In this document: positions 1 through 43,899 of the stretch, piece by piece | Layout: the number at the start of each line of letters is the position of its first letter | How positions within the stretch are numbered: position 1 is the stretch's first letter | Source of the DNA: Desulfobacula sp. | GTDB lineage: Bacteria > Desulfobacterota > Desulfobacteria > Desulfobacterales > Desulfobacteraceae | Length of the DNA stretch: 43,899 bases | Assembly: GCF_030611305.1 (NCBI RefSeq) | Contig: NZ_JAUWQB010000025.1 | Coordinates: 1-43,899, forward strand | Direction: 5' to 3' | Made by a program: the position numbers and the translations under genes | Notes under the pieces: model-generated | What the model was told of the DNA's origin: nothing | Seen by the model: the letters and a program-made list of their open reading frames with translations, nothing else | Databases searched by the model: none

Positions 1-13
1 TCCTTGATCATTA

Positions 14-29
14 AGTTGTGGGGACAACT
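14..29. repeat. short inverted repeat near left edge
   Basis: AGTTGT and ACAACT flank a GGGG loop. The sequence from 1 to 80 shows no recognisable gene. It may be the tail of a transcript from the left, or the 3' untranslated region before the terminator at 81-104. Confidence 0.3.
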
Positions 30-80
30 CGATCATAGAGTAACATGAGTCGTACAGATGGCAAAGCCTCTGCACTCTGA

Positions 81-104
81 CCTGGCCCTGAGGGCCAGGG
101 TTTT
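81..104 (+). terminator. Rho-independent terminator of a gene left of the window
   Basis: An 8-bp GC-rich stem (CCTGGCCC / GGGCCAGG) with a TGA loop is followed by G and TTTT. The T-run lies on the plus-strand side, so it would end a rightward transcript entering from outside the window. It faces the 3' end of the leftward gene at 114-2402, but that side lacks the T-run needed for termination in the other direction. Confidence 0.6.
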
Positions 105-113
105 CACATTAGA

Positions 114-2402
114 CTAAAGTTCATGAGTCTTGAAATAGTCATGAATCGTTATATTCGTACACACCTCATAATATTTTCTATCGGTCATGGCAATCAGACC
201 AAGATCATGTTCACGAACATTCGGAATGCTGCCCTCCCGGATGATCACCCGTTGATTTCGACCGGTAACGGTGGGGAAAATCCCTGTAAAAAATCTGATT
301 TTTTCCGATTGAATCTTCGGGATAACGCATTCAACCGGCTTGAGTCTGATCTCCTGGGATAATTTTTTAAATGCCGCGGGATGAAGTTCTATCCCATTGA
401 CGTTGTATCGCCTGGAGATATCATCGGATGTGGCAGCCACATCCTCGTTGGACGCAGTCTGAAAAACATAATTGTTAAATGGTGTATCCATGGAATCCAT
501 AATCTTTCTGGCGGCCTTGGAACACCCTGACAACCGGTCTGCCATATTGATGGCGGATGAGATCATAATCTGAAAGTCACCATCAAAAAAAAGAGTTGGC
601 TGACCCTTCCGGAAAGTAATCCCGATACCAACTTCCAGAAAGGGAAAATCATATTTTCTATTTTTACGATTGTATCGTTGTATGATCAAGAGAATATGTA
701 TGGCAAGACCGCATGCCCTGGAAATACTGTACCACCCTTCCGGACATCCTTCCCTTTCATAGATTCCCAGAATCATGGCATCCCCTTCAACAAAGACCTT
801 GAAAGCCCCATATTCGGGAATGATCTCTGTTATGGGATCAAACATATTAAGGCTGAAATAGGAGGCAGGATTCAATCCCTGCTCTTTCATTTTGTGGACA
901 ATATCCGTGGATCCCCTGATATCGACCTTTAATATGGTGTGGCTGATCACCGGCTTTTCTTCGGTGGTTGATTCATGGGAAAGGAGAAATTCGTAAAGGG
1001 TGTTGTTTACCCTGGAAAGTCGAATATGATTTTCCTCCTTCACGAGATAAACAAGCGCCATGGCCCTCTCCAACAGCTTGAAATTTTCAAAATCCCTGTG
1101 ATAACGAAAAAATCCTTTGAAAAACCGTATCAGGTATGCCTCTTTTTGTGAGGTCCGCAGACCTTTAATACGCTTTTGACACCGTTTCAATGATCTCGCG
1201 GAAAAGGGGACCTGATTAATTTTTGCCAACCGCTTGAGACGGTTTATAATAACTTTTCTGGTGCCGGGAACCATCATAAACTGTAAAAGAACCTGAGGAA
1301 CCAAGGGAGGGCAGTACTCCGGATAGACCGATCTTATCTCATAGGACGCACAGATTCTTTCCACCACCCCGGAAGATTTAAATTTTTTATAAAAAAACTT
1401 CAACATCCGGTGCTGCCTTTGGGCCATCTGCTTGAGAGCCTCCAGCTCTTTCCTTTCTTTACCCTGTTTCCTCCGTGTGCTGTAAAGTTCTCTGGTGGAA
1501 ACAAAATCAAAAAGGATATCAACATTTCCAGTCTGTTTTATCCAGGCGTCCACCTGCTTATCGCTGACTATATCCCCTGTCCCATGATCTTTTGAATCCT
1601 TTGGGGAGGTTACCGGCTGCGATGAATCCAATACCGCACGGCTTTGAGAAAAACCGGATCTGCCCATGGAGAGCAAATACTTTTTAATGCTGGATAGCAA
1701 CAGATCGTACTTATCTGCATCATCAATGCGCTGACCCGGAAGAATATCATAGGTGTTGATCATGAAATAATCATTATTTTTCTCGATATGTAGAAAGGGA
1801 TTTAAAAACAGATCCTCCGGCAAAATACTATCCATACCGAAATTTGACTTCCGGATACCATTCAGTTCCCTTTGATCAACATCATTTATATGTTCAAAAA
1901 CAATTTTTCCAGTGGCCCGGATGATCTGCTCCTTATTCAACAGAATTTCAGAAAGCTCTGCCTTCAAAACAACGGGATCCTCCATATGGGAACGTCCGGA
2001 ATTCTCCTTTTCCCGGATCAACAATCGGATATTAGCAATAAATTTATCATAACAGACCGCAATTCCCCGAATCAGCATCTTGGCAACCGCTGTTCGGGCA
2101 ATGTAATCTACCTGTATCTCCTGCTCCGCCTTTGCACGGTTAATGGCAGAGAGCATCACCTCACGGTAACTGTTTTTAAATTGATCCTTCTCAACAGCAC
2201 CGCTTCCTTTTCCGGGCATGGCATTATCTTCTATGACATGTAAAATAAACTGATCTGCAATCTTGCAGAAGGTGTCGCTCAAATATACGTCATACCTGTT
2301 GTTGTCCACACCGGGTGTTAATCGGTCCAGACCAAAGGATATGGCATAGCCTGTCACCGGGAATTGATCCAGACTGGGTATTTTGGAAAACCAGAAGCCC
2401 AT
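114..2402 (-). CDS. Class III nucleotidyl cyclase-homology domain protein
   Basis: A 762-residue protein of otherwise unknown build. The N-terminal and middle parts are charged and helical and match no family I recognise. The C-terminal third resembles a class III adenylate/guanylate cyclase catalytic domain. It has a strand ending in DIRGST, then GDAMILGIY (metal-binding aspartates in the usual two places), then GIGITFRKG and an AINMADRL-like segment matching the family's late helix. The frame stays open upstream to 2666, but that part overlaps the zinc-ribbon gene in another frame. The ATG at 2402 lies right after that gene's stop (2404-2406), so I chose it. The two genes are probably co-transcribed. 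Whether it makes a cyclic nucleotide is uncertain because purine-selecting residues could not be assigned. Confidence 0.6.
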   Translation of the reverse strand: MGFWFSKIPSLDQFPVTGYAISFGLDRLTPGVDNNRYDVYLSDTFCKIADQFILHVIEDNAMPGKGSGAVEKDQFKNSYREVMLSAINRAKAEQEIQVDYIARTAVAKMLIRGIAVCYDKFIANIRLLIREKENSGRSHMEDPVVLKAELSEILLNKEQIIRATGKIVFEHINDVDQRELNGIRKSNFGMDSILPEDLFLNPFLHIEKNNDYFMINTYDILPGQRIDDADKYDLLLSSIKKYLLSMGRSGFSQSRAVLDSSQPVTSPKDSKDHGTGDIVSDKQVDAWIKQTGNVDILFDFVSTRELYSTRRKQGKERKELEALKQMAQRQHRMLKFFYKKFKSSGVVERICASYEIRSVYPEYCPPLVPQVLLQFMMVPGTRKVIINRLKRLAKINQVPFSARSLKRCQKRIKGLRTSQKEAYLIRFFKGFFRYHRDFENFKLLERAMALVYLVKEENHIRLSRVNNTLYEFLLSHESTTEEKPVISHTILKVDIRGSTDIVHKMKEQGLNPASYFSLNMFDPITEIIPEYGAFKVFVEGDAMILGIYEREGCPEGWYSISRACGLAIHILLIIQRYNRKNRKYDFPFLEVGIGITFRKGQPTLFFDGDFQIMISSAINMADRLSGCSKAARKIMDSMDTPFNNYVFQTASNEDVAATSDDISRRYNVNGIELHPAAFKKLSQEIRLKPVECVIPKIQSEKIRFFTGIFPTVTGRNQRVIIREGSIPNVREHDLGLIAMTDRKYYEVCTNITIHDYFKTHEL

Positions 2403-2403
2403 T

Positions 2404-2775
2404 TTAAAGCCTGAATTCTTCCTTGCAGTGGTCACAAAAAGAAGTGGCCAGCATTTGTTTACAGTGAACACACTTATCCGATAGATAGCGTTCTTTTCCC
2501 TGCGTCTTGTCACAATTAGGGCAATGCCAGTTTTTCCGGGTTGAAACAATCTTGTTGCAACTTGGGCATTTGAAGGGAAATTTCCTGAAAAGCAGATAAA
2601 AAATTCCTGACCCGATAAAAAATGGACCCAATAATTTAAATTGAAGAGTTGTTGTAAACTGATCAAATTCTGCCGAGCCGGAAAGAATAACCCACATCAA
2701 AAAAAAGATGGCTGTGATTGCAAGAAATTTAAACCGAAAATGAAAAAAAACACTTGTTAATGGTTTTTCCTCCAT
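2404..2775 (-). CDS. Small membrane protein with C-terminal zinc ribbons
   Basis: A 123-residue protein with two hydrophobic segments near residues 15-32 and 48-62. The cytosolic tail holds four CxxC pairs (CPSC, CPNC, CVHC, CDHC), which look like two zinc-ribbon or rubredoxin-like knuckles. The ribosome-binding site AAGGAG lies about 9 bases before the ATG. The gene stops one base before the start of the cyclase-homology gene, which suggests translational coupling and a shared job, perhaps membrane anchoring or sensing. No named family is recognised. Confidence 0.7.
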   Translation of the reverse strand: MEEKPLTSVFFHFRFKFLAITAIFFLMWVILSGSAEFDQFTTTLQFKLLGPFFIGSGIFYLLFRKFPFKCPSCNKIVSTRKNWHCPNCDKTQGKERYLSDKCVHCKQMLATSFCDHCKEEFRL

Positions 2776-2869
2776 GTTTTGTAAGCTCCTTGTTCCTTTT
2801 TGTTTATTTTAATAAAAACTTTACTTGTTCTTTCAGTGTTTGAACCATTATTTTCATGCCTTCCTCCTG

Positions 2870-4702
2870 CTAAATTATTCCAAAAAGCGGTCCACCCCTT
2901 TGTCCAAGTGCATCCACTTTTTCTACCACCTTTTTATCTGGCACCAATGGGTCTGCATGAAAGGGTTTTATTCTGGCATCTATAATTAAAGGAGGGTTGC
3001 ATTCCCAATGTTTAAAAATTATTTTTTCATTGACCCCGTAAATATCATGGGAAGGGTTTGATCTTAAAAAAGTCACCCATAAAAAATTTGAAAATGATTT
3101 TGCTGTAAAATTGGCATCATCCACCACCACAAACAGGGGCAGTGACTCTAAGTCTGTTTGAGTCTGCAAGTGCTTTTTCAAACGATTGATTTGTATTTTG
3201 CCTTTTGGATATGTTTTAAAGTGGGGCCCTTCAAGCACTACCATGCCCGGCGCAGCAATTTTTGGATGCTTGAATTCCTCAGGCAAAGAAAAATTCTGTG
3301 GAAATTCAATTTTCAAGTGGCGTCTTTTTTCACCTGCCGCTGCCATAACCAGTTTTGATCCAAGGTTTGTGTTCTGGGTGGAATAATCAAGGGTGTCCAT
3401 GGTTGTTTTTGTGAAGAAATGAAGATCAGAGGCAAAATTAATTCGTTCAAGCATATGAATAAAAAATGCTTTCTCATCATTCACATTCAGTTCTGGATTG
3501 TCTTCATGGGCACAGATCATCAGATATTTTGCCAAAGACAACTGACCCGTACCCAGAACCCTGCTTGCATGGGTTAACAATTCCCTTGGCATCCTTCTTT
3601 CATAAGGGACATACCGCTCATGGGCTTTTACAAGAAGCAAGGGGTGAACCCCTGCATCATCTACTGCATTCACGGCAGTAACACCCGGAATACTGTCCTG
3701 AATCGCCGATCTTGTGATCTCATGGATCAATCTTCCGAAATTGGAATCTTCCTGTGGCGGACGGCCCACCACGGTAAAAGGAAAGATGGCATCTTTTCTG
3801 TGATAGACAGATTCTACCTTCACATACGGATACTCGTGTTCCAGGGAATAGTAGCCCAGGTGGTCTCCAAACGGCCCTTCTCTTTTTGTTTTCCCCGGGA
3901 CAACGATTCCCGTGATACAAAAATCAGCATCAGCAGAAATTAAATAATTATTTTTATTTGCAACCTTAAAATTCTTACCTGCAAGCGCTCCTGCAAAAGC
4001 AATTTCCGGAAGGCCTTCCGGAAGCGGCATAACAGCAGCCAGAGTATGGGCAGGCGGCCCACCGATAAAAATACTGACTCGTAAGGCCTGCTTTTTCTCA
4101 AGGGCCTTTTTATGGTGATTACCGATCCCTCTGTGCAATTGATAATGAAGGCCGATCTCTTTGCCGGAATCATAATCATTTCCTGACAGCTGAATCCTGT
4201 ACATGCCAAGATTTGAACTGAAAATAGAATCTTTTTCAGGATCTTTGGAAAAGACCTGGGGCAACAGGATAAATGCCCCGCCATCCTTTGGCCAGCATTT
4301 AATCATGGGAAGATCCTGAATACCGCATTTGTTTTTCAGAACTTTGGGGTTGGACGTTTTTAAAGGCAATGAATGTAACGCTGCCGGCAGAGCTTTTAAT
4401 ATTTTTCCGGGAGATTTAAAACACGTTCCCAAGTCTGATTTGATATCGACGAGGGCTTTTACAGATGCAAGCTGGGGTTCAAAAATTTTAAGTGTTCGCT
4501 CCCATGTACCGAACAGGTTTGACACGGCAGGAAATTTACTATTCATGACATTCGAAAATAATACTGCCGGCCCATTGGCATTAAATACTCTTCTCGTGAT
4601 TTCAGCCATTTCAAGGTCAGGATCAACCATCTGCCGGATCTGTACGAGCTCACCCTGTTTTTCCAAGGAGTCTATGCACTGCCTGAGACTTAAAAATTTC
4701 AT
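2870..4702 (-). CDS. ubiD: UbiD-family decarboxylase
   Basis: A 610-residue protein of the UbiD family. These enzymes use prenylated FMN for reversible decarboxylation of aromatic or unsaturated acids. Family signatures include the N-terminal EITRRVFNANGPAVLF, the GMYRIQL segment with the LHYQLHRG region that binds metal and flavin phosphate, and the EGPFGDHLGYY block holding the catalytic acid. At 610 residues it is longer than E. coli UbiD (about 500) and closer to the large UbiD-like proteins of bacteria using futalosine menaquinone synthesis. A menaquinone role is therefore likely but not proven. No UbiX flavin prenyltransferase is in the window. The gene lies 6 bases after the M48 protease gene, in an apparent operon. 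Confidence 0.85.
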   Translation of the reverse strand: MKFLSLRQCIDSLEKQGELVQIRQMVDPDLEMAEITRRVFNANGPAVLFSNVMNSKFPAVSNLFGTWERTLKIFEPQLASVKALVDIKSDLGTCFKSPGKILKALPAALHSLPLKTSNPKVLKNKCGIQDLPMIKCWPKDGGAFILLPQVFSKDPEKDSIFSSNLGMYRIQLSGNDYDSGKEIGLHYQLHRGIGNHHKKALEKKQALRVSIFIGGPPAHTLAAVMPLPEGLPEIAFAGALAGKNFKVANKNNYLISADADFCITGIVVPGKTKREGPFGDHLGYYSLEHEYPYVKVESVYHRKDAIFPFTVVGRPPQEDSNFGRLIHEITRSAIQDSIPGVTAVNAVDDAGVHPLLLVKAHERYVPYERRMPRELLTHASRVLGTGQLSLAKYLMICAHEDNPELNVNDEKAFFIHMLERINFASDLHFFTKTTMDTLDYSTQNTNLGSKLVMAAAGEKRRHLKIEFPQNFSLPEEFKHPKIAAPGMVVLEGPHFKTYPKGKIQINRLKKHLQTQTDLESLPLFVVVDDANFTAKSFSNFLWVTFLRSNPSHDIYGVNEKIIFKHWECNPPLIIDARIKPFHADPLVPDKKVVEKVDALGQRGGPLFGII

Positions 4703-4708
4703 AATTGA

Positions 4709-6055
4709 CTATTTGGCATAACCCCATTCTTTCAGCCGGCTATACGCATACTTGGAATATTTATTGGGTTGATAATTGATCATTTTCAAATATGCCATGT
4801 AGTTGTTTGCCGCAGGTTTTGTGTCAGATTTTTTGTCAAGGCAATACCCCTTGTAAAAGGTCATTTGCGGGTTACCCGGCAAAAGTTCATCACATTTGAC
4901 AAAATTTTGATAGGCCTTCCCATATTTTTTAAGCTCACTACTTGCAAGCCCCGCAATATAATAACCCTGGGCTTCTGCGGGATACAGTTTTTTCGCCGTG
5001 TTAGCATATGCCAGGGCCTTTGCCGGTTTTTTTCTGAGCATCAGACATTTGGACATTAACACATGAGCCGTATAATCGTACTTTAATTTATTGATCGATT
5101 TTTTAAACGTATTCTCGGCCTTGTCATACTCTTTTTTGGCCAAATATTTCTCTCCTTGCTGCAAAAGTTCTATGCCTTCTTTTTTTGCACGAAGGAAAGC
5201 AATGTTATCCATATATCTTTCCCGGTTCAACGGATAATCTTTTGTATACTGGTAAACCCCTTTTTCTCTTTGAACGGCAGAACTTAACCGTTCCGCACTC
5301 ATTGGATGGGTTGAAAAAAGCACCTGGGCCGTCCCGGAGTTTTCTTTGTGCAAAGAATCAAGCATTTCCATGAGTCCGACAAACCCTTTGGAAGGATAAC
5401 CGGCCTTAACCATATACTCATTGCCAAGATAATCTGCTTCCCTTTCATTATCCCGGCTGTACCTGGATAAGAGCAATCCCTGGCCCAGCATGCCAAGCTG
5501 TTGCGTCAGTTCACCAACTCCGGACCCCTGGGAACTTGCTGCAATGGATAAGCCGCTCACGAGCAGAGAGGAAAGCCGTCCTTTGGAGATCTGTTCTGCA
5601 ATATGCCTTGCATTGATATGTCCCAGCTCATGGCCTAACAAAGAGGCCAGTTGCGCCTCATTGTCAAGTTTCAATAAAATTCCTCTTGTAACAGCAATAG
5701 AACCTCCGGGGAATGCATATGCATTAATATAGGTTGCATTCACACATTGAAAATTATAAGGCATATCGGGCCTGTGAACATTTGGCAGCAATCCTTTGCC
5801 AACATCAGATACATATTGATTAATTTTAGCATCCCGGGTAATGCCATAATCTGAAGAAAACTGAAAGGATGACTGCTGCTTATCAATCCCGATCTCCTGC
5901 TGTTTGGAAACCATCATCAATTGTTTCTTCCCTGTGACAGGGTCAACATCACAACCGGTAAAAAATATCGGGCCCGCAATGGTTGCAGATATAAAGGCTG
6001 AATATTTTAAAAACAGCCTTCTTGAAATTGGGTTTTTGGATATTGATTTATTCAT
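4709..6055 (-). CDS. M48 metalloprotease lipoprotein with TPR repeats (BepA-like)
   Basis: A 448-residue exported protease. The N terminus carries a twin-arginine motif (SRRLFLK) followed by a hydrophobic stretch and a lipobox ending FFTGC, so it should be a Tat-exported, lipid-anchored protein. The catalytic zinc motif is HELGH (in LLGHELGHINARH), and the downstream NEREADYLG supplies the third ligand (E) typical of M48. The C-terminal 150 residues are TPR-like helices, as in BepA/YfgC, which takes part in outer-membrane protein quality control. It is upstream of the ubiD-like gene with a 6-base gap. Confidence 0.88.
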   Translation of the reverse strand: MNKSISKNPISRRLFLKYSAFISATIAGPIFFTGCDVDPVTGKKQLMMVSKQQEIGIDKQQSSFQFSSDYGITRDAKINQYVSDVGKGLLPNVHRPDMPYNFQCVNATYINAYAFPGGSIAVTRGILLKLDNEAQLASLLGHELGHINARHIAEQISKGRLSSLLVSGLSIAASSQGSGVGELTQQLGMLGQGLLLSRYSRDNEREADYLGNEYMVKAGYPSKGFVGLMEMLDSLHKENSGTAQVLFSTHPMSAERLSSAVQREKGVYQYTKDYPLNRERYMDNIAFLRAKKEGIELLQQGEKYLAKKEYDKAENTFKKSINKLKYDYTAHVLMSKCLMLRKKPAKALAYANTAKKLYPAEAQGYYIAGLASSELKKYGKAYQNFVKCDELLPGNPQMTFYKGYCLDKKSDTKPAANNYMAYLKMINYQPNKYSKYAYSRLKEWGYAK

Positions 6056-6108
6056 TTTCCTATTGCAAGTCTATCCCTTGTGCTGTCCATCGGTTTATAG
6101 AAATGAGA

Positions 6109-6387
6109 CTAATGAGTTTTCAAAAACAGACTGATAATTAAAAAAATAAGGCCGATGCCAAGCAAAAAACAGAAAAACGGCAGCTCATAAATCAGGTAAT
6201 CGAGTGAATTTTGTACAAAGACAACATCTATTAACCCTATAATGGCCTCAGACTTGTCTTCTCCGATCATTTTTGAGATAGTTAAATCAACCCAGAAGTT
6301 TTTGATTTCCATAAACTTTGAGATACCGGTGAAAAGACCCACAAAAAGCCCTGCCAATAAGGAATAAATCCCAAGTCTAGTTATCAT
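6109..6387 (-). CDS. Small two-helix membrane protein, unknown
   Basis: A 92-residue protein with hydrophobic segments at about 8-22 and 69-88 separated by a polar loop containing an amphipathic stretch. It lies 53 bases upstream of the M48 protease on the same strand and may be co-transcribed with it. No family is recognised. The good reading frame and position between genes support it being real. Confidence 0.6.
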   Translation of the reverse strand: MITRLGIYSLLAGLFVGLFTGISKFMEIKNFWVDLTISKMIGEDKSEAIIGLIDVVFVQNSLDYLIYELPFFCFLLGIGLIFLIISLFLKTH

Positions 6388-6736
6388 ATTCTTTTTTCCT
6401 TATTCCTGATTTTTAAAAATAATTTTAATGCTGTCTCAATATATTCTGCAAATATTGCTCAAGTCAAACTATTTTCCCCAGGGCAATCGCATGCAAAATA
6501 AAAATTGCTCTTAATATTGTCCGTAAAAAAACAATCTTTAAAATGATTGTTTTGGTTTAACCCGGTCTGGGCGTGGATTGTGACTCATCCATTCCCTGCA
6601 ACCCACGCCCAGACCTCATTGGTAAATCCAGATCCAAGCCCTGTTTATTCAATATAATTTGTTTTGAATCATAATTTATTGTATGTACATTTTATAAAAA
6701 ATGATCTGGAAAAGTCAAACATGGAGACCGGAAATA
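6388..6736. other. Divergent intergenic region with a long inverted repeat
   Basis: About 350 AT-rich bases between divergent genes with no coding frame that I can support. It must hold the promoters for both sides, but I could not pick clear -35/-10 pairs. The only strong structure is the hairpin at 6564-6615. Confidence 0.5.
6564..6615. repeat. 17-bp-arm inverted repeat (REP-like)
   Basis: Arms 6564-6580 and 6599-6615 pair over 13 perfect bp (GGTCTGGGCGTGG with CCACGCCCAGACC), then one mismatch and 3 more bp, closing an 18-base loop. No T-run follows on either strand and it sits between divergent genes, so it is not a terminator. Its high GC stands out from the AT-rich surroundings. A REP-type repeat or a protein-binding site is likely. 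Confidence 0.6.
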
Positions 6737-7306
6737 ATGGAAAAATCAAACTCTATTGAGATGAGTAGCATCTGGATAAAAAAGCTGTTTAAACGGATAC
6801 TTTCCATTTTAGGCTGGACAATATCAGGCATGGCTCCAGACGAAAAAAAATATATTATCATTGTTGCACCCCATACATCTAACATTGATTTTTTCCTTGG
6901 GATTGCAGTTAGGTTCGCCATTGGGTTGAAAGCAAATTTTCTGGCCAAGGAAATTCTATTTCAACCACCATGGGGATGGATTTTTTGCAAATTGGGTGGA
7001 TATCCTGTGAAACGAGACAAGCACTACAACCAGGTCGATTATATTGTTAAAATTATAAATAAAGAGGATCGATTTGTTTTAGGAATCGCACCGGAAGGAA
7101 CCCGTTCAAACTCAGGGCAATGGAAAACAGGGTTTTACTGGATTGCAAAATTGGCAAAGATACCCATTGTGATGGTCTCTTTTGATTATGCTAAAAAAAA
7201 TGTCACCTTGTCAGAACCTTTTTATACAACAGAAAATATGGAAGAAGATTTTTCAGTAATGAAAACATTTTTTAAAGGAGTGAAAGGAATCAAGCAAGCA
7301 AATTAA
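6737..7306 (+). CDS. PlsC-like 1-acylglycerol-3-phosphate acyltransferase family protein
   Basis: A roughly 189-residue acyltransferase. It shows the HX4D catalytic motif (APHTSNID), the LGGYPVKRD block with the conserved arginine, and the APEGTRS motif that binds the glycerophosphate acceptor. The likely role is acyl transfer to lysophosphatidic acid or a related lipid at the inner membrane. The frame opens at 6701, but the ATG at 6737 has a purine-rich GGAG upstream while the first ATG has none. Short family members of this kind exist, so it need not be truncated. Confidence 0.8.
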   Translation: MEKSNSIEMSSIWIKKLFKRILSILGWTISGMAPDEKKYIIIVAPHTSNIDFFLGIAVRFAIGLKANFLAKEILFQPPWGWIFCKLGGYPVKRDKHYNQVDYIVKIINKEDRFVLGIAPEGTRSNSGQWKTGFYWIAKLAKIPIVMVSFDYAKKNVTLSEPFYTTENMEEDFSVMKTFFKGVKGIKQAN

Positions 7307-7505
7307 ATAGGCCAAAACTAAATGAATGAGTATGATGTAAAGATTTTCAAACCAGGATTCTGATTAATTATTTTTGTCTCCAATTATGTAGCGAGTTTTT
7401 TTTGTTGCGAGTTTACCCCGCCTGATCCCGCAGACCCCGCCCCTTATTTTTAATAAGAATACCCCGCCATCCTATAAGTATGTTTTCTTGTTATTCAAAA
7501 AAGAC
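7307..7505. other. Intergenic region, no gene seen
   Basis: Lies between convergent genes. It contains repeated CCCCGCC words at about 7414-7475 in an otherwise AT-rich stretch, and a small CTTATT/AATAAG hairpin near 7443-7457. No clear terminator was found. Confidence 0.3.
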
Positions 7506-8933
7506 CTATCTTGTTTTAAGATTACGGTGCAAGATAAAGGAACGTGGTTTCATCATGTTACGCGGGCTCAAGATTTCATCCAATTCGTCCTTACTCAAAA
7601 GACCCTTTTCCAAAGCGATTTCATATACCGATTTTCCGCTTTGATGTGCTTCTTGAGCAACCTGTACAGCTTTGGAATATCCAATTATGGGGTTCAAGGC
7701 TGTGGCTAAGCCGATGGAGTTCATAACTATTCGCTCGCAAACGTCTTCGTTAGCTGTGATTCCAACGATGCAGCGCTCTGCCAATATTTCGCAAGCCCGG
7801 CCCAGAGTGGTTATTGACTGGAAAAGCATGTGAGCAATAAGTGGTTCATTGGCGTTGAGTTCCAACTGTCCCGCCCCGGCCGCCATAGTTACACTCATGT
7901 CCGCTCCTATTACCTGGTAGCAAACCTGGATCACCATGTCGGGGATCACCGGATTCACCTTACCGGGCATGATGGAAGAGCCAGGCTGCATCTTGGGCAG
8001 GTTTATTTCGTTGAATCCGCCCCTCGGGCCAGAGGATAACAGACGTAAATCATTACATATTTTGGAAAGTTTTACGGCAATTCGCTTTAGTATTCCGGAA
8101 AGCTGCACATAGCCCCCACAGTCCTGGGTGGCTTCGATCAGGTTGGGAGCGGTGTACACTGGCACGCCGGAAAACTCAGCCAAATATTTTGCAGCCAATT
8201 CTGCATAACCGGGATGTGCATTAATACCTGTGCCGATAGCGGTAGCACCCAGATTTATTTCGATGATCAGGTCCTGTGAGTTTTTAACCTGACGTATGTC
8301 TTCGTCTACTAATAGTGCGTAAGCCTCAAACTCCTGGCCCAGAGTCATTGGTACTGCATCCTGTAGCTCGGTACGGCCAAGCTTGATCACTTCTTTGAAC
8401 TCGTCTCCTTTTTCCGATAGGGCATTCCTGATGATTTCCATCTGTCCTAATAATTTTTCAAGCATCAGATGCAAGGCAACTCGAATGGCTGTGGGATAAG
8501 CATCATTGGTGGATTGGCCCATGTTTACGTGATTATTGGGATTCAGACTATCATAGTTTCCTTTGGGCTGACCCATGATTTCCAGAGCTCGATTGGCAAT
8601 GACCTCGTTTGCGTTCATGTTTGCAGTGGTGCCACCGCCACCCTGCAAAACGTCGCAGCAAAACTCATTGAGAAATTCACCGGCCAGAATTTCATTGCAG
8701 GCCTTGTCGATAGGCCCGGCCAATTTGGAGTCGAGTTGGCCCAATTCATTATTGGCCTTGGCCGCTGATTTTTTCACCAGTGCCAAGGCTTTTACAAAAA
8801 TAGGATAAGCCGAGATGGGCGTTCCAGTGATGGGAAAGTTTTCCAGACCTCTCAGGGTCTGAATCCCGTAGTAGCTTTTGTTTGGGACACTCTTTTCCCC
8901 CAGGGAATCACATTCAATACGAGTGGAAGACAT
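7506..8933 (-). CDS. aspA: Aspartate ammonia-lyase (aspartase)
   Basis: A 475-residue member of the aspartase/fumarase superfamily. It converts L-aspartate reversibly to fumarate and ammonia in the cytosol. The signature loop GSSIMPGKVNP with its catalytic serine is intact, as are GGGGTTANMNANEVIANRA and NPNNHVNMGQSTNDAYPTA, the substrate-binding stretches. The first residues (RIECDSLGEKSVP, YYGIQTLRGLENFPI) are typical of AspA rather than fumarase C. The ribosome-binding site AAGGAG precedes the ATG. It is the last gene of an operon with PII and an FAD oxidoreductase (30-base gaps). Fumarate could feed the oxidative or reductive citric acid route. Confidence 0.93.
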   Translation of the reverse strand: MSSTRIECDSLGEKSVPNKSYYGIQTLRGLENFPITGTPISAYPIFVKALALVKKSAAKANNELGQLDSKLAGPIDKACNEILAGEFLNEFCCDVLQGGGGTTANMNANEVIANRALEIMGQPKGNYDSLNPNNHVNMGQSTNDAYPTAIRVALHLMLEKLLGQMEIIRNALSEKGDEFKEVIKLGRTELQDAVPMTLGQEFEAYALLVDEDIRQVKNSQDLIIEINLGATAIGTGINAHPGYAELAAKYLAEFSGVPVYTAPNLIEATQDCGGYVQLSGILKRIAVKLSKICNDLRLLSSGPRGGFNEINLPKMQPGSSIMPGKVNPVIPDMVIQVCYQVIGADMSVTMAAGAGQLELNANEPLIAHMLFQSITTLGRACEILAERCIVGITANEDVCERIVMNSIGLATALNPIIGYSKAVQVAQEAHQSGKSVYEIALEKGLLSKDELDEILSPRNMMKPRSFILHRNLKTR

Positions 8934-8963
8934 GATATCTCCTTATAACTGGTATTAATATAT

Positions 8964-9332
<369 letters not shown>

Positions 9333-10637
9333 TTAACCCACCACACTGAAACTGCTGTTGGGATTAATCTTACGTTTGCGGTGGAAAACCGAGGTGGCAA
9401 TGGTTAAGCCGAGGTGTGGCAGCTTATATTTCAATGGCTGGGCATCATGATCGTACCCGTCTTCCACCCGCTGAATAATCTCTGCCATCATGGCTCCCAC
9501 CACGGGCGCGGTCTTATATTGATTGCCGCTGGTGCCGATGGCCTGGTAATAACCGTTCAGATCTGACTTGTCATAGATGGGCAGCCAGTCATCGCTTACA
9601 TCATATAGATCCACCACCCCCATAGGATTGTTTGGGATGGGCAGTTCGGGGATGCGGCGTGCCAGGCGGTAAACCTGGGCTTTCCACTGCTCTGTAGTGA
9701 CCTCGCGGTTGAAGTTATCCGGATCCACAAACTCTTTGGGATCACAGGCAGGGTCAACGCTGCCGGTGAGAATCATATTACCAGCCTCAGGCCGGTAGTA
9801 GGCTCCGATATCGGCATCATTTGTGTGATAGCCGTCCTCCAGGGGTTTGAATCCCTGCGGTGGTGGCACCACGTGCACTTCATGCCGCAGTGCCTTGGTC
9901 TTGATTAAGTTGTTATCTGATTGCCCGGCCATCTCGGTGACCTGGAATGAATGGGGCCCGGACACATTGATCACTATGGAAGCGTCAATTTGAGTGCCAT
10001 CTTCGAGGGTGACTCCCTGCACTCTATTGTCTTGCCTCCTTATTTCGCTCACTCTTTTGTTATACATGAACTCGGCCCCTTTGGTCTTGGCCGCGTCCTC
10101 CACGTTTCGGGTAGAAAAAATGGGATCGCCCACATATCCGGATTCCGGTGTGTAACAAGCACCCTCAAGAAACTCGGTGGATTCGTCATAAAAATGGGGG
10201 TCATCCGGTGTTTTGGGCTGGTAGAAAGAATGAAAATCTCCCATGGGAATCTTCGCCTTTATGGTTGCAAGATCCCATTCTTCATATTTGACGCCAACTT
10301 CATCAAAATGTTTTTTAATTTTTGGCCAATCCAGAGCCTGGCTTTTAATGAACACTGAGCCTGTGTTATGAAATTGCGCGATATCCCGTTCATCATCCAG
10401 CTCCAGATATTTCCTCCAATTGTGCCAATACCAGGCAGACTCATACGCCAACGCGACCCCATCGCGGGTGGAGTAGTAGAATCGGATATTTCCGCATGAA
10501 TTGCCGGTTGATCCCTCTCCGGCCCCGCTCTCCTTGTCTATATTTAAGGTTTTATAACCTTTTTTGGATAGTTCAAAGGCGGTGCAGCAGCCGATTATGC
10601 CGGCACCTATAATTATAGCGTCATATTTTTTGTCCAT
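9333..10637 (-). CDS. FAD-dependent amine/amino-acid oxidoreductase (DAO family)
   Basis: A 434-residue flavoprotein of the D-amino-acid oxidase/sarcosine oxidase fold. The N terminus has the FAD Rossmann motif GAGIIGCCTAFELSKKGY, with STGNSCGNIR after it, as in SoxB/DadA/opine-oxidase-type enzymes. The C-terminal half includes the usual GYYQAIGTSGNQYKTAP FAD-binding strand. The substrate is probably an amino acid or N-substituted amino acid, but the exact one cannot be read. The frame opens at 10655; the ATG at 10637 is preferred because AAAGGA lies about 9 bases upstream. It heads the operon with glnB and aspA. Confidence 0.8.
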   Translation of the reverse strand: MDKKYDAIIIGAGIIGCCTAFELSKKGYKTLNIDKESGAGEGSTGNSCGNIRFYYSTRDGVALAYESAWYWHNWRKYLELDDERDIAQFHNTGSVFIKSQALDWPKIKKHFDEVGVKYEEWDLATIKAKIPMGDFHSFYQPKTPDDPHFYDESTEFLEGACYTPESGYVGDPIFSTRNVEDAAKTKGAEFMYNKRVSEIRRQDNRVQGVTLEDGTQIDASIVINVSGPHSFQVTEMAGQSDNNLIKTKALRHEVHVVPPPQGFKPLEDGYHTNDADIGAYYRPEAGNMILTGSVDPACDPKEFVDPDNFNREVTTEQWKAQVYRLARRIPELPIPNNPMGVVDLYDVSDDWLPIYDKSDLNGYYQAIGTSGNQYKTAPVVGAMMAEIIQRVEDGYDHDAQPLKYKLPHLGLTIATSVFHRKRKINPNSSFSVVG

Positions 10638-10681
10638 ATTTAACAGTCCTTTCATTAGTATGGTTAAATTAAGTTGTCTTC

Positions 10682-10697
10682 GCCAACAATACTTGGC
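10682..10697. promoter_or_regulatory. Possible operator downstream of the oxidoreductase promoter
   Basis: Inverted repeat GCCAA-N6-TTGGC, lying between the predicted -10 element and the start codon of the FAD oxidoreductase gene. Its position fits a repressor site; no regulator can be assigned. Confidence 0.3.
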
Positions 10698-10705
10698 AAT
10701 GACTT

Positions 10706-10734
10706 TTTGTAATATTTATTACTAATGATGTCAA
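10706..10734 (-). promoter_or_regulatory. Predicted sigma-70 promoter of the oxidoreductase-glnB-aspA operon
   Basis: On the minus strand, TTGACA (10734-10729) is followed after 17 bp by TACAAA (10711-10706). The -35 is perfect, the -10 matches 4 of 6. It lies about 70 bp upstream of the start codon and about 65 bp from the insertion sequence, so the insertion leaves the promoter intact. Confidence 0.5.
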
Positions 10735-10799
10735 GAAGAAATATTTTTTCTCATAATTTATTGATAACTTCAAGATATGGCATGGAAAATCAAATTATT

Positions 10800-11824
10800 G
10801 GTTCATCCGATTAACGCGTATTTTTTGGTATGAAGATCAAAAAGCTTCAGTTTAAAAAATTCAAAGTCACGATACCCATAGGCTTGTCGTTTCATGGTTT
10901 TGATTTTGTTATTGGTTCCTTCTAAAGGCCCTGTTGAAATAGCATAGTCATAATAGGCAAGGATTCTGATTTTATGTAAAGCCAGCGTTTTGGCAAATTT
11001 TTTTAGCATTGGAATATTTGAGGCATTAGCAAGGTTAATCCAGTTGCTGATTACCTTTTCGCCAGTCTCCTTGTCTGCCTGATTCCAAATTTGCCTAAGT
11101 TCTTCCTTCATATAGTAAACAGTAGACAGAGGTTGGTTGATTTCAAGTGCTTTTTGAAGCCGTTCCGGTTCCCTTTTATCACCTTGAAGATTTTCAGGAT
11201 TTTTTAATAAAAGCCAACGAGTCCCCTTGATTAATTTTTGTTCATCAGGATCACAAAGGTGGTTGTAAAGAGCTCTTCTAAAGTCAGACAGTTTATCATT
11301 AAATAATTTTACAACATGGAACCTGTCGAAAACAATTGGTACATTGGGTAAATTTTCTATAACAGCGCGTAGATACGCCGGCGACATATCAATGCTGACA
11401 GCTTGAATTTGAGCTTTTGAGGCTTTTATTTTTTGCCAAAACGGCTTTAAAGCATCTCCACCTTTTCCTTTCTCAGCATGAAGGATTTGGCCAGTTTGTA
11501 AATCCATTACAATGGTTAGATATTGATGCCCTTTTCCAATTGAAATCTCCTCTATAGCAATCTGCTTGATATTCTTGAGTTTTATACTTTTATAGCGTCG
11601 TTTCAAATATGCTTTCTGGATTTCCTTAATCGTATCCCAACTGATTTTAAGATGATTGGCAATATCTTTAATCGTCATGAATCGGGATAATTCCAGTGCA
11701 TATCGTTCAAAAAATTTGGATAATGGTCATGTCCACTCCTTAATTTCAAGATTAAAAATTCTACTGTAATTCAAATCCATCTAAACCTTTAATTTATGCG
11801 AAGTACGCGATTTCCGGATGAACC
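10800..11824 (-). mobile_element. ISL3-family insertion sequence, internally deleted
   Basis: A 1025-bp element. The left end (10800-10820) starts GGTTCATCCG and runs to CGCGTA; the right end (11804-11824) is its imperfect inverse, starting TACGCG and ending CGGATGAACC. The element is flanked on both sides by the 8-bp direct repeat AAATTATT (10792-10799 and 11825-11832), the target duplication length known for ISL3 elements. Full ISL3 elements are usually 1.3 kb or more with a transposase of about 400 residues; this one is shorter and encodes only 291. The ends and duplication show a genuine transposition event. Confidence 0.85.
10803..11678 (-). pseudogene. ISL3-family transposase, N-terminally truncated
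   Basis: A 291-residue DDE transposase. The helix-turn-helix (MTIKDIANHLKISWDTIKEI), the catalytic domain (AIEEISIGKGHQYLTIVMD, AVSIDMSPAYLRAV, VFDRFHVVKLFN) and the C-terminal STGPLEGTNNKIKTMKRQAYGYRD with its glutamate are present. The usual zinc-binding N-terminal domain of about 100 residues is missing. The same frame continues upstream with family-like residues (PLSKFFERYALELSRF) to a TGA at 11727-11729. Beyond that it shows a short stretch from an ATG at 11780 that may be the original start. This fits an internal deletion joining the first codons to the HTH region. The gene is probably inactive. Confidence 0.8.
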
Positions 11825-11902
11825 AAATTATTTTTATTCCTGCACGAGATAAAAAATCCCACGCCCTGTTTAGTTATTTTTTCCTCTGTACCTATTTTTT
11901 GC

Positions 11903-11908
11903 TTGACA
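11903..11908 (+). promoter_or_regulatory. Possible -35 element of the catabolic island
   Basis: A perfect TTGACA lies 120 bp upstream of the dipeptidase start. The expected -10 position holds only AT-rich sequence (TAATAA), so the promoter is weak or needs an activator. Confidence 0.3.
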
Positions 11909-11942
11909 GATTAAATTACGTTCAATAATAATGTAATTAAAG

Positions 11943-11965
11943 TTACAAATTGTTTAAACTTGTAA
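11943..11965. promoter_or_regulatory. Possible operator upstream of the dipeptidase gene
   Basis: Inverted repeat TTACAA-N11-TTGTAA between the candidate -35 element and the start of the first gene of the island. A candidate site for the RpiR regulator encoded at 20249-21160, by position only. The region is very AT-rich, so chance is possible. Confidence 0.3.
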
Positions 11966-12027
11966 TTATATAGTTCATTTTTAATTGCAGCTATTATACT
12001 TTTAATATTAAGTAAAGGAGGTTCAAG

Positions 12028-13107
12028 ATGACTTTTGAACTAACCACCAAAGAAGAGGAACGGGCCTTAAAACTCCATCATGATTCTCTTGTTATTGACT
12101 GTCACTCCGATATTCATCTGCATGTCATCCGAGCGCGGGGTCAAGGCAAAACCCACGTTCTTGAAAAAGAATTCTATGAACGTTGGGTAAAAGCTGGTCT
12201 GAATGTCGTTGTTCTAAATACGATGGCAAAATTTGGCCCCGAGGTATATCCTTATAGGACAAGCCCTGTTCATAATTTCCTGCTTATGGTGGATGCCATA
12301 AATCAAGAATTACTTGAAAGCCCCGAACATTTCTTCCTGATTCTAAAACCTGAAGATATTGAAGTATCAAGAAATAGTGAAAAAATTGGTATTATGTTGG
12401 GGCTCGAAGGAGCTGAAGCCATTGAAATGAATCTTGGATTTTTAAGGTGTTACCATAGGTTGGGATTGCGAATAATGAATCTAACATGGCACCTGAGAAA
12501 TCAGGTTGCTGATGGTGTAGCAGAACCTTCAAATTCTGGGTTGTCAAACTTTGGACGTGAAGTTGTCGCAGAACTAAATCGCTTAGGCATTATCATAGAT
12601 GTTTCTCACTTGTCTAAGAATGGAGTTCGCGATGTTCTTGATTTGTCAAAACAACCAGTAATTGCTTCGCATTCAAATGCAGTAGCCATCTGTGACCATC
12701 AAAGAAATTTGGAAGATTGGCAGATTAAAGAAATTGCTGAAAAAGGTGGAATTGTTGGAGTTGCTTTTCTTGGTAGATTTGTTGCCGATAAGGATCCAAC
12801 AATAAAAAATGTTTTAGATCATGTAGATCACATTAAAAAATTAGCTGGTAGTGATTGTCTTGCGATTGGACCTGATTATACAGATTTTTGTCAAGATATG
12901 ATTATATCATCAAGACGAGTGGCAGGCCCGGGACAACCTGTTAATGATCTGAATATTCCATACGCTGAAGGCTTGGAAGATGTTACTAATCTTTCAAACT
13001 TTACACGTGGCCTTATTTCAAGAAATTATAAAACCAAAGAGGTTAGAGGCATACTTGGTGAAAATTTTTTAAGATTGTTTAAGGGTATTTATAAAGATAT
13101 TTGTTGA
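12028..13107 (+). CDS. Peptidase M19 (membrane/renal dipeptidase family)
   Basis: A 359-residue zinc dipeptidase-fold protein. It has the M19 metal ligands in order: DCHSDIH (HxD) near residue 24, LGLEGAEAIE (bridging glutamate), IDVSHLS (first later histidine), ASHSNA (second histidine) and IGPDYTD (aspartate). The family hydrolyses dipeptides, often with a D-residue, and related N-acyl or amide bonds. No signal peptide is seen, so it should act in the cytosol on imported substrate. A perfect AAAGGAGG ribosome-binding site lies 7 bases before the ATG. It heads the gene run with the TRAP transporter and PrpD-type genes. Confidence 0.9.
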   Translation: MTFELTTKEEERALKLHHDSLVIDCHSDIHLHVIRARGQGKTHVLEKEFYERWVKAGLNVVVLNTMAKFGPEVYPYRTSPVHNFLLMVDAINQELLESPEHFFLILKPEDIEVSRNSEKIGIMLGLEGAEAIEMNLGFLRCYHRLGLRIMNLTWHLRNQVADGVAEPSNSGLSNFGREVVAELNRLGIIIDVSHLSKNGVRDVLDLSKQPVIASHSNAVAICDHQRNLEDWQIKEIAEKGGIVGVAFLGRFVADKDPTIKNVLDHVDHIKKLAGSDCLAIGPDYTDFCQDMIISSRRVAGPGQPVNDLNIPYAEGLEDVTNLSNFTRGLISRNYKTKEVRGILGENFLRLFKGIYKDIC

Positions 13108-13184
13108 ATGTTTATGAAAGTGCAAACAATTAACAATTAGAGCATTACGAGAGCGTTTAATAACCATATAACAAGGAGAAAAAT

Positions 13185-14216
13185 ATGAAAAAGTTAATTT
13201 TATTCAGTATGTTAACAACTTTAATTATTGGTGTTATTTCGATTCCACTGGAAGCTATTGCAAAGGATGTTTATGAATTCACTATATCGGTTGAGACAGC
13301 GCCGGATAGAGAACGAAATCGAGGAATACAAATTTTTATCAATGAGTTGGAAGAAAAATCAAATGGGCGATTTAAGGCCAAATTCTTTCAGAGTGCCCAG
13401 CTTTATAAAGGAAAAGATATTCTTAAAGCACTTACTTTAGGAACCGTTGAAATGGGTGTGCCAGGTGTTTGGTGGTTAGATAAAATAAATCCAAATGCTG
13501 CACTTACTGCACTTCCCATGTTTTATGCACAACCGCCTGAAGTTACTGAGAAGCTTGTTGATGGCGAATTTGGTAAAGAGCTTGCCGACTCTATAGAAAA
13601 AAAGATGAATGTTGTTATTCCTGGAAAATGGTATGAATTAGGATATGTACATCTCCATACTACAAAAAAAGAGATAAAAACTCTAAATGATTTGAAGGAC
13701 CTCAAAATTCGATATTTTGGTTCTCCTGCAAATTCGAGTAGATTGCAAGCCTTAGGTGCTAATCCTATACCTGTACCTTGGCCTGATATGTCAATGGCTC
13801 TGATGCGAGGTACAGTGGATGGATTAATAACTTCATATAGTGCCATGTATGGTGCAAAGTTAGTAGATGCTGGTATTAAATATTCTGTCATGGATCGTCA
13901 ATACTTTTTACATTATGTACCGATGTGCTCAAAAAAGTTTTGGGATGCGTTACCGACTGATCTTCAAATTCTTTTTACCGAGGTCTGGAATAGGAGTGTT
14001 CCCAAGCAGCGAGCAATCGCAAGGGAATTGCAAAAAAAAGGTGAATTGGCCATTGAACAACTATTAAAGAAAAAAGGCGGAAAAATATTTCGTCCGTCTG
14101 ACGAAACCCTTGCAAAATGGCGGGAACATATTATGCCGACACAAGCAAAATTGGTAAAAAAGTTAAATATAGATCCTAATCTCGTCGAAACCGCAAAGAA
14201 AATGCTTGGAATGTAA
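13185..14216 (+). CDS. dctP: TRAP transporter substrate-binding protein
   Basis: A 343-residue periplasmic protein with a Sec signal peptide (lysines, then a hydrophobic stretch to about residue 26, with a plausible AIA-K cleavage site). The DctP-family core is clear: a VETAPDRERNRG start, the FQSAQLYKGKDILKALTLGTVEMG strand, the substrate-anchoring arginine in DLKIRYFGSPANS, and GTVDGLITSY. It should bind an organic anion and deliver it to DctQM. A ribosome-binding AAGGAG precedes the ATG. It is separated from dctQ by a strong hairpin. Confidence 0.93.
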   Translation: MKKLILFSMLTTLIIGVISIPLEAIAKDVYEFTISVETAPDRERNRGIQIFINELEEKSNGRFKAKFFQSAQLYKGKDILKALTLGTVEMGVPGVWWLDKINPNAALTALPMFYAQPPEVTEKLVDGEFGKELADSIEKKMNVVIPGKWYELGYVHLHTTKKEIKTLNDLKDLKIRYFGSPANSSRLQALGANPIPVPWPDMSMALMRGTVDGLITSYSAMYGAKLVDAGIKYSVMDRQYFLHYVPMCSKKFWDALPTDLQILFTEVWNRSVPKQRAIARELQKKGELAIEQLLKKKGGKIFRPSDETLAKWREHIMPTQAKLVKKLNIDPNLVETAKKMLGM

Positions 14217-14226
14217 AAAAGGAGAA

Positions 14227-14280
14227 CAACAGTCTTCAGGCAGGCCAATCTGTTTCTTAATACCTGCCTGAAGATTGTTG
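14227..14280 (+). promoter_or_regulatory. Intercistronic hairpin between dctP and dctQ
   Basis: Arms 14227-14244 and 14263-14280 pair over 18 bp (17 Watson-Crick and one G-U), closing an 18-base loop. No T-run follows, so it is not a simple terminator. In binding-protein operons such hairpins protect the 3' end of the first message and give more binding protein than permease, which is the likely role here. Confidence 0.6.
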
Positions 14281-14291
14281 GGTTAATTAAA

Positions 14292-14834
14292 ATGAAAATA
14301 ATAATAAAGATTTGGAATCGTATTGAAAAAATAGTTTTTGGCGGTTTTTCCTGTTGTGCACTCCTGGTTATATTATACGCCGTTTTCATGCGTTACGTGA
14401 TGGGTTCAGCACCAGAATGGTCAGAAGAAGTTGCAATTTATATGACTATTTGGTCTGTTTACTTGGCTTCAAGTACAATAGCTGAAAATAAAGAACATAT
14501 CGGAGCCACTTTTATTTTTGATCTTTTCCCATCTACTTTACGCCGTTTGATAAAAATAGTAACCACTTTTTTGGGGATAATATTTTCCATAGCAATTACT
14601 TATTATGGTTTTGTTATCGTTCGGGCTGCAATAAATATGGGGGAAGTGTCTGAAACATCGTTGCGTTTTCCAATGTGGCTTGCTTATCTTGCAGTACCAG
14701 TCGGTTTCTCGTTATTGTCTTTAAGGTTTACAAAAGAACTTTGGCTTTTGTTGTTTCAATTTACACCAGATCTTCTGAAAGGAAGTCATGAAGATATTAG
14801 GCCATGTTTAAAAAAAGGGGATCGTGTGCGATGA
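14292..14834 (+). CDS. dctQ: TRAP transporter small permease
   Basis: A 180-residue four-helix membrane protein of the DctQ family. Typical features are FGGFSCCALLVILYAVFMRYVMGSAPEWSEEVAIYMTIWSVYLASS and the later AYLAVPVGFSLLSLRF helix. It forms the permease with DctM and uses an ion gradient to move the substrate released by DctP. Its stop overlaps the dctM start (ATGA at 14831), so the two are translationally coupled. Confidence 0.9.
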   Translation: MKIIIKIWNRIEKIVFGGFSCCALLVILYAVFMRYVMGSAPEWSEEVAIYMTIWSVYLASSTIAENKEHIGATFIFDLFPSTLRRLIKIVTTFLGIIFSIAITYYGFVIVRAAINMGEVSETSLRFPMWLAYLAVPVGFSLLSLRFTKELWLLLFQFTPDLLKGSHEDIRPCLKKGDRVR

Positions 14835-16114
14835 TAATATCTTTTATTATTATTTTTTCTTTACTTTTATGTTCAGGAATGCCAATTTTTCTGACTCTTG
14901 GTTTAACCTCAATCACTATGCTTATTTTTTTTTCTCATGTACCGGCTGTAATGGTACCTGAAGTAATGTATAATTCTTTGGGAGGCTTTACACTTCTTGC
15001 TATTCCATTTTTTACTGTAGCCGCTCAATTTATGACTCAAGGAGGTGTATCACGTCATCTTATAAATGCAATTAACTGTTATGTGGGCCATTGGCGTGGA
15101 GGGCTGGCAATAGCCTGTGTATTTACCTGTATGTTTTTTGCTGCGATTTGTGGTTCATCTGTTGCTACAGCTTTATCTATAGGAATTATTGTAGTACCGG
15201 CTATGGCACAAAGAGGATATAGTTTGTCTTTTGCAACAGGTGTAGTTGCTTCATCCGGTACAATGGGAATCATGATTCCGCCGAGTATTTCATTAATACT
15301 TTTCGGGATTATAACAGAACAATCGATTCCGAGACTTTTTCTCGGCGGTGTATTGCCTGGGATACTAGAAGGAGGCCTTTATATAGCTTGGATTTGTTAT
15401 TATGCAAGACGTAAAAACTATGGCGGTTCTAAAAAGGTTTCTTTTAAAAAAGCAACAAGTACTACGTTAAAAGCACTACCAGCTTTATCGCTTCCGATTA
15501 TTGTTTTAGGTGGGATTTATTCTGGAATAGTAACAGTAACTGAAGCGGCAGCTTTAGCAGCCGGAGCAGCGATAATCGTTGCGCTGTTCATTTATCGTGA
15601 AGTCAAATTTAATAATATTCTTAATGTCTTTGCGGACGGGATGAAATCGGCAGGTATGATAATGATTATTATCGCTTCCGCAAGCGTTTTCGGTCACTGG
15701 ATTACACATGCAGGAATCCCTGCACAACTTGTAACAAATGTTAAATCATTGAACCTGCAACCCTGGATGTTTCTCTTGTTTTGTAATTTTCTATTTTTGT
15801 TTCTGGGAATGTTTCTTGAGGTTGTATCGATAATGCTAATAACACTTCCAATTCTTTTGCCAACAATTATTGAACTTGGAATTGATCCGATTCACTTTGG
15901 GGTAATGATGGTTGTCAATATGGAAGTGGCGCTAATAACTCCCCCTGTAGGATTAAACCTTTTTGTCCTTTCGGGAGTAGCTAATGTGCCGTTGAAAGAG
16001 GTCGTACGTGGGGCATTCCCTTTCATGTTGCTTGGTCTTCTCGAAATTGCATTGGTAACATATATACCAGAGATAGTAACATTTTTACCAAATTTGTTAA
16101 TGGGTCCGGGTTAA
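14831..16114 (+). CDS. dctM: TRAP transporter large permease
   Basis: A 427-residue, roughly 12-helix DctM-family membrane protein. Marker segments are FTLLAIPFFTVAAQFMTQGGVS, ICGSSVATALSIGIIVVPAMAQRGYS, ASSGTMGIMIPPSISLILFG and the C-terminal ALITPPVGLNLFVLSGVA. The frame is open from 14804, but the ATG at 14831 overlaps the dctQ stop, begins with the usual hydrophobic helix, and is preferred. It forms the ion-coupled channel for the island's substrate. Confidence 0.92.
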   Translation: MIISFIIIFSLLLCSGMPIFLTLGLTSITMLIFFSHVPAVMVPEVMYNSLGGFTLLAIPFFTVAAQFMTQGGVSRHLINAINCYVGHWRGGLAIACVFTCMFFAAICGSSVATALSIGIIVVPAMAQRGYSLSFATGVVASSGTMGIMIPPSISLILFGIITEQSIPRLFLGGVLPGILEGGLYIAWICYYARRKNYGGSKKVSFKKATSTTLKALPALSLPIIVLGGIYSGIVTVTEAAALAAGAAIIVALFIYREVKFNNILNVFADGMKSAGMIMIIIASASVFGHWITHAGIPAQLVTNVKSLNLQPWMFLLFCNFLFLFLGMFLEVVSIMLITLPILLPTIIELGIDPIHFGVMMVVNMEVALITPPVGLNLFVLSGVANVPLKEVVRGAFPFMLLGLLEIALVTYIPEIVTFLPNLLMGPG

Positions 16115-16118
16115 AAGA

Positions 16119-17462
16119 ATGAACATATCTGAAGAAATAGCTAAAACCATTCAACGTATTCACTTTGATGATATTCCACAAAAAACTATTGAAAAGGCTA
16201 AGGTAGCAATTTTAGATTGGTTAGGTGTTACCTTTTGCGGTGCAAAAGATTCATCCTCAATTATTCTAGTTGACGCAATAAAAAAATTTTCTGGGCCTAA
16301 ACAAGCAATGGTTATAGGCCAAAATTTTTACACCGATATTATTAATGCTTCTCTACTAAACGGATACTTTTCTCATGTTTTGGATTATGATGATATCCAC
16401 CTTGGTTTGATAGGGCATCCTAGTGCTCCTGTATTACCGGCTTTGTTTGCACTCGGAGAATGGAGACATCTCAGTGGGAAAGACTTAATGTGTTCTTATA
16501 TTATTGGCGTAGAAGTTGAGTGTATGCTCGCTGAAGCGATAAACCCGGAACATTATGAACAGGGATGGCATTCAACGGCAACGCTTGGTCATTTGGGTGC
16601 AGCTGCGGGCTCGGGAAAGCTTATGGGGCTGGGGGAAAAACATTTTATTAATGCGTTAGGCATAGCAGGAACAACGGCAGCTGGCCTTAGAGAAGTATTC
16701 GGATCAATGTCAAAGCCATTCCAAATCGGAAAGGCTGCTTCGGACGGATTAATGGGCGCTATTTTAGCAGAACAAGGGATTACTAGTGCAAAAGACATAC
16801 TCGGAGGAAAAAAAGGTATTATTTCAGTTATGGGAAAAGAATGTAATACCAATGAGATTTTTCATAATTTTGGACGGAGTTGGCAGATTGATAACATAAT
16901 TTTTAAAAAACATGCCTCGTGTTATAGAACACATGCTGTAATTGAATGCGCTTTATCATTAAAAGAAAAGTTGAATCTATTGCAAAAAAATATTGAATCT
17001 ATTGAATCTATTGTGTGTAAGATACCACCATTGGCATGGGATATGGCGAAAATTTTAATTCCGAAGAATAAATTAGAAGGTAAATTTAGCCAGCCATTTT
17101 GTTTGGCTGTTTCTCTTTTAGAAGGACATGCAACTGAAAGAGTTTTTACTCATAAAAAAATAAAAAATAATTTAATTATTGAAATAATGGAAAAAACTTC
17201 CGTTCAAGTTAAAAAATATTTAAAGAGTACAGAAGCAATAGTTGAAATTAAACTAGATGATGGGAAGATTTTTAATAAGCAAATAGATACTGAAGCATTA
17301 ACAAAAGGTTCAGAGGAAATTATATCTGAGGTAATAGAAAAATTTAAAAATTCGATAACATGTTCAAAAAAAGGCTGCAATGTAGAAATGCTTATTAAAT
17401 CGGTTCTGAATTTAGAAAAAACAAAAGATCTTAAAGAAATAATTCATCAATTAGCTTTTTAA
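16119..17462 (+). CDS. MmgE/PrpD family protein (first copy)
   Basis: A 447-residue MmgE/PrpD protein. Family landmarks include LDWLGVTFCGA, the LNGYFSHVLDYDDIHLGLIGHPSAPVLPAL block, a GWHSTATLGHLGAAAGSGKLMGL segment and KPFQIGKAASDGLMGAILAEQGI. The family includes 2-methylcitrate dehydratase, cis-aconitate decarboxylase and iminodisuccinate epimerase, so the reaction cannot be read from the fold. The coding sequence is markedly AT-rich compared with the second copy at 18647. It starts 4 bases after dctM, in the same operon. Confidence 0.85.
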   Translation: MNISEEIAKTIQRIHFDDIPQKTIEKAKVAILDWLGVTFCGAKDSSSIILVDAIKKFSGPKQAMVIGQNFYTDIINASLLNGYFSHVLDYDDIHLGLIGHPSAPVLPALFALGEWRHLSGKDLMCSYIIGVEVECMLAEAINPEHYEQGWHSTATLGHLGAAAGSGKLMGLGEKHFINALGIAGTTAAGLREVFGSMSKPFQIGKAASDGLMGAILAEQGITSAKDILGGKKGIISVMGKECNTNEIFHNFGRSWQIDNIIFKKHASCYRTHAVIECALSLKEKLNLLQKNIESIESIVCKIPPLAWDMAKILIPKNKLEGKFSQPFCLAVSLLEGHATERVFTHKKIKNNLIIEIMEKTSVQVKKYLKSTEAIVEIKLDDGKIFNKQIDTEALTKGSEEIISEVIEKFKNSITCSKKGCNVEMLIKSVLNLEKTKDLKEIIHQLAF

Positions 17463-17494
17463 GTTTGTTCATAAAATTAGAGGAGATTACGTTA

Positions 17495-18445
17495 ATGAAA
17501 AAAAGTTTAAAAATTGATAACATATCTATTAATTCAGGACAAAAAAAAGCCGAATGGTTGGAGGTTGCACAAGATTTTTCAGGGGCAATAAAAATACCGC
17601 TTTTAGCAATTAATGGAATGCAAAGCGGAAGAACATTTTATGTTGTATCAGGATTATACGGCGATGAATATAACGGTATGGAGGCAATATATAAAATATA
17701 TGAAGAATTGAACCCTCAACTTTTAAAGGGGTGTTTTATTGGAATACCCATACTAAATACACCAGCATTTGATCTTATCAAACGAAACGGTCCTGATGAG
17801 TTGATTTTGAATAGAACGGGAAGTGGAAATGCTAACGGTTTTTTGACTGAAAAAATTACAAGATATTTTATGGATCATATTGTAACCAAATCAGATTTTG
17901 GGATTGAAATACTTGAAATCGGTATGTGTTATAAAATTACGCCATTTGTTTCTTTAGTTAAAAGCTCAAATGGATCTTATAATTTAGATTATGCTAAAGC
18001 TTTTGGGAATGATTTGCTTTGGGCAGGGAGTGCTTCATCTTCTGTTTTAAGAAATGCTGTGTCAAAAACCGGCGTTGATGTGTTCATGAAACACGGTGGT
18101 GGCAATGGTGAGGTGGATCAAGAACATGTCACTTTTGAGATAGATGGGATTAAGAATGTTTTGAAACATATAATGATATTGGAAGAGAAGCCAAAAAGAT
18201 TTAAATCGAAGTATAAAATATTCGATGGCTTTTGGATGCATGGGAAAAATGGTGGAATATTTCGCTCAAGCTTAAATCTACGGCAAAATGTAAAAAAAGG
18301 TGAAATATTGGCAACTATTCATAATCTTTTAAACAAAGAAATAGAAGTAATAAAATCTCCTTATGATGGTATAGTTATAGGCTTTAGGACAGTACCTCGA
18401 ATACGCCCTGGTGACTGGACAGTTTGGGTAGGGCGAATACAATAA
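17495..18445 (+). CDS. Succinylglutamate desuccinylase/aspartoacylase-fold protein lacking usual zinc ligands
   Basis: A 316-residue protein of the M14-type AstE/aspartoacylase group. The scaffold is clear: SGLYGDEYNGMEAIYKIYEEL, GCFIGIPILNTPAFDLI, the LILNR arginine segment and a C-terminal barrel-like domain (KKGEILATI, SPYDGIVIGF). However, the usual GxHGDE zinc motif reads GLYGDE, with tyrosine for the first histidine. The DLH motif expected near residue 140 reads IEILEIG, with no histidine, and the late catalytic glutamate region reads KHGGGNGE. It may use another metal geometry or be non-catalytic. The frame opens at 17465, but AGAGGAGA before the ATG at 17495 decides the start. Confidence 0.75.
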   Translation: MKKSLKIDNISINSGQKKAEWLEVAQDFSGAIKIPLLAINGMQSGRTFYVVSGLYGDEYNGMEAIYKIYEELNPQLLKGCFIGIPILNTPAFDLIKRNGPDELILNRTGSGNANGFLTEKITRYFMDHIVTKSDFGIEILEIGMCYKITPFVSLVKSSNGSYNLDYAKAFGNDLLWAGSASSSVLRNAVSKTGVDVFMKHGGGNGEVDQEHVTFEIDGIKNVLKHIMILEEKPKRFKSKYKIFDGFWMHGKNGGIFRSSLNLRQNVKKGEILATIHNLLNKEIEVIKSPYDGIVIGFRTVPRIRPGDWTVWVGRIQ

Positions 18446-18646
18446 ATATTTAGGGCTAAAAAGTAGTCCATCGGCATTAATCGAGGGGTAATTGGTTGTT
18501 TTTTACTCCTCCGAAAGTTGAGTATTTTATATAAATACTTTAAATTTTGGATAATATCATTATGATAATGCAAGACAACTCGGCTAAAACCTCATAAACC
18601 TTTACATTTTTTTTATGATATTTTGTAAATTATTCCGGGACTACCC
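18446..18646. other. Intergenic region with AT-rich palindromes
   Basis: About 200 bases without a gene. It holds AGTATTT-N5-AAATACT near 18530-18549 and an ATCATTATGAT palindrome near 18557-18567. Either could be an operator or part of a promoter for the second PrpD gene, but AT-richness makes chance matches likely. Confidence 0.3.
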
Positions 18647-20035
18647 ATGCCAACTAAAAATAGCCAAGCCTCCCCAACTTATAATGTAGCAAAATGGGCT
18701 GCGAAGCTTGAATATGATGATCTACCTCAAAAAGTTGTACAAGTTGCAAAATATTGCTTTTTGGATACCATTGGAGTGGCTTTGGCCGGGTTGCAGGCTC
18801 AATCCGTCTTAAAGGTAAAAGGATATGCTAATGACAACTCAAGCCATGGCACTAGTTCGATCTGGGGATCGGCGATTAAAACAACGGCTGAGCTATCTGC
18901 TTTAACCAATGGTACTGCCTGTCATGCGCTGGACTATGATGAAACCAATTACTCTTCCATTGGGCACCCAGCCGCAATAATTGTGCCCGCTTTATTAGCT
19001 CTATCCGAGGAACATCAATGCCAGGGTCGGGACCTGATCACAGCTTTTGTGGCTGGCTATGAGGTAATGGGTAAATTGGGCGCAACAGTCAACCCTAGTA
19101 CCTACCATAAAGGCTGGTGGACCACGAGTCTGCTGGGCTTAACCGGTGCAGTGGTTGCCTGTTCACGACTATTGCGGATTGATATAGAAGAGATGGTCAT
19201 GGCCATAGGTCTGGGCGTTTCCTTTGCCAGCGGGCTCAGGAGTAATTTCGGCACGATGGCCAAGCCTTTCGGGGTGGGCAAAACCGCAATGGATGGTGTG
19301 ATGTTTTCCAAATTGGCAAAGATCGGATTGACGACAGCCACTGATCATTTGGATGCTGACAGTCTTTTCCTGTCTTTGATCAGTGATCATGCTTCCCTGA
19401 ATGCATTGGACGATCTTGGCAAACCCTATGAATTGACGAACCCGGGGGTGGCCTTCAAGCTCTATCCCTCATGTTCAGCAACTCATGCTGCTGTGGATGC
19501 CATTTTATCCTTAGTAAAGGAATATGGATTTGTTGCAGATGATGTGACCTCCATAATTTGTGAAATAACACCTTTGGTTAATACCAGTCTGATCTACACA
19601 AATCCAGCTAATACCGAGCATGCCCGATTTAGCCTGGAAGCTTGCGTGGCCATGGCATTATGCAAAGGGGAGCTGGACAACTCTTTTTTCACTGGACAAA
19701 ACATAACTGATTCCAAGCTTAGGACTGTCATGGGGCGTGTCCACCGACGTGTGCGAAATGATTTTAGTTCTGGCCAAAACGCCGGAAGCTCGCCGCCCAA
19801 TGAAGCAACCAGGCTGATTGTAAGTTTAAACGATAATCAAACGTTTGATAAAACAGTTTTATTTGCAAAAGGCAACAATGACAACCCGCTTAGTGGTAGT
19901 GAACTGGAAAATAAATTTAACACTGTGACTCAAGATTGTATCCCATGTGGAAAAGCCGCCATTTTTAGCCGCATGGTGTTGGACCTTGAATCCCTCCAAG
20001 ACACCCGCGACCTGACCGATTGTTTGTGCTGCTAA
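18647..20035 (+). CDS. MmgE/PrpD family protein (second copy)
   Basis: A 462-residue MmgE/PrpD protein, homologous along its length to the one at 16119. Landmarks are FLDTIGVALAGL, LTNGTACHALDYDETNYSSIGHPAAIIVPALLALSE, GWWTTSLLGLTGAVVACSRLL, GTMAKPFGVGKTAMDGVMFSKLA and KLYPSCSATHAAVDAI. Codon use is clearly less AT-biased than in the first copy, so the two did not arise by recent tandem duplication. A dehydratase, decarboxylase or epimerase role on a carboxylic acid is expected. It stands alone between two intergenic gaps of about 200 bases. Confidence 0.88.
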   Translation: MPTKNSQASPTYNVAKWAAKLEYDDLPQKVVQVAKYCFLDTIGVALAGLQAQSVLKVKGYANDNSSHGTSSIWGSAIKTTAELSALTNGTACHALDYDETNYSSIGHPAAIIVPALLALSEEHQCQGRDLITAFVAGYEVMGKLGATVNPSTYHKGWWTTSLLGLTGAVVACSRLLRIDIEEMVMAIGLGVSFASGLRSNFGTMAKPFGVGKTAMDGVMFSKLAKIGLTTATDHLDADSLFLSLISDHASLNALDDLGKPYELTNPGVAFKLYPSCSATHAAVDAILSLVKEYGFVADDVTSIICEITPLVNTSLIYTNPANTEHARFSLEACVAMALCKGELDNSFFTGQNITDSKLRTVMGRVHRRVRNDFSSGQNAGSSPPNEATRLIVSLNDNQTFDKTVLFAKGNNDNPLSGSELENKFNTVTQDCIPCGKAAIFSRMVLDLESLQDTRDLTDCLCC

Positions 20036-20248
20036 AATAGCAACGGCCGTGTCAAGCTATACTCAAACGTTCATCTTCGGCGGTCAATACCGAAACCCGG
20101 AGGAATTATCCGACAGTTGATTCTCATTACGCTAACCAATAATCATTATAGCCATCAAAAGCTTAGCCGTGGGTGGACAAATTGGATAGTGTAAAGTATT
20201 ATGCAGTGCAGTTTCACTTGATGTCCTTAACTGGAGGGTAACGTAGAA
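20036..20248. other. Intergenic region upstream of the RpiR regulator
   Basis: About 210 bases with no gene. A small TTCGG/CCGAA hairpin at about 20077-20095 follows the PrpD stop but has no T-run. CTGGAGGG before 20249 is the ribosome-binding site of the regulator. Confidence 0.3.
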
Positions 20249-21160
20249 ATGGAAAAAGGACCGGCTAAAAAACCTGATAATAAGCGTGGTGCCGTCGCAC
20301 AAAAGGTTATGAAGCGCATTCATGCAAAGATGAATGATTTCACCAGACGTCAGAGATTTCTGGCTGAATACATGATCAAGTTTCCGGAAAAGATAGGCTA
20401 TCTATCAATTGCTAAACTGGCTGAAGCTTCCGGGGTGTCTGTTGCCACTATCGTCAGGTTTTGCAATACACTTGGATACAAAGGGTATATAGAACTTGGG
20501 CGTGAGGTGCAAAAGAGTATCCAATTTGAGATGTCCACCATAATGCGCTTTGGTATCGGACGCGAATCTGTTAAAAATGCTCATCAAGACTCGACATTTG
20601 AGCGTATTATAAATATTGAAATGGACAGCATAGAACAAATGTCCAATTCCGTGAAACGCGACGATGTGGATACTTGCATCTCTATGATGTCTGCTGCAAA
20701 AAATATGACCATTATAGGCAATATGGGCTCTGCCTCTCTTGCCAGTTACTTTGGTTATGCGGCAAGCAAGGTTTTTAGGTCGGTGAATGTTATAAACCAA
20801 GTTTGTGCAGATTCGCCGCACTTAATAAACGATTTAAACCGGGATTCACTGGTTTTTCTGATTGCCTACCCCAGATATCCTGAATCAACATTAGGATTTG
20901 GCCGTCTTTGTAAAGAAAAGGGCTGTAAAATTATTTCTATTACCAACACAAACAATTCACCGGTAATACACTTATCGGATCTGGTATTTCATATTCCGAT
21001 CAGCATGACGTCAATTGTGGACTCATTCGCCGCTCCGATTACCTTTATTCATGCCCTAATTGCCGAATACAGTATTAGATTTCCCAAGAAAACCAAAGAT
21101 TACTTAAACTCATTCGAGCAGTATACAAAGAGCATGATGATATGGCATAAACCTGGATAA
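20249..21160 (+). CDS. MurR/RpiR family transcriptional regulator
   Basis: A 303-residue regulator. The N-terminal 80 residues form an RpiR-type helix-turn-helix (FLAEYMIKFPEKIGYLSIAKLAEASGVSVATIVRFCNTLGYKGY). A SIS domain follows from about residue 140 (MTIIGNMGSASLASYFGYAASKV, then RDSLVFLIAYPRYPESTL and KIISITNTNNSPVIHLSDLVFHIP). SIS domains bind phosphosugars, but RpiR proteins also control TRAP and carboxylate clusters. It most likely controls the 12028-20035 island. The first methionine is supported by CTGGAGGG upstream. Confidence 0.9.
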   Translation: MEKGPAKKPDNKRGAVAQKVMKRIHAKMNDFTRRQRFLAEYMIKFPEKIGYLSIAKLAEASGVSVATIVRFCNTLGYKGYIELGREVQKSIQFEMSTIMRFGIGRESVKNAHQDSTFERIINIEMDSIEQMSNSVKRDDVDTCISMMSAAKNMTIIGNMGSASLASYFGYAASKVFRSVNVINQVCADSPHLINDLNRDSLVFLIAYPRYPESTLGFGRLCKEKGCKIISITNTNNSPVIHLSDLVFHIPISMTSIVDSFAAPITFIHALIAEYSIRFPKKTKDYLNSFEQYTKSMMIWHKPG

Positions 21161-21923
21161 CCGCACTTCCGCATTCTACCATGGGATTTAATTTTATCAC
21201 TTGCGCTTATTTGATACAAAAAAAGTTGTAAGTTGATTTATTCAAAAAAATGATTTTTTTAGAGGGAAAGAGACCTATCCGAAACCGTTGGTTGTGGATA
21301 TTTATGAACGATGAAACCCTTTATTTACAGGCGTTAACTTGATTTGGAAGTGCCCATGCCTGCCTGGAATCCGTCAGCGACAATATGTATTCATAGGGCT
21401 CGGGCCAGATAAATTTTAGGCAACCCCACATATGGTATGTGATGTTTTTTCAGCTTTGAAATTTCAATTCAAATATATGAACCGCAGACATCATCTCCGG
21501 TCATTCTTCCAGAGTGGTTTATATATATATATACAACACAGCAACATTTACCTTTTCTAAAAAAGATCGGCCACATCGTACAAATTTCAGATTTAAGCCC
21601 CTTTTTAAGCCATTCTATCGTGGTCACTTTCAGGATAAACAAAGAAAATGAATCAGGAGCATAAATACTTTGAAACCTGCTGTTTTGATTGATTGAGCGA
21701 AAGATACAGGCTTCGTTTGGACGGTCATCCTTTGTATGAAACCATGACAGACACATATGATGTGATGATAGATGGATTTTTTTGGACTGGTCTTTAAAAA
21801 ATAAGGGTTGATGAAGGTGGAAGGGTTTAATATTTTTTAGTTTCTTGAAATGCCCAATAACAGCATTATATTCGATATCAAATTCAAATTTGAAATCAGT
21901 TTTTTTCAGGAAAGGTTAATCCA
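21161..21923. other. 763-base gene-poor region
   Basis: No reading frame here looks like a real gene. The minus frame 21469-21756 (95 codons) is cysteine-, isoleucine- and tyrosine-rich and has no ribosome-binding site. A TA run (about 21522-21533) is present. Short protein-like stretches broken by stops (for example on the plus strand near 21720-21798) could be decayed gene remnants. The region may also hold the promoter for the gene at 21924. Confidence 0.4.
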
Positions 21924-22478
21924 ATGAAAAATATAGAAGTGAATGGCCTTGAAGAGATACACAATCGCAATCTGGATATTTCCAGTTATATTGTCGATGA
22001 TGAGCACATATTAATCACAGGAGAATTCAAAGAAAAAAATCTTATTACGGTTTATGAAAGATCTGGTGAACCCATAGAACCAAATATATTTCACCATATG
22101 CAAATTCAACTACTTGTTAAAAATGCTGAATTGAAAATTGTGGATACTCATACAAAAATCCCAGGAGCTCCTCACGATGATCTTTGCAGAAAAATGGAAA
22201 ATAGTCTTGATAAAATAAAGGGACTCAATATTGCACCAGGATTTACGTCCAAAGTTAAAAAGATTGCAGGCGGTATAAAAGGATGTGTTCATTTGACAAC
22301 TTTGCTTTTATCTATGGCATCAGCAGCACTTCAAGGACACTGGATATTCGAAGCACGTAAAGAACATAGAAGTGAAAATTCTGAGTTGGATATTGAAAAG
22401 TATTTAGTTGACACTTGTTGGGCGTGGCGAAAGGATGGACCCTTAGCTAAAAATCTTAAAATAAAAAATAATAGCTGA
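21924..22478 (+). CDS. DUF2889-like protein
   Basis: A 184-residue cytosolic protein. The pattern resembles DUF2889: an opening domain with [16 protein letters not shown] and a [31 protein letters not shown] strand, then [37 protein letters not shown], and a tail with [16 protein letters not shown]. The function of the family is unknown. AGGAAAGG lies before the ATG. It stands alone after a long gap. Confidence 0.65.
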
Positions 22479-22570
22479 ATATTTGACCCGAAGTGTTAAA
22501 TCTGTTTTATCGACGAAACAGCAAATGTAATTTAAGGTTTAATAAATTTTAGCTATCAAGGAGACAATCC

Positions 22571-23194
22571 ATGGGCCTGCTCAATCTATTGCTTAAAGAT
22601 CCGCTTACATTCATCCTCATCGCCATACCGCTATTGTATGCCATTATTTTTCATGAGTTGGCGCATGGCTGGGTAGCCTATCGCATGGGCGATCCGACAG
22701 CCAAGTTGCTCGGCCGTCTAAGCCTCAATCCGCTCAAACACCTCGACCCTATGGGTACTATCATGCTCTTTGTTTTCGGCTTTGGCTGGGCAAAGCCGGT
22801 GCCGGTTAATTTCAACCAGCTGCGTAACCGGCGAAAGGGGATGATACTGGTCTCTTCCGCAGGGATCATCGCGAACATGCTATTGGCGTTTGGTGCTCTT
22901 TTTTTGGATCAATTGCTGTCCCCTTCGCCGTCAAGTGTGCTGGCACAACTTCTCTATTATTTTGCAAAGATCAACATCATTCTGGCCGCTTTTAATTTGA
23001 TACCACTGCCGCCTCTCGATGGGTCTAAAATTCTTATGGGCTTCGCATCCCCAAGCATTCAAAACTACCTTTTCCGTCTTGAGCGGTATGGGTTTTTTAT
23101 TGTTATCGGGCTGCTTTACTTAGGTGTTCTGAATCCTGTAATTCACTTTTTCCAATTGATGATTCTATCGCTTATCAAACTGTTGTTGCCCTAA
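22571..23194 (+). CDS. Site-2 protease family (M50) membrane protein
   Basis: A 207-residue integral membrane metalloprotease homologue. The zinc motif HELAH (FHELAHGWVAYRMGD) lies in the first membrane helix region, and the NLIPLPPLDGSKI segment supplies the distal aspartate. GRLSLNPLKHLDPMGT is typical of the short M50 subgroup (FtsH-independent, no PDZ domain), widespread in bacteria and of mostly unknown substrate. An AAGGAG ribosome-binding site precedes the ATG. Confidence 0.9.
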   Translation: MGLLNLLLKDPLTFILIAIPLLYAIIFHELAHGWVAYRMGDPTAKLLGRLSLNPLKHLDPMGTIMLFVFGFGWAKPVPVNFNQLRNRRKGMILVSSAGIIANMLLAFGALFLDQLLSPSPSSVLAQLLYYFAKINIILAAFNLIPLPPLDGSKILMGFASPSIQNYLFRLERYGFFIVIGLLYLGVLNPVIHFFQLMILSLIKLLLP

Positions 23195-23345
23195 TTGTCA
23201 ACCACCGTCCTGGAAAGAAAGAATAGTTACGCCGCTGCCAGCATATCTGAAATTTTTCAAATCCACTTGCGATAACCCTGCTATTTTCCGGCGTAAGGCT
23301 TTTATTTGCCAATCCTTTATGATAAACCCTATCCATATTATAGCT

Positions 23346-24950
23346 ATGACAAATAAGAATATATTAAAAAAAGTGGGAGTTGCATCCTTTATCATGATGG
23401 CATCTGTATTTGCCAGTCGTGTAATCGGTGTTTTCCGTGAAATGGCAATTGCAAATTTCGGCGGCATAAAAGCCGGGGTTGATGCCTATCAGATTGCGTT
23501 TATCCTTCCTGAAATCCTTAACCATATTGTTGCAAGCGGTTTTCTGTCTATCACTTTTATTCCAATATTTGCCCACTATCTTTCCTTAAACAGGGAAGAT
23601 GACGGATACAAAGTGTTTTCTATAATCATGAATGGTTTTGGACTTCTTCTTTTGTGTTTTATTCTGATCACGATGATATGGGCACCAAAATTTGTCCATA
23701 TTTTTGCCCCCGGCATTCAAGACCCCGATACTTTTGCCCTTGCCGTAAAAATGACCCGAATTATCATTCCTGCCCAGTTTTTCTTTTTCAGCGGCGGACT
23801 GCTTATGGCTATTCAATTTGCAAAAGAAAAATTTTTCATCCCTGCCCTTGCTCCTTTGATATACAATTTAACCATTATTCTGGGCGGACTTGTTCTCGGT
23901 CCTTTCATGGGTATGGAAGGATTTGCCTGGGGTGTTCTTGCAGGGGCATTCCTGGGGAATTTTGCAGTCCAGATTATCGGTGCTAAAAAACTGGGAGCCC
24001 GGTATTACCCTATACTGAGCTTTACCCATCCTGATCTGATAAAATATATTACGCTCACGCTTCCTTTGATGATAGGTCTTACCATGACATTTTCAACGGA
24101 AATTCTCTTAAAATTTTTCGGGTCTTATTTAAATGAAGGCAGTATTGCTGCCATGAATTATGCCCTCAGGGTGATGTTTGTTCTTGTGGGACTTTTCGGG
24201 CAGGCCATTGGTATTGCATCATACCCCTTCATGGCAAAACTTGCCCAGAGAGGCGACATTTTTGAGCTAAACCGCCTGTTAAACAAAACATTGAAATTTA
24301 TTTTTCTTGTCATTCCCTTTTCTGTTCTTTTTATTGTTTTAAGCCATGAAATCGTGACGATTCTTTTTCAAAGAGGACAATTTGATGCCCAGGCGACCTT
24401 GATAACTGCAGGAATTCTGCCGTTTTTCATGGTGGGCGCCTTTGCATTTTCAGCTCAAAATATGGTGTCAAGGGGATACTATGCCATCCAAAATACACTT
24501 TTCCCCGCTATTTTTACAAGTCTCTGTGTTGCAGTCACCCTTCCCTTAATTTTCCTGTTCATGAAAACAATGGGGGCCAAAGGAGTAGCGTTAGGCTTAT
24601 CGCTGTCTGTTATCATTCAGGCGTTTGTCCTGTTTGAATGCTGGAACAGAAAAAGTTTAAATACTGAAAAAAAAGAAGTCTATCTATTTTTCCTTAAAAT
24701 GATCCCGATCAGCTTAATCATTGGATCTATTCTTTTTATCACCGCTTTTGGCTTGCGGAATCTCATTGATCATTCCACACCTTTGGGTTCTTTTACGATT
24801 GCCTGTCTTGTCGGGATTGAATTTTTGTCTTTATTTTTTGTAACAGGATTTATGTTTAAAATTCAGGAAATCCTTATTCTCTATGAAAACATTCATAACC
24901 TGAAGGTCACATGCAAAAGGCTTTTTCCATGGACACAAAATCACAAATAG
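23346..24950 (+). CDS. murJ: Lipid II flippase MurJ
   Basis: A 534-residue, roughly 14-helix membrane protein of the MviN/MurJ family. It moves lipid-linked peptidoglycan precursors to the outer face of the inner membrane. Typical segments are SVFASRVIGVFREMAIANFGG, the LPEILNHIVASGFLSITFIPIF helix, and NYALRVMFVLVGLFGQAIGIASYPFMAKLA. The frame opens at 23319; the ATG at 23346 (MTNKNILKK) gives the usual short charged N terminus. Its 3' end overlaps the sirtuin gene. Confidence 0.93.
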   Translation: MTNKNILKKVGVASFIMMASVFASRVIGVFREMAIANFGGIKAGVDAYQIAFILPEILNHIVASGFLSITFIPIFAHYLSLNREDDGYKVFSIIMNGFGLLLLCFILITMIWAPKFVHIFAPGIQDPDTFALAVKMTRIIIPAQFFFFSGGLLMAIQFAKEKFFIPALAPLIYNLTIILGGLVLGPFMGMEGFAWGVLAGAFLGNFAVQIIGAKKLGARYYPILSFTHPDLIKYITLTLPLMIGLTMTFSTEILLKFFGSYLNEGSIAAMNYALRVMFVLVGLFGQAIGIASYPFMAKLAQRGDIFELNRLLNKTLKFIFLVIPFSVLFIVLSHEIVTILFQRGQFDAQATLITAGILPFFMVGAFAFSAQNMVSRGYYAIQNTLFPAIFTSLCVAVTLPLIFLFMKTMGAKGVALGLSLSVIIQAFVLFECWNRKSLNTEKKEVYLFFLKMIPISLIIGSILFITAFGLRNLIDHSTPLGSFTIACLVGIEFLSLFFVTGFMFKIQEILILYENIHNLKVTCKRLFPWTQNHK

Positions 24951-25687
24951 TCGCCCAAAAAATTAAAGGATCAAAACACCTTGTTGTCTTTACCGGCGCT
25001 GGTATCTCAACGGAAAGCGGGATACCAGATTACAGGAGTCAGGGAGGCATATGGGATAAATTTAAGCCCGTATACTTTGATGAGTTCATGTCTTCCGAAG
25101 AATCAAGGATCAGATATTGGGAACAGCGGCTTGACATGGAAAAAAGCCTGTCTGCATCCAAACCCAACGCGGGCCATAAAAGCCTTGCAAAATTGCATGA
25201 ACTCGGAATTTTAAAAACGCTTATCACCCAGAATATTGATGGATTACATGAAGCATCTGGGATTCCAAAAGAAAAAATTATCGAACTTCATGGCAATACC
25301 CGGCGAGTCAGATGCATGAGCTGTAAAAAGCTTATATCCTGGGAAAAGGCCCAGGCCATGATAGATGCTGGAGACAAAGCGCCTGTTTGTTCGTGTTCCG
25401 GATATTTTAAGCCGGATACAATTTCTTTTGGCCAGGCCATGCCGGTTGAGGAAACCCAAAGAGCTGCCACGCTGTCATCAAAAAGTGATGTCTTTATTGT
25501 AGTGGGGTCCACACTTCTGGTGCAACCGGCAGCTTTGATGCCTGAATATGCGAAAAATGCAGGCGCCTTTCTTGTCATCATCAACCTTTCTGAAACACCC
25601 TACGATAAAGTGTGTGATGTTCTTATCAGAGAAAAGGCAGGAGATGTCCTGAAAAAGATTATGGGGCAGGTTATCCATATCTCATAA
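24929..25687 (+). CDS. cobB: NAD-dependent protein deacylase (sirtuin)
   Basis: A roughly 252-residue sirtuin. It has all family motifs: FTGAGISTESGIPDYR (NAD loop), TQNIDGLH (catalytic asparagine/aspartate), ELHGN (catalytic histidine) and VGSTLLVQPAALMP. The small zinc domain has CMSC and CSC cysteines. It removes acetyl or other acyl groups from lysines using NAD. The frame opens at 24911, but AAAAGGC upstream supports the ATG at 24929; either way it overlaps the end of murJ. It meets the helicase gene tail to tail with a 6-base overlap. Confidence 0.93.
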   Translation: MDTKSQIVAQKIKGSKHLVVFTGAGISTESGIPDYRSQGGIWDKFKPVYFDEFMSSEESRIRYWEQRLDMEKSLSASKPNAGHKSLAKLHELGILKTLITQNIDGLHEASGIPKEKIIELHGNTRRVRCMSCKKLISWEKAQAMIDAGDKAPVCSCSGYFKPDTISFGQAMPVEETQRAATLSSKSDVFIVVGSTLLVQPAALMPEYAKNAGAFLVIINLSETPYDKVCDVLIREKAGDVLKKIMGQVIHIS

Positions 25688-27073
25688 GTTAACCGGAATT
25701 CTGGCCTGATTGCCGGCCTTGTTTTTAAAAACCAGGAACTGGTTTTCTTTTCCATACAGATATAAATCGCGGGTGACTTTCACATCCTGTTTGCAATACT
25801 CAATTATCTTATCAATCTTGCCTTGCTCCCACCATTTGAGAGCCATCAGACCATCGGCACTCTTGCCGCACCCAAGGGTTTGCCCTGCCAAATGGTCAAG
25901 AGAAAGCCGGTACCCTAATCTTTCATGAACTTTTAACAGGATGTCCAGGGTGGGAAGCGAAAAAAAATCAAAATCTGACAGGCCTGATAAAACTTTATAG
26001 TCAAACCGAATAATATTAAAGCCAATTACCAGGTCTAATTTTTGAAGATCTTCACAAAGCGATTCAATATCTTTCTGGAGATATTCCTGGTAAACAGCGG
26101 TTTTTGAATCATAGAGTATGGCACAGCTGACCCCCATTTTTTCAGCCTTGTTCCACCCGCCAACCTCTTTGGCAGATCTTCTGGTTTCTATATCCAGGAC
26201 GCCATATCGTAAATTATCTTTATGAATTATTTTTGAATCAAAATCTGATGTTTCTTCAGATATAGATTCAAAGTCTGGTTCATTGATTTTATAAAATGTT
26301 TCTTTTTCTTCGCCGGATAAAATCATCTCAAGAATCTTTAAAGATGACAGCTTATCAATGGGCCGGTTTCCAGACCCGCATTTGGGAGAATGCACACAGG
26401 CAGGGCAGCCTGTTTCACACTTACAAGATCGTATGGCATTAAAAGTTCTTTCAAGAAACTCTTGTGAATGTTTAAATGCTTGTTCAGACAATCCTAACCC
26501 TCCTGGAACACCGTCATATATGAACACGGCCGCTTTCTTTGTCTGGGAATGAAATGGAATGGAGATTCCTCCAAGATCATTTCTATCCGTCATCACGAGC
26601 AGCGGCATGATCCCTATGGCGGCATGCTCCAATGCATGAATCCCGCCCATAAAATGCATTCGGTCAGACTCAATTTTATCCCTGACATAATCGGGGATTT
26701 CGATCCAGAGACCCTGGGTCTCAAATTCAAGCTTTGGCAAATCCAATGGTACGATACCTATGGATTTCTGATTAGACACAAGCCTTTGGTCGTACCCTGT
26801 CACCTGTTCGGTAATTCTTAATTTTCCAAACCCTACCCTTGTGCCTTTGACCCTGCAGGAATCAATCTGTTTAATAATCTTTGTAGATTTTGAAGACCGT
26901 GCCTTTGTAAAATAATGCACATCTTTTTCTCTTTGCTTCAACACTCCCCTTTTCATGGTCAAACCGGGTGATGATATAAGATTCTCCCCTGTGCAGGTAG
27001 ATGGCTCCTTCATGGGTTTCAAAATAGGATCTGTGCTTATCAATCTCGCCAAGGCTTTGTTTAGTCTTTTCAA
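25682..27073 (-). pseudogene. C-terminal half of MrfA-type helicase: DUF1998 plus MrfB-type exonuclease domain
   Basis: This frame continues the helicase at 26871-28571 after a +1 shift at the A5 run (26924-26928 on the minus strand). From there it reads REKDVHYFTKAR, as expected for the family. The DUF1998 region follows, with metal-binding cysteines in CKCETGCPACVHSPKCGSG. The last 170 residues are an RNase H-like DEDD exonuclease: LDIETRRSA, IGFNIIRFDYKVL and YCKQDVKVTRDLY. B. subtilis MrfA and MrfB, a mitomycin-damage repair pair, carry these parts on separate neighbouring genes. The first 40 codons of the frame (before about 26950) are out-of-frame shadow. The shift is either a real mutation or an assembly error. 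Confidence 0.75.
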
Positions 27074-28571
27074 GAAAAATGGGAAGGCTTTTTCCGGTTC
27101 CTCTCAGATTAACATTCCTGTGGGGTGATTTCCGGGCAGCATACCACATGTCTCCCCCACGACTTCTTAAAACCCTGCCGGAATATTCCAGTTCTGATAT
27201 GGCTTTTTGAACTGTCTTGTCACTTAAGAACGGTTCAACCCGGTTAAGGCTCAACTCTGCTGCTGCACATTCCAGGTGCTGTTTTAAGATGGCCATATTC
27301 CGGGGATTGATAATTGCCTTTTCAGGCGGCATATTAAAAAAAACATCCGGATGGTTGATAAAATATTGATCCAACGCATCTTCATGGGCTATGAGTATCA
27401 ATGCCGAATCCTTGCCATCCCTGCCGACGCGGCCGGCTCTCTGCCAGGTTGACATGATGGTCCCGGGATATCCTACCAATATACACAGGTCGAGGTTTCC
27501 GATATCAATCCCCAGTTCCAGGGCACTGGTGGACACCACAGCCAGAAGCTCTCCTGTGGCAAGTTTTCTTTCAATGGACCGTCTTTCCTCGGGTAAAAAC
27601 CCTGCCCGATAGGCACTGATCCTGTCTGCAAAAGAGGCGGCTCTCTGGGATGCCCAGATTGCAATCAATTCCGTAATTTTCCTGGATTGTGTATAACAAA
27701 TCGTCCTCAAATTCCTGTGAACAGCCGAATGAATCAAGGCAATCGCTGTCTGAGCAGCCCCTTCAAGTCCTCTCATCAAAATAACATCTTTTTTCCCTGC
27801 AGGAGAACTTGATTCATCCACGACACTGACATCAAGACCCGTTAACTTTTGAGCCAGAGATGCCGGATTTGCAATGGTGGCTGAACAGAAAATAAACACC
27901 GGGCTGGACCCGTAAAGGCGGCAGATCCTTTGAAGTCTTCTGAACACCCATGCCATGTTGGAGCCCATGACACCCCGATAGGTATGGACTTCATCAATGA
28001 CAATATATTTTAAGTGTTTGAAAAAATCTTCCCACAAATGGTGGTGGGCCAGCATGGCCAAATGGAGCATTTCCGGGTTTGACAGCAGAATATGAGGCAA
28101 TGCCTTTCTGATTTTTGATTTTTGATAGGAAGAGATGTCCCCGTCATATACGGCAGCCTTTAATTTCGGGGTGGCTATATTTTCTATCCCTACAGCAGTC
28201 AGTAAGCCTTGAACCGTTTCCAGCTGATCGCGTGCCAGAGCTTTTAAAGGAAACAGATAAAGGGCATGGGATTGCGGATCTTCAATAAGTTTGTCTATCA
28301 CGGGGAGGTTATATATAAGACTTTTACCACTGGCCGTAGGTGTGGCAATAACAGTGTGAATGCCATTACAAATCATTTCTATGGCTTTTTTCTGGTGCCT
28401 GTAAAGCCTTTTGATACCCAGAAATTTTAATAAGTGTGACAGATTGTTTTTAAGTTCAGGATCACTAGAAGCAAAAATCGCCTCTCTGGACGGAAGGGTT
28501 CTGTGGCAGACAATATCCCCTGCAAATCCTTTATAATTTTTCAGGGATTGAATATATTCATCCAGACTCAC
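26871..28571 (-). pseudogene. DEAD/DEAH-box helicase, MrfA/Hrq1-type, N-terminal part (frameshifted)
   Basis: A 566-codon frame with a complete superfamily 2 helicase core: PTASGKSLIYNLP (Walker A), IDEVHTYRG (DEVH box), FCSATIANP (motif III), TSALELGIDIGNLD and WQRAGRVGRDGKDS (motifs V and VI). It then enters the beta-rich region of the family (EGAIYLHRGESYIITRFD) and runs out of frame at about 26930. The intact protein would continue in the frame at 25682. The start is GTG at 28571, overlapping the arginase stop as GTGA. The family unwinds DNA in strand-break or crosslink repair. Confidence 0.8.
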
Positions 28572-29479
28572 AAAATACTCTTTCCTAATGCGGAGAGTGT
28601 CAATTCCACTGCCAGTTCTGCTGTTTTATTGGCAATATCCAGAATCGGATTAATCTCAACCAGATCCATTGAGGTAATTTTACCCGAATCTGCAAGAATC
28701 TCCATTAATAGATGGGCTTCCCGATAGGAAATTCCTCCCGGAACCGGTGTTCCCACTCCGGGTGCTTCAACAGGATCAAGCGCATCCATGTCTACAGTCA
28801 GATGGATTCTTTTTAAATGAACCAATTTCATCAGGGCTTTATTGGCAACAGAACTGATACCCTGCTCATCAATATCCCGCATGGTAAATACGGTAATACC
28901 TGATTTTTTAAATCTTTCTTTCTCGCTTGCATCCAGGTCTCTTTGACCGATCATCACCACATTGTCAGGATGAATTTTTGCACCGGGCCGGCCCACATTG
29001 ACCAGGGAGTCGTGGCCTTCCCCGATAAGTGCAGCCAGCGGCATCCCGTGGATATTTCCGGAAGGTGAGGTGGCAGGTGTATTAAAATCCCCGTGGGCAT
29101 CAATCCATATAAGTCCTGTAGGGTCATCGTTTGTGACTGCAGCAACCGTTCCCACTGCAATGGAGTGATCTCCACCGATAAATAAGGGAAGGCGTCCTTT
29201 TTTAACAACCTCTTTACCCGCTTTATATATGGACTCACAAATCAGGGTAATTTCTTTTAAATATTTATCTTCATCAATACCCTCATTATTCTTGCCGATA
29301 CTGGCATCGAAATCCCGGATGGGGATACGGATATCCCCTGTATCAACAACTTCATGTCCCAAAGACCTGAGTCTTGGAATCAATCCTGTATACCTGACGG
29401 CCGCAGGTCCCATGTCAACCCCGCGAAGCAGCTGTCCGAAATCCATAGGAACCCCGATAATACTGATTTTTTTTGGCAT
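28568..29479 (-). CDS. rocF: Arginase
   Basis: A 303-residue ureohydrolase that splits arginine to ornithine and urea. The binuclear manganese ligands are all present: [14 protein letters not shown], and DMDALDP. The substrate loop SGNIHGMP and the closing VEINP also match arginase rather than agmatinase ([24 protein letters not shown] start). It lies upstream of, and overlaps by 4 bases, the helicase gene. AAGGAGCAATTTCA lies before the ATG. Confidence 0.93.
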
Positions 29480-29510
29480 TGAAATTGCTCCTTAAAGATT
29501 ATTTCCCAGC

Positions 29511-29539
29511 TTGACAGCTCATATAACATAGAGTATGAA
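29511..29539 (+). promoter_or_regulatory. Predicted sigma-70 promoter of the phosphatase-fold gene
   Basis: TTGACA (29511-29516), 17-bp spacer, TATGAA (29534-29539). Transcription would start near 29547, past the upstream in-frame ATG at 29535, which supports 29592 as the true start of the next gene. Confidence 0.5.
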
Positions 29540-29591
29540 AACTATTCAACAAAAAGATAAAACTTCATACGTTTTCAGGAGCGCCTCATAC

Positions 29592-30275
29592 ATGACACAA
29601 AAGTACGAACTCAGAACAAAACAAACCATTGATACAATTAATCATTTGCTGGATAACGGGATAAAAAAAATCAGTGTAATTATCCGCCATTCCGACAGAT
29701 TTTTCACAGAAAATCCAAAACTGGAACCCTTCATGGGATTAACAGATAACGGTAAAAAGTTTGCCGTTGATTTTGGCGCCACCATCCGGTCAAGACCCTT
29801 ACCAAAAATATCTTCCAGTTTTCTGGGAAGATGTATTGAAACCTCTTTTCTGATTGATAAAGGGTATACAAATAAAAATAACCGGGTCATTGAGCATAAT
29901 TGCATAAATGATGTGCTTGCACCTTTTTATGTAAAGGATACCCAAAAAGCCATTCACCATATTGAAAAACAAGGGAATAAGGGTTTTCTGCGGAACTGGT
30001 TTGATAACCGTATTGATGAAAGTATTATGGAAAATCCGGAAAGAACTTCAGACCTTTTAAGTGAATTTATGATTGAACAAATAAAAAACCTCAAAGAAAA
30101 CCAGATTGCCATCTGTATTTCCCATGACTGGAATATTTACCCTTTAAAAGAGTTTAAATTGGGACTTAAACTTGAAACAGCAGGGGATGTGGGTTACCTT
30201 GACGGGGTTGTCTTTTTTGAAAAAAAGAATCAATACTATATTACAAATTATCAGACAAGCCCGATATTATTGTAA
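29592..30275 (+). CDS. Histidine phosphatase-fold protein
   Basis: A 227-residue protein resembling the histidine phosphatase (phosphoglycerate mutase-like) superfamily. Evidence is an early IIRHSDR (RH motif with the catalytic histidine), GRCIETSFLI (arginine-containing helix) and a late ISHDWN (second histidine). An AGGAG ribosome-binding site lies 10 bases before the ATG at 29592. An in-frame ATG at 29535 has no such site and overlaps the predicted promoter. The substrate is unknown. It lies 24 bases upstream of the metallo-beta-lactamase-fold gene. Confidence 0.65.
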   Translation: MTQKYELRTKQTIDTINHLLDNGIKKISVIIRHSDRFFTENPKLEPFMGLTDNGKKFAVDFGATIRSRPLPKISSSFLGRCIETSFLIDKGYTNKNNRVIEHNCINDVLAPFYVKDTQKAIHHIEKQGNKGFLRNWFDNRIDESIMENPERTSDLLSEFMIEQIKNLKENQIAICISHDWNIYPLKEFKLGLKLETAGDVGYLDGVVFFEKKNQYYITNYQTSPILL

Positions 30276-30299
30276 TAAATAAAATATAAGGGAATCATT

Positions 30300-31151
30300 T
30301 TGGAAAAAACAAAGATCACCATAATGTGCGAGAACAGGGCTGGTGCAGGAATTGGCATCATTGGCGAGCACGGGTTTTCTGCACTCATAGAAAAAAATAA
30401 TGAAAAGATCCTCATGGATACCGGTCAGGGGCTGGGCCTAAAAGCCAATGCAACCGCTTTAAAAATCAATCTGTCAGATATAAATAAAATCGTATTGAGC
30501 CATGGTCATTTTGACCATACAGGCGGGCTTGCAGATTTAATGCCTCAAAAAGAAAAAATTGATGTCTATGCTCATCCGGATATCTTTGCTCCCAAATATG
30601 CCCGCCACGGGAATGAGGGTGAAAAAAAAGAAGTGTTTATCGGTACCCGGTTCAGTCAGGAATATCTTGAATCCAACATGAATGCCAAATTTCATTTCAA
30701 AAAAGAATTTTCAAAAATATCAAATGATATCTTTTTTTCAGGTGTTATACCAAGGCAGACAGACTTTGAACGACAAGACAAGAGACTTTTGGTTAAAGAG
30801 GGGCAATCATTTATTCAAGACCCGTTACATGATGACGCTTCTCTCTTGATCGAGACATCATCAGGTCCAGTCATCCTGACAGGTTGCGCCCATTCAGGCA
30901 TTGTAAACATCATGAATCATTTTTCTAAAAAAACCGGATACAAATCCTTTCATGCGGTTATTGGGGGAACCCACCTAGGATTTTTAAATTCCGATAAACA
31001 GCTAGAAAAAACAATGGATGCCTTTGCACAATACGATCTTAAACTGATTGCCGTTTCCCACTGCACGGGCAATGAGGCCGCAGCCGTCTGCTATAATCGG
31101 TTCAAGGATAAATTTGCCTTTGCCAATGCAGGATGGAGTGCCCGGTTTTAA
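30300..31151 (+). CDS. Metallo-beta-lactamase-fold hydrolase (pterin-phosphate synthase-like group)
   Basis: A 283-residue MBL-fold protein with LSHGHFDHTGG (HxHxDH), a later GCAHSGIVNI and IGGTHLGF, and a final AVSHCTGNEA. This order is typical of the group named after the dihydropterin-methyl-aminobenzene ribofuranosyl phosphate synthase, whose true substrates in bacteria are mostly unknown. The start is TTG at 30300 with AAGGGA 7 bases upstream. It follows the phosphatase-fold gene in the same direction and faces metF tail to tail. Confidence 0.8.
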   Translation: MEKTKITIMCENRAGAGIGIIGEHGFSALIEKNNEKILMDTGQGLGLKANATALKINLSDINKIVLSHGHFDHTGGLADLMPQKEKIDVYAHPDIFAPKYARHGNEGEKKEVFIGTRFSQEYLESNMNAKFHFKKEFSKISNDIFFSGVIPRQTDFERQDKRLLVKEGQSFIQDPLHDDASLLIETSSGPVILTGCAHSGIVNIMNHFSKKTGYKSFHAVIGGTHLGFLNSDKQLEKTMDAFAQYDLKLIAVSHCTGNEAAAVCYNRFKDKFAFANAGWSARF

Positions 31152-31232
31152 TCTCAGAATCTCCAACTCGAAAAAAAAGGGAGGACCTGAAGAAAACATC
31201 TTAATCAAATCATCCCTTTGACTGAATAAAAC

Positions 31233-32165
31233 TCAAAGGACCGGTCTTGGCAGTACTTTTGCCCTTTCGGCAATTTCAGGGACCCTGTGCTCCCATTCAA
31301 TAGCCATCATGTGAACGCCTGCCACCCCTTCCATTTCCTTGAATTCTTCAACCTGTTCCAGGGCAAAACGTATGCCCTCTTCTGCCTGGTCTTTTTTATC
31401 CACGCTTTTGAGGCGTTTAATCAGGGAATCAGGGATGTCCATACCGGGTACAAATCTTGACATAAAATTTGCCATGCCGGCATTTTTCATGGGAGTAACC
31501 CCTGCCAGAATATAACACTTTTCATGGAGGCCCATGTCCACGGCCTTTTTCATAAAGTCCCGGAACTTTTCCATGTTAAAGATACACTGGGTCTGGATAA
31601 AATCCGCGCCAGCCGTGATTTTATTGGCAAGCCTGTACACCCTGTATTCATACGGGTCGGCAAACGGGTTGCAGGCAGCGCCGATAAACATTTTTGGCGG
31701 CACATCAATATCTTCGTCATTCATGAATTTTCCCTCATCCCGCATCTTCTTTACCAGTGCGATGAGCTGCATGGAATCGATATCATGAACGTTTTTAGCT
31801 TCCGGATGGTTCCCAAAGGTCTGATGATCACCGGAAAGACATAGCATGTTCCGGATGCCTAGGGCATAGGCGCCTAAGATATCGCTCATGATGGCCAGAC
31901 GGTTCCGGTCCCGGCAGACCATCTGGAAATTGGGTTCAAGCCCTTCTTCAATCATCAGGACCGATCCGGCAAGGGAAGACATTCTGACCACCGCGGTCTG
32001 GTTATCGGTCATATTTACGGCATCCACATTGCCCTTGAGATATTGAAATTTTTCTTTCAAATGCGTGACATTGGCACCCTTTGGGGGTCCGCATTCTCCT
32101 GTAAATGCGAAATGTCCGGCTTTCAGAACCTTTTCAAGATTACTGCCTGATTTGAGTTCACTCAT
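31233..32165 (-). CDS. metF: Methylenetetrahydrofolate reductase, catalytic subunit
   Basis: A 310-residue TIM-barrel flavoprotein of the MTHFR family. It interconverts methylene- and methyl-tetrahydrofolate in the methyl branch of the acetyl-CoA pathway. GECGPP holds the proton-donor glutamate, LSGDH the flavin-contacting aspartate, and IQTQCIFN the folate-binding glutamine. It is the last gene of the Hdr operon, 21 bases after metV. The MetF-MetV-Hdr-MvhD grouping is known from the Moorella-type methylene-tetrahydrofolate reductase complex, where the Hdr part links the reductase to other electron carriers. Confidence 0.93.
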   Translation of the reverse strand: MSELKSGSNLEKVLKAGHFAFTGECGPPKGANVTHLKEKFQYLKGNVDAVNMTDNQTAVVRMSSLAGSVLMIEEGLEPNFQMVCRDRNRLAIMSDILGAYALGIRNMLCLSGDHQTFGNHPEAKNVHDIDSMQLIALVKKMRDEGKFMNDEDIDVPPKMFIGAACNPFADPYEYRVYRLANKITAGADFIQTQCIFNMEKFRDFMKKAVDMGLHEKCYILAGVTPMKNAGMANFMSRFVPGMDIPDSLIKRLKSVDKKDQAEEGIRFALEQVEEFKEMEGVAGVHMMAIEWEHRVPEIAERAKVLPRPVL

Positions 32166-32186
32166 TTTGGTTCTCTCCTTTGTCTG

Positions 32187-32864
32187 TTATATATTTCCCT
32201 GAACCAGTTCTTCCCTGATACTTCTTCTGGGACCGCCGTCTCTTGCCGTTCTCCAGTTTTTTATACCCCTCACACCGATCAGGTCTTCCAGCTTTCCCGC
32301 GTCCATTTTCTTTCTGACAATCACATCCCAGATACAGACCGTGTCTTTATTTATTTCGCAAGCCCCATTGGATGATCCCCCGCAGGGGCCGTTCATGAGA
32401 CTTTTCGCACATCTGGCAATGGGACACAGGCCACCGAAATTATTGATGGCACATGTACCACAGCCGGCACACCGTTCTTCCCAGACCCCGTGTTGAGTGG
32501 CACCGCCAAAAAAGGTGGTATTGACGCCTGGATAAAATGTCTGGTCGGGATACATTTCAGATAAAAACTGTGGACCTACACCACAGGCAAGAGAGATCAC
32601 TGCATCATAGTTACCTATTATATCACTGACTCCAGCCACATATTCATTGTCACATTGTCTTTCCAGAACATTAATATCAATGTCAATGTGAGTGCCTTGT
32701 TTTTTTCTGGCAATTTTCATTGAAGATGCCAGTATCTCAACTTCCTTTAACCCGCCGACATTGCAGACAGTAACGCACCCCTTGCATCCGGCGATGAGAA
32801 TCTTTTTATTATCTTTTACCATCGTCAATATCTCTTCAAGAGATTTCCGATCTGCTACTATCAT
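32187..32864 (-). CDS. metV: MTHFR C-terminal domain protein, iron-sulfur/zinc subunit
   Basis: A 225-residue cysteine-rich protein. N-terminal GCKGCVTVC (Cys27, 30, 34) and the C-terminal ERCAGCGTCAINNFGGLCPIARCAKSLMNGPCGG cluster are typical of MetV, which binds Fe-S clusters and pairs with MetF to pass electrons to its flavin. The fit in both length and motif order is good. It lies 33 bases after mvhD and 21 before metF. Confidence 0.9.
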   Translation of the reverse strand: MIVADRKSLEEILTMVKDNKKILIAGCKGCVTVCNVGGLKEVEILASSMKIARKKQGTHIDIDINVLERQCDNEYVAGVSDIIGNYDAVISLACGVGPQFLSEMYPDQTFYPGVNTTFFGGATQHGVWEERCAGCGTCAINNFGGLCPIARCAKSLMNGPCGGSSNGACEINKDTVCIWDVIVRKKMDAGKLEDLIGVRGIKNWRTARDGGPRRSIREELVQGNI

Positions 32865-32897
32865 GATTCACCTCTATCTTTTTTAAGTTTTTTGATT

Positions 32898-33323
32898 TCA
32901 CGCCGCATGAGTGCTCTTAACCGGAGTGGGTCCCAACTCCCTGATTTTGCCCACCATCTCACTGGCAATCTCGGCAAACCGTGCCCCCTGTGCTGAAGAA
33001 AGATTATACATTTCCACCCTTTCGGGCTCAATACCCAGTTCTGTCAGGGTTTTTTTTACGTACTCCACCTTTCTTCTGGCCTTAAGATTACCTTCTATGT
33101 AATGACACTCGCCTTCAAGGCATCCGGCCACGTATACACCGTCCGCTCCATCTTCAATGGCATTGAGCAAATGAAGGATATCCACCCTTCCCGTACATGG
33201 CACCTGGATAACTTTTATGTCAGCAGGATAGGATAGTCTCATGGAACCTGCCAGGTCCCCGGCTGCATACGCTCAGTACTGACAGCAAAATGCGATTATC
33301 CTGGGTTCAAATTCTTGGGTCAT
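32898..33323 (-). CDS. mvhD: MvhD-type electron-transfer subunit with selenocysteine
   Basis: A 141-residue protein if TGA at 33273-33275 is read as selenocysteine (residue 17). The translation around it is IIAFCCQY-U-AYAAGDLAGSMRLSYP. MvhD/FrhD-type proteins have FxCxxC(S/A)YAxADLAG here, so U replaces a conserved cysteine in a cluster-binding motif. Downstream CTGRVD and GCLEGECHYIEGN are typical of MvhD. The ATG at 33323 has GGAGG 6 bases upstream. Without recoding, no start with a ribosome-binding site exists after the TGA. The subunit should bind a [2Fe-2S] cluster and carry electrons to HdrA. Confidence 0.85.
33243..33259 (-). promoter_or_regulatory. bSECIS-like hairpin for mvhD
   Basis: A 6-bp stem (GGGACC with GGUUCC, one G-U pair) closes a UGGCA loop. 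The loop begins 19 bases after the last base of UGA, in the range seen for bacterial selenocysteine insertion elements, and has a G in its first two positions as they require. It lies in the coding sequence. Confidence 0.65.
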
Positions 33324-33354
33324 CATTAACCTCCGTTTTTGGGGTCACTTTTTT

Positions 33355-33399
33355 GGGGTCAGGCTTCGTTATTAGGTTCAATAACGCAAGCCTGACCCC
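33355..33399. repeat. 45-bp palindromic repeat (REP/MITE-like)
   Basis: Arms 33355-33373 and 33380-33399 pair almost perfectly (one bulged base) around a 6-base loop; outer bases are GGGGTCAGGCTT / AAGCCTGACCCC. A second GGGGTCA word lies beside it at 33341-33347. It sits in the 82-base gap between hdrA and mvhD inside the operon and has no T-run, so it is unlikely to be a terminator. Palindromes with GGGGTCAGGC ends are often mobile repeats in Proteobacteria. Confidence 0.6.
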
Positions 33400-33408
33400 A
33401 GCTATAGT

Positions 33409-36400
33409 TTATGCCTCTTCAAAAAGTGCATCCGTTTTTGCCATAATCTGCTCATCCGTAAAATGATTCAGTTTAATTGCCTTACCCGGACATTCCGCCA
33501 CACAGGCACCGCATCCATGACACTCGGATGCATCAATCTGGGCATATCCATCAGCATGGATATAGGGTATGTGATAGGGACAGGTTCGAACGCAGGTCAG
33601 GCACACTGCACATTTTTCAGGCGTGACTTCTGCCACAACGCCGCCCACCATCAAAGAATCTCTGGAAAGAATCGTCATGGCCCTGGCAACAGACGCCCTT
33701 GCCTGGGCAATACTTTCTTCAAGGGGTTTGGGATAATGGGCCAGCCCCGCCACAAACAATCCGTCTGATGCAAAATCAACCGGTCTCAGCTTTGCGTGGG
33801 CCTCCACCAGGAAACCTTCATCGTTTGTCGGTACTTTGAATTTTTCAAACAGGTTCTTGTTGTCTCCCGGAACAACCCCGGATGCCAGTATGACCATGTC
33901 AGGACGAATGGTTACCGGCATTTGAAGAACATGATCTATGACAGACAACTCAAGTTCTTTGTTGGAATTTTCTCTCAGCGTCGGCATTTTTTCCAGATCA
34001 TACCGGATAAAAAGGACACCCAGTTCCCGCGCCTTTTGGTAAAGATCTTCCCTAAAGCCATAGGATCTGATATCCCGGTAAACTACATAAACTCTTTTTC
34101 TTCTATCCATTGTTTTAAGAGCAATGGCACTTTTCAGGCTGTGGGTACAGCAAACCTTGCTGCAGTAGGGGTTTTCATTATTTCTGGATCCAACGCACTG
34201 GATAAAAACAATGGCCTTTGCTTTTTCAATTCGATCATCCTCTTCCCGCAAGGCCGCATCCATATCCAGATGGGTCAATATATCCGGATGGTCACCGTAG
34301 AGATACTCTTGAGGTTTGTATTCCTTTCCCCCGGTGGCAAGAATGACAGCTCCGTGTTCAATGGCCGCCTGCTGACTGATTCCCTTGGTTCCACTGCTCC
34401 CATTGGTTTTTATGGTGGTAACAAAATTCCCCATAGAGCCTGTAAAAGAATCAACTTCGGAATCAAGATACAGATTGATGGAATCGCTGGCACTGGTTCT
34501 ATCAATAAGATCCTCAAGATAATCCTGTATTTTTTCTCCCTGCCAGGTGGTATTCAGGTTCCTGGCAACCCCGCCAAGCTGCGCAGTGTTTTCAACCAGG
34601 TGAACATCAATGCCTTGGCTGGCCGCGCTAAGCGCTGCTTCCATACCTGCCACACCGCCACCCACCACAAGGAGAGATTTTTTAATATCCAGGCTGACCT
34701 GGTGTAATGGTTCCACTAATGCTGCTTTTGCCACGGCCATTCGAACCAGATCCTTTGCTTTTTGTGTCGCTTTTTCCGGTTCTTTCATATGGACCCAGGT
34801 ATTCTGATCCCTGATATTGGCCATCTCAAACAGGTATTTGTTCAGGCCCGCATCCCTTATTGTCTCCTGGAACAGGGGTTCATGAGTTCTGGGCGAACAG
34901 GATGCCACCACTACCCGATTGAGTTTCTGTTCCTTGATAACCTCTTTCATATGGTCCTGGGCATCCTGGGAACAGGTAAAAAGATTGTCCTCTACATGGA
35001 CGACGTAGGGAAGCGTTGCCGCATAATCCCTGACTGCAGGCACATCAGCAATGCCGCCAATGTTGATACCACAGTTACAGACAAATACACCGATGCGGGG
35101 ATTTTGCCCTGAAAAATCGCTCTCAGGCGGCAATTCTTTGGTTTTCGTCTCGCTCCATCTGCTGTCCTTCAATACCATGGATGCTGTGGCCGCCGCTGCA
35201 GATGCCTCCATGACAGAGGCGGGAATATCCTTGGGCTCCTGAAAGGTTCCGCAGACATAAACACCTTTTTTACTGGTACAGACCGGGGACAGATTATCAG
35301 TTTTGGCAAATCCATGGCTGTTGAGTTCTATACCTACCTTGTCCGCAAGCTCCTGGGCATCTTTGTTCGGCGATAGACCCACGGAAAGGACCACCATGTC
35401 AAAAATTTCTTCAACAGTATTTCCTGCCTCAGTGGAGTAAACAATTCTGTATTTATCACCGGGTTCCGGAAAAACAGAGTGTATTCTGGATCTGACGAAC
35501 CGAACCCCGCTGTCATCCTGGGCTCTGATGTTGTATTTATCAAATTCCTTTCCATGGGTTCTCATGTCCATGAAAAAGATGGCGGCATCCAATCCCTTGT
35601 CACTGTGTTCCTTTGCAATGACGGCCTGTTTGTTGGCATACATGCAGCAGACACCGGAACAATAGGAATGATCTCCCTTGTTGATATCCCTTGATCCGAC
35701 ACATTGGAGCCAGGCGATCTTGTCAGGCTCCACATTATCGGATGGTCTTACAAGATGACCGCCATAGGGACCGGATGCAGACAGGATTCTTTCAAATTCC
35801 ACACTGGTCATAATATTGGGGCTATGTCCGTAGCAGTATGAGACCATCTGGGTGGGTTCAAAAGGTGTAAACCCCGGGGAAAGAATAATGGCACCCACAT
35901 CAATGGTATGCCTTATATCTGTCATGGAATGATCCACAGCCTTTGCAAGACAGGCATCCACACACTGCATACACTCTGAACAGTATCCACAGTTCAGGCA
36001 TCTTGCCGCTTCTTTTTGTCCCTCTTCCTCGCCATATCCAAGTTCCACCTCGTTAAAATTACCAACCCGTTCTGCGGCGGCAAGTTCCGGCATCTTATAC
36101 CGGTTAGCTTGCTCCATGTCTTGGGTTACCGGACGAAATAAAGGATTTTCAACCACGGGAAGCTGTCTGCCTTCTTCCATGTCCAGACCTTTGAGATATC
36201 TGACAATGGATTCAGCCGCTTCCATACCGGCTGCAATAGCGCCAATGGCAACACCCGGGCCTGTCTGGACATCACCGCCTGCAAACACCCCTTCTTTGTC
36301 CGTGGCAAAGGTAATGGGGTTGACCTCTGTTGTATTCCATTTGCTGATCTTCAAACCGGCGAGATCTTCTAATGCAGAAAGATCCGGTCTTTGACCGATA

Positions 36401-37872
36401 GCAGGAATGAGCTGATCCATTTCAATGTCATATTCACTGCCCGGTATGGGAACAGGACGTCTTCTGCCGGAAGAATCCGGCTCACCCAGTTCCATTTTAA
36501 TGACCCTTAAGGCCTTGACATGGCCATTTTCTTCGATGACCTTCTGGGGGGCTGCAAGATAAGTAATCTTAGCACCTTCATCTTCTACAGCACAGATTTC
36601 CTCTTCCCAGGCAGGCATTTCTTTTCTTGTCCTTCGATACAGAATGGTGACTTCATCCGCACCCAGTCGAACAGCAGACCTTGCCACATCAATGGCCACA
36701 TTGCCGCCACCGATGATGCAGACCTTTCTGCCGACCGTTGTTGTTCCGGTCAGGTTAAGTTCTCTTAAGAAATCAACCCCTTGACGAACCCCTTCAAGAT
36801 CTTCTCCGGGAATGCCAAGGTCAATACCTTTGTGAGCACCAAGGCCCAGGAAGACCGCATCATAGCCGTCCGCCATGAGGCTGTCCACGGTGAAATCCTC
36901 GCCAAGGCGGGAATTCAGCTTGAGTTCAACACCTAAATTGGTGACAACCTCTATATCCTTATCAAGGACTTCTCTTGGCAGGCGGTGTTCAGGAATGCCG
37001 ACCCTGAGCATACCACCGGCCTGGGACAATGCTTCGAATATGGTTGCATCAACTCCCTGTTTTGCCAGATGATAGGCGGCTGACAGTCCGGCAGGACCGG
37101 AACCGATGATAGCCACCTTTTTGCCAATCTTTTGGGCACATTTAATTTCCACTTGTCTTGCGTCAAAACTGTCTGCTGCAAGACGCTTCAGATCCCGGAT
37201 GGCAACCGGTTCATCCACTTCACATCTTCTACAGGCATCTTCACATTCATGGGGACAGACTCTTCCTAAGACTCCCGGCAGCGGAAGCTGTTCCATAATA
37301 ATTTCCAAAGATTCCTTATATTTGCCCTCTTTGACCATCTGGACATACCCTTGCACATTCAGTCCGGCAGGACATGTCAGACGGCACGGAGCCTTGTCTT
37401 TTTTCTCTATGGCATAGCCCGATGGCATTGCCTGGGGATACAGTTTAAATGCAGCTTTCCTGTCTCGAAGCTCTTCGTCAAACTGGCTGGGAAGCTCTAC
37501 CGGGCACACCTCGGAGCACTCTCCGCAGGCAGTACATTTATCAAGATCAATAAACCTTGGTTTTTCCTTTAATTTAACTGTAAAATCCCCTTCTTCCCCC
37601 GTGACTTCTTCAATTTCAGTCATGGTCAAAAGCTCAATATTGAGATGACGTCCTGCTTCAACAAGTTTTGGGGATATGATACACATTGAGCAATCGTTTG
37701 TGGGAAAGGTCTTGTCCAGTTGTGCCATTGTTCCGCCAATGGCTGTATTTTTATCTATGAGGTATACAAAATATCCTGAATCTGCCAGATCCAGGGATGA
37801 CTGAATACCCGCTATGCCGGCACCGACTACCATTACCGAGCCTTTACCTTTTCTGGTACCTTTTTCGGCCAT
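33409..37872 (-). CDS. hdrA: Giant HdrA-type flavoprotein: HdrA with NfnB/GltD-like insertion plus second HdrA
   Basis: A 1487-residue iron-sulfur flavoprotein. Residues 1-130 start an HdrA unit (VVGAGIAGIQSSLDLA, NDCSMCIISPKL, ferredoxin-like CTACGECSEVC). Residues 160-570 are an insertion resembling NfnB/GltD: cysteine cluster CRLTC/CPHECEDAC, FAD motif IIGSGPAGLSAAYHLA, and a second nucleotide-binding motif IIGGGNVAIDVARSA. HdrA sequence resumes at about 625 (CLNCGYCSECMQC, LQCVGSRD). A second HdrA unit starts at about 925 (VFVCNCGINIGG) with FAD motif VVGGGVAGMEAALSA and two C-terminal [4Fe-4S] motifs (CAVCLTCVRTCP, CHGCGACVAECP). HdrA is the flavin-bifurcating subunit. The insertion suggests NAD(P)H as a partner. 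No selenocysteine codon was seen in it. Confidence 0.88.
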   Translation of the reverse strand: MAEKGTRKGKGSVMVVGAGIAGIQSSLDLADSGYFVYLIDKNTAIGGTMAQLDKTFPTNDCSMCIISPKLVEAGRHLNIELLTMTEIEEVTGEEGDFTVKLKEKPRFIDLDKCTACGECSEVCPVELPSQFDEELRDRKAAFKLYPQAMPSGYAIEKKDKAPCRLTCPAGLNVQGYVQMVKEGKYKESLEIIMEQLPLPGVLGRVCPHECEDACRRCEVDEPVAIRDLKRLAADSFDARQVEIKCAQKIGKKVAIIGSGPAGLSAAYHLAKQGVDATIFEALSQAGGMLRVGIPEHRLPREVLDKDIEVVTNLGVELKLNSRLGEDFTVDSLMADGYDAVFLGLGAHKGIDLGIPGEDLEGVRQGVDFLRELNLTGTTTVGRKVCIIGGGNVAIDVARSAVRLGADEVTILYRRTRKEMPAWEEEICAVEDEGAKITYLAAPQKVIEENGHVKALRVIKMELGEPDSSGRRRPVPIPGSEYDIEMDQLIPAIGQRPDLSALEDLAGLKISKWNTTEVNPITFATDKEGVFAGGDVQTGPGVAIGAIAAGMEAAESIVRYLKGLDMEEGRQLPVVENPLFRPVTQDMEQANRYKMPELAAAERVGNFNEVELGYGEEEGQKEAARCLNCGYCSECMQCVDACLAKAVDHSMTDIRHTIDVGAIILSPGFTPFEPTQMVSYCYGHSPNIMTSVEFERILSASGPYGGHLVRPSDNVEPDKIAWLQCVGSRDINKGDHSYCSGVCCMYANKQAVIAKEHSDKGLDAAIFFMDMRTHGKEFDKYNIRAQDDSGVRFVRSRIHSVFPEPGDKYRIVYSTEAGNTVEEIFDMVVLSVGLSPNKDAQELADKVGIELNSHGFAKTDNLSPVCTSKKGVYVCGTFQEPKDIPASVMEASAAAATASMVLKDSRWSETKTKELPPESDFSGQNPRIGVFVCNCGINIGGIADVPAVRDYAATLPYVVHVEDNLFTCSQDAQDHMKEVIKEQKLNRVVVASCSPRTHEPLFQETIRDAGLNKYLFEMANIRDQNTWVHMKEPEKATQKAKDLVRMAVAKAALVEPLHQVSLDIKKSLLVVGGGVAGMEAALSAASQGIDVHLVENTAQLGGVARNLNTTWQGEKIQDYLEDLIDRTSASDSINLYLDSEVDSFTGSMGNFVTTIKTNGSSGTKGISQQAAIEHGAVILATGGKEYKPQEYLYGDHPDILTHLDMDAALREEDDRIEKAKAIVFIQCVGSRNNENPYCSKVCCTHSLKSAIALKTMDRRKRVYVVYRDIRSYGFREDLYQKARELGVLFIRYDLEKMPTLRENSNKELELSVIDHVLQMPVTIRPDMVILASGVVPGDNKNLFEKFKVPTNDEGFLVEAHAKLRPVDFASDGLFVAGLAHYPKPLEESIAQARASVARAMTILSRDSLMVGGVVAEVTPEKCAVCLTCVRTCPYHIPYIHADGYAQIDASECHGCGACVAECPGKAIKLNHFTDEQIMAKTDALFEEA

Positions 37873-37887
37873 TTGGAACCCTCCTTT

Positions 37888-39174
37888 TTATAGTCCCACT
37901 TCAGCCAGATCCGGCCCAAGATAGGTTCGTTCCGTGTCAGCAAGCACACCCATGGCAAGAGTAATGATTGTCCATAGGTGAACTACATGATAATTGCCGC
38001 CATAATGTTCGCCAATATCTTCAATCTGGCCGTGACAATTATGACAGGGTGCGATCACATAATTTGCACCGGTTACCGCAAGCTGGTTGAATTTTGTTCT
38101 GCCATAGGCCCTTCTCTGATCGGGAAATCCTGCCTGCAAAGCACCGCCACCGCCGCCGCAGCAATAGTTGTTATCCCGGTTGGGGACAGTATCAATAAAA
38201 TTTTCTTCACCCACAACGGTTTTAATAACAAATCTTAAATCATCTACAATCTTATTGGACCCGCTTTTTCTTCCGATATTGCAGGGATCCTGCACTGTAA
38301 ACTTGGCTTTGATATCTTTATTCCAATCAGAATTGACCTTGAGCTTGCCTTCTTTAATCCACTGGGCATACAGCTCAATGATGGTGACAAGTTCGAATTT
38401 GTGAGGTATCTTGAATTTGCGCAATCCTTCCAGGATCGCAAAGTATGAATGCCCTCACTCGGTATTGACCACAACGGGGCTTTTTAAATTATTGTCCACA
38501 TGGTGAACAAACTCCTCTATAATATATTTCCATCCCTCATTATCAGCCATGAACATGCAGTAGTTTTCTCCGGCCCACATTACTGAGGGGTAAGTCCAGT
38601 CCGCACCCACTGTGTGAAGAATTTTCCATAAAGGACCCATTTCTTCAGGCTCGGTCACAGGTTCTCTGGAGTTCTGGTTCAATACCATTGTGGCACCAAC
38701 CCTGTCCACTGAGACCTGTAACTCCTCAAATCCCGGATGATCTTCCCGGATCTCCTCGGCCACATCCAGTACCGTGAATTCGAAATCATCCTTTGCGGCT
38801 CCCATGGCACTGCCGGTTCTGATATGCTGATCACATGAGCCAAGGATACCTTTAGGACGTTTCTCCCTGGGAACGTTTGCACGCAGATTAAAAATTAGTG
38901 CCGGCACATTAATTTTCATGGGGCAGGCTGACACACAACGTGCGCACATACTGCAAACCCATTTCCAGTCGGTTTTCAGCACTTCATCATCCATCCCTAA
39001 GTTCAGCATTCTAATGAGCTTTCTGGGATCCATGCCAAACTGTTCTGATGCGGGACATCCACCCGTGCAGGTCCCGCATGTCAGACAAAGATCAAAGTTC
39101 GCATCCGGCACCTTCGATAGAACCTCATCTTTAAACTCAATGTCAAGTTCATCAATCTTAATCGCCTCTGCCAT
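37888..39174 (-). CDS. hdrD: HdrC-HdrB fusion (HdrD-like) Fe-S protein with selenocysteine
   Basis: 428 residues if TGA at 38455-38457 is read as selenocysteine (residue 240). The N-terminal half has two [4Fe-4S] motifs, CLTCGTCTGGCP (Cys30-40) and CSMCARCVSACP (Cys74-84), as in HdrC. The C-terminal half has an HdrB-type cysteine-rich domain: Cys298, CCG at 338-340, Cys377 and Cys380. Around the TGA it reads VVNTE-U-GHSYFAI, where the family usually has ECGHxY. The frame continues unbroken on both sides with only this stop. It should carry the noncubane cluster site of an Hdr-like complex. It is 14 bases after the MetF paralogue and 15 before hdrA. Confidence 0.85.
38421..38439 (-). promoter_or_regulatory. 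bSECIS-like hairpin for the HdrC-HdrB fusion gene
   Basis: A 7-bp stem (GCGAUCC with GGAUUGC, one G-U pair) closes a UGGAA loop. The loop begins 22 bases after UGA. The loop and its closing CC/GG pairs match those of the mvhD hairpin almost exactly, although the surrounding codons are unrelated. Confidence 0.65.
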
Positions 39175-39188
39175 TTTAAAATTCTCCC

Positions 39189-40067
39189 TTATCTTAATTT
39201 GGCTGCATTCAGATACTGCACCAGATTATCGACACCGCCGATGGTAATAATATGAACCCCCTGACAGATATCTTTCAGACTGTTTACAGTATCGGCAAAA
39301 AGCTCCATGCTTGCCTTTTTTTTGTTAGGTGCTTTCATCAGATTCTGGATAACCCACTCAGGTACAAGTCCGGATTTGAAATGGCGGTTCAAAAATTTCC
39401 CCATCCCTGCTGTTCTCAAAATCATGACTTCAGCAATGACAGGGACTTTAAAAGGTTCAACCTGCTTCATGAATCTGGCAAACTGATCAACATCAAAAAT
39501 GGGCGTCGTTAAAAAATACCCCGTACCCACATTCATCATGTCTTCCATTTCTTCCATGCCACGTTTTGGCATGTTTTTCCCCCAGGGTGTTTCAATGCCG
39601 GAGCCCAATACAAAATCAATCTTGTTGTCAAGCTCTTTTCCTTCAATTGTAACCCCTTGTTTCAAGTGATCCATAACCGATCCCAATTTTCCTGAATCAA
39701 CATGGAAGAACATTGACTCCTGGAGTGTATCTCCTGCAATCCTGTAGTCTTCCGTAAATACCAAAAGATTTTCAACACCGGTCTCATGGGCAATTGTCAG
39801 ATCCTTTTGCAGCTGGAATCTATTTTTATCTCTTGTAGTGGTTTGATAAATCGCATTCAAATTGTTCTCTTTTAAAAGGCCACAGGCTTTGATGGTGTCA
39901 CTCACAACTCCTTCAAGTTCTATTTCTGAAACAGATACGCCGTCCACACGGCCTTTTACCCTGTTAAGGCTATCAATAATAACCTCGGGTTCTTCATCAC
40001 CGAGGGGAACCTGTAGTTCGGACGTCACAACAAATCTCTTTTTTTCCAAAGATTCCTTTAAATTCAT
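39189..40067 (-). CDS. Methylenetetrahydrofolate reductase paralogue
   Basis: A 292-residue MTHFR-fold protein, divergent from the MetF at 31233. The N-terminal glutamate (TSELQVP) is kept and an aspartate is present at the expected flavin site (FTEDY). The folate-binding glutamine is not: IQTQCIF of MetF is LTTPIF here. It has no MetV-type extension. It is the second gene of the operon, 14 bases after the regulator and 14 before the HdrC-HdrB fusion. It may be a second catalytic or a docking subunit acting on another pterin. Confidence 0.8.
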   Translation of the reverse strand: MNLKESLEKKRFVVTSELQVPLGDEEPEVIIDSLNRVKGRVDGVSVSEIELEGVVSDTIKACGLLKENNLNAIYQTTTRDKNRFQLQKDLTIAHETGVENLLVFTEDYRIAGDTLQESMFFHVDSGKLGSVMDHLKQGVTIEGKELDNKIDFVLGSGIETPWGKNMPKRGMEEMEDMMNVGTGYFLTTPIFDVDQFARFMKQVEPFKVPVIAEVMILRTAGMGKFLNRHFKSGLVPEWVIQNLMKAPNKKKASMELFADTVNSLKDICQGVHIITIGGVDNLVQYLNAAKLR

Positions 40068-40081
40068 GATCTGCCTCCTTT

Positions 40082-40654
40082 TTATTTTAATCCGAGTAAT
40101 TTGGCCACTTCATCCTTAAGCTTTTGCAGGGGCAATGGCTTTGAAAAACAAACATCCGCACCGTTCTCTTTCATCTGCGCGAATTTATCATCATCCAGGT
40201 ATGCAGATAATACGATAATCTTAGTGTCTTTTGTTTTCTCGTTGTTCTTAATTTTTTTACAGACTTCATACCCTTTGATATCAGGCATCATAATGTCAAG
40301 AATCAAAAGGTCGGGATGAAAATGATTCACCTGAAGTCCGGCTTCGAAACCATCCGAGGCGGAAAGAACCTCATAATCAAATTCATCTTCCTCCAGAGCC
40401 TGTACAATTGACTCGACAATGATCATGTCATCGTCTACGACCAGAATCTTTTTTCTGGCGCCTTCATCTTTCTCTTCAGGAATAGGGATTCCCTGGCTTC
40501 TCATAAAAGTTTCAAGATCAGATTTTTTTATCCTGCGATGTCCGCCAACGGTTCGATACGCTTTAATGTGTCCAGCTTCCACCCAATTTATAATGGTTTT
40601 AGATGAAACATTACAGTATTTGCTTGCGGTAAATACGGTCAACGTGTCTTCCAT
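40082..40654 (-). CDS. Response regulator with N-terminal MerR/excisionase-like HTH
   Basis: A 190-residue protein with an uncommon domain order. Residues 5-52 are a helix-turn-helix of the MerR/excisionase type (TASKYCNVSSKTIINWVEAGHIKAYRTVGGHRRIKKSDLETF). A linker follows to about residue 66, then a receiver domain at 68-190 with VVDDD, phospho-acceptor Asp120 (LILDIMMPD), the LSAY threonine/serine position and the SKPLP lysine. Most response regulators have the receiver first. It is the first gene of the Hdr-Met operon (14-base gap) and lies 300 bases downstream of a histidine kinase on the same strand. Its promoter has AT-rich palindromes it may bind. AGGAGGAGG precedes the ATG. Confidence 0.88.
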   Translation of the reverse strand: MEDTLTVFTASKYCNVSSKTIINWVEAGHIKAYRTVGGHRRIKKSDLETFMRSQGIPIPEEKDEGARKKILVVDDDMIIVESIVQALEEDEFDYEVLSASDGFEAGLQVNHFHPDLLILDIMMPDIKGYEVCKKIKNNEKTKDTKIIVLSAYLDDDKFAQMKENGADVCFSKPLPLQKLKDEVAKLLGLK

Positions 40655-40677
40655 AACACCTCCTCCTCTTAATTGTT

Positions 40678-40710
40678 TTATAATTATAGTTATTATAGTT
40701 ATTATATAAA
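40678..40710 (-). promoter_or_regulatory. AT-rich repeat cluster over the regulator operon promoter
   Basis: Contains TATAGTTAT twice in tandem (9-bp period) and a further related TATAATTATA word. It overlaps TATAAT words usable as -10 elements, so a bound protein could compete with polymerase. Confidence 0.45.
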
Positions 40711-40724
40711 AATTCTTTTGTCAA
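40692..40724 (-). promoter_or_regulatory. Candidate promoter of the Hdr-Met operon
   Basis: On the minus strand, TTGACA (40724-40719) is followed by TATAAT after 12 bp and again after 21 bp (40697-40692). Neither spacing is the normal 17. A long spacer is known from MerR-controlled promoters, which the regulator twists into shape; the encoded regulator has a MerR-like helix-turn-helix. Activator dependence is an inference. Confidence 0.4.
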
Positions 40725-40740
40725 GTACTTAAAAAATAAA

Positions 40741-40774
40741 TATAATAACTATTATAAGTATAATAACTATTATA
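40741..40774 (-). promoter_or_regulatory. Two tandem 16-bp palindromes upstream of the Hdr-Met operon
   Basis: TATAATA-AC-TATTATA occurs at 40741-40756 and again at 40759-40774, an 18-bp period. Each is a perfect palindrome of 7-bp half-sites. They lie 17-50 bp upstream of the TTGACA, where an activator usually binds. Probable operators of the adjacent regulator. Confidence 0.55.
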
Positions 40775-40950
40775 ATCAAGCCAGAGAATATCCCTGTCAC
40801 AAAGGCTTTCAACGAATCGTAAGGATAAAATATCAATACAAGATAAAAAAATATTTTTTAGGATCCTGATATTCTTTTTAAAAAATACCAGGACTTGGAG
40901 GAAGAAATTGAAAAGCCGGCAGAAAAATGGCCTTTTTTTGTTTTTACAGC

Positions 40951-42774
40951 TTATTCACAGGCTATGGGAAGCATGATACCGAATTTTGTCCATTGTCCTT
41001 CTTCGGATTCAACTATAATATCCCCACCATGGTCTTTAATAAAACCATAACAGACAGAAAGCCCAAGCCCCACTCCCTGAACACTCTCTTTTTTGGTGGT
41101 AAAAAAAGAATCAAAAATCTTTTTCATATGCTCGGGTTTTATACCCATTCCCGTATCCTTGATAATGATAAAAAGTTTTTTGGAAACAACCTTAGTGGAT
41201 ATCTCAAGGTTGCCGCCATCCGGCATGGCATACATGGCATTGGAAAACATATTAATAAATACCTGACGCAATTGATCCCTGGATGCCAGAATGACTCCCG
41301 GGTTCTCAACAAGATCCATACTTAGTTTTATACTGTTTTCCCTGAACCGTTTTTCATATAACATTATCAGCTCATCAATGACCACGTTAATGTCTATCTC
41401 TATGCGTTTGTCCTGATCCGGTTTTGAGAAAGACAGCATTTTTTTCAGCATGTCTGCCAGCCGTTCAATCTCAGACAAAGACATATCCAAAAGCCTTCGC
41501 CTCTTGTTTTGAGGAGAAATCTCGGTTTTCATCAATTCAAGGGTATTCATTATACCAAACAGGGGGTTGTTGAGTTCGTGTGCGATCTGGGAAGTAAGCC
41601 TGCCCATGGCAGCCAGCTTTTCTGACTGGAGCAGATGTTGTCTTGCTTCGCCAAGTTCTCGTTCTGTTTGAAGCTGCTCCTTTAAATCGACAAATAATCC
41701 AACCGTTGCCAGTTCATCGCCTTTTTCATCATAAAGGATGCTGGCAGAAAGATTGCCTTCAACCAGCTCACCATTATCCTTTTTAAAATTTAATAGATAA
41801 GAGTTCAGCCTGCCCCTGCCCCCGAACTTTTCATCTCTCATCATTTCCATGACATTATTGGCCACCTTATTTGAAAAAATCTGCTGGATGCTCATTTTTC
41901 CGATGACTTGTTCGGACTCATACCCGAAGATATCTTCAGCGCTCTGGTTCCACAATTTGACAATGCCCCTCATATCCATTGCCATAATGGCATTGGGAGA
42001 ACATGAAATAATTTGATCCAAAAAATCATGGGCTTCTTTTATTTGGTTTTCACTTTTTTTTCTTCGGGTCTGATCTACAACAATCCCTTCATAACCAAGG
42101 ATCACCCCTTTGGGATCATACCGGACATTACTGGTTAAAAGGATATGAAGTATATGCCCGTCCCGTCTTCTCCACCTTACTTCATAATCAACGACCCGAC
42201 CTTTTTTTTCTATAATTTCAGTGTACTTACGCCTGTCATCGGGACTTAAATAAACATCTCTTGCAAGATCAAGCGAAAGGAATTCTTCCTTATCCTGATA
42301 CCCAAGCATCTTTAACAACGTAGGATTAACATCTAAAAACCGACCTTTTTTACTGCTGACAAACACCCCGCATCCAGCATGCGTAAAAAGCCTTTGATAG
42401 CTTGCTTTAGAGGCTTTTAGTTTCTCCTCCTGTAGTACGTTGTGAGTGATATCACGGTATACGGAAAGTTTTGATTTGGTTCCGTCCTGATTGATCACCG
42501 GAAGCTCTGACAGAACAAATATTTTATCAAGGGATTCAATATAGACCTCACTGTGATGTGTTTCATTATTAATAAAAACCTCATCATATTTACACCAGTC
42601 GCAAGGGGCATCAGATCCGATCAATACTTCATGACATTTCTTCCCGACCCCTTCGCCAAACAGTTCTTTCATGAATTTATTCATATATTCAACGGTATAA
42701 TTCTCGTTGATAATATAAATACCATCTTCAAAAACATCCAGCGCATCCAAGAGCTTCGGAGTGTGATCAGCCAT
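40951..42774 (-). CDS. PAS-domain sensor histidine kinase
   Basis: A 607-residue soluble kinase with no membrane segments. Three PAS domains lie at about 10-112, 122-240 and 250-370; the first has cysteines in the segment DAPCDWCKYD, possibly for metal or redox sensing. The phospho-acceptor is His399 (IAHELNNPL), followed by the dimerisation helices, then an HATPase domain with INMFSNAMYAM (N box), DTGMGIKPEHMKKIFDSFFTTK (G1/F boxes) and GVGLGLSV (G2). It lies directly upstream of the HTH-receiver gene on the same strand and is its probable partner. Confidence 0.92.
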   Translation of the reverse strand: MADHTPKLLDALDVFEDGIYIINENYTVEYMNKFMKELFGEGVGKKCHEVLIGSDAPCDWCKYDEVFINNETHHSEVYIESLDKIFVLSELPVINQDGTKSKLSVYRDITHNVLQEEKLKASKASYQRLFTHAGCGVFVSSKKGRFLDVNPTLLKMLGYQDKEEFLSLDLARDVYLSPDDRRKYTEIIEKKGRVVDYEVRWRRRDGHILHILLTSNVRYDPKGVILGYEGIVVDQTRRKKSENQIKEAHDFLDQIISCSPNAIMAMDMRGIVKLWNQSAEDIFGYESEQVIGKMSIQQIFSNKVANNVMEMMRDEKFGGRGRLNSYLLNFKKDNGELVEGNLSASILYDEKGDELATVGLFVDLKEQLQTERELGEARQHLLQSEKLAAMGRLTSQIAHELNNPLFGIMNTLELMKTEISPQNKRRRLLDMSLSEIERLADMLKKMLSFSKPDQDKRIEIDINVVIDELIMLYEKRFRENSIKLSMDLVENPGVILASRDQLRQVFINMFSNAMYAMPDGGNLEISTKVVSKKLFIIIKDTGMGIKPEHMKKIFDSFFTTKKESVQGVGLGLSVCYGFIKDHGGDIIVESEEGQWTKFGIMLPIACE

Positions 42775-42815
42775 GACGGGTCTCCTTTAAAATAAAAAAA
42801 TAAATTATAATTAAC

Positions 42816-42844
42816 TAAATACTTGCCGCCCTGTTTTTTGTCAA
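42816..42844 (-). promoter_or_regulatory. Predicted promoter of the histidine kinase gene
   Basis: Minus strand TTGACA (42844-42839), 17-bp spacer, TATTTA (42821-42816). It lies about 45 bp upstream of the kinase start. Confidence 0.5.
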
Positions 42845-42880
42845 GGTTAGGCGCATTGACTGAACATTTAGAAGGCTTTC

Positions 42881-42912
42881 CCTTGACACTTTGAATCAAG
42901 GAAAAGTATATA
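42881..42912 (+). promoter_or_regulatory. Predicted promoter with palindrome, upstream of the MBL-fold gene
   Basis: TTGACA (42883-42888), 18-bp spacer, TATATA (42907-42912). An inverted repeat CCTTGA-N9-TCAAGG (42881-42901) covers the -35 and part of the spacer and could be a repressor site. Confidence 0.5.
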
Positions 42913-42963
42913 AACTCTGTTATTTGATAGCAGGATATCTGAAAATGATTAAAAGGGGCATTA

Positions 42964-43824
42964 ATGAAAAATCATTACATACCTGAAAACAAATTTCCCA
43001 TTGAGATTGATCAGAACATATTTATGCTGGGCAATTATTTTTTCAATCTGTTTCTGATTATCGGCAACAGACACTCCGCACTGTTTGAAGTGGGTATCTC
43101 AGCCATCGTTGATACGGTGATCAACCAATTGGAACTTCTTGATATCAATCCGGATTTTATCATTCCGTCCCACCCCCATTCCGACCATATCACGGGACTG
43201 CCGGGTCTTGCTAAAAGATATCCAACGGCCCGAATTGTTTCAGCAGCAGGGGCAAAAGAATTCATTGAGCATCCCAAAGCAGGACCGTTGTTGATTAAAG
43301 AAGATATATTCATGTCAAAAAGCCTGGCCGATCTTAAAATCAAACCCGGCAGACCGCCATTGGAAAAAATTCCGAATCTTGACGGATCATTGGTCATTAA
43401 CGACAAGCTATCAATAGACCTTGGCCGGATCGCATTAGATCTAATCAAAGTAGAAGGCCATTCCCCTGGAAACCTTATCGGGGTTTTAAATGAAAAAAAA
43501 ATCCTGTTCTGCTCCGACAGCCTTGGATTTCATTTTCCAGGCAGGGGATATCTCCCGTTATTTTTTACCCATGCCGATTCATATCTTTCAACCCTTAATT
43601 TTATTAAGGAATTTAACCCTTCCACTGTCTGCCCTGCACATCAGGGCCCTTTGTCGAGGAAAGCTGCGACAACCGGCATTCAAGAATCCCTGGACATTAC
43701 ACTCAACACCATTAAAAATATAAAACTGTCGGCTCTTTCTGATGAAACGCTTGCCAGGGATATATTTAAACAAAGCTATAAAGATGAATTTACCCTTTAT
43801 ACCTTACATTTCGCACGAGAATAA
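42964..43824 (+). CDS. Metallo-beta-lactamase-fold hydrolase
   Basis: A 286-residue MBL-fold protein with SHPHSDHITG (HxHxDH), EGHSPGN (third histidine), the FCSDSLGFH aspartate and CPAHQGP. This arrangement resembles general hydrolases and flavodiiron-type lactamase domains, but no flavodoxin follows. Substrate unknown. It is divergent from the histidine kinase, with AAAAGGGG before the ATG. Confidence 0.82.
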   Translation: MKNHYIPENKFPIEIDQNIFMLGNYFFNLFLIIGNRHSALFEVGISAIVDTVINQLELLDINPDFIIPSHPHSDHITGLPGLAKRYPTARIVSAAGAKEFIEHPKAGPLLIKEDIFMSKSLADLKIKPGRPPLEKIPNLDGSLVINDKLSIDLGRIALDLIKVEGHSPGNLIGVLNEKKILFCSDSLGFHFPGRGYLPLFFTHADSYLSTLNFIKEFNPSTVCPAHQGPLSRKAATTGIQESLDITLNTIKNIKLSALSDETLARDIFKQSYKDEFTLYTLHFARE

Positions 43825-43899
43825 AAAAAAATGGGGCCAAACACGTAAATCCTCTATGGATTAGATAACCTATTGATATTATAAGGAATAATAAATCTA
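43825..43899. other. Right edge, no gene seen
   Basis: AT-rich sequence after the last stop; no gene or terminator can be supported. Confidence 0.3.

Follow-up and report, generated by a model that had tools for sequence, protein, structure and literature searches.

Within a 43,899-nt stretch of Desulfobacula sp. DNA (hereafter the window; contig G000:C154 of a 3.57 Mb assembly), two apparent genes lie end to end on the minus strand, raising the question of whether they encode two proteins or one protein interrupted by a recoded stop, and, if the latter, in which complex that protein serves. Under translation table 11 the locus yields open reading frames of 239 and 178 amino acids, the second starting from a TTG eleven codons past a TGA codon. 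Read from 39174 to 37888, however, the same DNA forms a single frame with one internal stop, a TGA at 38457-38455 that occupies residue 240 in the context VVNTE-U-GHSYFAI. A sequence-only reading had proposed, without giving a strand, that the 178- and 239-residue frames are one continuous frame with one TGA, and this is borne out on the minus strand. It had further described the TGA as splitting an HdrC-HdrB fusion; the fused frame stands, but the TGA lies inside the HdrB-like part, in the first CCG half-domain, and not at the HdrC/HdrB boundary. Among named records, Desulfobacula and Desulfobacterales assemblies come closest, with 95-96% protein identity. The features of this locus, hereafter HdrCB, are as follows:

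37888..39174, minus strand: HdrCB-like gene, almost certainly for a selenoprotein, of 428 codons plus a TAA stop, with an HdrC-like dicluster ferredoxin (residues ~26-104) and CCG half-domains (residues ~155-410)
38455..38457, minus strand: in-frame UGA, assigned as Sec240 of a U-G-H motif from the frame and from comparison with homologues
38449..38451, minus strand: His242, invariant in 125 of 125 genes and aligned with His583 of EtfD, a noncubane-cluster ligand
38421..38439, minus strand: predicted bacterial SECIS stem-loop (7-bp stem; 5-nt loop UGGAA, with GG), spanning codons 246-252
38422..38424, minus strand: TTG codon 251, where the apparent second frame would begin, within the 3' strand of the SECIS stem

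Homologues carry the same interruption at the same place. When 116 related genomes were searched with stops read through, exactly one internal stop, always TGA, was present in all 47 matches listed at 72% identity or more, a set in which the window and a partial match (G009) are counted; the next match down among those listed, at 69% identity (G096), has no internal stop and carries Cys at column 240. A phylum-wide draw of 297 genomes, with five candidates scored per genome, gave a match at E 1e-100 or better in 38 genomes, and the 54 such matches comprised 41 with one TGA and 13 that were stop-free. Neither TAA nor TAG was found inside the homologues, whether among the matches listed for the 116 related genomes or among the 54 from the phylum. 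Column 240 reads TGA in 92, TGC in 29 and TGT in 4 of 125 distinct homologous genes, a Sec/Cys ratio of 92:33 that does not represent a frequency, as Cys genes were fetched on purpose (20 regions were picked as stop-free). Although the filter for this set admitted only U or C at column 240, no full row had any other letter there, and two truncated genes end short of the column. The flanking residues are nearly fixed, with E239 and H242 invariant in all 125 genes and G241 kept in 123 (Ala in two Cys rows), and the isolate Desulfospira joergensenii (L065) carries the same UGA. The earlier suggestion that the UGA stands where the family has the Cys of an ECGH motif agrees with the 33 TGC/TGT homologues; three distant paralogues of the same genome (L090, L091 and L092) also contain ECGH, with Cys at this residue.

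Downstream of the UGA, after 15 nt, positions 38439-38433 pair with 38427-38421 to form the stem of the predicted SECIS. In 25 diverse Sec sequences chosen out of 65, 94.9% of pair cells were standard and 17 double-sided changes were seen, the exceptions being pair 22-34, broken in 2 of the 25, and the outermost pair, broken in 7. The covariation score was 0.329 against a shuffle mean of 0.205, with none of 500 shuffles as high, and shifting the partner arm by 1-3 columns destroyed the signal. The same columns paired in 57.9% of cells in 20 of 22 Cys homologues, no better than shuffles. Because the stem was derived from the tested sequences themselves and the shuffles ignore kinship, we added a separate test of synonymous constraint, using 51 distinct orthologues from 81 loci. 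Codons 245-251 had a synonymous diversity of 0.164, whereas codons for these amino acids in the remainder of the gene predict 0.541, and none of 20,000 resamples was as low. Ranked by constraint, the top seven of 246 seven-codon windows each overlap the hairpin. Upstream codons 229-239 were slightly constrained (P 0.04), downstream codons 257-270 were ordinary, and codon 251 was TTG in 50 of the 51 orthologues. By folding energy alone the 43-nt segment stood out only mildly (z -1.71, with 12 of 200 shuffles folding as well), and Rfam at its gathering threshold returned no match within the window. As judged from these alignments, the SECIS is a covarying element in Sec genes that is not kept in the Cys genes tested.

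The genome also encodes the machinery for selenocysteine insertion: SelA (600 bits), SelB (349 bits), SelD (370 bits, with one in-frame TGA) and a tRNA-Sec (76.5 bits, anticodon tca). The SelD gene (L214, G000:C34:24450-25373, minus strand) looks like a selenoprotein itself. Because the UGA column has Cys alternates, a SECIS lies downstream and the Sec machinery is present, UGA240 almost certainly encodes selenocysteine, and the two apparent genes are, with the same near-certainty, one 428-residue selenoprotein.

Other explanations of the interrupted frame fare poorly against these data. If an HdrC-like protein ended at the UGA and an HdrB-like one started at TTG251, as the table-11 frames of 239 and 178 residues would suggest, codons 241-250 would go untranslated, yet these hold H242 (125/125) and G241 (123/125), Cys homologues included; moreover, the supposed start codon sits in the SECIS stem, and 33 homologues read straight through with Cys, making two separate proteins exceedingly improbable. 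A sequencing error, a pseudogene or a UGA read as another residue such as Trp might be suspected from the fact that nearly all named relatives are metagenome assemblies, but the UGA recurs in 92 distinct genes, including that of the D. joergensenii isolate, homologues without UGA carry Cys, and both a SECIS and the Sec machinery are present, so that we give this explanation hardly any credence either. The selenoprotein assignment of the sequence-only reading is therefore strongly supported by the UGA/Cys column, the SECIS, the synonymous constraint and the Sec machinery together.

What kind of protein does the full frame encode? Pfam places a dicluster ferredoxin at residues 28-88 and one CCG domain at 293-384, and all 15 NCBIfam matches fall below their cut-offs. 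The highest are HmcF (174 bits, cut-off 750), TmcB (170, cut-off 735) and DsrK (113, cut-off 400), followed by the HdrC model TIGR03290 (64, cut-off 160); the HdrB model TIGR03288 reaches 30.9 bits against a cut-off of 345. The eight Cys of the two cubane motifs are invariant where rows cover them, and the noncubane motif formed by C298, C338, C339, C377 and C380 is complete in 125 of 125 genes. In the first half-domain of HdrCB the CC pair is absent and residue 240 is kept. By its motifs, HdrCB keeps one of HdrB's two noncubane-cluster sites and so is closer to HmcF, TmcB and EtfD than to HdrB. The 'HdrC-HdrB fusion' of the earlier reading accordingly holds as an architecture, an HdrC-like dicluster ferredoxin joined to CCG domains; it does not extend to membership of HdrB, because only one of the two noncubane motifs is kept, and the NCBIfam scores are below cut-off. 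Two of the distant paralogues in the genome belong to the best-matching families, L090 being TmcB (824 bits against 735) and L092 HmcF (926 against 750), whereas L091 passes no cut-off. TmcB and HmcF of this genome share with HdrCB the ECGH motif and one complete CCG motif, but HdrCB itself is far below the cut-offs of these families, L090-L092 have Cys where it has Sec, and the likeness to DsrK is one of NCBIfam score.

Structural comparison suggests a place for residue 240. An AlphaFold2 model of HdrCB with Cys in place of Sec, built from 39 rows, had a mean pLDDT of 86.3, with the blocks around residue 240 above 90. Its modelled strand 234-237 and helix 241-253 resemble the strand 372-375 and helix 378-391 around C377, so that in the model residue 240 appears to be to the first half what C377 is to the second. 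The best PDB fold was EtfD of Mycobacterium smegmatis (9ojn; E 1.1e-9; query TM 0.71; 16% identity), with HdrB chains next. In a 17-row profile alignment, ECGH falls on the CPHC of EtfD, counted as C581-P-H583-C584, placing C240 and H242 on C581 and H583 and the U-G-H-S of the window on the CxHC of EtfD. According to the accessible part of the EtfD report (PMC13083937), C503, C538, C581 and C584 ligate a linear [3Fe-4S] cluster (D1), and the noncubane cluster is held by C637, C672, C673, C709 and C712 together with His583, a first-half His that closes the second-half noncubane cluster. Because H242 is aligned to His583, it very probably closes the noncubane cluster of HdrCB. EtfD differs in being membrane-bound, in having the linear D1 cluster and in carrying Cys at the aligned residue. 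Across the 125 genes, position 243, which aligns to C584 of EtfD, varies among S, E, M, V, A, I and D, and an invariant T194 lies near EtfD C538 by ungapped upstream extrapolation of the alignment; HdrCB thus seems to lack the other D1 ligands. On EtfD homology at ~16% identity, it is likely that Sec240 lies beside the noncubane cluster. A two-cluster HdrB mechanism of heterodisulfide reduction is unlikely for HdrCB because one noncubane site has been lost.

Other cysteines were seen outside the cluster motifs. C114 is present in 124 of 125 genes and C206 in 123, with one gap in each case, which makes both nearly invariant; C206 does not occur in TmcB, HmcF or L091, and is a possible partner of Sec240. 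An extra Cys at column 232 of the first half-domain is present in 77 of the 125 genes and not in the window.

The neighbouring genes suggest a function. HdrCB is the second of six genes that run along the minus strand in the order MetF-like, HdrCB, long HdrA, MvhD, MetV and MetF, with possible regulators upstream:

40951-42774, minus strand: PAS histidine kinase, upstream of the operon
40082-40654, minus strand: fusion of an HTH_17/MerR domain with a response-regulator receiver, upstream of the operon
39189..40067, minus strand: divergent MetF-like gene directly upstream of HdrCB, 64 bits to PF02219
33409..37872, minus strand: long HdrA of 1487 aa with a GltD-like NAD(P)H/FAD insert, flavin and ferredoxin domains, and Cys, not Sec, in NDCSMC
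32898..33326, minus strand: MvhD/FlpD, by domain match and in-frame UGA the second putative selenoprotein of the cluster, with CCQYU
33273..33275, minus strand: in-frame UGA of MvhD, from the frame
33243..33259, minus strand: hairpin after the MvhD UGA, a candidate SECIS, whose core GGACCUGGCAGGUUC recurs with few changes in the Sec-MvhD relatives compared
32187..32864, minus strand: MetV (MTHFR C-terminal, DUF5981), by domain match
31233..32165, minus strand: MetF (methylene-THF reductase), by domain match

The HTH_17/MerR-receiver fusion and the PAS histidine kinase are a possible regulator pair. In the 40 orthologous loci, defined by at least 64% identity and a scored MvhD, a MetF-like gene lies upstream of HdrCB in 38 and MetV downstream in 37; contig edges account for the missing genes except in L115, where neither MetV nor MetF was seen within 3.4 kb after MvhD. 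Genes for HdrA, HdrB/C, MvhD, MetV and MetF thus stand together in one cluster, the arrangement of the Hdr-type methylene-THF reductase (MetVF-HdrCBA-MvhD) of Moorella and Sporomusa. In the part of PMC9430772 available, the enzyme proposed for Moorella has a 1487-aa HdrA with GltD, and Sporomusa pulldowns gave contacts among MetVF, HdrA, HdrB and MvhD, while the Hdr proteins of Sporomusa did not copurify with MetVF. With the same gene set, an HdrA of the size and layout found in Moorella, and the Sporomusa pulldowns as grounds, HdrCB is probably a subunit of an Hdr-type methylene-THF reductase. The window differs from the described enzyme in its fused HdrC and HdrB, the loss of one noncubane site, predicted Sec in both HdrCB and MvhD, and an extra MetF-like gene. 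That extra gene is conserved in the orthologous operons, and the same part of PMC9430772 names one MetF for the Hdr-type enzyme. Elsewhere among the loci, the nearest HdrA has Sec in DCxMU in L073, L076, L075, L179, L180 and L211; the HdrA of the window has Cys.

The main alternative accepts the selenoprotein but detaches it from methylene-THF: HdrCB would feed another partner, such as the disulfide of DsrC or a membrane quinone module, and MetFV would be a mere neighbour. It draws on UGH paralogues that have no MetFV nearby, on the ECGH shared with the genome's TmcB and HmcF, and on members of the same family beside FrhD, FrhG and FrhA, as described in the portion of PMC1794560 consulted. The genome itself holds two further UGH paralogues at 57-59% identity (L087/L193, G000:C110; L088/L194, G000:C139), and neither MetFV nor MvhD was found near them in the stretches examined, so that Sec in this family is not tied to the methylene-THF reductase. 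Against the alternative, the MetF-like gene and MetV accompany HdrCB in 38 and 37 of the 40 orthologous loci, and the size and domains of HdrA match the Moorella enzyme (PMC9430772, again as far as the part available describes it). On balance we regard a function apart from methylene-THF as rather unlikely, though deserving of more weight than the two explanations of the frame dismissed above. A Cys paralogue (53% identity) lies next to an HdrA in the same genome (L089/L195, G000:C129), and locus L178 holds an additional UGH frame (PEUGHAY) that is more remote, at 38% identity, and falls outside the 48% identity filter.

Retaining the Hdr-type reductase as the preferred reading, we consider in which direction it would run. 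Relatives oxidise acetyl-CoA by a reverse Wood-Ljungdahl route, as stated in the available parts of PMC2702500 and PMC8318568, and for that reason the cluster probably runs in the direction of methyl-THF oxidation.

That another subunit of the same complex carries selenium had been proposed from sequence, and MvhD, encoded in this cluster with a UGA at 33275-33273 in CCQYU, supports the proposal, although the folding energy of its hairpin segment is not unusual (z +1.03). The further proposal that the two subunits were tuned together can be examined by pairing their states. With MvhD scored as the nearest copy on the same strand within 8 kb, and HdrCB rows filtered at 48% identity, 85 of the 125 genes were scorable, giving HdrCB/MvhD states of U/U in 44, C/C in 23, U/C in 17 and C/U in 1. 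Within the MvhD type of the window (CCxxC) the counts are U/U 44, U/C 2 (L115, L208), C/U 1 (L104) and C/C 2 (L141, L175); the other type contributes U/C 15 and C/C 21, so 15 of the 17 U/C rows reflect another MvhD subfamily. Most U/C rows thus differ from the window in MvhD subfamily, and direct exchange of Sec within the CCxxC type rests on few rows. Furthermore, 38 of the 44 U/U rows form one orthologous operon clade. Among these rows the association of Sec in HdrCB and MvhD is strong within the CCxxC type but dominated by kinship.

The tree comprised 97 rows, 28 of the 125 having been dropped to thin the closest clade, and was built with the trait residue masked; on it the state changed at least 9 times in HdrCB and at least 6 times in MvhD. 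Five independent pairs differing in HdrCB were available, in which MvhD differed the same way 1.3 times, the opposite way 0.5 times and not at all 3.1 times on average; no joint change beyond kinship appears on the tree, and five pairs are too few for significance. L104 (HdrCB Cys, MvhD Sec) and L115 (HdrCB Sec, MvhD Cys) are drawn as sisters (SH-aLRT 94, below the level that the tool marks with a star), and because these sisters hold swapped states, the joint occurrence of predicted Sec in the two subunits, though common, is not obligatory. Joint tuning consequently finds no support, which is not a disproof: kinship and MvhD subfamily explain most rows, no joint change is seen on the tree, L104 and L115 are opposite, and only five pairs were available. 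The notion that at least one Sec is always kept was also rejected, as C/C rows with MetV nearby exist (L143, L181).

How might the selenol take part in electron transfer? Electrons would be exchanged among NAD(P)H at the flavins of HdrA (by bifurcation or confurcation), an MvhD-associated partner, the pair of cubane clusters in the HdrC portion and the single noncubane [4Fe-4S] cluster (C298, C338, C339, C377 and C380, closed by H242), and onward to or from MetV/MetF. Sec240 would occupy the site of C581, the EtfD Cys that binds the second (D1) cluster, and, with the remaining D1 ligands apparently absent, would probably be a free selenol(ate) adjoining the noncubane cluster, at the point of electron transfer to the partner. 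There it could act as a fast redox or proton-coupled gate, or as an exchangeable ligand. This exact chemical role is tentative; the broader explanation, a selenoprotein that serves as electron-transfer subunit of an Hdr-type methylene-THF reductase cluster, we hold with reasonable confidence. A bolder version is frankly speculative and, we think, improbable: Sec240 would be a direct or exchangeable Se ligand or partner of the noncubane cluster, replacing the lost second cluster and making the Hdr-type reductase bidirectional, and lineages would shift Se between HdrCB and MvhD without needing both.

The UGH family itself is already known, and HdrCB is a well-supported further member. The portion of PMC1794560 consulted described, in 2006, GlpC-type Fe-S oxidoreductase selenoproteins, an operon with Sec-HdrA and Sec-FrhD, and the presence of several Sec-containing subunits within one operon of this kind; a 2026 review lists the family with the motif UGH (PMC13188914, in the part available; also PMC9312934, likewise). 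HdrCB, assigned by motif to this family, whose published representative is WP_174406253.1, has the UGA in U-G-H and the downstream SECIS in a genome with Sec machinery. It shares with the GlpC UGH selenoprotein (PTHR43551) the motif, the Fe-S oxidoreductase type, occurrence in Deltaproteobacteria and a place beside Sec-FrhD/MvhD (available parts of PMC13188914 and PMC1794560). The operon given in those parts of PMC1794560 is glpC-hdrA-frhD-frhG-frhA, with Sec-HdrA and hydrogenase genes, whereas the window has a Cys-type, GltD-fused HdrA, and its six-gene cluster, which includes MetF-like, MetV and MetF, contains neither hydrogenase subunit, large or small. Similar by description is HdrD4 of Desulfobacterium autotrophicum HRM2, a Sec HdrD with HdrC and HdrB domains in a marine sulfate reducer with several mvhD and hdrL (PMC2702500, in the part available), and a genome marginally related to Desulfobacula has a Sec 'Fe-S oxidoreductase' and heterodisulfide reductase (PMC8318568, likewise). 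In the literature searched, HRM2 Table S3 and the PMC8318568 supplement aside, we found no UGH selenoprotein in a MetFV cluster, and we make no claim of absence. What is added here is the context of a cluster that resembles an Hdr-type methylene-THF reductase, and a testable structural reading of UGH.

Collectively, these results indicate that the standard code cuts HdrCB and its relatives into two wrong pieces, leaving a subunit of a probable complex of central carbon oxidation in marine sulfate reducers open to misreading. The swapped Sec and Cys states of L104 and L115 are naturally occurring variants with which the benefit of selenium could be probed subunit by subunit, and the mapping onto EtfD makes the UGH motif a testable position, at which a selenol would lie next to a noncubane iron-sulfur cluster.
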